A DNA stretch of 41,164 nt from a virus. Location: the IMG/VR virus record IMGVR_UViG_3300036830_000344, positions 1 through 41,164 of that record; one strand, 5' to 3'. Shown piece by piece: positions 1 through 41,164 of the stretch (position 1 is its first letter; each line of letters starts with the position of its first letter). Both the position numbers and the translations under genes were made by a program. Below the pieces are notes generated by a model. That model worked only from the letters and a program-made list of their open reading frames with translations, was not told where the DNA came from and ran no database searches.

Positions 1-127
1 TGTCGGCGGGCGACGACTTCGTTGAGCCCATCACGGCCACGCTTGAGCCGCTGCTCGACGTCGGTCGGGATCGGTTCCCGGCCTTTGACCTCCGGCTTCG
101 CGGCCGGCTTTTTCTCGGCGACGGCGG
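1..127. repeat. 127-bp direct terminal repeat, left copy
   Basis: These 127 bases are identical to 41038-41164 at the other end. The repeat lies inside the portal gene, whose frame stays open through the joined ends. An exact overlap of 127 is the size left by a k=127 de Bruijn assembly of a circular or circularly permuted molecule, so it probably marks circularity rather than a biological short terminal repeat. A genuine direct terminal repeat cannot be excluded from sequence alone. Confidence 0.95.
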
Positions 128-137
128 CCTCAGCCAC
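1..137 (-). CDS. Portal protein, N-terminal piece (gene continues at 41164)
   Basis: Start of the portal gene, which is split by the linear ends. The chosen start is GTG at 137-135, preceded by a GTGAGGCGG stretch on the minus strand that serves as ribosome binding site. It overlaps the stop of the upstream membrane/coiled-coil gene (TGA at 132-130). The first residues read MAEAAVAEKKPAAKPEV, a Lys/Ala/Pro-rich tail. Reading on through position 1 to 41037 keeps the frame open, giving one protein of about 719 residues ending at 39015. An in-frame TAG at 194-192 limits how far upstream the start could lie. See the main portal entry for function. Confidence 0.8.
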   Translation of the reverse strand, partial: MAEAAVAEKKPAAKPEVKGREPIPTDVEQRLKRGRDGLNEVVARR

Positions 138-477
138 GGTCGCCCGCCTCACCGCCGTTGCGCTCAGCGAACTGCTGATCGTTGTCGGCGCCTATCGGCT
201 GCCGGCGTTTGTAGGGGCCGCGACGCTCGCGGTGGGCCTCGGCTACGGCGAGCTCTGGGGCCTGGATGCGCTGGTAGAGCTCCTTACGCTCGATTGCCGC
301 CCGATCACGCTCAGCGGCCGTCTCAGCGCGGCTGGCGGCCAGCTCAGCGGCTATCTCAGTACGGCTAGCGGCCAGTGCGGCGGCGGCCTCGACACGTTCG
401 CGACGGATCGTCCGCTCCAGGGCAAAGCAGAACGCCAGAGCGACCAAGAGAGTAGCTGTGAGGAGGGCAACGATCAT
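130..477 (-). CDS. Small membrane-anchored coiled-coil protein between terminase and portal
   Basis: A 115-residue protein of unknown function. Residues 2-20 are a hydrophobic segment (VALLTATLLVALAFCFAL) likely to be a membrane anchor. Residues 22-85 are an Arg/Glu/Ala-rich helix with repeated ASR-E-AAELAAS units, a probable coiled coil. The C-terminus is basic and hydrophilic. It is translationally linked to its neighbours: its ATG overlaps the stop of the 176-aa gene (ATGA at 477-474) and its own TGA overlaps the portal start. The position between large terminase and portal is usually a head-gene position, so a membrane protein there is unusual. Spanin-like or assembly roles are possible, but nothing in the sequence decides between them. 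Confidence 0.7.
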   Translation of the reverse strand: MIVALLTATLLVALAFCFALERTIRRERVEAAAALAASRTEIAAELAASRAETAAERDRAAIERKELYQRIQAPELAVAEAHRERRGPYKRRQPIGADNDQQFAERNGGEAGDRG

Positions 478-1004
478 CGCAGCGCCGAGGCCCCGACTGT
501 GTAGGCCCAGTCACCGACGGCCGAATGCGTCACCTTGACCCGCCACTTGCCCGGCAACGCCAAGCCCTGCACTTCGTGGTTAGCGACCGCGGCCGTCTCG
601 AGGGCGCCGGGGTACAGCGTGTAGGCAAGGGTGGCGGCTTCAAGTTCTTTTGCTTTTTTGGTAACAGCAAAAGCAGTGAGTGGGACGTACTCGCCCGAGG
701 CCGGGTCACGGAGCTCGAGAGAAAGAGCAAGCGTCCCTTCTTCGGCTTCTTCGGCCGCTTCGAGCAAAGCTTCGGCGGCCGCGAGTTCCGCTTCGGCCGC
801 AGCCAACGCTTCTGCGTTGACTTCTTCCGTGGCTTTAGCGACAGCGGCTTCGGCAGCTTCTTTCGCAGCTTCGGCCGCGGCGCTCGACGGCGCCTCGGTG
901 ATATCGAGGGTGAGCAGCACCCCGCGCTGGCCGGCGGGGGTGTTCTGGTCCTCGCTCGACGTCGTCGCGGAGCGGACTTCGGGCTTGAGCAGGGTGCCGT
1001 TCAC
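474..1004 (-). CDS. Hypothetical protein with Ala/Glu-rich helical insert
   Basis: A 176-residue protein, not recognised. Residues 1-35 form a short N-terminal strand region (GVLLTLDI). Residues 40-90 are almost entirely Ala and Glu, with many AAEAA repeats, a long helix or coiled coil. Residues 92-176 look like a small beta domain (LSLELRDPASGEYVPLTAF, later KWRVKVTHSAVGDWAYTVG). The gene sits between large terminase and portal, and both ends use ATGA-type overlaps. Its late-operon position makes a minor structural or assembly role plausible, but that is inference. The Ala-rich block comes from GC-rich repetitive codons and may have expanded recently. Confidence 0.75.
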   Translation of the reverse strand: MNGTLLKPEVRSATTSSEDQNTPAGQRGVLLTLDITEAPSSAAAEAAKEAAEAAVAKATEEVNAEALAAAEAELAAAEALLEAAEEAEEGTLALSLELRDPASGEYVPLTAFAVTKKAKELEAATLAYTLYPGALETAAVANHEVQGLALPGKWRVKVTHSAVGDWAYTVGASALR

Positions 1005-1351
1005 GAGTCCTCCTTGGTAGATGCGAGGCGGGAAGCCTCGAGCGCCTCGCGCAGTCTGTCTTCCGCCGCGGACAGTGCCTCTTTGCCAGAGACGATCGCC
1101 CTCAATCGGCCAGCCTCGGCGTTGGCCTCGGCGAGCTCGGCGCGAAGCTCATCAACCTCGTCCTGGCGAACCATGCCGCAGAGCGCCTCGGCCGCCAACT
1201 CGACCCGCTCGCGCCGGATGTAGACATGCGGGTCGATGCCTTTGAAGTCCTTGCAGAAGTCGACCACCTCGCCGTCGCGGCGACCGCTGACGATGCACGT
1301 GTGGGGCGGCTTGGAGTTGTGAGCTGGGAGAGTGACGAGTTTCGGATCCAA
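1001..1351 (-). CDS. Hypothetical small protein downstream of large terminase (TTG start)
   Basis: A 116-residue protein of unknown function. The start is TTG at 1351-1349, with AAAGGAA just upstream on the minus strand. Residues 15-45 (HTCIVSGRRDGEVVDFCKDF) carry two cysteines in a compact hydrophilic domain, and residues 62-108 form an acidic/basic heptad-like helix (VDELRAELAEANAEAGRLR). It lies 10 bp after the large terminase stop and overlaps the next gene by ATGA at 1004-1001. The late-operon position suggests a head-assembly accessory, but no family is recognised. Confidence 0.75.
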   Translation of the reverse strand: MDPKLVTLPAHNSKPPHTCIVSGRRDGEVVDFCKDFKGIDPHVYIRRERVELAAEALCGMVRQDEVDELRAELAEANAEAGRLRAIVSGKEALSAAEDRLREALEASRLASTKEDS

Positions 1352-1361
1352 GGGATTCCTT

Positions 1362-2990
1362 TCAGGTAAAGCGGCCCATTACGGTGCCGCGTCGGCGTTC
1401 GTTGCTGGGATTGAAGGGGGGCGCGGTGCCCGGCGTCCAAGCTCGGGTGCGCGGGTGACGGCGTTTGCGCTTGACCGGGACGCGGCGCTCCATGCAGATG
1501 TAGCGGAGCACGTCGGGTTTGTGGTCGTCCTTCTTGACCACTCCGAAGCTGCCGTCTTCCTTCGGTTTCTTGCGGTAGCGGCGGAGCTGTCGGATCAAGC
1601 CGACGCAGCGAGAGGAAATGACGATCAGCGGGAAGGCTTTTTTGCCGCCCTCGCCGTCGTCGATCAGGTGGGAGAAGCGGCGCTGGATCTCGGTCACACC
1701 GGCCTCGACATCGTTCTTGCCGTAGATGATCGGGATGCCGGCGGTGATCCACTGCTCGCCGACACGCTCACCCGAACCGAGGTCGCGGGACTTGGCAGCC
1801 GGATCGATGATCGTGTACTTGCAGACCTCGGGCAGGCCCCAACTTTCGCGCTTGCGGAAAATCAGCTCGGCTGCGTGCTCGGGAACCGCGGAGCGTCCGG
1901 AAAGGGTGAGTTCGTCATAGACGACGACGCGCCCCTCCTTGTCGATCCCGGTCAAGAGGATCGCTGTCTCGACCTGGCCGGGGTCGATGCCGTCGAGATG
2001 TTCGAGGCCCTTGACGAGGTCGCGGTCGATCCACTCTTCGGGCACGACGTGGATGCCGCCGACCTGGGGATCGAACTCCTCGTAGACGAGGCCTTTGGCG
2101 TTGGTGAAGACGCCTTCGGTGACCGCCGCCTTCTGATCGCCGCGGATACCGGCGATCGCGTCTTCGCGGCCTTCCTCGGAGAGGTGCGGGTTCTCATAGA
2201 TCGAGGCCTGTACGAGGAGTAGGCCTTCCTCCTTGTTGAGCCACACCCGCTCGGAGATCTGCTCGCCCTCTTCGACCGCGGCGTCGTGGATCTCGTCGAA
2301 GACCCAGCCGAGCTTTTCGGAGATCGGGGTGAAGCCCCAGAGCATGTCGCCGTGGTAGTCGGCGATCCGCATCCGGGCCTGGGTGTAGATCCGTTCACCG
2401 TCTTCGGTGTCGGGCGGCTCCTCGTCCCAGACGATGCGGTGGCGGGCCGAACCACCGTGCTTGGAGGGCGGCTGTTCGGTGGTCATGAAGTCGAAAACCG
2501 AACCGTTGGCAAACCGCACTACGTGGTCTTTGTCTTTGTAGGCCGTCTCCCAGGAGCCGCCCTTGAGCTGGGACGGCGGCACCCATTCCTGAATCGTCTC
2601 GAGAAGCGACTGGTAGGGCTTGCCGTAGTCGGGGGTGATGAAACGGCACTTGAACTTGGTGCCCTTCGGCCAGATACGGAAGCGGCGCAGGGCCTCGGGG
2701 ACGGCGTCCTCGTCGATCGCCTGGATGAGGCAGTCGATCACCGTGGCGGTGGACTTGCCGGAGCGGTTGCCGCCGACGAAGGCTTTGGTTTTGACCCGGT
2801 GTTCGTGGAAGATCAACTGCCGCGCGTGGGGCACGTAGCGATAGAGGGGGTTTTCCTCGATCGACTCGTTGGCCTTGGCGAGAAGCTCTAGTACCTCGGG
2901 ATCTTCGAGCGCCGCGGGGTCGTCGACGACTAGCTCGAAGCCGGGCGGCGTGGCGCCGCCGAGGCCATCCTCGCGGACGTGCTCAACCAT
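1362..2990 (-). CDS. terL: Terminase large subunit (packaging ATPase/nuclease)
   Basis: DNA-packaging motor of 542 residues. The N-terminal ATPase carries a Walker A GGNRSGKST at residues 73-81 and a Walker B RIVWDEE near 185-191, with WGFTP (219-223) as the likely coupling region. The C-terminal RNase H-like nuclease begins with GIDPG (335-339) and has acidic residues at D336, E360 (VVVYDE) and D396 (IIDPA), the expected metal ligands for cutting concatemers. Length is normal for the family. The ATG at 2990 overlaps the last 8 nt of the putative small subunit gene, as is usual for ter pairs. The last 60 residues are very basic and proline-rich, which may contact portal or DNA. Confidence 0.96.
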   Translation of the reverse strand: MVEHVREDGLGGATPPGFELVVDDPAALEDPEVLELLAKANESIEENPLYRYVPHARQLIFHEHRVKTKAFVGGNRSGKSTATVIDCLIQAIDEDAVPEALRRFRIWPKGTKFKCRFITPDYGKPYQSLLETIQEWVPPSQLKGGSWETAYKDKDHVVRFANGSVFDFMTTEQPPSKHGGSARHRIVWDEEPPDTEDGERIYTQARMRIADYHGDMLWGFTPISEKLGWVFDEIHDAAVEEGEQISERVWLNKEEGLLLVQASIYENPHLSEEGREDAIAGIRGDQKAAVTEGVFTNAKGLVYEEFDPQVGGIHVVPEEWIDRDLVKGLEHLDGIDPGQVETAILLTGIDKEGRVVVYDELTLSGRSAVPEHAAELIFRKRESWGLPEVCKYTIIDPAAKSRDLGSGERVGEQWITAGIPIIYGKNDVEAGVTEIQRRFSHLIDDGEGGKKAFPLIVISSRCVGLIRQLRRYRKKPKEDGSFGVVKKDDHKPDVLRYICMERRVPVKRKRRHPRTRAWTPGTAPPFNPSNERRRGTVMGRFT

Positions 2991-3780
2991 CAGGCGCCGG
3001 CAAGTCGATCACTGGGGCGGGGAGAGCTCGAGGGGCGCCCTGACCGATCGCGAGGCGGATGCCCTTCGCCTCGAGCGCCCGCTGGAGCTCTGGAAAGTTG
3101 TGCTCGACGCGGTCAGTCGCCTGGCCGGTGAGGAGAGCAAGTTTTTCAGTCGAGATCCCACCCATTACCGCCGACTCGTGGAGCAGTTTTGCCAGCTCTT
3201 TGAAGGTGACTTCGCAGTCGCAACGCCGCGCCCACCACGCCTTGATCTCGGCGACGATCGACTCACGGCGCTTGTAGGCCCCGTTGAGCTTGGCGACCAT
3301 CATCGGGTCGAGCTCGAGATCGCCGGGGTTGCCGAGAATCTCCTCGATCAGGGAGTCGACATCAGGGAGGTCGATCGTCGAGGCGAGCTCACGCTGGTCA
3401 AGGTCGATGAAAGTGTTGATCTCCTCGAGCCGCCGCTCAGCGTCTTGGAACCGCTCATCGGCGTGGTGAAATTCAGCATCCTTGCGATCAAACGTGTCGC
3501 GGATGCGACGCAAGATCTCGTCGGAGAGCTCGGTCGAGGTGCGGGCAAGGCGGTGGAAATCGTCAGCGAGGTGGACGCCGACGTGGTTCTCGACTTCGAG
3601 TTTGATCTGCTGGTAACGCTCCCGATGGTTGTTGTAGGCCCAGGAGCGAATGGTGCCGAACGGCACCTTGAGGCCAGCAGCTTTGAGCAGTTTCTGCGTC
3701 GGCTTTTCGCGGGCACCCTCAACCGCGAACGCGGCCAAGGCGATGTCAATTTCCTGCGCGCTGTAGTCCGTTTTCGCCAC
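2983..3780 (-). CDS. terS: Putative terminase small subunit
   Basis: A 265-residue protein whose place directly before terL, with an 8-nt overlap, is the main argument for the call. Residues 24-60 (TQKLLKAAGLKVPFGTIRSW) resemble a helix-turn-helix that could bind the packaging site. Residues 70-190 are largely helical and charged, fitting an oligomerisation domain. The C-terminus is Pro/Ala-rich. The start is GTG at 3780-3778, overlapping the TAG of the 57-aa gene by one base (TAGTG). It is longer than many small terminases, so an additional function is possible. Family assignment is by position and HTH only. Confidence 0.7.
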   Translation of the reverse strand: MAKTDYSAQEIDIALAAFAVEGAREKPTQKLLKAAGLKVPFGTIRSWAYNNHRERYQQIKLEVENHVGVHLADDFHRLARTSTELSDEILRRIRDTFDRKDAEFHHADERFQDAERRLEEINTFIDLDQRELASTIDLPDVDSLIEEILGNPGDLELDPMMVAKLNGAYKRRESIVAEIKAWWARRCDCEVTFKELAKLLHESAVMGGISTEKLALLTGQATDRVEHNFPELQRALEAKGIRLAIGQGAPRALPAPVIDLPAPDG

Positions 3781-3953
3781 TAGCGCCGGCCGTGACTGCC
3801 AAGCTGGGCGAAATGTTTGGCGCCGTACTTCTTGCGCCCGATCGAGGCGGCGAGGGCCGCGGGGTCGCGGACACCGCGGTGGGAAAGGCTGTTCTCGAGA
3901 GCGGCGAATCGACTACCAGAGCCGAGCTTGCCGCGTCCAGTGCGCTTGCCCAT
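3780..3953 (-). CDS. Small conserved-looking basic protein (57 aa)
   Basis: A 57-residue gene, MGKRTGRGKLGSGSRFAAL at the start and GRKKYGAKHFAQLGSHGRR at the end. The middle (RGVRDPAALAASIGRKKYG) looks like a compact helical motif seen in many small phage head-region proteins; that resemblance is from memory and unverified. ATG is at 3953-3951 with a GAAGGGAG ribosome binding site 6 nt upstream. The stop TAG overlaps the GTG of the next gene. It lies immediately upstream of the terminase pair. Strongly basic, so nucleic-acid contact is plausible. Confidence 0.8.
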   Translation of the reverse strand: MGKRTGRGKLGSGSRFAALENSLSHRGVRDPAALAASIGRKKYGAKHFAQLGSHGRR

Positions 3954-3977
3954 GATGCTCCCTTCAGTAGGTCAGGT

Positions 3978-4238
3978 TCACCCCCTCTTCACTCGGCGGG
4001 TCAGCTCGTCTAGAGCGTTGGCGCCAGGGGTCGTGTCGGGCGGGTCCGCGAGGCCGAGGGCCTGGCGGACGAGCTCGGATTTGTTGGTGCCCGGCGCGAT
4101 CGTGCGCTCCGGCAAGGTGACGCCGTCGCGGGCGAGGCGCTCGATCGTCTTGAGGTCGGCCTCTTTGCAGCGGATCTTGAACTGTTTGTTGAGCGGGTCG
4201 TCGGTCCTCGGACCCCGTTTCAGCGGGCCGTAAACCAT
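3978..4238 (-). CDS. Putative ribbon-helix-helix-like DNA-binding protein
   Basis: An 86-residue protein beginning MVYGPLKRGPRTDDPLNKQF. Residues 18-65 (FKIRCKEADLKTIERLARDG ... NKSELVRQALGL) have the strand-helix-helix pattern of ribbon-helix-helix regulators, ending in the typical SELVRQAL helix. ATG at 4238 overlaps the TGA of the upstream gene by one base (TGATG). It sits in the early part of the late operon, upstream of terminase, and could regulate late transcription or bind packaging DNA. The fold call rests on pattern only. Confidence 0.65.
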   Translation of the reverse strand: MVYGPLKRGPRTDDPLNKQFKIRCKEADLKTIERLARDGVTLPERTIAPGTNKSELVRQALGLADPPDTTPGANALDELTRRVKRG

Positions 4239-4528
4239 CAGAGCCCCAAAGCCTCGAGGACGCCGGGCACGCCGTAGTGCGTCAACCGGTGGGGGTTGTC
4301 TTCCGCCAGCCACTCGTCCAAATCCTGCGGGCCAAAACGGATCGCTTCACCGCGGATGATCGCCACCAAGTTGTCGGCCGTCCACGCGAGGCGCATCGCC
4401 GCGGTGAAGTACTCGAGAGGGGTGGCGGCCGTCGCGGCCTCTTCCTCGAGCTGCTTCCTGCGGCCCGACTCTGCCCAGAACTCAGCTGCGATGCGCTCGC
4501 TTTCGTCGATCCCGTCGAGGTAGCTCAC
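4238..4528 (-). CDS. Hypothetical acidic protein
   Basis: A 96-residue, mostly helical acidic protein of unknown function. Residues 8-60 (ESERIAAEFWAESGRRKQLE) are charged helix followed by a more hydrophobic helix (AMRLAWTADNLVAIIRG). No catalytic or metal motif is visible. It is locked into the operon by ATGA overlap with the upstream zinc-type gene and TGATG overlap with the downstream RHH-like gene, so the three are probably co-translated. Confidence 0.75.
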   Translation of the reverse strand: MSYLDGIDESERIAAEFWAESGRRKQLEEEAATAATPLEYFTAAMRLAWTADNLVAIIRGEAIRFGPQDLDEWLAEDNPHRLTHYGVPGVLEALGL

Positions 4529-4815
4529 AGCGGGTCCGGTGGATCGTCGTCAAAAGGCCATTGGTCAAGGGGGTCAGTCGCCTGGTGGAGCTGCGGGGAG
4601 ACGCCGCCGGCATCGCGCTCGAGGCCCTGCGCGTGCATCGCGGCCGCCTCGACTGGGAAGCCGATTCCGATCAGCTGCCGCCCCTCGCAGGCCTTGCGGT
4701 GGGAGCAGACGCCGGCCGAGTTCAAGTGGGTACCGCCGGGCGAAGCCATCCCGCAATCGGAGCAGGGGATCTTGTTGCAGTTGACGCAGGGGCAGCCTTC
4801 GGGGTGGGCGCTCAC
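4525..4815 (-). CDS. Small cysteine-rich, probably zinc-binding protein
   Basis: About 96 residues beginning MSAHPEGCPCVNCNKIPCSD. The N-terminal half has CPCxxCxxxxCxxC and then VCSHRKACEG, enough Cys/His for one or two zinc sites. The C-terminal half is acidic and proline-rich (WPFDDDPPDPL). The GTG start at 4815-4813 is preferred because it forms the GTGA overlap used throughout this operon; an in-frame GTG at 4827 is an alternative. Function unknown; a treble-clef or zinc-ribbon type nucleic-acid or protein contact is the most that can be said. Confidence 0.7.
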   Translation of the reverse strand: MSAHPEGCPCVNCNKIPCSDCGMASPGGTHLNSAGVCSHRKACEGRQLIGIGFPVEAAAMHAQGLERDAGGVSPQLHQATDPLDQWPFDDDPPDPL

Positions 4816-5147
4816 GGGATCATCCACATCCGGGAGCGGCCCATTACGAACGGCCGGATCTGGCGATCGTCGCGAACGTCGGCCAGGTCGGCGAAGGCGT
4901 CGCCGCCGCCGAGGGCGATGAACTCGCGGAGTTTCTCCTGGGCCTTGTAGAAGCCAAGGCGTTCCTTGTCCATCTCGGCCTGCCTTGCCGCCGACATCCG
5001 CGAATAACCCTCGGTGCGCTCGACGCAGAGCGAAAGAAACTCTTCGACGACGTGCGGGAGGGCGAGCTGCTTCTTCTTCGGGAGCCGCGCACCACCCACG
5101 GCTTCAAGCTCCTCTAGCGTGGTGCCGTGTTGCCGTTCGCGGCTCAT
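4812..5147 (-). CDS. Hypothetical protein
   Basis: A 111-residue protein starting MSRERQHGTTLEELEAVGGA. Residues 20-75 are amphipathic helix (LPHVVEEFLSLCVERTEGYS), and the C-terminus (RPFVMGRSRMWMIP) is hydrophobic and methionine-rich. The ATG at 5147 overlaps the TGA of the 69-aa gene (ATGA). No recognised family. Its place among small genes upstream of terminase fits a minor head or regulatory function, but nothing specific is visible. Confidence 0.7.
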   Translation of the reverse strand: MSRERQHGTTLEELEAVGGARLPKKKQLALPHVVEEFLSLCVERTEGYSRMSAARQAEMDKERLGFYKAQEKLREFIALGGGDAFADLADVRDDRQIRPFVMGRSRMWMIP

Positions 5148-5353
5148 GCGGGGATCTTCCAACGCGAAGGATCGGGGCCGCGGATCGCCTTCTCCCACTC
5201 GGGGATGACGGCGCCGGCGAGGTTTCGGACGCGCCGCCGGAACTCCGCTTTGGCGAGCGCCGCCTGCTGCTGGTCTTTGCCGTTGGCGATGATCCGCAGG
5301 TCGAGCCCGATCTTGTCCTTCATCCGCTTCGGCTTGGCGATCAGCGTCCCCAT
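5144..5353 (-). CDS. Small basic hypothetical protein
   Basis: A 69-residue basic protein, MGTLIAKPKRMKDKIGLDLR at the N-terminus, then a helical stretch (QQQAALAKAEFRRRVRNLAG). Both ends overlap neighbours: its ATG shares bases with the upstream stop at 5355-5353, and its TGA overlaps the next ATG. No motif recognised. Its charge would permit nucleic-acid binding. Confidence 0.7.
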   Translation of the reverse strand: MGTLIAKPKRMKDKIGLDLRIIANGKDQQQAALAKAEFRRRVRNLAGAVIPEWEKAIRGPDPSRWKIPA

Positions 5354-5574
5354 CAGGAGCCGCCCACCGCGTCGGGCTCCTCCTGCATGTGGCCGCCGAT
5401 ACAGAGGGCCACGAAGGCGAGCATGTTGTTCCGGGTGCGGACGCCCTCGATCTGATCGGCCTGCTCAACCACGTCTTCGGCGAGGGCCTGCAACTGATCG
5501 GCGACATCGGTGCCGAGTTCCTTGGCAAGGCCGCGGCGGATCGCATCGCCCCGCCAGGGTCCGGGCTGCGCCAT
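5353..5574 (-). CDS. Small helical hypothetical protein
   Basis: A 73-residue protein beginning MAQPGPWRGDAIRRGLAKEL. Residues 20-48 are an acidic amphipathic helix (DVADQLQALAEDVVEQADQI). A short hydrophobic stretch (MLAFVALCIGGHM) at 51-63 is too short for a clear membrane span. The start overlaps the stop of the 444-aa gene (TGATG at 5576-5572). Function unknown. Confidence 0.7.
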   Translation of the reverse strand: MAQPGPWRGDAIRRGLAKELGTDVADQLQALAEDVVEQADQIEGVRTRNNMLAFVALCIGGHMQEEPDAVGGS

Positions 5575-6908
5575 CAGTCGAGCCTCTTGGCGACGGTGAC
5601 CGGGAGCAGCCAGCGGAGGAGGGCGAAGGCGCAGTCGCGTTCCTCGGCGTAGCGGCCTTCGCCACCGCGGGCCTCTTCGCGTCCCTCGAGCAGTCGCGCG
5701 CACTCCTCCTCGAGCTCACCGATCCGCTTCCACCGTTCCTCGGCGATCGCGTCCAATCGGGCGACGTCGGTGACCCTCATGCTGCCGCAGAACTCCCGCA
5801 GGCGATTGAGGACGGTCGGCGGGGAGATTTGCGGCCCCTGGGGAACACCGAGGCCATCAAGCAGCCTGTGGGCCTCGATCGCTTCGTCTCGCTTTTCCTT
5901 GAGCTGTCGCCCGTGCCCCCCGGTGAGTTCGCGATAGAGCCGGTCGATCCGCTCGGCGTAGGTGGCGCCCTGCGGCGCGTCGATCCGATCGAGGGCATCG
6001 CCAACTGCGTTGATCGCCCCCTGGGCGTCAGCCTCGCGCTCGTCGTCGCCGCCGCCGAGGAAAGCCAGCTCGACGGTGTCCGCGATCTCGAGGGCTTCGA
6101 TGTCGGAGAGGACGTCGCCCTTCTGAATCGCGTCGAGGATCAGCCGGCGGCGGGTACCCTCGGCGGGCGGCTGACCGCGCCAGGCGGCCGCGTCGATCAG
6201 GATCCGGGCGTCGTCGGGGGAGAGCTCCTTGCAGATCGCCAGCTCGTCGGGATAGGCGTCGCGGCCGGCGATGCCCGTCCGGTTCTTGACGACGATCCCG
6301 TTGCGGACGATCAGGTCGGCATACGCGCGCAGCGCCGTTGGATAGGCAGCCTCGTCGGCCGTGATGATCACTCGCTTCGGGACACCCTTCAAGTCGTTCG
6401 ACCTCCTCACGTCGTCGCTGGTGGTGTAGAGCTGGCGGCTGAACCGCTCCCGTTCCTTGCCGGTCACGTACGGGTCGTCGCGGAGGCCGCGATCGGCGCC
6501 GTGGCGATTGCGCTCGGCGGCTGCGGGACGGCCGCTCGGCACGTCGCGCTCGACCGGCGTGGTCCAGTTGCGATCGCTGCGGGTGTACTTCGCCTTGAAG
6601 TCCTCGTCGCGCCAGTTGTGGAGCTTGCCGTCTGCGTCGCGGACGATCCAGTAGCCCGGCGGCACCGCCAGGTCGAAGCGGTCGTGGCCGGGCTGGGACG
6701 CGGGGCCGATGGCGAAGCCGAGCTGCGGCCGCTGCGTGTTGCGCACTTCCTCGTTGGCGCGCAGGAAGGTGATCGGGAAGTAGTCGCCCGCCTCGGGGAT
6801 GCGGACCGCCTCGCGCGTCGCCGGATCAGGGTTGCTCAGTCGCGACTCGAACCATCCGGGGATGAAGTCGGGGGTCGGACCTTCCTGCCCTGGGCTCTTG
6901 TCTCTCAC
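5574..6908 (-). CDS. Large hypothetical protein, first gene of the late operon
   Basis: A 444-residue protein, not recognised. The GTG start at 6908-6906 is chosen because GAGGAG lies 7 nt upstream; the open frame extends further but that part is Arg/Pro-rich shadow sequence. Residues 30-110 include PGYWIVRDADGKLHNWRDED, like the short PGDY-type beta module found at the ends of many phage proteins. Residues 180-270 hold a mixed domain (KRVIITADEAAYPTALRAYA, then DAYPDELAICKELSPDDARI). The last 120 residues are charged helices (RIGELEEECARLLEGREEAR). As the leader gene of a 26-kb operon it could be structural, regulatory or both. Confidence 0.75.
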   Translation of the reverse strand: MRDKSPGQEGPTPDFIPGWFESRLSNPDPATREAVRIPEAGDYFPITFLRANEEVRNTQRPQLGFAIGPASQPGHDRFDLAVPPGYWIVRDADGKLHNWRDEDFKAKYTRSDRNWTTPVERDVPSGRPAAAERNRHGADRGLRDDPYVTGKERERFSRQLYTTSDDVRRSNDLKGVPKRVIITADEAAYPTALRAYADLIVRNGIVVKNRTGIAGRDAYPDELAICKELSPDDARILIDAAAWRGQPPAEGTRRRLILDAIQKGDVLSDIEALEIADTVELAFLGGGDDEREADAQGAINAVGDALDRIDAPQGATYAERIDRLYRELTGGHGRQLKEKRDEAIEAHRLLDGLGVPQGPQISPPTVLNRLREFCGSMRVTDVARLDAIAEERWKRIGELEEECARLLEGREEARGGEGRYAEERDCAFALLRWLLPVTVAKRLD

Positions 6909-7053
6909 GTGGATCTCCTCAAGTCGTTGATCTTCGGGGTGAGGGCGGGCAACTCGCCACCGGCACGACCACCAGGGTCTAGATGACGAGGCCCTACGCC
7001 GTGCCCTGGGGAGAGTGCCGCCCCCGTAGCTATCCGGCGATTCCTCGGCGAGG

Positions 7054-7087
7054 ACCGTAGCGGGTCGGGAGGCGGAACGTGTACACA
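7054..7087 (-). promoter_or_regulatory. Candidate late promoter with overlapping operator
   Basis: Minus-strand -10 box TACGGT at 7059-7054, with the near-perfect palindrome CGTGTACACA (7078-7087) at -35 distance, about 150 nt upstream of the first late gene. The 10-mer matches sites at three other control regions. The orientation is not certain: read rightward, the same 10-mer is followed 7 nt later by TATTTG, so it could instead serve a rightward transcript. Confidence 0.4.
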
Positions 7088-7395
7088 AGGCCGGTATTTG
7101 GGCACATTCGCGTAGAGCTGGGTGGAGATATATGTGGTGGAACCGCGCCGGCAATCGCCACTCCCCCGCCCCCCGGCATACGCGTGGTCGAGCCGAAGGT
7201 GGTTTCGCGATTCGGAGTGCCTCATTCATGCGTCGCATCGCTCGCCCCTCAACGCACGCCACTTGCAGAGCCACGCGATGGTTGACATTCCCCGCGTTAT
7301 GTCCGACGTGCTGCGTCGTGGTGGTGGTGCTGCCTCGCGCGCACGCTTTGATCGAAGCGCTTGTCGAGCTGAGCGGCCAACCCGCTGACTGACGC

Positions 7396-7414
7396 TGTGC
7401 CGTTGGTGGTACAT
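7396..7414. promoter_or_regulatory. Operator-like 19-mer, copy 1
   Basis: TGTGCCGTTGGTGGTACAT, 17 of 19 bases identical to copy 2 at 7466-7484, exactly 70 bp away. The arms TGTGCC/GGTACA form an imperfect dyad around a 6-bp centre. Placed upstream of the first early gene; likely a regulator binding site. Confidence 0.5.
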
Positions 7415-7420
7415 CGGATA

Positions 7421-7430
7421 TGTGTCCACC
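7421..7430. promoter_or_regulatory. TGTGTnCAC-type operator candidate (TGTGTCCACC)
   Basis: One of four related 10-mers, all in intergenic control regions (7078, 7421, 19447, 21855). Here it lies between the two 19-bp dyad repeats, about 80 bp before the early operon start. Likely bound by the phage repressor; inference. Confidence 0.4.
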
Positions 7431-7465
7431 AATCCCGAACCCGTGCTATCCGTGGACCCGCGTGC

Positions 7466-7484
7466 TGTACCGTCGGTGGTACAT
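7466..7484. promoter_or_regulatory. Operator-like 19-mer, copy 2 (perfect dyad)
   Basis: TGTACCGTCGGTGGTACAT contains the perfect inverted repeat TGTACC-N6-GGTACA. It lies 25 bp before the first early gene and embeds TACCGT, a possible -10 box, so a protein bound here would block early transcription. Confidence 0.5.
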
Positions 7485-7508
7485 GAGCGACAACCCGACA
7501 GGAGGAGC

Positions 7509-7649
7509 ATGAACCCCGACCCACACCGACCAGAGACGCTGACGCTGCATGAGTGGCTACATGGCACTGAGCCTGAGCCGACCACGCTGCCCAGTAGCGC
7601 GCCCGCGAACGCAGCGCCTACGAAAGGAAGCACCGATGACCACCGATGA
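7509..7649 (+). CDS. Early small hypothetical protein (46 aa)
   Basis: First gene of the rightward early operon. ATG at 7509 follows a strong GGAGGAGC ribosome binding site. The 46 residues (MNPDPHRPETLTLHEWLHGT at the start) are short, acidic and proline-rich, with a single helix-like LTLHEWLHG segment, so it may act as a peptide binding a host protein. No family recognised. The next gene begins inside its last codons (ATG 7636), an overlap of 14 bp. Confidence 0.6.
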   Translation: MNPDPHRPETLTLHEWLHGTEPEPTTLPSSAPANAAPTKGSTDDHR

Positions 7650-7872
7650 ACGAGACGCCGTCGGTGCCGACGAGAGTCAGGGCAAGTTCGTGGTCGAGCT
7701 GGAGCCGGGCAACGCGCTCCAGACACCTGACGACGTAGCGGCGGCTCTCCGCGATGTCGCGGACACTGTGCTCGCATTGCCCACGTGGTGGGAGGGCGAC
7801 GGGGCGATCCTTGACCGTAACGGCAACTCAGTGGGGCGCTGGACATTCCACGACCGAGAAGGAGAACGATGA
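7636..7872 (+). CDS. Early small hypothetical protein (78 aa)
   Basis: Starts MTTDERDAVGADESQGKFVV after AAAGGAAG. Residues 15-45 are acidic helix (DDVAAALRDVADTVLALP), then WWEGDGAILDRNGNSVGRWT, a small beta hairpin typical of many phage orphan proteins. The stop overlaps the next start (ATGA at 7869-7872). Position in the early operon suggests a host-takeover role; function not recognised. Confidence 0.65.
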   Translation: MTTDERDAVGADESQGKFVVELEPGNALQTPDDVAAALRDVADTVLALPTWWEGDGAILDRNGNSVGRWTFHDREGER

Positions 7873-8081
7873 TGAGCCGCCCCCTGGACAACGCCGTAGC
7901 CGACCTGGAGCTGCCGGACCTGTTGGCAGCCCGTGAGGAGCTTGCCGCCCAGCCGAGCTGGTACCGGGCCACCCTGAGCACCACGGACCCCGACGCACCT
8001 GTTCTATGGCTCGGTATGAGCATCGGAGAGGCGCTCGTCGAGATCGACGCCCGGATAGAGCACGTCAGGGAGGGGAGCTGA
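7869..8081 (+). CDS. Early small hypothetical protein (70 aa)
   Basis: A 70-residue acidic, helical protein (MMSRPLDNAVADLELPDLLA). Either of two adjacent ATG codons (7869, 7872) could be the start. It contains SWYRATLSTTDPDAPVLWLG, probably strand, then a C-terminal acidic helix. The stop TGA overlaps the ATG of the next tiny membrane protein by one base. Unknown function. Confidence 0.65.
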   Translation: MMSRPLDNAVADLELPDLLAAREELAAQPSWYRATLSTTDPDAPVLWLGMSIGEALVEIDARIEHVREGS

Positions 8082-8173
8082 TGCACGGCTGGCTGCTCTC
8101 GTTAATTGGTGAACTGGTCCTCATCGTGCTCATCCTCGGCGTCGGCTATCTCGCCGGTCGCTTGCTGCCCTAG
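8081..8173 (+). CDS. Tiny single-span membrane protein (30 aa)
   Basis: A 30-residue gene, translationally coupled by TGATG to the gene before it. Sequence begins MHGWLLSLIGELVLIVLILG, and residues 4-27 form one hydrophobic span with an Arg near the C-terminus. Such miniature early membrane proteins in phages often act on host envelope processes or superinfection, but no specific function can be claimed. Its TAG stop codon contributes the first base of the tRNA-like element that follows. Confidence 0.6.
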   Translation: MHGWLLSLIGELVLIVLILGVGYLAGRLLP

Positions 8174-8236
8174 CCGCGCTTGGAGCGCCGCCCCGGTTCG
8201 ATTCCGGGGCGCGGCCTTGTACCGAACGCAGTACAA
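8173..8236 (+). ncRNA. tRNA-like minihelix plus hairpin, copy 1
   Basis: A 7-bp acceptor-like stem GCCGCGC (8173-8179) pairs perfectly with GCGCGGC (8209-8215). Inside it a 5-bp T-stem CCCGG/CCGGG (8192-8196/8204-8208) closes the 7-nt loop TTCGATT, which fits the tRNA T-loop consensus. Only 12 nt replace the D and anticodon arms. The first paired base is the G of the preceding TAG stop. A second hairpin, TTGTAC/GTACAA (8217-8222/8231-8236), comes just before the AAAGGAG of the next gene. Copy 2 at 9115 keeps the same plan with compensatory changes. Confidence 0.6.
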
Positions 8237-8251
8237 CCCAAAGGAGTGACC

Positions 8252-8590
8252 ATGAACGCAGAATCCGAGATGCAGCACGGCGACGGCCTGGGCGCCGAGT
8301 CGACCGCGGCGAAGGACGGGATCGAGCACGAACTGACTCTCGCCACCGTGGCGAACATGCGGCGGTTCAAGGCCCTAAACCCCGGCCGGGAGATCCCCGG
8401 CGGCGGACGTATCGAGGGACGACGCTGCTTCGCCCTGTCGTTAGAGACGGGCGAGCAGTGCAGCGCCGACCCTGGCGACTACTTCGCTCGGCCCGACGAT
8501 CAGCCACTGGTCGATTCGGCCGGGGAGCCGATGGTCCTAGCCGTCTCCGCGACGGTCTACCGGGACGCAATAAGTGGGGAGGTGGTCTAG
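8252..8590 (+). CDS. Early hypothetical protein (112 aa)
   Basis: Starts MNAESEMQHGDGLGAESTAA at ATG 8252, 9 nt after AAAGGAG. An acidic N-terminus is followed by RRFKALNPGREIPGGGRIEG and a domain with two cysteines (RRCFALSLETGEQCSADPGD) ending in short beta-like segments. Possible metal or disulfide site, but no family is recognised. It is separated from the previous gene by the tRNA-like element, so its translation may depend on that structure. Confidence 0.65.
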   Translation: MNAESEMQHGDGLGAESTAAKDGIEHELTLATVANMRRFKALNPGREIPGGGRIEGRRCFALSLETGEQCSADPGDYFARPDDQPLVDSAGEPMVLAVSATVYRDAISGEVV

Positions 8591-8917
8591 ATGGGCGACG
8601 CAAAGAAGCAGCGAGAGGGCGAGAGCCTGCGCGACTACGACGAACGCCGGGCTAACGAAGATGAGCGGGATGCCCAGCTCCTACCCGCTGTTGAAGCAGC
8701 GCTGACTCAGTGCCAGCACATCGCCTACGACGAATCAGTAGCCCTAGGGCGAGCATTAGACGTTCCGGCGGGCAGCTTGGCTAAAACGGCGCTACGGGAC
8801 CTTGCCCACAAGGCGCTGGCTGCGTTGCAGCGGATCAACTCCATTGCCGAAAGCAGCGAGGCTGACAACAGCTTCGTCGCTGAGTTGGAACGCATCGCCA
8901 ACGAGGAGGAGATCTAG
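8591..8917 (+). CDS. Early hypothetical helical protein (108 aa)
   Basis: Begins directly after the preceding TAG (MGDAKKQREGESLRDYDERR). Charged N-terminal helix, then a helical bundle-like region (LLPAVEAALTQCQHIAYDES, LAHKALAALQRINSIAESSE) with an acidic C-terminus. No motif recognised. Sits in the early operon between two other small unknown genes. Confidence 0.65.
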   Translation: MGDAKKQREGESLRDYDERRANEDERDAQLLPAVEAALTQCQHIAYDESVALGRALDVPAGSLAKTALRDLAHKALAALQRINSIAESSEADNSFVAELERIANEEEI

Positions 8918-9115
8918 ATGACGCTCGCAGGAATCAAAACGGGGGACATCGTCCTATGCGACGTGCGCGGAGATCAGTTCCATGCGCGCGTGGCGGCAAG
9001 GCCGGATGAGCTACTCCCCATCGAATCGCTGACGAGGCGGCCAATTCCGTCGCTCTACGTGAAACCCCGTCAGGTAATCGCCCATTGGCGCAAGTCGAAG
9101 CAGTCGAAGGTCTAG
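8918..9115 (+). CDS. Early small hypothetical protein (65 aa)
   Basis: A 65-residue, small beta-barrel-like protein (MTLAGIKTGDIVLCDVRGDQ, then FHARVAARPDELLPIESLTR) with a basic tail (HWRKSKQSKV). The opening KTGDIVLCDVRG resembles SH3-like folds, and the basic tail could bind nucleic acid. It starts right after the stop of the 108-aa gene. Its TAG supplies the first base of the second tRNA-like element. Function unknown. Confidence 0.65.
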   Translation: MTLAGIKTGDIVLCDVRGDQFHARVAARPDELLPIESLTRRPIPSLYVKPRQVIAHWRKSKQSKV

Positions 9116-9177
9116 CGGCGCTGGTAGCGCTGGGCGGGGTTCAATTCCCCGCCGCCGCCTTGCCCAATACCGGGCAG
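9115..9177 (+). ncRNA. tRNA-like minihelix plus hairpin, copy 2
   Basis: Acceptor-like stem GCGGCGC (9115-9121) pairs with CCGCCGC (9152-9158) at 6 of 7 positions. T-stem CGGGG/CCCCG (9135-9139/9147-9151) closes loop TTCAATT, a canonical T-loop. The 13-nt insert TGGTAGCGCTGGG includes a D-loop-like GGTAGCGC. As in copy 1 the first base is the G of the upstream TAG, and a second hairpin TTGCCC/GGGCAG (9160-9165/9172-9177) precedes the GAAGGGAG of the next gene. The discriminator-to-ATG distance is 37 versus 36 nt in copy 1. Confidence 0.6.
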
Positions 9178-9195
9178 ACCGAAGGGAGCACCACC

Positions 9196-9603
9196 ATGAG
9201 CACCAACGCAGAGCGGGCGGCACACGCCGACCGCACCGTCACCAACTACTCGGCCGACTCAAGCCCCGAGGAGTGTCTCAGCGACCTGCTCGGCGACCTG
9301 CGGCACTTCTGCGATAAGTACGGCGTGGACTTCGGAGAGCGCGATAACGTCGGACACCGGAACTACCTGAGCGAGCTAGCCGAGGAAAAGCCCGCCGAGC
9401 CCGCCTACACCGTCGTGGGCATCTACTTCGACGGGGTCGACCTCCATGAACGCTACGCGACCACCGTCTACACCCGCGGAGGTTCCAAAGCGGCTGAAGC
9501 GCTGGCCCAGGAAGCATGCCGCATAGACAATGACCACGACACGAGCGACGACCTGATTGAGATCTCCGCCGTGATCGAGGGAGAGGTCCAGGTGGTCGCG
9601 TGA
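9196..9603 (+). CDS. Early hypothetical protein (135 aa)
   Basis: Starts MSTNAERAAHADRTVTNYSA after GAAGGGAG. The N-terminal 65 residues (ECLSDLLGDLRHFCDKYGVD) form a helical module that recurs, from memory, in many phage early proteins. The C-terminal half (YTVVGIYFDGVDLHERYATT) looks like a small alpha/beta unit ending in an acidic strand. The largest gene of the early operon. The stop overlaps the next start (GTGA at 9600-9603). Function unknown. Confidence 0.65.
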   Translation: MSTNAERAAHADRTVTNYSADSSPEECLSDLLGDLRHFCDKYGVDFGERDNVGHRNYLSELAEEKPAEPAYTVVGIYFDGVDLHERYATTVYTRGGSKAAEALAQEACRIDNDHDTSDDLIEISAVIEGEVQVVA

Positions 9604-9758
9604 ACGCAAGCACTGAGGAGGCGATGGGCATCTGGGCGGCCGTGGCTGCCCTGTGCCTTGTCTGCGTTGCCGTCGCTCTTGGCGCTGGTGAAGTAGTGAC
9701 GGTCCTGACCGTCATCGTCTGCGCGATCACTTACGGGATCTGGTGGGTACTCGCGTGA
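9600..9758 (+). CDS. Tiny two-span membrane protein (52 aa)
   Basis: A 52-residue gene starting with GTG at 9600 (GTGA overlap). After a short acidic N-terminus (MNASTEEAMG) two hydrophobic segments follow, residues 10-30 (IWAAVAALCLVCVAVALGAG) and 33-51 (VTVLTVIVCAITYGIWWVLA), separated by one Glu. A small integral membrane hairpin; possible roles include envelope modification or antiholin-like control, unproven. Its stop overlaps the next GTG start. Confidence 0.6.
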   Translation: MNASTEEAMGIWAAVAALCLVCVAVALGAGEVVTVLTVIVCAITYGIWWVLA

Positions 9759-9976
9759 AGAAGGCCGACGCTGTACGCCTGGAGATCGGCGCGACCGCTC
9801 AGGAAATCGCTGAACACGACGAACGTGGTGAGGCTCTGCGACGGCGGCTAGGTGCTGCCCTCGCAGAGGCCCGCGACCATCCCGAGATGACACTCGAAGA
9901 AGGCCGCAAGATCCCCGAGAAGGAGATCCCCCGGCAGACCGTCGTCCGGCTGATACGAGAGGCGTCAGCCGGTTGA
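9755..9976 (+). CDS. Early small hypothetical protein, possibly DNA-binding (73 aa)
   Basis: Last gene of the early operon. GTG at 9755 overlaps the preceding TGA (GTGA); an in-frame GTG at 9743 is an alternative. Sequence MKKADAVRLEIGATAQEIAE leads into RRRLGAALAEARDHPEMTLE and RQTVVRLIREAS, a helix pattern reminiscent of a small helix-turn-helix. Charged and soluble. Could regulate the early region, but this is only a pattern-based guess. Confidence 0.6.
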   Translation: MKKADAVRLEIGATAQEIAEHDERGEALRRRLGAALAEARDHPEMTLEEGRKIPEKEIPRQTVVRLIREASAG

Positions 9977-9989
9977 GACGAGACAGCTA
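9977..9989. repeat. 13-bp direct repeat, left copy
   Basis: GACGAGACAGCTA, repeated exactly at 10205-10217. The two copies flank the 59-aa minus-strand gene and the palindrome beside it, suggesting this small cassette was inserted or duplicated as a unit. Confidence 0.6.
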
Positions 9990-9995
9990 GCCGCC

Positions 9996-10175
9996 CTACC
10001 GGCGACAGACGAAGGCGCGCGTTTTGATCACCGAGAACAGCGCGCCGTCATCACGCTCACCGGAGTCGACGGCGTGGATCTGGATCACGGCGCCGGGCTG
10101 CGTCAGCTCCGGCAGCCATTCGCGCACCGTGTCGAGCACCTTCTCTTCGCGGACCTTTCGATCCTCGTCTGCCAT
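9996..10175 (-). CDS. Small hypothetical protein flanked by direct repeats (59 aa)
   Basis: Last gene on the minus strand of the replication region, convergent with the early operon. ATG at 10175-10173 is preferred over a TTG nine bases upstream. Begins MADEDRKVREEKVLDTVREW, helical, then GAVIQIHAVDSGERDDGALF, strand-like. It is separated from the rest of the operon by a 450-bp non-coding block containing a tRNA-like element, and exact 13-bp repeats flank it. These features suggest a cassette of separate origin. Function unknown. Confidence 0.55.
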   Translation of the reverse strand: MADEDRKVREEKVLDTVREWLPELTQPGAVIQIHAVDSGERDDGALFSVIKTRAFVCRR

Positions 10176-10191
10176 GCCTGGCAACTTACCA

Positions 10192-10207
10192 GTCCGGCCG
10201 GCCGGAC
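10192..10207. repeat. 16-bp perfect palindrome, copy 1
   Basis: GTCCGGCCGGCCGGAC, perfectly self-complementary. It recurs exactly at 14367-14382 (inside a gene) and with one mismatch at 21025-21040. May be a protein binding site or hairpin; function unknown. Confidence 0.6.
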
Positions 10208-10217
10208 GAGACAGCTA
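10205..10217. repeat. 13-bp direct repeat, right copy
   Basis: GACGAGACAGCTA, identical to 9977-9989 on the far side of the 59-aa gene. Confidence 0.6.
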
Positions 10218-10224
10218 CGCAAGT

Positions 10225-10315
10225 GGTGGGCGGCAGCGAGAGTCGAACTCGCATCTCCACTAGGGCGACGGCACGGCGCCCTCTGGGTGAGCTTCGCTGG
10301 TTGCTCCATACCGCC
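10225..10315 (-). ncRNA. tRNA-like element with abnormal anticodon region
   Basis: Minus strand. Acceptor GGCGGTA (10315-10309) pairs with TGCCGCC (10235-10229), one G-T wobble. A D-arm GAGC/GCTC follows with a loop beginning AA and ending AA as in tRNAs. The T-arm GCGAG-TTCGACT-CTCGC is canonical, and the 3' tail reads CACCA. The 35 nt between D and T arms do not make a normal anticodon arm; the best hairpin is GGGCG/CGCCC with a 9-nt loop. So this is a degenerate tRNA, a tRNA mimic, or an attP copy of a host tRNA 3' end with chance extension. About 90 nt in all. Confidence 0.5.
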
Positions 10316-10631
10316 GTGCTGAGGAATCCTCCACCGGGCGCCGTGTCGCCGCGACCGCTCAGTCCGTCACGCCCAGCAGCGAGACAGTCCCCCACGGTGC
10401 GGCCGTTGCGCGCAACTCAGTCGGTCGCTTGGTCCGCTGGCCCTGACAGGCCGCAGCCCGGCGAAGATTCCCGCCGCCAAGTGAAGATGCCGCCAGGGAA
10501 CGGCGGCGGCGGGCATGAGGAGGAGATCCTCTGCCTCGCGGCCCCAGGGCACCGGCTATCACTAGCGGCTCTGGGCTTGACCGTCGATATGAGGACGGTC
10601 TGCGCGCGGGCACCGCCAGTATAGCCCGCAG
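10316..10631. other. Non-coding block upstream of the tRNA-like element
   Basis: About 316 bp without a convincing gene on either strand. On the minus strand it starts with TATACT (10623-10618), a good -10 box with no clear -35. Then comes a perfect 7-bp hairpin GACCGTC/GACGGTC around CTCATATC near 10575-10596, and several GC-rich inverted repeats. With the tRNA-like end it would make a transcript of about 390 nt. A possible 49-aa minus frame from an ATG near 10515 has atypical composition. Confidence 0.45.
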
Positions 10632-10994
10632 CTACGCAGAAAACCGACGTTCGGCAAGCGACTGCAATCCGCGTTCCTGAGCGAAGTCCTCGACGTCGTC
10701 GGGCAGCGCCAGGCGAGGCACCACGAGAGCCTCTACGCGACCGTCTCCGTGGTCGAAGGCGACATGGTGGACGACGCAGCCCGGACCACCGTTGCGAGCG
10801 TCCCATTCGAGCTCGACGAACTCCTCGGGGGTGAGGCCGAACAGCGGTGGGTGGGTGCGGATTTCCTGCTTGCCGAAGAAGTGGAAGGCCTGCCAGCGGC
10901 GGTCGTTGGAGCACGGCCGCTTGTAGGGGTCGAAGCTGGCGAGCCAACAGGCCGGCTCGTTGCCGATGAACGGCACCGGCCGACGACGCGCCAT
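10632..10994 (-). CDS. Hypothetical protein, possibly HNH-like or metal-binding
   Basis: A 120-residue protein starting MARRRPVPFIGNEPACWLAS, with GGGAGG 6 nt upstream of ATG 10994. It has W/C/H-rich segments (SNDRRWQAFHFFGKQEIRTH) and a VVHHVAFDHGDGRVEALVVP region with clustered His and Asp, which could bind a metal; no full nuclease signature can be shown. Belongs to the end of the replication/recombination operon. Family uncertain. Confidence 0.65.
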   Translation of the reverse strand: MARRRPVPFIGNEPACWLASFDPYKRPCSNDRRWQAFHFFGKQEIRTHPPLFGLTPEEFVELEWDARNGGPGCVVHHVAFDHGDGRVEALVVPRLALPDDVEDFAQERGLQSLAERRFSA

Positions 10995-11044
10995 AGCCGC
11001 CTCCCAGAACTCGTGTGCGAGCCCAGGGGGCGGCTTGGCGATCG

Positions 11045-11167
11045 TCAACGGGGGCGGACCAGAAAGTAGAGGAGACGACCCTGAGCGACCGCCTTGCGCC
11101 GGCGCCGCTTCCACTTCTTCGAGGGCTTCCTCAGCTTCGACTTCATCGGGTCGGTTTTACGTGGCAT
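11045..11167 (-). CDS. Very basic 40-residue protein
   Basis: ATG at 11167-11165 follows a strong GGAGGAAACCG. The product MPRKTDPMKSKLRKPSKKWK continues with RRRRKAVAQGRLLYFLVRPR, about 40 percent Arg/Lys. It overlaps the last bases of the ParB/HTH-like gene by 11 nt. Such a protein would bind nucleic acid nonspecifically. Good ribosome binding site and overlap support it as a real gene. Confidence 0.6.
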   Translation of the reverse strand: MPRKTDPMKSKLRKPSKKWKRRRRKAVAQGRLLYFLVRPR

Positions 11168-11696
11168 CGGTTTCCTCCAACGCGATCTGATTCGGGTCGA
11201 CGGCGGCGGCCTCGGGCTCGGTTTTCGCCCGACACATTTTCCCGCAGTCCTCGCACTCGGTCAGCGGGATACGCTCGGCCGGGACCGCCTGGCCGTACTT
11301 CTCTCGCAGCTCCGAGCGCGACAGCGTCTCGCAGTCGGCGAGCACGTCCTCGAGCTCGGAGTCACCCTTGCGCAACGCCGGCAAGACCACGGCAAGCTTC
11401 GACATCTCGAGCTCGGCGAGTTCCTCCTGCGTCACACCACGCTTGACAACGAGCTCCTCGTAGACCTCGATCAACTGGTAGGTCTGCGAGCGCCTCAACC
11501 CGATCTCCGGGGTGCCAAGCCACTCCTCGAACTTCTCATACCCGAGCGCCGTCCACATACGCTCGGAGTAGAAATCGTGAAGGTAGCCGGCGAGGGCGAT
11601 CCATACCTGCTTGATCGCCCCCGTTCCTTTCTTGATTTTCGCCTCGACGGCGAACGCCTTTTTGGCCGCACGCTCCTCGGGGGTCAGCTTCGCCAT
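11157..11696 (-). CDS. Putative DNA-binding protein with C-terminal cysteine pair
   Basis: A 179-residue protein. Basic N-terminus (MAKLTPEERAAKKAFAVEAK), then a helical region with YEKFEEWLGTPEIGLRRSQT and YQLIEVYEEL, resembling the HTH-containing proteins often encoded near phage recombinases. Residues 85-140 are acidic helices (LEMSKLAVVLPALRKGDSEL). CEDCGKMC near 147-154 gives a possible zinc site. It follows the SSB gene by 3 bp in the recombination block, so a role in DNA transactions is likely. Precise function unknown. Confidence 0.65.
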   Translation of the reverse strand: MAKLTPEERAAKKAFAVEAKIKKGTGAIKQVWIALAGYLHDFYSERMWTALGYEKFEEWLGTPEIGLRRSQTYQLIEVYEELVVKRGVTQEELAELEMSKLAVVLPALRKGDSELEDVLADCETLSRSELREKYGQAVPAERIPLTECEDCGKMCRAKTEPEAAAVDPNQIALEETDAT

Positions 11697-11699
11697 CGC

Positions 11700-12188
11700 C
11701 TAGAAGGGGATGTCGTCGTCTTTGCCGCCGCCGGCCGGGATCTCGGTGGCAGCGAACTCCGACTTGAACTCCTCGACCAGGGCGTCGCCCGCGGCGAGCG
11801 CCACGTAGCTCTGAACCTCCGAGAACGTTTTGCTCGGGTCCTTGCGACCGGGCTTTTCGCGGACGACGGCCTTGGCCTGCTTGCTCTTGCAGGAGATCCA
11901 TTCAAACTCGCCGCTCGGGATCTCGACGCCGAAGGCCTCGTAGATCTGGGCGACGCGGCCGAGGGCGTCCTGAGTGATGTGAACCCAGTCGCGGATTTCA
12001 CCACCCTTTTCTTCGCCACCGATCGCCTCGAGGGTAAGGATCACGACGGGGTGATCGCCCTCGAAACCGTCCTTGCCGGGTTCCTTGATCTCCTCGTCGA
12101 CGACGCGAACCGGATGACTGCCGGCGCGAAGGATCAAGCCGCCCCCTTTCCAAGGCTCGACGTCGTCGAGACTCATTTTGAAGCCCAT
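11700..12188 (-). CDS. ssDNA-binding protein, DUF669-like
   Basis: A 162-residue protein starting MGFKMSLDDVEPWKGGGLIL after a strong AGGAGG. It has an OB-like beta-rich body (GSHPVRVVDEEIKEPGKDGF, DHPVVILTLEAI) and an acidic tail ending DDDIPF, the hallmark C-terminal tip of single-strand binding proteins that recruits partners. Its position next to a Sak4-like ATPase matches the common SSB plus annealase pair in phages. It would coat single-stranded phage DNA during replication and recombination. The DUF669 assignment is from pattern memory. Confidence 0.75.
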   Translation of the reverse strand: MGFKMSLDDVEPWKGGGLILRAGSHPVRVVDEEIKEPGKDGFEGDHPVVILTLEAIGGEEKGGEIRDWVHITQDALGRVAQIYEAFGVEIPSGEFEWISCKSKQAKAVVREKPGRKDPSKTFSEVQSYVALAAGDALVEEFKSEFAATEIPAGGGKDDDIPF

Positions 12189-12974
12189 TTACTTACCTCC
12201 TTTTTTGCCGTCGCCTTTTTTGGCCGACGTCGTTGTCTCCTCGGCCGCGGGCTCTGCCGCAGGCTCCGGGGCGAGTTCCTGCTGGGCGCCCGACATCGCC
12301 TCGACGGCGGTGGGAATCCACTCGCCGAGGTCGATGTCGCGAACCTTGCCGAGCGAGCCCGACCGATCCTTGGCCCGCTTGCCATTGGCTTCGACAAGCT
12401 GGGCGACGTAGCGGCGTGGCGCGTCCTCAGACTCGGGTAGCACGGCGCAGTAGCCGACGACGTCGACGGCGGCGACGAGCTTCTCGGGCAGCTTCTTCCC
12501 GCCCGTCGCCGGCCGCTTGATCGAGGCGCCGTCGTCCTCGTCGAGCTGCTCGTGAGCGATCAGCACGACGTTGATCGGCAGATCCTTGATCGCCCTCACG
12601 AACCGTTCGATCTTGGTGTTGACGTCGCCGTAATTCTGCAACGACGCGCGGCCGCTGCCGGCGAGCTCCTCGACGAGGCGCTGGTAGACCTCGCCGACCG
12701 AGTCGATCACGAGCGTTTTCTCTTCGCAGCCCTCGCGGACGTGGACGAAGATGTCGTCGAGATCCTTGGCACAGGTGATCGCCTTCTCGTGGATCTTCTC
12801 GTCGCCCCATTTGCCTCGAGCGAAGCGCAGGGCGCTCTCACCTTCGGCGTTGCCGACCAAGATCGGGCCGGGTGCGGAGCAGGCGTTGACGGTCTTGCCG
12901 GTGCCGCCAGGGCCGTAGAGCAAGATGTTCATCGTTGGGGCGACAGCGCTGGGCTCTACAAAGGTCAGGCTCAT
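12189..12974 (-). CDS. Sak4-like RecA-fold ATPase (putative annealase)
   Basis: A 261-residue AAA/RecA-like ATPase. Walker A GPGGTGKT is at residues 21-28 and Walker B TLVIDS at 87-92, followed by a conserved-looking VVLIAHEQ motif. The size and context (SSB on one side, Fe-S nuclease on the other) fit the Sak4 group of phage single-strand annealing proteins. The Ala/Glu/Lys-rich tail after residue 225 is probably disordered. The ATG at 12974 overlaps the nuclease stop (ATGA). Expected to act with the SSB in phage recombination-dependent replication or repair. Confidence 0.8.
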   Translation of the reverse strand: MSLTFVEPSAVAPTMNILLYGPGGTGKTVNACSAPGPILVGNAEGESALRFARGKWGDEKIHEKAITCAKDLDDIFVHVREGCEEKTLVIDSVGEVYQRLVEELAGSGRASLQNYGDVNTKIERFVRAIKDLPINVVLIAHEQLDEDDGASIKRPATGGKKLPEKLVAAVDVVGYCAVLPESEDAPRRYVAQLVEANGKRAKDRSGSLGKVRDIDLGEWIPTAVEAMSGAQQELAPEPAAEPAAEETTTSAKKGDGKKGGK

Positions 12975-14092
12975 GCTGGGACTACCTCCTCGTCGTTGCG
13001 GTTGCGCTTCGGCGGCCGCCTGTCAAACAGGGAGTCGACGAGCTCTTTGTCGTGGGGGTCATTGCAGATCTCGCGGAAGCGGCAGCCGTTGCAGTTCTGC
13101 GGCTTGACGTTCCGCACCGGGTAGGTCTGGCCGGAGTCGAGGGCGGCGACCTGGCGGCCGAGGGAGATCAGCTCCGTGCCGCTCTCCTCGATCTCGCGGG
13201 GCGACAAGAAGATGCGCTCGCGCTGGGACCAACGCCGGTCGGCGAGAGCGGCCGACATCTCCGGGTCGACCTTGACCCCATACTCGGCACAGGCGGCCTC
13301 GTAGAGCTCGGGGGTGGTGAGCTGGGCCTTGTCGGTCGACGGCGCTTTCCAGACCATCTTCTTCTCGCCGGTCGGTTCCTTCGTCTCCTTGTCGAGCACG
13401 TCGACCTCGACCTCGATCCCGACCCCTTTTTTGGAGTTGACGATCTTCGGCGGCTTCGGCTGGGCGTTGAGCCGCTCGTCGACGATGACCCCGGCGACGG
13501 GGCGGCCATGCTCCCGTTCCCAGGCCCAGGCGTAGTAGCGGATCTGCCGCCCGTTGGTAATCAGCTCGAGCGCGGAGAGGGTTTCGCGGAGCTTGAACTC
13601 GACAAGCCAGATCCGGCCCTCCTCGTCCTCGAGCACGCCATCGAAGAAGACCTGCAAGCGGTAGATGCTCGAGTCGCCTTTGCCCGACCGGCTCGGCAGC
13701 GGCACGAGGAGCTCCTGCTCGAGACCGGAGAGGCCGGTCAGCGGCACCGGCCGCGCCTCCTCTTCCTCGGCGTACTGCTCGAGCAGCGCCCGCAGCTTCG
13801 AGGCCATCGCCCGATGCACGTCGGCGTCGTAGAAGCCCTTGGCCTCGAGCTTCTTGGCTTCCTTGTCGAGCGTCGCGGTGAGGGCGACGATGCCGGCGTC
13901 GAGCTTGTCCTCTGTGGCCGCGTGGAAGGCGGCGACTCCGGCGCCCCACGCGCTGCCCTCCTGTAGCCGCTGCGGCACCGCCTTCGCCTTGAGGCAATCG
14001 CCGGCCAGGTAACCGCCGTAGTTGAAGTCCCACTGCGCCTGACAGGTGAGGAGGTTGCCGGACTCGGTGAAGCTGATCGCTCGAATGCTCAT
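12971..14092 (-). CDS. PD-(D/E)XK nuclease, Cas4/RecB-like, with Fe-S cysteines
   Basis: A 373-residue protein. The nuclease core shows D151 (FFDGVLED), E165 and K167 (WLVEFK), and a QxxxY motif (Q183, IRYY), the usual RecB-type site. One cysteine near the N-terminus (C17) and three near the C-terminus (C334, C337, C343 in CNGCRFREIC) fit a Cas4/AddB-like 4Fe-4S cluster. ATG at 14092 gives a clean start. It lies next to Sak4-like and SSB genes, so it probably resects phage DNA ends for annealing. A Cas4 role in CRISPR is not implied; no CRISPR array is present. Confidence 0.85.
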   Translation of the reverse strand: MSIRAISFTESGNLLTCQAQWDFNYGGYLAGDCLKAKAVPQRLQEGSAWGAGVAAFHAATEDKLDAGIVALTATLDKEAKKLEAKGFYDADVHRAMASKLRALLEQYAEEEEARPVPLTGLSGLEQELLVPLPSRSGKGDSSIYRLQVFFDGVLEDEEGRIWLVEFKLRETLSALELITNGRQIRYYAWAWEREHGRPVAGVIVDERLNAQPKPPKIVNSKKGVGIEVEVDVLDKETKEPTGEKKMVWKAPSTDKAQLTTPELYEAACAEYGVKVDPEMSAALADRRWSQRERIFLSPREIEESGTELISLGRQVAALDSGQTYPVRNVKPQNCNGCRFREICNDPHDKELVDSLFDRRPPKRNRNDEEVVPA

Positions 14093-14319
14093 CGCTGGGG
14101 GGCCTTTCGGTATCGGCGGGATTTGCACGTATCGAAGTGGTGGCGGTGGCGCGGCCGGGAGTAGTCGAGGGGGAGCCGAGCGGGACGAGCCGACAACACG
14201 TCGCTCTCGTGAAAGAGGACGTAGCTGCCCTCGTGATCGCCCAGAGCGTCGACGGGAATCGTGCGATCGCCGAAACGGGCGAACTTGATCGGGGCCTTGC
14301 AGTCGCGGCAATTCGGCAT
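14089..14319 (-). CDS. Small zinc-finger-like protein
   Basis: A 76-residue protein starting MPNCRDCKAPIKFARFGDRT. The CxxC pair at residues 4-7 and a later HHFDTC give four likely zinc ligands in a DnaK-suppressor-like spacing, with basic tail KSRRYRKAPQR. Linked by TGATG to the gene before and ATGA to the nuclease after. Possible nucleic-acid or partner binding in the replication block; unknown function. Confidence 0.7.
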   Translation of the reverse strand: MPNCRDCKAPIKFARFGDRTIPVDALGDHEGSYVLFHESDVLSARPARLPLDYSRPRHRHHFDTCKSRRYRKAPQR

Positions 14320-14567
14320 CAGAAAATGTCCTCGGGTCGCACTTCGGTCGGTCGGTCCTCTACCTTGTCCGGCCGGCCGGACGTAACCGCGTAGGGCGGA
14401 CCCGCGGACTTTGCGGCCTTCGCCTCCTCCTTCGACTTGCCGGCACCAGGGCAGCGCTTGCGCACCCCTGGTCGGCCCCAATCGTGGTCATACATCGTGC
14501 CGTCGTTCTTAACCCTCGGGTGGCCGAGGCAGAAGGGGCACTGCACCTTTGCGGCCGAGGGGTTCAC
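14319..14567 (-). CDS. Mini zinc domain protein with CPGAGK motif
   Basis: An 82-residue protein: CPFCLGHPRVKNDGT, then HDWGRPGVRKRCPGAGKSK. CxxC plus DHDW and CPG form a compact four-ligand metal site. The same arrangement (CxxC ... H ... CPGSGK) recurs in the 49-aa protein at 17959, so the two are likely paralogues. The 16-bp palindrome copy 2 lies within its C-terminal coding part. Function unknown. Confidence 0.7.
   Translation of the reverse strand: MNPSAAKVQCPFCLGHPRVKNDGTMYDHDWGRPGVRKRCPGAGKSKEEAKAAKSAGPPYAVTSGRPDKVEDRPTEVRPEDIF
14367..14382. repeat. 16-bp perfect palindrome, copy 2
   Basis: Exact match to 10192-10207. Here it lies inside the coding region of the mini zinc protein, where it encodes the segment around SGRPDK. 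Confidence 0.6.
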
Positions 14568-14980
14568 TCGGAATCGACCGCCGATCGCATCGCATCCTCG
14601 CCGAGCTGGTTGAGCAGCTTGCGGATGAAACGCACCTTGCCGGGCTTGTAGTGGCCGGCCGATTCAAGCTTCTCGAGTTCCTTGTCGATCGCGTAAAGCG
14701 GCGACATCACGACCCGCTCCTTTTTCTCTCGAGCGCGCCGGGTGATCTCTTCCTGGGCCTCCCTCGAGATCGCCTCGGGCTCGCCGGCCAGGGCCGAGCT
14801 CTGCGACGGCGTGTAGCCGCTCTCCTCGCCAGCCTCGGCGATCGCGGCCGGGTCGCCGACGTCGTACGGCACGCCTTCCTCGTCGAAGCTGCGACGGATC
14901 TCAGCGTAGTTGGTGCCGTGGGGACTGGCCCGCAAAAGCCGCGGCGGGTCATCCTCGATCTGCACTCGGCGTTTTGCCAT
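14564..14980 (-). CDS. Hypothetical protein in replication operon
   Basis: A 138-residue charged protein (MAKRRVQIEDDPPRLLRASP). Residues 55-135 are long charged helices (ISREAQEEITRRAREKKERV, IDKELEKLESAGHYKPGKVR). No catalytic motif. It overlaps the helicase stop (ATG at 14980) and the mini zinc gene (ATGA at 14567-14564), placing it directly after DnaB, so an accessory role in replication is plausible but unproven. Confidence 0.65.
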   Translation of the reverse strand: MAKRRVQIEDDPPRLLRASPHGTNYAEIRRSFDEEGVPYDVGDPAAIAEAGEESGYTPSQSSALAGEPEAISREAQEEITRRAREKKERVVMSPLYAIDKELEKLESAGHYKPGKVRFIRKLLNQLGEDAMRSAVDSE

Positions 14981-16347
14981 CAGCCGTCCTCCCTCTGTCG
15001 ATCGTGGCCCGGCGGCACGACGTCGCCGAGTGCGAGCTCCTCCTGTTCATGCACCGGCTCGGGCTCGAGCCAATAGAACTGAAGGGTGCGGCTGTTCTGG
15101 GCGACCGGGATCGACTTCTTGAAGCCGTTGCGGACCTTCCCGAAGTAGATCTTTCCGGTCGGCAAGACGTTCGCGTCCGCGTCCTGGTCGCGGTGCAAGA
15201 AGAGCACGGCGTTGGCCGCCTGGGCGAGGGTGCCGGAGCCCTTGAGATCGACGTTGAGCGGCTGTGGCAACACGCCCTTCGGATCTTTCACCCGCGACCG
15301 ATTCAGGTGCGCCACGAGGATCACGTGGCAGTTGGCGCGGGAGGCGATCTGCTTGAAGCGACGGGTGATCGCCGCGGCGGTCTCTGCCTTCTCGAAGCCG
15401 GGGATTTCCGTCACCGGGTCGACGGCGACGACGTCGTAGCCGCCGTAGATGATCCGCTCGCAGATCCGGTCAGCCGACCAGTCGTAGCACTCGAAGTAGT
15501 CGAAGGGAAGGCGGCCGTGCTCGTTGGCCGCCTTCAACAGGCGAGAGAGGTGTTTGGGCTCGAGCTGGTTGCGAAGGATGCGTTCGAGCGGCACCGCCGT
15601 CTGCGCCGTCAGCCACCTGGCGGCACGCTCCTCGCGGGCCATCTCCGTCGCGAAGATCGCGCATTTGAACCCCTGCGCGTCGAAGCCAGCGAGGGCCTGA
15701 TCGAGGGCAAAGCTCTTGCCCATGTTTTCCCACCCGGCGAAGACCGACATCTGCTTGCGCCGGTAGCCGCCCATCACACACTCGTTGAGCTCCGACCAGG
15801 GCAGCTCCATGACCTCGCCCTCGGTGTCGCGGTCGAAGGTGTCGAAGATCTCGTCAAGGATTTCCTGCCCCGAAGTCCGTTCGGCCTCGATCGTGAAGTC
15901 GGCCGTGGCGAGCTGGATGCCCTCGCGGATCAGGAGCGCCGACGTCTCCTCGTTGTGGCGATCGCGGACGCCCTCGAGAATCCGCTGCGCGCCCGCCAGC
16001 TTCGCCCGGTAGTTGGCCGCGGTGAGGACGACCTCGGCGTAATGCGGCGCGTTGCCGGCGGCCGGGACTTTCGCCGCCAACTCGGAGACGTAGTGCTTGA
16101 GATCCGGGAGCTCGTTGGCAACGAGGAGCTCGTCGACGGTGCCCGTCCGTTCGGCCACCTTCACGATCACATCGAAGATTTCGCCGTGCCGCTCGAGGTA
16201 GAAGTGCTTGGCGGTCAGGCCCGATTCAGCGCGCACCCTCTTGAGCGCGGAATTGGAGACCATCATCGCCCCGAGCACCGACTCCTCGGCCTCGATGTTC
16301 TGCGGCGGGGCGTCCGACGTCGCCGGCTCGAAGACAACGTGGCCCAC
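14980..16347 (-). CDS. dnaB: Replicative DNA helicase, DnaB family
   Basis: A 455-residue hexameric helicase that would unwind the phage fork. The N-terminal domain (QNIEAEESVLGAMMVSNSAL) is the typical DnaB-N opening. The RecA-like motor has a Walker A GWENMGKS at 205-212, a variant of GxxxxGKS, followed by ATEMAREE, YDVVAVDP as Walker B region and HVILVAHLNRSR. The C-terminal KIYFGKVRNG carries residues expected to sense nucleotide. Start overlaps the stop of the initiator-like gene. Length is normal for DnaB. Confidence 0.9.
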   Translation of the reverse strand: MGHVVFEPATSDAPPQNIEAEESVLGAMMVSNSALKRVRAESGLTAKHFYLERHGEIFDVIVKVAERTGTVDELLVANELPDLKHYVSELAAKVPAAGNAPHYAEVVLTAANYRAKLAGAQRILEGVRDRHNEETSALLIREGIQLATADFTIEAERTSGQEILDEIFDTFDRDTEGEVMELPWSELNECVMGGYRRKQMSVFAGWENMGKSFALDQALAGFDAQGFKCAIFATEMAREERAARWLTAQTAVPLERILRNQLEPKHLSRLLKAANEHGRLPFDYFECYDWSADRICERIIYGGYDVVAVDPVTEIPGFEKAETAAAITRRFKQIASRANCHVILVAHLNRSRVKDPKGVLPQPLNVDLKGSGTLAQAANAVLFLHRDQDADANVLPTGKIYFGKVRNGFKKSIPVAQNSRTLQFYWLEPEPVHEQEELALGDVVPPGHDRQREDG

Positions 16348-17147
16348 TAGTCGCTCTCCTGCTCGGCCTTGATCCGCTCGGCCTCGGCGTTGACGTCGAA
16401 GACGACCTCTTTGCCGGCGTCAAACTCATCGGCGCGATCGAGCCACCATTCGACCCTCGAGCGCGTGGTCTCGTTGCGGCCGCGGCGCGCTTTGATGATC
16501 TGGGCCAGGGCGTTGTATTTGCCGCCCTGGCGATTTTTGTACTTGCCCCGCTTCATGTGGAAGTCGCTCCGGCCGCAGGCCTCGATCGCCCGGCTGAGCT
16601 CGGCGGCGTCGGCGACCTTCAGGGCCTCGCGGATCAGCTTGCGCGACTCCGGGTCAAGCACCTTGCCGCGCCCGCGGGGATTCATCACTACAACGAACGT
16701 TGCCCAGACGCTTTCTATTTCTTCGGTGGTCTTCGATTTGACTGAAGGGCTGGGGGTAGGGGGGGTAGTTGAGTCTTTTTCACCTGTGTCTTCTTCGTCG
16801 GCACTCCCTTGCCGGTCTGGACCGGCACTGTGGTGCCGGTCAGGATCGGCACCAAACAGGGTGTAGACGTTCGGCTTCTGCAATCCCTGCTGAGTGATTT
16901 CGAGCAAGCGGGCCTGCTCGAGCTCGGTCAGGTAGTTGCGTAGCTGCCGGTCTTTGACGCCGACGAGGTCTCCGAGCTTTTTCTGCCCGACCCAGCACTC
17001 GTCGCTCTGCCAGGCGAAGCTCGAGAGCATGGCGTAGGTGATGCGAGCGCCGGCCGAGAGGGAGGCGTCGCGAAGGATGGCGTTGGAGATCTTCGTCCAC
17101 CCGCCCTGCTCGACGGGGTCCGCGAATCGGACGGCCTTCTCGGTCAC
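16347..17147 (-). CDS. Winged-helix replication initiator/helicase-loader-like protein
   Basis: A 266-residue protein starting MTEKAVRFADPVEQGGWTKI at GTG 17147, with GAGGAG upstream. Residues 30-90 hold a winged helix (ITYAMLSSFAWQSDECWVGQ, LGDLVGVKDRQLRNYLTELE, QARLLEITQQGL), as in phage replication proteins that bind the origin. A Ser/Thr/Pro linker (110-140) leads to a helical C-terminal half. Its place just before dnaB matches the O-protein/DnaD-type role of loading the helicase. First gene of the replication operon. No origin iterons were confirmed. Confidence 0.8.
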   Translation of the reverse strand: MTEKAVRFADPVEQGGWTKISNAILRDASLSAGARITYAMLSSFAWQSDECWVGQKKLGDLVGVKDRQLRNYLTELEQARLLEITQQGLQKPNVYTLFGADPDRHHSAGPDRQGSADEEDTGEKDSTTPPTPSPSVKSKTTEEIESVWATFVVVMNPRGRGKVLDPESRKLIREALKVADAAELSRAIEACGRSDFHMKRGKYKNRQGGKYNALAQIIKARRGRNETTRSRVEWWLDRADEFDAGKEVVFDVNAEAERIKAEQESD

Positions 17148-17213
17148 CGATCTCCTCGCACTCTGTGACCCTGAATCACGGCCGGGAAGCTAAGGGCGGT
17201 CGCGGACGGAACG

Positions 17214-17242
17214 AAAAAGGGGCCGCCCCGAAGAGCGGCCCC
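17214..17242 (-). terminator. Strong intrinsic terminator (minus strand)
   Basis: Perfect 8-bp stem GGGGCCGC (17219-17226) / GCGGCCCC (17235-17242) with an 8-nt loop. On the minus strand it is followed by five T residues (17218-17214). It ends the integrase operon and separates it from the replication operon. Confidence 0.9.
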
Positions 17243-17277
17243 TTGTGGTGCGGGGAGTGAGTGACTGCGGCCTGAGC

Positions 17278-17469
17278 CTACGTCGGCGGCGCCGGCGGCG
17301 TCAAGCCGTGATCCCGCATTTTGCGGCGAGCGGCCAGAACGGCGTCAGCGTTGAGCTCCTCCCCGCGCCCCTTGCCGACGATGGGCGCGAAGACCCGGGC
17401 GACGTCGTCGGGGCAGACCCTCTTCCAATCGAAGAGCTCGGTCGGGGGCCGAGCCGGCGGCACGCTCAC
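17278..17469 (-). CDS. Small hypothetical protein, last gene of integrase operon
   Basis: A 63-residue protein (MSVPPARPPTELFDWKRVCP). Pro-rich N-terminus, then a short helix region (DDVARVFAPIVGKGRGEELN, ADAVLAARRKMRDHGL). It overlaps the upstream gene by 4 nt (GTGA) and is followed within 40 bp by the strong terminator. Unknown function. Confidence 0.7.
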   Translation of the reverse strand: MSVPPARPPTELFDWKRVCPDDVARVFAPIVGKGRGEELNADAVLAARRKMRDHGLTPPAPPT

Positions 17470-17843
17470 CGCCCCTCCAAACGGTCGAAGGTCGGCCCAG
17501 TAGAGAGGCTCGGGTCATTGTGCATCACAGCGAAGGTGTCGCTGATCTTCGCTGCCTCCGTTTCGAGCTCGAGGGAGTCGGGTCGACGGGGAACTTCCCG
17601 CCTGGCCCTCTTGCCGGCTCGACGGCCGCAGACCTCGAGCGCCCGCATCGCCGTAGCGCCCGCGAGGATCAAACCGTGGACGAGCCGCAGCATCGCCAGG
17701 TGTTCGTTGTGTTCCCGCTCGAGAAGGCCGATCCGCTCAGCCGCGGTCCAATGCAGCCGATCCTCGCGACCCTTGCACCCTTCGTTCCACCGATTGCGAG
17801 CGACGCCGCAGTAGAAGCAATCCTCGACGTTGTCAGTCCCCAT
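17466..17843 (-). CDS. Hypothetical protein with N-terminal cysteine motif
   Basis: A 125-residue protein when started at ATG 17843-17841 (MGTDNVEDCFYCGVARNRWN), which makes a TGATG overlap with the upstream gene; a GTG at 17852 is an alternative. The CFYCG ... CKG motif in the first 30 residues could bind zinc. A helical middle (RIGLLEREHNEHLAMLRLVH) is followed by a basic stretch (RRAGKRARREVPRRP). Function unknown. Confidence 0.65.
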   Translation of the reverse strand: MGTDNVEDCFYCGVARNRWNEGCKGREDRLHWTAAERIGLLEREHNEHLAMLRLVHGLILAGATAMRALEVCGRRAGKRARREVPRRPDSLELETEAAKISDTFAVMHNDPSLSTGPTFDRLEGR

Positions 17844-17962
17844 CACAACCACCCGCCGATCACTTCGACGAGCCAGGACACTCCGAGCACCACGGCGGGG
17901 ATCACGAGCAGCGGCCAGAGCGGCCGCGACGGGTCGAGAACGAGGCGATCGCGGGGGTTCAC
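17843..17962 (-). CDS. Tiny single-span membrane protein (39 aa)
   Basis: A 39-residue gene: MNPRDRLVLDPSRPLWPLLV then IPAVVLGVSWLVEVIGGWL. Basic/acidic N-terminus, then one hydrophobic span at residues 16-38, so probably an inner-membrane peptide with N-in orientation. GTG at 17962 overlaps the upstream stop (GTGA), and its stop overlaps the next start (TGATG). Coupled between two cysteine-motif genes. Being in the integrase operon, it might be expressed in lysogeny, for example in superinfection exclusion; inference. Confidence 0.6.
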   Translation of the reverse strand: MNPRDRLVLDPSRPLWPLLVIPAVVLGVSWLVEVIGGWL

Positions 17963-18108
17963 GACTTCGCCTGTTTGCCGGAGCCAGGGCACTTGACCGG
18001 GGCCATGCCGGCGCCGCCCCAACTCGAATGCTCGCGGGTCTGACCGCCGACTCGTAGGGCGACGACCTTGCCGCAGTCGGGGCAGCGGCCCCTCGGTAGC
18101 GGAGGCAT
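17959..18108 (-). CDS. Mini zinc domain protein with CPGSGK motif (49 aa)
   Basis: Begins MPPLPRGRCPDCGKVVALRV and ends KCPGSGKQAKS, with HSSWGG between. CxxC, His and CPG form the same four-ligand plan as the protein at 14319. ATG at 18108 overlaps the previous stop (TGATG) and its TGA overlaps the next GTG. Likely a tiny zinc-ribbon; function unknown. Confidence 0.65.
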   Translation of the reverse strand: MPPLPRGRCPDCGKVVALRVGGQTREHSSWGGAGMAPVKCPGSGKQAKS

Positions 18109-18287
18109 CAGCTCTTCTCCTCGGGCGGCAGCCATCCGAGCTCGCGAGCGACGTCCTCGAAATCGGCGGTCGCCTTGTACTTACGGGTCGCCTCGAGCAC
18201 ACCGCCTCTTTCGTGGCCGTGGGTGACGACGTAGACGTCGCGGCTCAGGCCGCCAACCCGGATGCGTGGTGGGTTTAGCTGAGCCAT
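18108..18287 (-). CDS. Small hypothetical protein (59 aa)
   Basis: Starts MAQLNPPRIRVGGLSRDVYV and continues VTHGHERGGVLEATRKYKAT to an acidic end. One beta-rich N-terminal part and a C-terminal helix (FEDVARELGWLPPEE). TGATG overlaps at both ends. Not recognised. Confidence 0.6.
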   Translation of the reverse strand: MAQLNPPRIRVGGLSRDVYVVTHGHERGGVLEATRKYKATADFEDVARELGWLPPEEKS

Positions 18288-18487
18288 CAGGAGAGCTCCC
18301 CGAGGTAGTTGAAATCGCAATCCCCGGTGTCGATGATGTCGAGTTCGATCGCCCGCGCGATGTCGTCGACGTTCCAGTCGTTGAGGTCCGCGCTGTAGGG
18401 CGGCCGCTCCCCGTTCGCCGCGGCAAGGTGCTCGGCAAGAGCGTCGTCGTCGATCTCGAGCGTGACGGTGACGTTGTGCCGCGACAT
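18287..18487 (-). CDS. Small acidic hypothetical protein (66 aa)
   Basis: MSRHNVTVTLEIDDDALAEH, then ADLNDWNVDDIARAIELDII. A strand followed by acidic helices. Its ATG overlaps the integrase stop by one base (TGATG), so it is co-translated with integrase. A recombination directionality factor is sometimes found in this position, but those are usually basic winged helices, so this acidic protein does not fit well. Unknown. Confidence 0.6.
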   Translation of the reverse strand: MSRHNVTVTLEIDDDALAEHLAAANGERPPYSADLNDWNVDDIARAIELDIIDTGDCDFNYLGELS

Positions 18488-19383
18488 CAGCGCGCCACCC
18501 CCTCGAGCAAAGTCTCACCCAGACTGAGGCTCGGGTTCGAGTTGAGGCTTAGACCCCCGCGCTGGTAGCGCATCGTCGTCGCCGGATCTGAGTGGCCGAC
18601 GGCGAGCTGCACCACGTGGAGCTCGGCGCCGGCCTCGAGCGCGTTGGTGACGAAGCTGTGCCGCAGGCCGTGCGGGGAGAGCTCCGGGTTGACCCCTGCG
18701 TAGTCGGCCAGGTGGCGGACCCGGTCGAAGGCGGTCTGCCTCGAGATCCCCGCGATCGGAGTTGCCGGCTCGCGGTTGCGATCGAGCCTGACGATCAGCG
18801 GCCCCGCGGTGCGGCCGTCGAGGTAGGGGTCGAGCACGTCGACGAACACGGGCGCGAGAGGCGTCAGGCCCGGCTTGCTGCCCTTGCGCATGATCGCAAG
18901 GGTCCGATGGCCGTCGACGACGCCGAGATCCGGCACAGAGGCCCTGAGCGCCTCGGAGACGCGCAGACCGTTGATCCCGAGTAGGGCGAGCAGGATGAAG
19001 TCCCGCACGCTCTCCTCGAGCGCCACAGAGAGCAGCTTGGAGAGGTCGTCGGCGCCGAGCCAAGGCGTCGAGCTCTCCCCCGGCAGCGCCAGCCGGCCGA
19101 CGTGGGCGAAGGGCTGCTCGCCGCGGCGCATCCCCCGGTCCTCGAGGTAGGCGAAGAAGCTGCGGCAGGCCGACATCGAGCGGTCGACGCTGACCGGCGC
19201 CAACCCCCTCGCGAGCAGCGCATCGCGATAGCCGTTGACGTCGGTGCGCCCCGGCTCGAGCGGGTCGACGTCGTGCTCCCGGCACCACGCGAAGTAGTTG
19301 GTCAGGTCACGTTGATAGGCGGCGCGGGTGTTGGCGACCGGGTACTCGGTCCCCCATTCCGCGAGCAGCGCGGTCGGGCTCAT
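18487..19383 (-). CDS. int: Tyrosine recombinase / integrase
   Basis: A 298-residue site-specific recombinase that would integrate the phage into the host chromosome. The N-terminal SAM-like core-binding domain (AAYQRDLTNYFAWCREHDVD) precedes the catalytic domain with R141 (GLRVSEAL), K167 (RKGSK), H238-x-x-R241 (SPHGLRHSF), GH at 263-264 and nucleophile Y273 (MRYQR). All key residues are present. ATG at 19383 with AAGGAG upstream. It leads a leftward operon divergent from the repressor candidate. attP is not obvious next to the gene. Confidence 0.92.
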   Translation of the reverse strand: MSPTALLAEWGTEYPVANTRAAYQRDLTNYFAWCREHDVDPLEPGRTDVNGYRDALLARGLAPVSVDRSMSACRSFFAYLEDRGMRRGEQPFAHVGRLALPGESSTPWLGADDLSKLLSVALEESVRDFILLALLGINGLRVSEALRASVPDLGVVDGHRTLAIMRKGSKPGLTPLAPVFVDVLDPYLDGRTAGPLIVRLDRNREPATPIAGISRQTAFDRVRHLADYAGVNPELSPHGLRHSFVTNALEAGAELHVVQLAVGHSDPATTMRYQRGGLSLNSNPSLSLGETLLEGVAR

Positions 19384-19435
19384 ACTGGATCTCCTTCGGT
19401 CAGGCCCCGGCCCCTGTGACCGGGATCTCGACGGC

Positions 19436-19470
19436 AGGGTATCGCATGTGTACACACGTTGGGGTAAGGT
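19436..19470. promoter_or_regulatory. Divergent int/repressor promoters with central operator
   Basis: Rightward -10 TAAGGT (19465-19470) for the winged-helix gene and leftward -10 TACCCT (19441-19436) for integrase flank the perfect palindrome TGTGTACACA (19447-19456). The rightward spacing (8 nt from operator to -10) is identical to that of the promoter at 21841. A single bound regulator could control both directions, as in a lysogeny switch. Confidence 0.55.
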
Positions 19471-19502
19471 TCTCGATTCCAGCAAACCGAAGGGAGTCAA
19501 CG

Positions 19503-19844
19503 ATGCCAGCAACTATCGAGAAGGTCCGCGAGCTTTTGGGCACGCGGCTAGGAGAGCTCGACGAGGAGAAGGGCCGCGTCGAAAGGGCGAGGGAGGCCCT
19601 CGACCTGAGCAACGGCACGGCGCCAGCACCCGCCGGCCGGCCACCGAAGAAACGCCGCAAACGCCGCGGCGGCACCCGCGCCGATCAGGCCGTCGAGCTG
19701 ATCGTGAAGACGCCGGGGATCTCCGCGTCCGACATCGCCAAAGCGATGAAGATCAAACCGAACTACCTCTACCGCCTGCTCGGGGATCTCGAGACGGAGG
19801 GCAAGGTCAAAAAGGACGGTCGCCGCTACTACCCCGGCGGCTGA
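19503..19844 (+). CDS. Winged-helix DNA-binding protein, repressor candidate
   Basis: A 113-residue protein starting MPATIEKVRELLGTRLGELD at ATG 19503 after GAAGGGAG. Residues 1-40 form a coiled coil, 41-58 a Pro/Lys/Arg linker (GRPPKKRRKRRGGTR), and 60-113 a winged helix (QAVELIVKTPGISASDIAKA, YLYRLLGDLETEGKVKKDGR, ending RRYYPGG). Dimerising coil plus wHTH and its divergent position next to integrase make it the best candidate for the lysogeny regulator acting at the TGTGTnCAC sites. Sequence only suggests this; a host-like nucleoid-binding role is an alternative. Confidence 0.7.
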   Translation: MPATIEKVRELLGTRLGELDEEKGRVERAREALDLSNGTAPAPAGRPPKKRRKRRGGTRADQAVELIVKTPGISASDIAKAMKIKPNYLYRLLGDLETEGKVKKDGRRYYPGG

Positions 19845-19846
19845 TC

Positions 19847-20125
19847 GTGGAGGACTTCCGCCCCCACCCCGCGCAGCGCAAGTTGCTCGAGGGTGGGGGC
19901 CGGCGTCTGCGGCCGGTCCTCGCGGGTATGCGCCAGGGCCGCAGGCACGCGACCGAAGTAATCATCCTCGCCACCGCCGCGACCGCGGAAGACGCTCGCC
20001 TCCTGCTCGAGGATCTCAATCGCGACGGGATCGCCTTGCAGACGAGCGATGGCCGGCGGGTCAAGCCGCCCCACCGCAACGGCTCCCGCTTCACCTACAT
20101 GCGCTTCGACGAGGAGGAGAAATGA
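19847..20125 (+). CDS. Hypothetical protein in repressor operon (92 aa)
   Basis: GTG start at 19847, 2 nt after the preceding stop. Contains basic N-terminal half (HPAQRKLLEGGGRRLRPVLA), then ATEVIILATAATAEDARLLL, an alpha/beta pattern, and an acidic end. Coupled to the next gene by ATGA. Not recognised. Confidence 0.6.
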   Translation: MEDFRPHPAQRKLLEGGGRRLRPVLAGMRQGRRHATEVIILATAATAEDARLLLEDLNRDGIALQTSDGRRVKPPHRNGSRFTYMRFDEEEK

Positions 20126-20346
20126 GCTGCGGCAAAAACGGCTTCTTTGCCCGCCACTGGTTCACCGTCAACTCGAGGATCGGCGGCGGTGACCCTACCC
20201 CCGTCTGCGTCCGGTGCGGCGCCCCTCGAGCGCGGCCGCTGACCGATGCCGAGTGGAAAGAGCTCCGGGCGCAGTACCACTTCGGCGAACTCACCAACTC
20301 CCACGTCACCGCGGCGTTGTCGCGGTACTTCGGCGCCGACCTGTGA
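20122..20346 (+). CDS. Small CxxC protein (74 aa)
   Basis: MSCGKNGFFARHWFTVNSRI, then PVCVRCGAPRARPLTDAEWK. A CVRCG pair that with C3 and H12 may bind zinc. The CVRCG motif is repeated in the next gene. Both overlaps are 4 nt (ATGA and GTGA). Function unknown. Confidence 0.65.
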   Translation: MSCGKNGFFARHWFTVNSRIGGGDPTPVCVRCGAPRARPLTDAEWKELRAQYHFGELTNSHVTAALSRYFGADL

Positions 20347-20573
20347 TCGCCGCCGTCGTCACCGCGGCGTTCTTCGCCGGCTTCGGCATGGGGATGATCT
20401 ACGGCTACCTGCGGGTGTGGCGCCACGTCGACCGCGCCGAGCGGCCGCGCCCTACCTGCGTCCGCTGCGGTCGAAAGATCGAGGGCAACGACTACCGCTT
20501 CCGAGGGGTCGGCATCGGAGATCCCCCGGCCGAGGACGGCCTCGCCTACGAACACTTCCCCCGCTGCCCTTGA
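20343..20573 (+). CDS. Small membrane protein with CxxC domain (76 aa)
   Basis: GTG start at 20343 (GTGA overlap). Residues 2-22 (IAAVVTAAFFAGFGMGMIYG) form a membrane span, then RPTCVRCGRKIEGNDYRFRG and a late His/Cys (EHFPRCP) make a likely zinc site. A membrane-anchored zinc protein in the repressor operon. Unknown function. Confidence 0.65.
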   Translation: MIAAVVTAAFFAGFGMGMIYGYLRVWRHVDRAERPRPTCVRCGRKIEGNDYRFRGVGIGDPPAEDGLAYEHFPRCP

Positions 20574-20824
20574 CCGTCGAGGAGGCACGGCTCTTGATCC
20601 TGGCGGTCCTGGCCGCTGGCCCCGGCGACCTGCTCGACTGCTACTCGGAGCCGATCCGGGGCAGCGGCGGCGACCGCCTGTACACGGTCGAACTCGTCAA
20701 CGAGGAGGGAACGCGCTGGTTCGCCCTCCACGGCAACGCGCTCGAGGAAGACGGCGTCGTCCTGGTCACCGAGCTCAGGCGGCAGTTCGCGCCGCTGCCA
20801 ACTTTGCCCGCCCCACGGGGGTAA
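20570..20824 (+). CDS. Hypothetical protein with TTG start (84 aa)
   Basis: TTG at 20570 overlaps the preceding TGA (TTGA). Sequence MTVEEARLLILAVLAAGPGD then GDRLYTVELVNEEGTRWFAL, an N-terminal helix and a beta sheet, perhaps a small alpha/beta domain. The last 50 bp overlap the 3' end of the minus-strand gene at 20775. Not recognised. Confidence 0.55.
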   Translation: MTVEEARLLILAVLAAGPGDLLDCYSEPIRGSGGDRLYTVELVNEEGTRWFALHGNALEEDGVVLVTELRRQFAPLPTLPAPRG

Positions 20825-20984
20825 GGCGGCGCCGGCCGTCGACGTGCGGGTCATAGACGTGGCCGTGGGCCGTGGCAATCGCCAGGCCTTTCTTCGACGA
20901 CGTCTTCCCGGTGTCGCGGATCTCGGCGAGCAGGGCGACGGCGGCGAGGGTGCGGTCGATCTCTTGAGGGGTCGCACGTGCCAT
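20775..20984 (-). CDS. Small basic hypothetical protein (69 aa)
   Basis: MARATPQEIDRTLAAVALLA, then KTSSKKGLAIATAHGHVYDP and a basic tail. It overlaps the opposite-strand gene by 50 bp, so both would share antisense RNA. Probably the last gene of the leftward unit starting at 21801. Function unknown. Confidence 0.55.
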   Translation of the reverse strand: MARATPQEIDRTLAAVALLAEIRDTGKTSSKKGLAIATAHGHVYDPHVDGRRRLTPVGRAKLAAARTAA

Positions 20985-21024
20985 CGGTGAAGGGCACCAA
21001 AGCCGGCGGACGGAAGTGCGAAGA

Positions 21025-21040
21025 GTCCGGCCCGCCGGAC
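21025..21040. repeat. 16-bp palindrome, degenerate copy 3
   Basis: GTCCGGCCCGCCGGAC, one mismatch from the perfect copies at 10192 and 14367. Intergenic. Confidence 0.5.
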
Positions 21041-21063
21041 TTGGATTACCCAGAACGGCGACC

Positions 21064-21113
21064 GCCCCGCTCTCTCCGCTGACCCCTTGAGGCGCTTGAG
21101 AGAGAGACGGGGC
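21064..21113. terminator. Long hairpin between leftward genes (possible terminator)
   Basis: GCCCCGCTCTCTC (21064-21076) pairs with GAGAGAGACGGGGC (21100-21113) with one bulge, giving 13 pairs around a 23-nt loop. No T-run follows on either strand, so it is a weak or factor-aided terminator at most. Confidence 0.35.
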
Positions 21114-21130
21114 AGGTCGTCGCGGCGATC

Positions 21131-21301
21131 CTATACGGGCAGGACCCCCAGGGCGAACATCCGCCCGTCCTCGAACTCGACGACGATCGAGGCGGGCTCA
21201 CCTTCGAGGTCGCCCTCGTCGACGTACTCGACCGACTGGAACGAGCCCTGCATCTTCTCGGCGATTTCCTTCGCCGCTGCGATGAGTTCGGCTTCGGTCA
21301 C
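21131..21301 (-). CDS. Small acidic hypothetical protein (56 aa)
   Basis: GTG at 21301 chosen because it overlaps the preceding TGA (GTGA). Sequence MTEAELIAAAKEIAEKMQGS then SVEYVDEGDLEGEPASIVVE, a helix followed by strands. Co-translated with the 167-aa gene. Not recognised. Confidence 0.6.
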   Translation of the reverse strand: MTEAELIAAAKEIAEKMQGSFQSVEYVDEGDLEGEPASIVVEFEDGRMFALGVLPV

Positions 21302-21801
21302 CGAGCTACACCCGCGCTCGGCCAGCGCCACGTCCCCGCTGCCGGCTCATCGCCGACGGTCTCGAGGCAGCCGAAGACGACGAAAGGACCGGCGACCTCG
21401 AACACGGTCAAGGTGAGCGGGAATCCCTCGCCCTCCTCAACCGCCGTGACGATCGCCGGGTAGTCGACCGTTGGGGACGATCGGTAGGTCACGATCCTCC
21501 CGATCGTCGGCGACTGCGCCGGGGTCCCCTCGGCCGGCGTTCCGCCCGCCGGTTCGTCGTTGTCGGGCTCGGGAACGGCCTCAGGCGTTCCGCCGTCGGG
21601 CTCGGCCGATGCCTTGGCCTCGTCGACATCTCCGGTGGTGGCACCGAACTCGACGCTGCTGACGTCGACGCCGGGCACGTTGAGCTCGACTTCTTCGCCC
21701 TTGTTCAGCGTGGCCGTTGCCCGGTGCTCACCGGTCTCGTCGTCGATCGCCGCGACGTAGACTGCGCCCGAGTCGGCGTTTGACTGCACCTTCAATTTCA
21801 T
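21298..21801 (-). CDS. Hypothetical two-domain beta-rich protein (167 aa)
   Basis: Starts MKLKVQSNADSGAVYVAAID at ATG 21801 with GAAGGGAG upstream. Residues 1-58 form a small beta domain, 60-95 an acidic Gly/Pro/Ala linker, and 98-167 a second beta domain (IGRIVTYRSSPTVDYPAIVT, later TWRWPSAGVAR) like the short modules seen in many phage accessory proteins. It has its own promoter and operator, so it is not part of the late operon; it may be made during lysogeny. Function unknown. Confidence 0.65.
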   Translation of the reverse strand: MKLKVQSNADSGAVYVAAIDDETGEHRATATLNKGEEVELNVPGVDVSSVEFGATTGDVDEAKASAEPDGGTPEAVPEPDNDEPAGGTPAEGTPAQSPTIGRIVTYRSSPTVDYPAIVTAVEEGEGFPLTLTVFEVAGPFVVFGCLETVGDEPAAGTWRWPSAGVAR

Positions 21802-21840
21802 ACTGGCTCCCTTCGGAGTGTTGGTTAATGGACCTCGGGC

Positions 21841-21864
21841 ACCCTACCCGAATGTGTGTCCACG
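21841..21864 (-). promoter_or_regulatory. Promoter with TGTGTCCACG operator (minus strand)
   Basis: Minus-strand -10 TAGGGT at 21846-21841, with TGTGTCCACG at 21855-21864. The arrangement G-ACACAC-n-TT-n-GGGTA matches the rightward promoter at 19447-19470, including the 8-nt gap. It drives the 167-aa gene. Confidence 0.55.
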
Positions 21865-21892
21865 TAAGCCCGGCGTTCCCGCAAAGTCCGCA

Positions 21893-21929
21893 GAACGACA
21901 AAGGCGCCCCACCCGAAGGTGAGACGCCT
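21893..21929 (-). terminator. Intrinsic terminator of the late operon
   Basis: Minus strand: a 12-bp stem (AGGCGTCTCACC pairing with GGTGGGGCGCCT, two G-T pairs) capped by a TTCG tetraloop and followed by TTTGTCGTT. It lies about 50 bp after the RusA stop, closing the late operon. Confidence 0.85.
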
Positions 21930-21978
21930 GTGCCGCATGAACCACAGACCCCCGAAGGGAGATCCCGACGGGGAGAGA

Positions 21979-22347
21979 CTAGCGGAATGCCAGGGTGACC
22001 TCTGTCAACGGGGCCGTCGAGGAGGGCGACGTGAACCGCAGCCGCTCGAAGCGATAGTGGTCGGGGGTGTCGTCGGGGAGCCAGCCGCCGTTCGTGAGGG
22101 CGTCCCCCAGGGCCTTCTCGAGCACGACCCGGAAGTTGCCTTCGTCGCGGCGCCTGAACTGCTTGTGGTGGATCAGCGCCGTGGCGGTGACGAGCTGAAG
22201 GCCCCGCGGCACCCGCGCCTCCAAGAGCACGATCTCGCAGCGCTGCTGCCAGTCCTGCTTCGCACGCTGGTTCTTGCGCCAATGGGCGTGGACCAGCGTG
22301 TTGTAGGAGGGCGGGGTGCCGGGGATTGAGAGGACCGCTCGTTTCAC
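21979..22347 (-). CDS. rusA: RusA-like Holliday junction resolvase
   Basis: A 122-residue endonuclease that would cut branched DNA before packaging. It begins MKRAVLSIPGTPPSYNTLVH, with the PPSxN motif near the start, then basic helix (AHWRKNQRAKQDWQQRCEIV), and an acidic-rich core RRRDEGNFRVVLEKALGDAL followed by GWLPDDTPD, giving candidate metal ligands D68, D82, D92/D93 in the RusA pattern. GTG at 22347 overlaps the holin stop. Its place at the end of the late operon fits a debranching role during packaging. Confidence 0.8.
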   Translation of the reverse strand: MKRAVLSIPGTPPSYNTLVHAHWRKNQRAKQDWQQRCEIVLLEARVPRGLQLVTATALIHHKQFRRRDEGNFRVVLEKALGDALTNGGWLPDDTPDHYRFERLRFTSPSSTAPLTEVTLAFR

Positions 22348-22892
22348 TCGGAAGACTGCGGGGCCGCGGGAGGAACGGCCTCCGCAGCGGGTGAGTTTAT
22401 TGCCGGTGCGGACGGGGGCGGGATCTCGGTCGGGTGATCGGCGATGAACGCCGCGATCACATCGGCGACGTGGCCGAGCTCCTGCTCGAGCTCCTCGTAG
22501 CCGACGCTGCCCTGCTTCATCTTCGCCCGCAGCTCGTCGATCAGCTCGCCGAGCCCGTGGAAGGTGCCCAGGGCGACGAAGAAGGCGTGCGCCTCGGGAC
22601 TGTCGACGAAGCTGTCTAGCTGCGTTTCGAGGTCCGTCTGCACGTAGATGTTTTCGTGGTGCTGCCACTGGTCGAGCCACTTGTAGGCAAGGGTCAGGGC
22701 ACCCAGCGCCGCGGCCCCGCCGAGCCCGATCACGAGCCCTTCGGAGAGCTTGAGGCCGGGGAAGTGAACCGCTGCCCAGGCCGTGATCGAGCCGGCCAGC
22801 GGCATGAACACGAGCGGGGTCAGAATCACGACGATCCGGTTGGGCGGGAACGCCGCCTGCAACTTGTCGATCAGGATGTTGAGCAGCCTCAT
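22344..22892 (-). CDS. Putative holin
   Basis: A 182-residue membrane protein following the endolysin. Two hydrophobic segments, residues 19-41 (RIVVILTPLVFMPLAGSITA) and 52-68 (LVIGLGGAAALGALTLAY), are followed by a long soluble acidic helix region (EELEQELGHVADVIAAFIAD) and a Pro/Ala tail. The arrangement and the lysis context suggest a holin, though the soluble part is longer than usual. Alternatives: an adaptor or spanin component. Confidence 0.6.
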   Translation of the reverse strand: MRLLNILIDKLQAAFPPNRIVVILTPLVFMPLAGSITAWAAVHFPGLKLSEGLVIGLGGAAALGALTLAYKWLDQWQHHENIYVQTDLETQLDSFVDSPEAHAFFVALGTFHGLGELIDELRAKMKQGSVGYEELEQELGHVADVIAAFIADHPTEIPPPSAPAINSPAAEAVPPAAPQSSE

Positions 22893-22927
22893 GTGGGGAT
22901 CTCCTCGGTTGGGTTGGGCGGGGCGGT

Positions 22928-23806
22928 CTAGCTGTACAGCGGACGGGCGACCATCGAGAGCTGAGCTTCCGAGCGGGCCGGGCCCGGGACGTCCTTGGAG
23001 AAGACGCCGCCGCCGTTGCTCTGACTACCACCCGAGTCCGAGCTCGTGTTGCCGCCGATGTCTTCGTGCTGGTCGCCGACGAGCTCGCCGTGGTCACTCG
23101 GAGACGAGGGGCCGTCGAACTTCCAGAGGGTGACGTCGCCCTTCCGACGCTCGCCGATCGGCACCTGAATCCACCCGTTTTCGTGGTTGCGGGCGTAGCC
23201 TTCGATCGCCACCGAGTAGGTGCAGTTGCCGGAGATCTTGCCGCCCGCCTCCTTCACCCAGAAGCAGGCGAAGCACAAGCACCAATAGCAGGGGCCGAGG
23301 CCCCAGTACCGCTCGAAGGCCGAGACGCCGACCGTGAACTTCTTGCCCTGCACGACGATCGTGCGATCGGGGCCGGAGTTGGAGCCGGCCGGGCTCTCGG
23401 TGATCCCGATGCAGGCCCGCGCGCCGACAACCGCGAAGGCCGGTCCCTCGCTCTGCTTCCTGCGGATCTCGGCGAGGCGCTTCTGCCGGCGCTTGGCGCG
23501 GCGACGGTCGGCCCTCGAGCGCTCGGCGGGGTTGCGAAGAAGGTGCTGCGTGGCCTCCGACACCGTGCCGTTCTTGATCACCTTCCGGTGACCGTTGCCG
23601 AGGCCGAGCACCCAGGAGTAGAAGCGGGCGGCGTGAAGGGTCTGCGGACCGAAGTCGCCGTCGACGTGCAGCGGCAACCAGTCGATCTTGTAGTGGGTGA
23701 AGCCGGCCTTGATTGCCCCCTGCAAAGCACTGACGTCGACGCCGTCAGTAAGCGGCGTGGTCAGCCGGAGCGGGCGGTGTGCGAGGTGATCGGCCTTCGG
23801 ATTCAT
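22928..23806 (-). CDS. Endolysin: peptidoglycan-binding plus CHAP domain
   Basis: A 292-residue lysis enzyme. The N-terminal part (GVDVSALQGAIKAGFTHYKI, then HVDGDFGPQTLHAARFYSWV) is a peptidoglycan-binding type module. A basic helix (RSRADRRRAKRRQKRLAEIR) links to a CHAP-like amidase/endopeptidase with C176 (YWCLCFACFWV) and H239 (SDHGELVGD) as likely catalytic pair. The C-terminal tail is Ser/Gly-rich. It overlaps the upstream membrane gene. It degrades host peptidoglycan at lysis. Confidence 0.85.
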   Translation of the reverse strand: MNPKADHLAHRPLRLTTPLTDGVDVSALQGAIKAGFTHYKIDWLPLHVDGDFGPQTLHAARFYSWVLGLGNGHRKVIKNGTVSEATQHLLRNPAERSRADRRRAKRRQKRLAEIRRKQSEGPAFAVVGARACIGITESPAGSNSGPDRTIVVQGKKFTVGVSAFERYWGLGPCYWCLCFACFWVKEAGGKISGNCTYSVAIEGYARNHENGWIQVPIGERRKGDVTLWKFDGPSSPSDHGELVGDQHEDIGGNTSSDSGGSQSNGGGVFSKDVPGPARSEAQLSMVARPLYS

Positions 23807-24477
23807 GGAAGTAGTCCTTTCGGGTCGACGTCGATGCCGACGCAGGTTCGTTCAAGGACGCAGACTTCAACACCGACGCCGGACGCAGAACCGCCCTGAG
23901 CGCCGTTTGCGGGCGTTTCGGACGACGGGGCAGGTTTGGACGTCGGAGACGGCAAGGGAGCGGGAGAGGGCGCCGGAGAGGGTTCTGCCTCATCTTCCCC
24001 GCCGTGGTGGTCGCCGCCGCCATGGTGCCCCGGAGAGCCGGGGCCGGGCGGCTGATGGCCGTGGTTGGACGGCGGCTGAGTGGCACCCCCTTCCGAGTTG
24101 GGCGCCGTGGCGATCGCGGAGCTTGAGGGCTTTGTCGTCGGCTCTGCCGGCGGCGGGTAAGTGATCGCCGCCAGGAGGGCCGCCCGGCACGGTTCCGAGT
24201 GCCGACAGTTGATCAGGCCGATGCGGATGCGCTCGGCGCAGGCGGCAGCTCGAGCATCGTGTTCGAGGGAGCGCCTGTCGCAGACGGCCTTGTTGATCCG
24301 GGTCACCTGGGGCTTGAGCACATTGATGTCGTGCTGCGCGGTGCCGGACCTCTGATACGTCCAGAAGACGGCGACCGCGCCGGCCAGGATCAGCACCACA
24401 AGGACGCCGAAAATTGGGGCCGCCCGATCGGCGACCCAGACCTCGAAGCGGTTGAGGGGTTTCGGTTCTGTCGTCAC
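23803..24477 (-). CDS. Membrane-anchored protein of the lysis cluster (224 aa)
   Basis: Residues 21-41 (PIFGVLVVLILAGAVAVFWT) are a membrane span. Residues 65-100 contain four cysteines in a helical layout (VCDRRSLEHDARAAACAERI, LINCRHSEPC). The C-terminal half is Pro/Ser/Gly/His-rich and disordered. It lies directly upstream of the endolysin with ATGA overlap, so a role in lysis (pore or envelope linking) is plausible. Not a recognised spanin. Confidence 0.65.
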   Translation of the reverse strand: MTTEPKPLNRFEVWVADRAAPIFGVLVVLILAGAVAVFWTYQRSGTAQHDINVLKPQVTRINKAVCDRRSLEHDARAAACAERIRIGLINCRHSEPCRAALLAAITYPPPAEPTTKPSSSAIATAPNSEGGATQPPSNHGHQPPGPGSPGHHGGGDHHGGEDEAEPSPAPSPAPLPSPTSKPAPSSETPANGAQGGSASGVGVEVCVLERTCVGIDVDPKGLLP

Positions 24478-24752
24478 TGCACCACCACCATTCCGATCAG
24501 AGTCACGATCACCGCCAAGAGGGAGATCAGGCCGGCACCCATCGCCAGCACCATCGCCCTCGCGGCGAGGACCCGTTTGTCAGCCTCGTCTTCGCGCCGC
24601 TCGCGCTCTTCGCGGCGCCACTCTTTGAAGTCGCTCCGCATCCCGGCGAGCTCGCGAACCAGACCGCCTTCACCGCGGATACCGAAAACCATCGCCTCGA
24701 GATCCCCGAGGCGTTTGTCGACCCTCTCCTCCGCGGTCAACTGCCGCCCCAC
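24474..24752 (-). CDS. Small lysis-cluster protein with C-terminal membrane span (92 aa)
   Basis: N-terminal coiled coil (GDLEAMVFGIRGEGGLVREL, DFKEWRREERERREDEADKR) followed by a hydrophobic tail at 66-92 (AMVLAMGAGLISLLAVIVTL). Looks like a small tail-anchored protein, possibly a second holin-like component. ATGA overlap with the 224-aa gene and a 16-nt overlap with the end of the giant internal protein. Confidence 0.65.
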   Translation of the reverse strand: MGRQLTAEERVDKRLGDLEAMVFGIRGEGGLVRELAGMRSDFKEWRREERERREDEADKRVLAARAMVLAMGAGLISLLAVIVTLIGMVVVQ

Positions 24753-27700
24753 GGATTACCACCAGATCCCAACCGCTTCGTCGCCGGCGATGACGATTCT
24801 TCCCCCGACCACGGGTTGGTTTCCGTCGAGCTTGAGCCACCCCAGGGATTGCTCGAGGAGCTGCTGCTCGAGGGGTATTTCCCTTCGTCGTAGAACTTCA
24901 GGAAAAGACGATCTTCCTTTTTGTGTTTGATGCCGTATTTGTCGAAGAGCTTGTCGAGCTGGGTACTGGCTTCGCCGTATTCGACTTCCATCTCAGCGAG
25001 CTTGGCTTCGCGCTCCTTTTTCATCGCCGGAAGCTGATGCCGCTTGCCTTCTTCAACCGCATTCTTCATCTTCGTCGCGTAGCTCGAGGTCACGTCGTCG
25101 CGAGCACTCGAGCTGTTCTCGGCGAAGGCCTTGAGGACTCGGCCGAGCAGCGCCGAGTCAGCTTCCTTGCCGACGTCTTTTGCCAATGGCGGGAAGGCCA
25201 ACTGGCGGACGTAGCGTGCGGCCGAGTCGTATTCGCGCAGCTTGCCCGAGAGCTTGTCGAGGGCCTCCTGTCGTTCGGTCGAGAAGCCGCCGACGATCGG
25301 GAGTTGGCCGGCTCCCTCAGTTTTCTTGCGCCCCGAGGGGAACGTCGCTTCGCCCGCGACCCTGGCGAGCGGGGAAAGCGAGAGGAGCTGCCCAAGCGCG
25401 TTCCACCCCGAATGCGGTTCCTGCTTGCCAGAGAGCGGGGAAACGCCGTAGATGGCGGTCCCCAGAGAGGCGAGGACAGGCTGGGCGAGCTTGGCGGCCG
25501 CGATCCCCTTCGGGCCTTCGCTCGAGCCACCCAGCGCCTCGATCAGGGCGTTGGAGCCCGGCGCGATGCGGGAGAGGTCGATCAGCTTCTTTTCGCCGCC
25601 GAGGTCGACCGGCACCATTGCCCACTGCGTGAAGTAGGAGGGATCGCCGTGGAGCAATTTGTGGAGCTCGTTCGCGTTCTGCTGGCCCAGGTAGTAGAGC
25701 ATCGCCGCCTTGATCGGGTGGCGCTTCGGGAAGGCGTAGAACGTCCACCGCAGCGACATGCGGACGAAGGGGTAGAAGATCATCGCCTGCGCCGCCACCC
25801 GCTCGTTCTTGGTCAACGCCGACCAGTTACCCATGACGTCGTCGAGGTAGGACTGATAGCGGTGTGACCACTTCGGGTGCTCGGCAACCCACTCCGCCTG
25901 CTGCTTGAGCGACTTGCCCTTCATCTCCTTGAGCGCGGCGCCCATCTCTTTGTTGACGCCGCCGATCCCGCGGATAAAGGTGTTGACGTGGCTGTTGAGG
26001 TCGTGGTCGATCTTCGCCAGAGTCGTGAGCGCCCGGATCTTGCCGCCCTTCCACGTGTCGACGCGCGCGATCGAGGTGGGGATACCGCGAATGAAGCGAC
26101 CATAGGGTGTCGCCTCGAGTGTCGAGTACGCCTTCGCGGCCGCGTCCATGTCGCCGGATTTCAAGTCGAGCTTGAGGTCCTCGGCCTTGTCGATCGTGCG
26201 ACTCGTCACCCCCACCCAAGAGTCGAAGGCCTGGCGCTTAGCGGGGTCCATTGCCTCGTAGGACTTGACCGCCTTGCGGACAAAGGCCGGGTTCAAGAGT
26301 TTCGGCTGCGCCACCGCGGCCTGCCCGTACTCGGCGATCACCTGCATGGCCGCCCAGGCCGGGGACGTCCCCAGGATCAGGAACGACGTCGCCCGGTTGA
26401 CCTTGGCGATCTTCGGCGAAACGAGGGTGTTGGCGAGCTGGTCGACGAGCTCGTCCATTGCCGCTTTGCGAACGATTTTGTAGTGACTGCCGATCGCAGC
26501 TTTGCCTTTGCTATCGCGGATCGCCTCGAGGTCGCCGACCATCTGGAAATCCTGCTCGGTAATCCCTTTGCCTTTGCCCTTGCCCTCGAGCACGTCGTAG
26601 ATCCGTTTGTAGAACTGGCGCGGCACCTTCGTCCACTGCTCGGGGGAGAGCATCGGGTCAGGACCGTTGAAGAGTTCGTCGGCCTCTTTGGCCGACCACT
26701 CGCGCTTGCCGCCGGGAGCAAACTCCTGCGTCTCCATTACCTGTCGGGCAGCCTTGTAGCTCTCCCGCCGAGCGATCGGCCGGGCAATCGACTCGCGGAT
26801 CATCGGCCGCAGGCCCTCTTCAACCAAGCCATACTCCTCGGCGGTGCCCTTGCGCATCTTCGACTTGCCGGGGAACTGCGTCAGCTTCGAGCCGCTCGAA
26901 CCGTAGACGGGCGCGGAGTGACCCCGACCAGGACCGGCGTGCTGGTACTCGGGGAGCTCGGTAATACCTTCGTCGCGTAGGCGCTTGGCGACGATGCCGG
27001 CGAACTCCGGAGTCAGGCTCGTGTCGACCTCGGCGGCAGCCTTGTGCTTGCGCGTCGCCATCGCCTCGGCCTTGCCAGCGGCCTCTTTCGCTGTGGCGGC
27101 CCTGCGGTCGAGCTTGTCGATCGCCACCCGCAGCCGCTCGTGGCGGATCGGCAGATCGGCGCCGACAGAGCGCAGCACCTTCTTCGGGTTCTTGCCCTGG
27201 CCGAGCCGGGTCTTGTTGGCGCGCTCGCGGATCTCGAGCTCGCGCCGCATGATCGCCGCCTTGCCCTCTGCCGCGGCCGCTTTCTTGCGAAGTGCCCGTC
27301 CCCTCGAGCGGTCGTGGCGAGCCTCCTTGCGCAAGACGTCTTTGGCGAGACGGCCGCGCTGCGGAGAGGCCCTGACGACGTCGCGCACCGACTTCGGATA
27401 CATCTCCTCCGGGAAGGGGATATCGCGGGTGGTGGCCGCCGAGAGGAAGCGCGCTCGTTCAGAATGCTCAGGGGCGAGCTCGTGGTTCTTACGGGCGTAG
27501 GCGCCCTGCTCGCGATAGCTGCGCACCGCGGCGATCACCGCCGGGCTGGAAAGGACGTCGGGCCGTTTTTCGATGTGGGCGATGACGTCGCGGGTGGTCA
27601 GCTTGGCTGGATCGGGCTCCATGCCGGCAGGCGGCTTCTTCAGCCGCTCCCCGATTCGGCGGACCTCGTGCAGCATCGCGACCGGGTCGTTGAGCTTCAT

Positions 27701-29287
27701 CGGGTGGCGCTGCAAGAAGCTGACGACGTCGGCATCGTGGATCACCAAGTCGAGCTTCTTACCGCGCTTGCCCCGCAGAACGCCTTTGCGGACTACCTCC
27801 GAGTGGGTCGCGCCGCGGGCTGCCTCGAGCATCGGCTGCTGGCGATCGCGGAGCTCACCATGCAAGCGGGTGCGACCTTTGGCGACGGCGAGTGCCGCTT
27901 CTTTGCGCTGGCCGGTGCGCTCGAGCACGCGGGGGGCCTGGGTGCCGCGATAGCCATGAGCCTTGCCGTGGCGGGCGCGGGTGTTCTCGGCGATCTTGCG
28001 GACGGCCTCGGTGATCCGGCCCTTGGAAAACTTATCGGCGACCGCCTTGGAACCAAGCCCGACCATGATCGGCAGCATCAGGCCAAGGTTGTCTTCGACT
28101 TCCTTCTGCACCGTCTTGGTGTCGGAAGCAGTAACCACCTTGGCGACCTGCTGGGCGAAGGCAAGCTGCTCGGCCGGGATGTCCTTGACCGGCGCGAGGA
28201 TCTCCTTACCGGTGTAGCCGGCAGCGCCGGGAATACCGACGTCGTGTGCCGCCGTAGAGGCCGCCCTGCCGCCCGTAATAGCGACGTCGGCGGCCATCCC
28301 AACCGGAGCAGTCACGAGACCTGGGAGAGCGCGAGCGGTCGTCTTAAGCGTCTTCTTCGGATTGTGGATCAGGGCCTGCTCGTGGCCCCGCACAACAGGG
28401 AAAGCCTGACCGCCCCCGACTTTTGCCAGTTTGAGCCCCGGCACTGAGGCCCCGGCGACGCGAGACTCGCCGCGAGCGATCGCCTTCTCGGCCGCGATCC
28501 GAGCTGCCGATTCACCGGCTTTCTTCGTCTCCTTGCCAGCGACACGGCGAGCAAGATTGCCGGCAAGGCGTCCCCCGGCTTTGATCGCGTCGCCAGCCTT
28601 GATCCCCTTGAGCTCGGCCTTGGCGGCGGTCGACTCGAGCTTGCCGGCGCCCGCCTCGAGCACGTCCTTGGCGAGGGCCTTGCCACCGATCTCGGCCGCA
28701 CGCTTACCGAGCGCCCCGACCGCCCCTCCGCCGGGTGCGAGGACGGTAATCGCCGTGGTCAGATCTTCGGGCTGACCGAGGCCTTTGGAGGAACCATGAC
28801 CACCGGCCTGCGCCGTCGACTTCGCCTTCTCGTAGGACCGCGGCGCAACCTCTTTCAACCACGGGTTCGGCTCGTTGGCTTTGGCTGGAGTGCCTTCGGG
28901 CGTCTTGCGACCGGCCTTGTAGAGGGCCTCGGAAGCGAGGGCATGACGAAGACGCTGCGTCGACTCGCGCAGCGTCGCGTCGTTGGTGCGCGCGAGCTTG
29001 GCTTCGGCCCGGCGCAACGTCTCAATTGGACGAGATGCGGTCGCTTTCTCAACAGCCGTCGTCGTCGCTGCCGCGGAGCGGCTGTCCTTCCGCGCCAACT
29101 TGCGTGATCGCTTGGCGGCAGAGGACGATCCGTGGGAGAGCGCGCGGCGTTCGGCCGGGCTCGCCTTCGAGCGGATCTTCTTATTGGATGACTGAGCCTC
29201 GTACGGACCCATCGGCGCCGCGACCTTCCCACGACCGCGGCGCTTCTTCTTCTTCGGAGCGAGGTCGGGAAGGCTCCCCCAGCCCAT
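24737..29287 (-). CDS. Giant internal virion-like protein (1516 aa)
   Basis: The largest gene, 11 percent of the genome. N-terminus MGWGSLPDLAPKKKKRRGRG is very basic, like its three neighbours. Residues 80-700 are mostly charged helix, and residues 980-1350 contain amphipathic and hydrophobic helices (MIFYPFVRMSLRWTFYAF). The C-terminus has three NPW-type repeats (NPWGGSS, NPWSGEE, NPWGGS). Size, position after the tail genes and before lysis match the DNA-ejection proteins of podoviruses (T7 gp15/gp16 in role). No lytic transglycosylase motif was recognised, so function is inferred from position. Confidence 0.7.
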   Translation of the reverse strand: MGWGSLPDLAPKKKKRRGRGKVAAPMGPYEAQSSNKKIRSKASPAERRALSHGSSSAAKRSRKLARKDSRSAAATTTAVEKATASRPIETLRRAEAKLARTNDATLRESTQRLRHALASEALYKAGRKTPEGTPAKANEPNPWLKEVAPRSYEKAKSTAQAGGHGSSKGLGQPEDLTTAITVLAPGGGAVGALGKRAAEIGGKALAKDVLEAGAGKLESTAAKAELKGIKAGDAIKAGGRLAGNLARRVAGKETKKAGESAARIAAEKAIARGESRVAGASVPGLKLAKVGGGQAFPVVRGHEQALIHNPKKTLKTTARALPGLVTAPVGMAADVAITGGRAASTAAHDVGIPGAAGYTGKEILAPVKDIPAEQLAFAQQVAKVVTASDTKTVQKEVEDNLGLMLPIMVGLGSKAVADKFSKGRITEAVRKIAENTRARHGKAHGYRGTQAPRVLERTGQRKEAALAVAKGRTRLHGELRDRQQPMLEAARGATHSEVVRKGVLRGKRGKKLDLVIHDADVVSFLQRHPMKLNDPVAMLHEVRRIGERLKKPPAGMEPDPAKLTTRDVIAHIEKRPDVLSSPAVIAAVRSYREQGAYARKNHELAPEHSERARFLSAATTRDIPFPEEMYPKSVRDVVRASPQRGRLAKDVLRKEARHDRSRGRALRKKAAAAEGKAAIMRRELEIRERANKTRLGQGKNPKKVLRSVGADLPIRHERLRVAIDKLDRRAATAKEAAGKAEAMATRKHKAAAEVDTSLTPEFAGIVAKRLRDEGITELPEYQHAGPGRGHSAPVYGSSGSKLTQFPGKSKMRKGTAEEYGLVEEGLRPMIRESIARPIARRESYKAARQVMETQEFAPGGKREWSAKEADELFNGPDPMLSPEQWTKVPRQFYKRIYDVLEGKGKGKGITEQDFQMVGDLEAIRDSKGKAAIGSHYKIVRKAAMDELVDQLANTLVSPKIAKVNRATSFLILGTSPAWAAMQVIAEYGQAAVAQPKLLNPAFVRKAVKSYEAMDPAKRQAFDSWVGVTSRTIDKAEDLKLDLKSGDMDAAAKAYSTLEATPYGRFIRGIPTSIARVDTWKGGKIRALTTLAKIDHDLNSHVNTFIRGIGGVNKEMGAALKEMKGKSLKQQAEWVAEHPKWSHRYQSYLDDVMGNWSALTKNERVAAQAMIFYPFVRMSLRWTFYAFPKRHPIKAAMLYYLGQQNANELHKLLHGDPSYFTQWAMVPVDLGGEKKLIDLSRIAPGSNALIEALGGSSEGPKGIAAAKLAQPVLASLGTAIYGVSPLSGKQEPHSGWNALGQLLSLSPLARVAGEATFPSGRKKTEGAGQLPIVGGFSTERQEALDKLSGKLREYDSAARYVRQLAFPPLAKDVGKEADSALLGRVLKAFAENSSSARDDVTSSYATKMKNAVEEGKRHQLPAMKKEREAKLAEMEVEYGEASTQLDKLFDKYGIKHKKEDRLFLKFYDEGKYPSSSSSSSNPWGGSSSTETNPWSGEESSSPATKRLGSGGNPWGGS

Positions 29288-30480
29288 TAGAACCCCGGAA
29301 CGAGGTTGCGATATTTGTTCTGCGCAGCCTTCGCGGCAGCTTTTTCCTTCTGGGCTTTCCGCAGTTTCGCCACCGCAGAAGCTGCCTCCGCCCCGTAGCT
29401 CGAGCCGAGTTTTTCGATCAGGGCGGCTTCAAACTGCGACCACTCCTTGCCGCTCTTGGGCACCTTGATCCCGAGCAGCGCCTTGGCCGTCGACATCGCG
29501 TCCGCGGAGTGTTCGCCGCGGGAGCGTTTTTCCGCCGTCGACAAGCCACCCGAGTTCTCTTTTGTGTAGTGCTTCGCGGTGGCCCGCTGAGAGCGTCGCG
29601 CCGTCGCCGCGTTCTTGGCAGAGATCCCGATCCGCTGCTGCTCCTGGCGGTTGCTAATCGCATCCTGTTCAGCTTTGCGGGCAGATTCGACCTGAGCCAA
29701 TGCGGCCGAGGCAGCCGCGGCCTGTTCGGCAGTGCGGGCTTCGCGCCGAGCCAGCTTGAGCTTTTTGAGTTCGGCCGCATAGCCGCGGTCGGATTCGCGA
29801 ATCTTCTCTTTGTTGGCGACGCGAGCCTGCCCCTTTTCCTTGCGGACTGCACCGAGTTCTTTGATGATTTTGTCGCGACGATCGCGCTCTTCCTGACGAG
29901 CCTCGATCCCCTTCATCCGGGCCGCCGCCTTATCGCCACCGAGACGAGCGACGAAGTTGGCCTGCTCAGAGAGAACAGGTTTGGACTGATCGACTCGAGC
30001 CGCGCCGGCAGCCTGTGCCGCCTGGGCGATCTTGGCTAGCCCAGCGGTGTCCTTCGGACCGCCGACAAGGGAGGCGAACTGTTCATCCTGACCAGCGAGT
30101 TGAGCCTGCTCCGCGTCGCTGCGGCCGCCGGCAGCTGCGAGCTGGGAGCTCGTCGTGTCCTCGACCGATTTCAATGCCGATGCACCCGCGGCCTGAGCGC
30201 CCCGGTAATCAGAAGCGAGCTGCGCGTACCACTGGCCGAGGTCCCCCTGCCGTTTGCGCGAGCCCTTCGCCTGCTCGCGAGCTTCGCGGATGGGGGCGTT
30301 GTATTCGGTCCCCGCCTCGGCGTTGGCGACCGCACCGGCCTGGCGCCCGGTGTGAGGGGCGAGAAACTTGCCGACGCTGTTACCGCCGCCACCGCCGTGA
30401 CCACGACCACGACCACGACCACCCCCACCCGCGGGAGCATGCCCTGCACCTACTCGACCACGACCTCGACCTCGTGCCAT
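29287..30480 (-). CDS. Internal virion-like coiled-coil protein with RGRG N-terminus (397 aa)
   Basis: Begins MARGRGRGRVGAGHAPAGGG followed by GRGRGRGHGGGGG. Residues 60-380 are Ala/Lys/Glu/Gln-rich coiled coil (AELKKLKLARREARTAEQAA). The DNA for the N-terminus holds a tandem ACGACC repeat near 30396-30420. TAATG overlap with the upstream gene. Probably a DNA-associated capsid-internal protein; function inferred from position and composition. Confidence 0.65.
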   Translation of the reverse strand: MARGRGRGRVGAGHAPAGGGGRGRGRGHGGGGGNSVGKFLAPHTGRQAGAVANAEAGTEYNAPIREAREQAKGSRKRQGDLGQWYAQLASDYRGAQAAGASALKSVEDTTSSQLAAAGGRSDAEQAQLAGQDEQFASLVGGPKDTAGLAKIAQAAQAAGAARVDQSKPVLSEQANFVARLGGDKAAARMKGIEARQEERDRRDKIIKELGAVRKEKGQARVANKEKIRESDRGYAAELKKLKLARREARTAEQAAAASAALAQVESARKAEQDAISNRQEQQRIGISAKNAATARRSQRATAKHYTKENSGGLSTAEKRSRGEHSADAMSTAKALLGIKVPKSGKEWSQFEAALIEKLGSSYGAEAASAVAKLRKAQKEKAAAKAAQNKYRNLVPGF

Positions 30481-31172
30481 TAGTGAGTCCTCCCTCGAGC
30501 AGTAGATGCCAGGCGGTTGCGAATTGCGCGAGCCTGGGCGTTGGCAGCACGCGCAGCCTGCGGACGACGGATATTGCGCCCCTCGTTGGGACCACCGAGA
30601 CGACCACGGCCCGAACCTCGGCCAACGCCAAGCGGCTTGGGTTCGGAAGCGGCCGCGCGTTCGATCGCCCCTTCTTTGATGCCAGCCTCTCCGAGCGCTT
30701 CTTCTCGCGCGGTGCGGGCAACGCCCCCGGTGTATTCACCCTCGGCCTGGTTGATTTCGCCCTCGATCCCAGTCTGCGCTTTATCGAAGCCCGAACGGAC
30801 CTGTGACTGCGCATTGAGGGTCGAGCCCGAATAGAGATTGTTGCCAGCGCTCGAACCGATACCGCGCTGGTTGTTGGCTAGCTCTTTCGCGTTTTCCGCC
30901 ACGGCGCCGTAGGGGTTACTCACCCCAGTACCGAAACCGAGGTCGTTCTGCGCCTTCGCGTAGCTGGCAGCGAGGGTGGCACGTGCATCCGCCGTTTCGT
31001 TCCCGAGTTCCGCCTCTTCGCGCTGACCCTGGGAATCAAACGGCATCGGCGATTTGCCACCGAGCTTCCCGCGGCCACGTCCTCGACCCCCCCCACCCTG
31101 CAAGCGCGCCTGCTGAATAGCAACGCGACGCTGTGCGTTATGAACGTATCCAGCCCCGCGCCCGCGCGCCAT
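30480..31172 (-). CDS. Internal virion-like protein with RGRG N-terminus (230 aa)
   Basis: MARGRGAGYVHNAQRRVAIQ, then GGGGRGRGRGKLGGKSPMPF. The rest is Ala/Gly/Asn-rich helix (RATLAASYAKAQNDLGFGTG), ending with a second basic segment (GRGSGRGRLGG ... RNRLASTARGRTH). It shares the arginine-glycine tag and the PMPF motif with the next gene. Likely enters the capsid with DNA; inference. Confidence 0.65.
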   Translation of the reverse strand: MARGRGAGYVHNAQRRVAIQQARLQGGGGRGRGRGKLGGKSPMPFDSQGQREEAELGNETADARATLAASYAKAQNDLGFGTGVSNPYGAVAENAKELANNQRGIGSSAGNNLYSGSTLNAQSQVRSGFDKAQTGIEGEINQAEGEYTGGVARTAREEALGEAGIKEGAIERAAASEPKPLGVGRGSGRGRLGGPNEGRNIRRPQAARAANAQARAIRNRLASTARGRTH

Positions 31173-31751
31173 CTACTTGCCTTTCCCGTCGACAGTGATC
31201 AAACTGCCTTCGCTGGGAGCGCCTTCGCCTGGCTTGCCCATAGAGCCACCCCCGCCTTTGCGAGCGGATGTAATCACCGACGTTCGGTTGGTAATGAGTC
31301 GTTTGCGCAACGCGGCGAGTTTCGCGTTGCCGGGTTTTTTCTTGAGCCCGGCATTGACCTGGGCGAAGGACTTGCCCCCGACCTGGAGTTTGTCGCGCCA
31401 GTTCGGCCCAAGAGCCTTGGCAAGCGTCTGCCGCTGCTGCATCGTCTTCTGGGCCTGCTGCGACGTGATCGCGCCAGACTGCACACGCGCCTCGAGCTGA
31501 CGGCCGCCTGGACCCGGAAGCCCCTGACCGCCGAGGCCTGCCTTGCCGCCCTGACCACCAATCGGTTGACGCTCGATACCGGTCGGCGCCGGAGCACCAC
31601 CGTTGCTCTGACCGGGAGGATTCATCATCCCCACGCCAGGTGGGTTGACCTTGCGCCCAGCGAAGGGCATCGGCGGCGACAAGCCACCAACACCCTTCGC
31701 GGCGGCGCGTCCGCGTCCACGTGATCGAGCGTTACGAAGTGCTGCTGCCAT
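31173..31751 (-). CDS. Internal virion-like Gly/Pro-rich protein (192 aa)
   Basis: ATG at 31751 with AGGAGG upstream. MAAALRNARSRGRGRAAAKG, then PPMPFAGRKVNPPG, a proline/glycine region, and a basic C-terminal half (QARQ ... ALRKRLITNRTSVITSARKG). Shares RGRG and PMPF with the preceding gene product. Probably a DNA-binding virion protein. Not recognised in a named family. Confidence 0.65.
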   Translation of the reverse strand: MAAALRNARSRGRGRAAAKGVGGLSPPMPFAGRKVNPPGVGMMNPPGQSNGGAPAPTGIERQPIGGQGGKAGLGGQGLPGPGGRQLEARVQSGAITSQQAQKTMQQRQTLAKALGPNWRDKLQVGGKSFAQVNAGLKKKPGNAKLAALRKRLITNRTSVITSARKGGGGSMGKPGEGAPSEGSLITVDGKGK

Positions 31752-31761
31752 CGTGTGCCTC

Positions 31762-33138
31762 CTACCTGTTGAGAAGTACGCCTTCAACTAAGACGTATCG
31801 GGGTTTATCTTCGACTTTGCCGCCCAACATGATTTTGACAGTCAGAAGTCCGGGAGTAATCGCCACATTAAAGATCGCCGGATACTGCAAAAGCAAATTG
31901 CCGCTCTCGGACTTTGTGAGACCGCCTGCAAAGTTGTCAGCGCCGATGGTCAACGGATTGCCGAGCGATTCGCACACCACCGCCGTTTCTTCCGTGACCG
32001 CGTCGAGCACATCGTCGATATAGATCTTCGCGACTTTGCCGTTCTTAACAGCGGTGATCTTGTAAGCCTGATCCAATGCAAGGGCCGTTTTCGACGTCAA
32101 GATCACTGCTTTCTGGGACTTGAGCAGCTCGAGCTTGCCTTCTGAGTTCATCCGTAGGTACCCGCCGCTCTGGCCCCGGCTGATGATCGCTGCGGATTTC
32201 CCAGCCGCAGGCCTTGGGTAGCACGGTTTCACCCACGCCTGCAAGGTGAACTGGTCAGCTACGTCAAGGTTGGCCGCGTGAGCGACTTCGACGTAGCAAC
32301 CCTGGTCGTCGAAAAAGCAAGAGTGGCCTTCGCCGCCGGGGAGGATGCTCGGAAAACCTCGGCGAAAGGCATCAAGCGCCTTGCCTTCTGTCTCGCCACA
32401 TTCATGTAGAGAGACGAGACCTTTGCGCCCCAGGATCGCTGCCTTGTAACCAGCCGCCGAGCCCGCGGCGAAGTTCGCCAGGACTTCGCCAGCGCTCAGC
32501 ATTACGTGGTACTGCGCGCAATATTGCAACGTCCCGTGAAAGGGCTCAGATGGGCCGAAGCCGAAGAAGTCTTGCCCGAGACCCAACTGTTCCACGTTGC
32601 CCGCTTCGCAAACAACAGCCGTCGTTGTCGTACTTGCCCACGCTTCACCGTTGACGTAGATCGCAGCCGTCGCCCCGTTCTTAACAGCGACCACGTGATA
32701 AACGTTGCCGACGGTAACTTTTTTGGCTGTGGTGAGGATTGCCGCGACCTGCGACTTCAGAAACGTGATCGTGCCGCTTTCGTCAACGCGGACATAGCCA
32801 CCGTTTTTGCCGCGACTCATGATCGCATTGTGTCCCGCACCGAGTTTGGAAACCACGATCCACGCCTCGAAGGAGAACACGTCATTGACAGGCGGACAGA
32901 TGATGGTTTCGATGGTGCCTTCGGTGGTCCCCGGATACTTGACCGACTTGCCCTCTCCATTGGGAAGAAGAGAAGGTTCCCCTCGCATCAACGTAGGACC
33001 GTATTTGCTGTCGCGGTAAGTAACGGTATAGATGCCAGGGTTGGAATCGGCAGAGTCAGCGGCGCCCCCTGTCGCCTCCCCCAGCTCCCACGTGCTGACA
33101 AGCCCTTTGACTTTCAGAAGATCTGAGAGGTAGCTCAC
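31762..33138 (-). CDS. Tail fibre / receptor-binding protein with two LamG-like domains
   Basis: A 458-residue protein with two similar concanavalin/LamG-like halves. Both halves contain the pattern KGLVSxxExGE near their start and SRGxxGGYxRxxxxG with LKSQ and AVKNG-AxIYVN later (for example IMSRGKNGGYVRVDESGTIT versus IISRGQSGGYLRMNSEGKLE). This is a clear internal duplication. Such jelly-roll domains bind carbohydrate, so the protein likely recognises the host surface. GTG start at 33138 overlaps the upstream gene. Confidence 0.8.
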   Translation of the reverse strand: MSYLSDLLKVKGLVSTWELGEATGGAADSADSNPGIYTVTYRDSKYGPTLMRGEPSLLPNGEGKSVKYPGTTEGTIETIICPPVNDVFSFEAWIVVSKLGAGHNAIMSRGKNGGYVRVDESGTITFLKSQVAAILTTAKKVTVGNVYHVVAVKNGATAAIYVNGEAWASTTTTAVVCEAGNVEQLGLGQDFFGFGPSEPFHGTLQYCAQYHVMLSAGEVLANFAAGSAAGYKAAILGRKGLVSLHECGETEGKALDAFRRGFPSILPGGEGHSCFFDDQGCYVEVAHAANLDVADQFTLQAWVKPCYPRPAAGKSAAIISRGQSGGYLRMNSEGKLELLKSQKAVILTSKTALALDQAYKITAVKNGKVAKIYIDDVLDAVTEETAVVCESLGNPLTIGADNFAGGLTKSESGNLLLQYPAIFNVAITPGLLTVKIMLGGKVEDKPRYVLVEGVLLNR

Positions 33139-33533
33139 GAGGTGTCGATCCAGATGTCAAATTCAAACATGTTTTCCGGTTCGACAGAACCGATCCAAGT
33201 GTAGACAGGGAAGTGTTCGCCGCGAGGAGTTTTTTTGTTTTCCCCGTGAACAATCACACCCATTACTTCTTCGAGGCCGAGGGCGCCTTCTTGCAGTTCT
33301 TCTAAGGTCGGAATCGCGTCAGCGGTATCTTGGGGCTGGATCGGGAACCACTGGCTAATCTGGTCAAAGTTTTCCTGTACACCGCGACTGCTCAAAAAAA
33401 TCTCGCCAAGCACCTTTCGCAATGCGGCATCCGGCACCGAGTCGAGAGCCTGGCGCTCGGGAGCAGTGAGTCGGGGGGGGCCAAGACGCTTCGGCGAGAT
33501 CTGGACGTTCGGCTGCTGAAGCGGTTTGGTCAC
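33135..33533 (-). CDS. Small tail/fibre-associated protein (132 aa)
   Basis: GTG at 33533 overlaps the nozzle stop (GTGA). MTKPLQQPNVQISPKRLGPP, then an acidic helix, ending YTWIGSVEPENMFEFDIWID. The closing DIWIDTS motif is common at the end of phage fibre segments. Probably links the fibre to the tail, or forms a short appendage. Assignment based on position and the motif. Confidence 0.65.
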   Translation of the reverse strand: MTKPLQQPNVQISPKRLGPPRLTAPERQALDSVPDAALRKVLGEIFLSSRGVQENFDQISQWFPIQPQDTADAIPTLEELQEGALGLEEVMGVIVHGENKKTPRGEHFPVYTWIGSVEPENMFEFDIWIDTS

Positions 33534-35056
33534 GGCTTCTGCGTCTCCGGTACCCGCGTCTCTCGTAGGTAGCGATCGAGCCGCTGCACCGACCACGGAG
33601 CGTCCCCTGAGAACTCGTGAGAAAGCAGCGTGGCCGTCTGGCCGACCTGGTGCTGCTCCTGGGCGATAGCTGGCGCTTCGCCGAGCGCGAAGGTCGTGCC
33701 GGCGTCGAGGTCTTTGTAGTCCTCGGCCACCTTGAGGACGACGACGCCAGTCCCCCAGAGCTTCGCCATTACAAGCGTCTTTTCATCGGCGGATTCGAGG
33801 TCGTAGAAGCCACAGCGCCAACGTGGTTCCATGTCGACGGTCGGATCTTCGTCGGCGTCGTCGGTGAAGAAGTAGACCGCCTTGTGCGCCCCGGCTGAGG
33901 CCGAGAAGAAGACGCGGGTGCGGTGGTCGGCTTCGTCTTCGTTCCAAGCCGCCATCGCATTCAGGGCTGCGCTCCACACCGCCCAGCGGAGACCCTGAAG
34001 GTCGAACTTCAGGAGCAGCTCGACGGCGCTTTCGCCGAGCCCGACGTAGAGCTGGTTGCCGGCGAAGCAGATCCCTTTCGCGTGGCTCCAACGGAGATCC
34101 CCGATCGTCGACGCCGCAGGACCTACGAGCGGCCGCGTGGAGGCCAAGGGCGAAAGGTCGTCAGAGAGCAACGACGGTTCGTTGCTGGTCGTCACCCAGA
34201 GGCCCTCGTTGCTGACGAAATAGACGCCTTCGCCGCCCGCCACCGCGGCGTCTCCTGTCTTCGCCCCCGGCGGCAGGATGCGCGTGCCGAGGTCAACGGT
34301 ACGAAAGTTGAAGATCGGTTTGCCTTCGGCGTCGGGAGAAATTCCGTAGAAGACGAAGAGGCGCGTCTCCTTGAAGACAAAGATCTCCCCGCCCCAGGCG
34401 CAGCACGCAACGATCTGCTCGCCGTCGCCGGGGTTGAGCTGCACAAAGGACGTGTGTTCAAAGCTCTCAGGATTGCCGGGGTCTGAGAACCACACGTGTG
34501 AGCCCGAGCTGATCGCGCCGTTGGGACCGCCGTTAGCAGCGGTGCCAGCAACAACGAGCCGATTGCCCTGGTCTATCCACGTCGAGACAAACTGACCTTT
34601 CGGCATCGCTTTCCCGGCTTCGCCGTCGACGGTCGCAGTTGGACTCGTAAAATCGGTCCCGTCGTAGCGCTTAATCGTGTTGACGGTATCGGCAATATAG
34701 GTGTAAGAAGCAGCCGGAGTCCCCACTCGAGTCAGCGACAGATGCGCTTCCGCGACCGTCGCTTCCTTACCGGCAACCTCTGTGCCGTCCGCCAGCTTGA
34801 GAGATACGAGAGTGGCAACACGACGAGCAAGGAGACGAGCATCAGAGTGGGCGAAGAGCTGGTCGTAGTTGGCCGCCGGAGCGCTAGTCGAGAAAACTTT
34901 GGCGCCCTCCCGCGAACGGACCATTCCGGTAGCGCCGTCCCAGTCGACGTCGAGGAGGTCGGCCGCCTGCTCGCTACCAATGTCGTCAAGCGGCTGGTTG
35001 AGGATCAACCCTCCGTAGTTGGTGAAAGGGATAGGCCGGGGAGGCACAGCTGCCAC
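33530..35056 (-). CDS. Tail nozzle / hub protein (T7 gp12 or P22 gp10-like)
   Basis: A 508-residue beta-rich protein. N-terminal NYGGLILNQPLDDIGSEQAA and DVDWDGATGMVRSREGAKVF match the opening of podovirus DNA-stabilising or nozzle proteins. The rest contains repeating strand-turn units (TYIADTVNTIKRYDGTDFTS, HVWFSDPGNPESFEHTSFVQ, GIWx type) suggesting a beta-propeller. It overlaps the adaptor stop (TAGTG). It would form the lower tail through which DNA exits. Confidence 0.75.
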   Translation of the reverse strand: MAAVPPRPIPFTNYGGLILNQPLDDIGSEQAADLLDVDWDGATGMVRSREGAKVFSTSAPAANYDQLFAHSDARLLARRVATLVSLKLADGTEVAGKEATVAEAHLSLTRVGTPAASYTYIADTVNTIKRYDGTDFTSPTATVDGEAGKAMPKGQFVSTWIDQGNRLVVAGTAANGGPNGAISSGSHVWFSDPGNPESFEHTSFVQLNPGDGEQIVACCAWGGEIFVFKETRLFVFYGISPDAEGKPIFNFRTVDLGTRILPPGAKTGDAAVAGGEGVYFVSNEGLWVTTSNEPSLLSDDLSPLASTRPLVGPAASTIGDLRWSHAKGICFAGNQLYVGLGESAVELLLKFDLQGLRWAVWSAALNAMAAWNEDEADHRTRVFFSASAGAHKAVYFFTDDADEDPTVDMEPRWRCGFYDLESADEKTLVMAKLWGTGVVVLKVAEDYKDLDAGTTFALGEAPAIAQEQHQVGQTATLLSHEFSGDAPWSVQRLDRYLRETRVPETQKP

Positions 35057-35673
35057 TAGAGATAGTCCCCTCGGCGCCCTGCTCGCGTCAGGCGGCGCTC
35101 CTTGTCGTAGTTGAGCTTCATCAACGCGTGGACCATGCCGTCGCGCTCGCGTTCGTAGTCCTTGAGGATTTCCGCCGCCGCCTCAAGATTGTCGGTCGCC
35201 TTGTAGACCTTCACCCGCGTCCTCGTCACGATGAGATCGTGGTAGTCGGTGTCGAAGATCGGTTCGTCTTCGTCAGTGAGTTCGGCCGGCTTTTTGCGAT
35301 AGAGCACCCGCAGAGTCAGGCCCGTGCTCGAGGGGGTGATTTTGATCGTCACCCCGTCCTCGGTGTACCAGTATTCAGGCCTCCCCACCCCCACCTGAGT
35401 CGGATCGCCGAGAAGAAGCTGGTTGATCGTGATCGGTTCCAACTCATTGCGGCCGGCGACGTCAACGACGGCCTGCACGTGACCGAGATCTTCGACTTTT
35501 AGCGGCGCCACCCCTTCGGCTTTATCGAAGAGGAAGGGCCACGGTTTGAAGTCGCAGATCTCGCGGTAGGACTGCTGAATCCAACGGTTAATCCGAGCTT
35601 CACCGCCGCTGTCTTTAGCGATGTTCTGGGCACCGCTGGCGATTACCTCTTCGCGGATTTCTTTTAGTTTCAA
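35056..35673 (-). CDS. Head-tail adaptor (T7 gp11 / P22 gp4-like)
   Basis: A 205-residue protein with a TTG start at 35673, one base after the preceding stop. N-terminal MKLKEIREEVIASGAQ then RINRWIQQSYREICDFKPWP is the usual helical opening of connector adaptors, followed by beta-rich middle (VLYRKKPAELTDEDEPIFDT) and C-terminal DYHDLIVTRTRVKVYKATDN and long helix. Position between head and nozzle genes supports the role of ring between portal and tail. Confidence 0.8.
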   Translation of the reverse strand: MKLKEIREEVIASGAQNIAKDSGGEARINRWIQQSYREICDFKPWPFLFDKAEGVAPLKVEDLGHVQAVVDVAGRNELEPITINQLLLGDPTQVGVGRPEYWYTEDGVTIKITPSSTGLTLRVLYRKKPAELTDEDEPIFDTDYHDLIVTRTRVKVYKATDNLEAAAEILKDYERERDGMVHALMKLNYDKERRLTRAGRRGDYL

Positions 35674-35674
35674 G

Positions 35675-36277
35675 TCAGGCCCCCCGAGGAAGTAGAAGCC
35701 CAGAGTCGGACGTCTTCGAGAAGCTGACGCCGCCCGCGTAGGGAAGGTGCGGAGCGTTGCCGCGATCGGTGCGGCGATGCTCACCCCCGTCACCGCGGAC
35801 CCGCTTCGCCGCCCGGTAGGAGAGGGCGACTTCATCTTCGCCCTGCTCGCGGTCAAGGATCGCCGCGCGGATCTCGTCCTTCTCCTTTTGGTCTTCGGCG
35901 TTGCGAATCTCATCAAGTGCACCGCGGCGCTGCAAATCGCGTTCCTTCATCTCCTCGGCGAAAGAGAGCTCAGGGTCGCGGTACTCCCAATTGGGGCCAG
36001 TGATCGGGAAATAGGCGTTCACCGGATGGGTGAGGAGCTTCATGTGCCAACGGCCGGGGATCACGCCCGACCCTCGTTCCCGCGGACGCAGCGCCCCGGC
36101 TCGGGCTGAGATCTTCACGACCCGACAGCGATCGTCGAGCAAGCGCAGCTCGCGCTCGAGGCGCTTTGCCTGTGGGTCGTCTATGTCCTCCTCCATGCGC
36201 TCACGCAGAGCGTTAATCGCTCGTATCCTCTCCTCGCGAGAGATCGGCACATGGAGCCCGGCCGGGGTCGTCGGCAT
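35675..36277 (-). CDS. Hypothetical head-region protein (200 aa)
   Basis: MPTTPAGLHVPISREERIRA, a long charged helical N-terminal half, then WEYRDPELSFAEEMKERDLQ and a basic, flexible C-terminus. Lies between capsid-region genes and adaptor. No recognised family; may be a neck or minor head protein. Confidence 0.65.
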   Translation of the reverse strand: MPTTPAGLHVPISREERIRAINALRERMEEDIDDPQAKRLERELRLLDDRCRVVKISARAGALRPRERGSGVIPGRWHMKLLTHPVNAYFPITGPNWEYRDPELSFAEEMKERDLQRRGALDEIRNAEDQKEKDEIRAAILDREQGEDEVALSYRAAKRVRGDGGEHRRTDRGNAPHLPYAGGVSFSKTSDSGLLLPRGA

Positions 36278-36280
36278 AGG

Positions 36281-36655
36281 TCAGTGTCCCCAGGCGTAGA
36301 CCAGCGCAGTCGGTTTTTTGACTTCGGCTTCGTTGGCAACCTCGGCCGGCGTCTCGTCGTAGAGCTTGAGCGTTTCGGCCACGGAGTTGTAGACCACGTT
36401 GGCGATGTTGACCGTGCCGGCTTCACCGATGCTCGTCAGAACGGCAAAGCCGTAGCTCACCTTCTTGAGCCCGACGTTGGCCGCGGTCAGTTTGTCGGCC
36501 TGTAGGTATTTGGTCGGGAAGGTGATCGGGGTGACCGTCATCTTCAGATTGCCCGGAGGGGCTTTCTTGCGCGGACGGGTGCCGACCGCCAAGGCGCCGA
36601 GAGAGGCGCCGAGGAAGACGAACGACGGCAAGAGGCGTTCCAGAAAGCGTTTCAC
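36281..36655 (-). CDS. Hypothetical protein after major capsid (124 aa)
   Basis: GTG at 36655 with AAAGGAG upstream. N-terminal MKRFLERLLPSFVFLGASLG looks like a signal or anchor helix, followed by a beta-rich part (KMTVTPITFPTKYLQADKLT, VSYGFAVLTSIGEAGTVNIA). It is the gene after the capsid, where decoration or head-completion proteins are common. A signal-like start on a putative head protein is odd and may just be a hydrophobic helix. Confidence 0.65.
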   Translation of the reverse strand: MKRFLERLLPSFVFLGASLGALAVGTRPRKKAPPGNLKMTVTPITFPTKYLQADKLTAANVGLKKVSYGFAVLTSIGEAGTVNIANVVYNSVAETLKLYDETPAEVANEAEVKKPTALVYAWGH

Positions 36656-36695
36656 CGTGTGCTCCTTTGGTCGAGTAGAGGTCGAGAACCAAGCG

Positions 36696-36727
36696 AGGCC
36701 CCCACCCCCCGGCAGGGGTGAGGGCCT
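36696..36727. terminator. GC-rich hairpin after major capsid gene
   Basis: AGGCCC-C-CACCCC (36696-36708) pairs with GGGGTG-A-GGGCCT (36715-36727) around CCGGCA. Twelve pairs with one C-A mismatch. No T-run follows on the minus strand, so it is probably an attenuator or mRNA stabiliser rather than a full terminator, as is typical after capsid genes. Confidence 0.5.
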
Positions 36728-36733
36728 TAGCGC

Positions 36734-37942
36734 CTAGTTGAGTTTCGTCGCTACCGCGTGGGTGTTGCGACGCAGGAGGGCGGTGTTGAGGCGCCAGAAC
36801 ATATCGCCCCGGAACCGTGTGGTTCCCTCCTGGTGCCGAATCATCTCCGGCGAGGCCCACTGTGGCCCCTGCTTGCTGCGGACGGACCCGAGGTCCGCTT
36901 TCCGCAACATGAACATGCACCGATCCTGGCAGTCGAAGTGACGCTCGATCGGTGTGCCCTGCGGGGTGGTGAGCCCATTGCGCTTGCCGGTGTTGTAGCT
37001 CTCCGACCCGTCGAAGCGGACCTGCGCCTGGAGTTCTTCACTCAGGATGCGGATCTGCTTGGCGCTGGAGATGCACCAATCCGGCTCCTCGCCTGAGGAC
37101 TGGAAAACTTCGTCTTCCAGCTCGTAGACGAGCGACGTAGAGACGTCCTGCGCCGTCGAATCGACGAACGCTGCCCACGTCGGCACTTCCGCCGGGTTGA
37201 TCCCGCCGTAGATCGTGGTGTCGCTGAGCATTGCCAGCAAACCATCGACCTCGAACGAGGTTTCCCCAGCGCGGGCGTTGGCGATCGACACGAAGAATTT
37301 GCCGGCTTCTTCGGTGTCGACGTTGGCCCCGGAAATCGTGATCGTCCCGTTTTTGACGGAGACGGCCGTGATTTCCCGCCCTCCAGCAACGCTGTCCTCA
37401 TCGGCCAGCGTGCCGATGTCGATCTTGAGTCCTGGGTATAGGTGCCCACGCTTGAGCGCGTTGGCGCCGTCACCCGAGACGGTCAGAACGACATTACCCC
37501 CGCCGTTGTCGGCGAGAGAGCAGATGACACCGGAGCCGTCCGAGAACAGGCCCCGCTGCAACTGCCGTTTGATGCCGTCGACCGCACCCTGACGCTCCGT
37601 CTCGACTGCTTTGGCAACCGCCAGAGCAGACGTCGCGGATTCGTCGATCACGGCCGACTCGATGATGACGTCGAACCAGTTGTGCGAATACAGGTAGTCC
37701 GCACGTTTGGTCACAACGTTGGTGCCTTCATTCAGTTCCGAAGAACCGTCTCGGGGCACCGCCGAGAACCCACCGGAAAGCCCGGTGCGTACGGTGACAC
37801 GACAGGTATCACCGTTTTCGCCCTCTGGCGTGAGCTTCGTGAACTGATCGAGCAACGGGCTTCCTACGAAGACCGAATTCTCGATCGAGTCACTGAGCCA
37901 CGTCTCTTTCATTGCGGCCAAGAAGGCCGTTGAATTCTGCAT
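36734..37942 (-). CDS. Major capsid protein (HK97/P22-type fold likely)
   Basis: A 402-residue protein starting MQNSTAFLAAMKETWLSDSI with GGAG 9 nt upstream. The N-terminal arm, then GLSGGFSAVPRDGSSELNEG, a helical spine (ALAVAKAVETERQGAVDGIK) and beta-rich middle with VKNGTITISGANVDTEEAGK, followed by an end rich in Arg and Thr, fit podovirus coat proteins. It follows the scaffold by 16 bp, and a hairpin ends it. Assignment relies on position, length and overall pattern. Confidence 0.85.
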   Translation of the reverse strand: MQNSTAFLAAMKETWLSDSIENSVFVGSPLLDQFTKLTPEGENGDTCRVTVRTGLSGGFSAVPRDGSSELNEGTNVVTKRADYLYSHNWFDVIIESAVIDESATSALAVAKAVETERQGAVDGIKRQLQRGLFSDGSGVICSLADNGGGNVVLTVSGDGANALKRGHLYPGLKIDIGTLADEDSVAGGREITAVSVKNGTITISGANVDTEEAGKFFVSIANARAGETSFEVDGLLAMLSDTTIYGGINPAEVPTWAAFVDSTAQDVSTSLVYELEDEVFQSSGEEPDWCISSAKQIRILSEELQAQVRFDGSESYNTGKRNGLTTPQGTPIERHFDCQDRCMFMLRKADLGSVRSKQGPQWASPEMIRHQEGTTRFRGDMFWRLNTALLRRNTHAVATKLN

Positions 37943-37958
37943 GAAAGAGACTCCTTTC

Positions 37959-38921
37959 TTACTGCTGTTGTGAGGCCATCGCGCGCTCGGCCGCCGCCGT
38001 TCCGAGCTCGAGACGCTCCTCGTCGTTATTGGGATCGAGCGCCTTGCCACCGGGCTTGCCACCCGGTGCTCCACGTCCCGGTTCCGACCGCCGTTTAGCG
38101 AATTCCTGCTCGCGGCGAGCGAGGAATCCTTTGAGAACTCCGGCAGCCGACTCGTAGTCGGGGAGCCCGTCCGGTCCCGGTGACGCCTCCGCCCGTTGGC
38201 GAACGAAGGTGTCCTCGTCTTCGTCGAGCTCGCGGCCCCACAGTGACTCGATCCTTTCGAGTTCCTGATCGGCCAAGTCATCGAGCGCCTGCTCAATCTG
38301 AGCAACCTCCCGCTCCTGGCCTTCACGCTCCCTGTCGGCCTCGATCTGCGCGAGTCGCTGCTCGAGCTCGGGCTCGTCGTCGTCGAGTAGGGAACGCAGC
38401 TCATCGTCAATCTCCCCGCCGCCACCCACTTTCAGGCCGAGCAACTCAGCCGTCTGTGGGTCTGACAGGTCGATCCCCATGAGCCGCAGGTAATGGGGCA
38501 TTGTGGATGGGTCACGCAGTCCCTCTATCAGGGCCTGCGACTGCTCGGCTTCGCGCCTAGCATCGGCAACCTCTTGCCGGTCAGCTTGTCGCCTCTGCGT
38601 GTAATTGCCCGCCCATTCTTTCTGGAGGGCTTCTACGGCAGGACGGGCCGCCGGCTCGACGGTGTCGAGGTCGAAGGAGTCGATAAAGGACTCCTCCTCA
38701 CCACCTCCGGGCTCACCACCTGGCTCACCCTCGGGCTCCCCCTCACCGCTTACCGGATCATCCCCAACGTCATTGACGAGGGTTCCCGGCGGGAGGGCGG
38801 CGCGTTCTGCCGCCCATCCAGCTTCGAGGCCCGGCGCGATCGCAAGGATCTCGTCGAGCATCGGAGGGGTGTCGGATACGGCCTTGTTCCGATTGACGTC
38901 GGAGGGCACGTTGTCCTTCAT
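37959..38921 (-). CDS. Capsid scaffolding protein
   Basis: A 320-residue, very acidic, helical protein. N-terminal Gly/Glu/Pro region (GEGEPEGEPGGEPGGGEEES), then charged helices (RRQADRQEVADARREAEQSQ, ELEQRLAQIEADREREGQER), a Gly/Lys/Arg segment (KRRSEPGRGAPGGKPGGK), and a C-terminal helix rich in Ala and Gln (AMASQQQ). Between portal and capsid in the usual place, with the typical composition of scaffolds that guide capsid assembly then leave. Confidence 0.85.
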   Translation of the reverse strand: MKDNVPSDVNRNKAVSDTPPMLDEILAIAPGLEAGWAAERAALPPGTLVNDVGDDPVSGEGEPEGEPGGEPGGGEEESFIDSFDLDTVEPAARPAVEALQKEWAGNYTQRRQADRQEVADARREAEQSQALIEGLRDPSTMPHYLRLMGIDLSDPQTAELLGLKVGGGGEIDDELRSLLDDDEPELEQRLAQIEADREREGQEREVAQIEQALDDLADQELERIESLWGRELDEDEDTFVRQRAEASPGPDGLPDYESAAGVLKGFLARREQEFAKRRSEPGRGAPGGKPGGKALDPNNDEERLELGTAAAERAMASQQQ

Positions 38922-39014
38922 TGGTGTTACTCCTTTGTTGGGCGCGGGGCTCGACAGGAGCTTGTCCGCTGGTTGACCCGAGGGGTTGTCACACCCTTGT
39001 TCGGGGAAAGTTTG

Positions 39015-41164
39015 TTACTGGCCGGGTTCGTTGGCAGTCGGAGGTTCCGTGCCGTTACCGCCGCCGGGCTGGGGAGATCCACCGGGGAGGGAGGGGGACA
39101 CTTTCGGACCTGGTTCCTTGCCGGCGTTCGCCATCCCCTGTTCTTCGGCGACCTGATTCTGTACTTCTTCCTGCCGCACCTGGGCCTGCGTTTCGAGGTC
39201 GATGATCTTCTGGTAGTAGAAGAGCGACGCGTCCTTCGTCTTTGGCGGTGAGGATTCCCAGTCGTCGGTCTTCATCCAGTTCTCGATCGCCGCTTTGATG
39301 ATCGGCAGGGAGTCAAAGGGACGCGGCAGCCAACCGGGGACCATCGGACGACCGTTGACTTCCTCGAGCACTTCCTCGCCGGGCAGCGCCGGCCGGAGCG
39401 GCTGGTTCATGAAAGTGCCGTTCTTCAGCGACTCGATTACCCGGTGGGCTCGGCCAACGTCCTCTTCATAGCCCTGGATCAACTTTTCGGGGGTGGCCGA
39501 GTTGAGCGCCTGGATCACGACCTCGGGCGGGAAGACGCCCGGGAAGGTCTGGACGAGCTGCATGATCCGCTGTTCGATCTGGGGCCGCGTCTGCTGCTGT
39601 GTGGCCGACTGCTTGACGACGACATCGGTCTGATCGCGGAGATCGGCGCCGGTGAAGTCACCGACGGGTTCCCAGCCAGTCGTACCGCGGAACTTCATCA
39701 GTCGATCGGCGCCGTACTTGCGCTGGGCGATCACGAGGCAGTCGGTCATCAAGCCCGAGCGGAAGCGGTCGAAGTCGTCGACAAACTTCTGCCAGGCAAC
39801 CCGGCTCAATTCGACAACTGAGTTAATCGCCGTTCCCGATTCGACCTGATTGGGGATGTCCTGGTCAAAGGTGATTTTGGAGAAGCGCGCCTCGGCCCGT
39901 TCTTCCATCTCGAAGAGCTCGGAGGGGAAGTCGATGTTTTCCCGCCATTCGGGCTTTTCACCATTCGCCAAGGTGCGGTCATACTCGACCACGAGGCCGG
40001 GCTCATCGGTCGGGTCGGTGAGTAGCACGCCCTCGGCAGCGAGGATCTGTGCAACGAGGCCGATCTGGCTGTACTCGCTCTGCTTGTTGATCGCCTGGTC
40101 GTAGGAACGCACTACGTCGATCACCTTTTGCACGAGGCCCTTGGCACGATCGTTAGAACCGTCAATGTCATAAATCAGCCGACGCAGGCAAGGACGATCA
40201 ACGACCTGACCTTTGCCGTCGACAAGCGGGTAGTCCTCGTCGGCGAAGATCTTGCGACCGCCCGCGAAGGTCTGCCAGCGACCCTGCGGGTATTTCGGGC
40301 ACGGCCGCTCGAAGTATTCAGTGGTAACACAGAGCTTGGAGCCCTTCTTCTCGCGGGCCGTGATCCGGCTCGTCGACGACGTCGAGGCATCGGGCTGAAG
40401 TTTGCCCTCCGGCACTTTGAGGAAGCCGGATTCGTCTTCGAGCTCCTCGATCGAGCGAACGTGCTCAACGGCGTACCAGCGCGATTTCTCGAAGTCAACC
40501 CCTGGCTCCCAGAGAACCTCGAGCCCGGAGTAGATCGTGACCCCAATCTCACCTCGACCGCGGTAAACGGGCTTTTCAGGATCGGGCATCCCTTCGTAAG
40601 GTTTTTCGCCCGTCTCGGGATCTACGTAGTCAGCTTCGGGGTGGATCGAGACATCGGAAAAGGGGCCGACGCTGCCGTCCCACGCAGCTCGACCGAAGGC
40701 TTCCTCGCTGACCATCGCCCACCACAGGGCCTTCTCCTCGGCCGTCGAGAAGCCCCATGTGTCGTAACCCGCTCGAGCGAGTCGCATCGCGATCCTCGAA
40801 GCGGCGTAGTCCTCGGGATCTCCGGTGACCGCCGTCGATTCCCATTCCGGTTCGCGCTGTGTGGCGGAGGAGATTTTCCTCTTCAGCATCGGCGAGATGA
40901 TGTCGTTGCTGCGACGCACCCGGTGGTCAGGCTTCGCGCCACCCAGGGCTACCGTTGACGTCGAGACGTCGGTCAGTTTGGTGCCATCGTCATTGAGCTC
41001 GGCGAAGTGGTTACCGTTGGCGAACTTGATCCCAAGCTGTCGGCGGGCGACGACTTCGTTGAGCCCATCACGGCCACGCTTGAGCCGCTGCTCGACGTCG
41101 GTCGGGATCGGTTCCCGGCCTTTGACCTCCGGCTTCGCGGCCGGCTTTTTCTCGGCGACGGCGG
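39015..41164 (-). CDS. Portal protein (main part; N-terminus continues at 137-1)
   Basis: Forms the dodecameric DNA gateway at one capsid vertex. This part holds nearly all of the about 719-residue protein. A long helical/beta body runs through WWAMVSEEAFGRAAWDGSVG, then QKVIDVVRSYDQAINKQSEY and SGTAINSVVELSRVAWQKFV, typical of podovirus portals with their stem and clip helices. The C-terminus is Gln/Pro/Gly-rich. The frame is open from 40919 through the right end into the left end, which shows the contig ends are one gene in a circle. The GTG at 40919 is internal, not the start. Scaffold and capsid follow. Confidence 0.85.
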   Translation of the reverse strand, partial: AVAEKKPAAKPEVKGREPIPTDVEQRLKRGRDGLNEVVARRQLGIKFANGNHFAELNDDGTKLTDVSTSTVALGGAKPDHRVRRSNDIISPMLKRKISSATQREPEWESTAVTGDPEDYAASRIAMRLARAGYDTWGFSTAEEKALWWAMVSEEAFGRAAWDGSVGPFSDVSIHPEADYVDPETGEKPYEGMPDPEKPVYRGRGEIGVTIYSGLEVLWEPGVDFEKSRWYAVEHVRSIEELEDESGFLKVPEGKLQPDASTSSTSRITAREKKGSKLCVTTEYFERPCPKYPQGRWQTFAGGRKIFADEDYPLVDGKGQVVDRPCLRRLIYDIDGSNDRAKGLVQKVIDVVRSYDQAINKQSEYSQIGLVAQILAAEGVLLTDPTDEPGLVVEYDRTLANGEKPEWRENIDFPSELFEMEERAEARFSKITFDQDIPNQVESGTAINSVVELSRVAWQKFVDDFDRFRSGLMTDCLVIAQRKYGADRLMKFRGTTGWEPVGDFTGADLRDQTDVVVKQSATQQQTRPQIEQRIMQLVQTFPGVFPPEVVIQALNSATPEKLIQGYEEDVGRAHRVIESLKNGTFMNQPLRPALPGEEVLEEVNGRPMVPGWLPRPFDSLPIIKAAIENWMKTDDWESSPPKTKDASLFYYQKIIDLETQAQVRQEEVQNQVAEEQGMANAGKEPGPKVSPSLPGGSPQPGGGNGTEPPTANEPGQ
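41038..41164. repeat. 127-bp direct terminal repeat, right copy
   Basis: Exact repeat of 1-127. See the left copy. Confidence 0.95.

Follow-up and report, generated by a model that had tools for sequence, protein, structure and literature searches.

Introduction

Mimics of the elbow and acceptor half of tRNA are known from several settings. mascRNA and menRNA (MALAT1, RF01684) are substrates of RNase P and RNase Z. A tRNA-mimic module is also found in bacteria and phages, in the YrlA/Y RNAs bound by Ro60, which are longer RNAs lying next to ro genes. RNase P of the E. coli type pairs with RCC(A). RNase P measures along the helix from the elbow (PMC4919913), and model RNAs composed of acceptor stem, T-stem and T-loop are cut correctly (PMC11143913). 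The distance from the T-loop to the 5' end is the conserved 12 bp of tRNAs, and RNase P also processes two phage RNAs, the C4 antisense RNA and M3 RNA (PMC11143913). In plant mitochondria, cuts by RNase P and RNase Z at t-elements define the ends of mRNAs (PMC11658184).

Here we analyse the viral contig IMGVR_UViG_3300036830_000344, whose entire length of 41,164 nt is called the window. Sequence and pairing place two of its intergenic sites, A and B, in a widespread class of minimal tRNA mimics, here termed "tRNA tops", that lie between phage genes of the same orientation. The class is apparently undescribed so far: neither Rfam 15 nor the open-access literature searched holds a prior description or family, while subscription journals may hold one. 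In Gordonia phages CaiB and Vardy, repeated intergenic motifs have been reported as promoter or regulatory repeats, not as a tRNA-top structure.

Like t-elements, the phage elements are tRNA-like structures, nearly all of them with no encoded CCA (PMC11658184). Their position at gene ends fits that of t-elements, and they are predicted to be processed into mRNA ends. T-elements are organellar, occur in small numbers per genome and show homology to whole tRNA genes; the phage elements, by contrast, have no anticodon arm, measure about 43-50 nt and fill most gaps of viral operons. With the minimal RNase P model substrates of the AT1 type they share a 12-bp helix and a T-loop (PMC11143913); those substrates are artificial, whereas the phage elements occur in nature, include a D-loop-like linker and in most cases have no CCA. 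C4 and M3 have another architecture and are not intercistronic multi-copy RNAs. mascRNA and menRNA resemble the phage elements in having an acceptor stem and T-arm with reduced D and anticodon parts, and differ in being single-copy at the 3' end of an animal lncRNA. Compared with YrlA/Y RNAs, the phage elements are short and intercistronic. At the gathering threshold no Rfam family, C4 (RF01695) included, matches the window or seven element-rich loci.

Two tRNA-like elements between small genes of the window

The window has a G+C content of 65% and a perfect 127-bp terminal direct repeat (positions 1-127 are identical to 41038-41164), which makes it probable that the genome is complete and either circular or terminally redundant. 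Small genes at 7549-9976, most of them without a known family, are oriented opposite to the terminase, helicase and integrase genes. This block contains two gaps of about 80 nt, each holding one tRNA-like structure (Table 1).

Table 1. Coordinates of sites A and B, their flanking signals and the landmark genes of the window (a slash marks the 5' end of an element)
Feature	Position	Strand	Detail or basis
Terminase	1362-2990	minus	
TAG stop of 30-aa ORF 8081-8173	8171-8173	+	G is nucleotide 1 of element A
Site A, whole element	8173-8215	+	12 stacked bp of acceptor and T-stem; TA/GCCGCGC-ttggagcgccgc-CCCGG-ttcgatt-CCGGG-GCGCGGC-CTTG; acceptor 7/7, T-stem 5/5
A acceptor 5' strand GCCGCGC	8173-8179	+	7/7 pairs with 8209-8215
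A D-loop-like linker TTGGAGCGCCGC, class CTTGGAGC	8180-8191	+	motif conserved within the CTTGGAGC class
A T-stem CCCGG/CCGGG and T-loop TTCGATT	8192-8208	+	sequence
A acceptor 3' strand GCGCGGC	8209-8215	+	followed by C73 (8216), then TTG
Small hairpin TTGTAC/GTACAA directly 3' of A	8217-8236	+	computed fold
RBS AAAGGAG and start codon (8252) of ORF 8252-8590	8240-8254	+	sequence
TAG stop of ORF 8918-9115	9113-9115	+	G is nucleotide 1 of element B
Site B, whole element	9115-9158	+	12 stacked bp of acceptor and T-stem; TA/GCGGCG-ctggtagcgctgg-GCGGGG-ttcaatt-CCCCGC-CGCCGC-CTTG
B acceptor 5' strand GCGGCG	9115-9120	+	6/6 pairs with 9153-9158
B D-loop-like linker CTGGTAGCGCTGG	9121-9133	+	sequence scan
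B T-stem GCGGGG/CCCCGC (6 bp) and T-loop TTCAATT	9134-9152	+	sequence scan
B acceptor 3' strand CGCCGC	9153-9158	+	followed by C73 (9159), then TTG
Small hairpin TTGCCC/GGGCAG directly 3' of B	9160-9177	+	computed fold
RBS GAAGGGAG and start codon (9196) of ORF 9196-9603	9181-9198	+	sequence
DnaB-type helicase	14980-16347	minus	
Integrase	18487-19512	minus	

The initial annotation had described the two sites as built on one plan, and direct reading of the sequence bears this out. Each combines 12 bp of acceptor and T-stem with a canonical T-loop, has a linker of 12-13 nt where a tRNA has its D and anticodon arms, takes the G of the upstream TAG as its first stem base, and is followed by a small hairpin. 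The proposed division of the helix into 7 + 5 pairs is correct for A (7/7 and 5/5) and wrong for B, where acceptor pair 7 would be C-C and 12/12 is reached only as 6 + 6. Differences between A and B at acceptor pair 3 and at T-stem pairs 2-3 are compensatory, as had been noticed. The last acceptor base precedes the next start codon by 37 nt in A and by 38 nt in B, and the two sites are mutually related, since an element of contig L003 aligns with both. The 30-aa ORF that terminates exactly at element A resembles a single membrane span (MHGWLLSLIGELVLIVLILGVGYLAGRLLP).

Chance occurrence, tRNA genes and competing folds

To define the structure, we scanned for a T-loop of the form GTTCRANNC, a 12-bp stack of acceptor and T-stem, and a linker of 6-26 nt. 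A and B are the only perfect sites in the window. Both have the 12-bp distance from T-loop to 5' end (12/12), and their T-loops (TTCGATT and TTCAATT) agree with the consensus G53-TTCRANN-C61, which is built into the scan definition and is not independent evidence for the wider set. In 100 dinucleotide shuffles of the window, the mean number of 12/12 structures was 0.06; no shuffle contained two, and none contained one with a linker of 10-14 nt. Chance hairpins were rejected on the shuffles and on the unselected background.

ARAGORN called no tRNA in the window, and on this result real or decayed tRNAs were discarded as an explanation. Canonical tRNA genes are excluded by the short linker standing where an anticodon arm should be and by a 3' CTTG in place of NCCA. 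Many early contig matches proved to be real tRNAs and were thrown out, and the pooled counts given below leave out elements near ARAGORN tRNAs. The RCC that would pair with RNase P RNA is absent at the 3' side of A and B (C-TTG), and R73-C74 is present in many Gordonia-class elements. CCA at positions 74-76 is absent from A and B and encoded in 15 of 262 pooled elements, making the EF-Tu-type binding that had been suggested for the two sites less likely. The best sub-threshold Rfam match, that of B to mascRNA-menRNA RF01684, scores 24 bits against a gathering threshold of 42.5 (E 0.034), and membership of that family was rejected. An attachment site (attP, or the 3' end of a tRNA) is also disfavoured: A and B are two differing copies 9-10 kb from the integrase, not a single adjoining one.

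Folded in isolation, without tertiary contacts, the sites give a competing D-like hairpin at -25.8 kcal/mol (A) and -26.5 kcal/mol (B), versus -21 kcal/mol for the tRNA-like fold. This extended minimum-free-energy hairpin was rejected, as its outer pairs fail to form in 17 and 20 members of the 31 aligned below and show no covariation.

Occurrence in other viruses

A first pattern search of viral contigs (CTAG, GGTTCRANTCC and CTTG, pairing not required) returned 16 stretches. Seven of them (L003, L005, L009, L010, L012, L013 and L017, with L009 and L012 sharing one sequence) have the full structure before a start site, and the remaining ones were noise or tRNA. Contig L002, reached through a protein of the window, contributed two more elements. 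Where stretches of L013, L017 and L010 were compared with the window, DNA similarity is confined to the element and the sequence immediately flanking it; positions 6615-6688 of L013 match at 90% over 77 nt, spanning element, hairpin and ribosome site, ahead of an unrelated gene. Long stretches of the window gave no DNA match to named phages, and short element queries alone succeeded: BLAST of site A led to Gordonia phages Cafasso and VanLee and, via the T-arm, to Streptomyces phage Joe and halovirus HRTV-27. The initial annotation had called for homologues in related phages, and the structure turns out to be conserved, with compensatory changes, far beyond them. The elements of VanLee, Joe and haloviruses are still recovered by a covariance model from which these members had been left out.

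Three further pattern scans gave at least 353 loci. With neighbours of ARAGORN tRNAs removed, at least 118 loci carry two or more elements, up to 14 (in about 12 kb), nearly always on one strand. The pool made non-redundant at 85% similarity comprises at least 262 elements from at least 163 loci.

In VanLee, 17 of the 18 gaps of 45-400 nt between minus-strand genes contain an element. Sixteen of these 17 elements (in 16/18 gaps) are scan matches and one was supplied by the covariance model; the scan, over 44.6 kb, gave 16 matches on the minus strand, each between adjacent genes, and none on the plus strand. The only gap without an element, 362 nt long, is close to where the gene block begins and therefore probably serves as a leader or promoter region. 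VanLee also encodes a tRNA-Arg and, at 65751-67367 (L102), a Ro-like RNA-binding protein. It is the most element-rich of the named phages, and a link between this protein and the elements is worth testing. Of 12 gaps of this kind in Joe, 8 hold an element, and every one lies on the gene strand. The haloarchaeal virus HRTV-27 carries at least five elements within a minus-strand block (L461, 45000-56000), mostly in gaps; several start at the last base of the upstream stop, as in the window, and a downstream hairpin is present too. The haloviral elements have the same plan as those of bacterial phages. The named-phage records examined have no RNA annotation at element positions. phiC31, intended as a positive control, has no elements, only a tRNA-Thr and one weak match score, and now serves as a negative one.

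Contigs with 38-48% G+C contain elements of the same plan. Two of these contigs, L440 and L405 (42-48% G+C), have 7 and 14 elements, respectively, and their leaders, TAAACCAAT among them, lack a Shine-Dalgarno sequence; blastn of both returned no named relative. The leaders of some low-G+C contigs suggest phages of Bacteroidota.

Covariation, linker and helix length

Selection on the structure was assessed in 31 diverse members of the CTTGGAGC class. Paired cells amount to 99.5% versus 57.3% after shuffling, and the covariation score is 1.066 versus 0.201. Double-sided changes occur in 10 of the 12 pairs, the other two being invariant, and shifting the partner by one column lowers pairing to 51-55%. 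These members had been filtered for pairing, which makes the alignment alone partly circular, and the unbiased check is a swap test in which elements were chosen by T-loop and linker only and the 5' strand was set against its own or a foreign acceptor 3' strand. The own partner paired 6/6 in 33 of 51 cases (4.3 expected) and at least 5/6 in 68 of 69 (15.7 expected).

The linkers fall into the classes CTTGGAGCRNG, ATGGTCGCAG, CTGGCAGACA/AGGCACACA and TGGTGCGTG. Their common GG, found in 246 of 262 elements versus 184 (maximum 202) after shuffling, resembles G18-G19 of the tRNA D-loop. When at least 9 pairs were required, the total helix length was 11 bp in 298 matches, 12 in 138, 13 in 69 and 14 in 6, and the same scan on one shuffle of the same 3.5 Mb gave 12 matches. 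Pairing at the 13th position is no more frequent than chance predicts (44 of 134, with 37-46 expected). While the boundary between acceptor and T-stem drifts, their sum remains close to 12 bp. In the Joe class, most elements reach 11 bp rather than 12, with A-A at the end.

This constancy of about 12 bp, together with the canonical T-loop and the conserved D-loop-like GG, is what supports reading the elements as RNase P substrates. Structurally that reading is well supported, and the cleavage itself is predicted from it.

Downstream architecture and proposed intercistronic punctuation

The 34 nt that follow an element are enriched in hairpins (mean folding z -1.38 versus -0.14 further downstream), and the first base of the hairpin lies 2-4 nt past nucleotide 73 in 90 of 156 cases. 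A Shine-Dalgarno-like site with a start codon is found downstream of 162 of the 262 elements, versus 43 in shuffled sequence and 20 on the reverse strand, the start lying at a median of about 42 nt. A near-terminal 5' stem-loop is a known protection against decay that depends on the 5' end. If RNase Z cut after nucleotide 73, the new mRNA would start with just such a stem-loop.

We consider it moderately probable, and the most economical explanation, that the elements act as intercistronic tRNA punctuation, cut by the host RNase P and probably also by RNase Z. They would resemble mitochondrial transcripts and plant t-elements in this (PMC11658184), though reduced to the least that tRNA-end enzymes recognise. 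Within the polycistronic transcript, an element would fold as the elbow and acceptor half of a tRNA. The host RNase P would measure 12 bp from the elbow and cut 5' of nucleotide 1, and RNase Z or an equivalent host enzyme would probably cut after nucleotide 73. The downstream mRNA would then begin a few nucleotides before a protective 5' hairpin with the start site behind it, and the operon would be split into separately stable and translatable units: tRNA punctuation without tRNAs. The most speculative step concerns elements whose nucleotide 1 is the last stop base, where a ribosome finishing the upstream gene may keep the element unfolded, so that cutting would be coupled to the loss of upstream translation. 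The elements may instead serve as a translational switch, as the initial annotation also suggested.

A cut at the stop codon, as first proposed, agrees with A, B and 51 of the 262 elements, in which nucleotide 1 is also the final base of a stop codon; most 5' ends in VanLee and Joe lie 3-35 nt past the stop. Overlap with the stop codon is a common variant and not the rule. A cut within the stop codon would leave non-stop mRNAs unless it came after translation or only the 3' cut were made. Further points speak against RNase P punctuation: A and B have CTTG instead of RCC(A), energies alone favour their competing fold, most Joe-class elements have 11 bp with a terminal A-A, and phiC31 has no elements.

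Alternative roles

The elements could instead stay uncut and work as a binding site for a host factor that recognises tRNA, for the ribosome or for a phage protein, acting for example as a translational insulator, a reinitiation aid or an RNA-stability block. Ro proteins bind Y RNAs that mimic tRNAs, and the Ro-like protein of VanLee belongs to this family; together with the fixed spacing to the next start and the adjoining upstream stop, it favours such a role. We nevertheless hold binding to be an unlikely explanation, which accounts poorly for a helix kept at about 12 bp while the acceptor/T split and the sequence drift, and no shared phage protein was found.

Alternatively, the excised minihelices could themselves be the product, as trans-acting decoys or sponges for tRNA-acting enzymes or defence systems. 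Excision would be expected to follow a similar chemistry, and the many copies per genome, up to 14 in some 12 kb, would suit a decoy. This is nonetheless improbable: the anticodon arm, the target of known anticodon nucleases, is missing, and the spacing of nearly one element per gap, with hairpin and start site downstream, points to a role in cis.

Still less probable are transcription terminators or attenuators of the early intergenic regions. GC-rich stems between actinophage genes invite this thought, but an intrinsic terminator is disfavoured for A and B, as CTTG and no U-tract follows the stems of either, the canonical T-loop and linker GG would be superfluous, and the plan is unchanged in AT-richer relatives. 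Sites acting at the DNA level (recombination boundaries, tRNA-end attachment sites, or decayed tRNA genes spread as repeats) are the most doubtful and already disfavoured, for while the element is the sole DNA similarity of the window to the otherwise unrelated L013 stretch and attachment sites often contain tRNA 3' ends, the arms differ within one genome yet pair inside each element, and the copies of a locus, many per genome, face the direction of the genes.

Returning to punctuation by RNase P, a wider proposal can be made tentatively, with chances we put a little below even: that tailed viruses of bacteria and haloarchaea share a form of mRNA processing in which minimal tRNA mimics punctuate most early intercistronic junctions. 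If so, host tRNA-end enzymes would turn polycistronic viral transcripts into hairpin-capped single-gene mRNAs, the prokaryotic-virus counterpart of mitochondrial tRNA punctuation, without the tRNAs. The proposal points to recruitment of RNase P, and probably of RNase Z, by bacterial and archaeal viruses for genome-wide mRNA processing, and it would give a function-bearing identity to intergenic DNA, now unannotated, of many actinophages and other phages. The elements bear on the gene-by-gene stability of polycistronic phage transcripts and on natural minimal RNase P substrates, and might be used as compact processing signals in synthetic operons. The cultured phages VanLee, Cafasso, Joe and HRTV-27 make the hypothesis directly testable.

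A further tRNA-like region of the window

The third match of our scan in the window, at 10280 on the minus strand, pairs at 11/12. It is absent from the covariance-model matches and resembles a degenerate tRNA, and was rejected as a member of the family. On the minus strand, 10212-10310 contains a T-arm (GCGAG-TTCGACT-CTCGC) and a possible 7-bp acceptor (GGCGGTA/TGCCGCC), with CCACCA nearby. ARAGORN made no call in this region, and the Rfam tRNA score of 18 bits is below threshold. Part of the region is similar to L012 2346-2478. A divergent phage tRNA and an attachment site are both possible identities for it.
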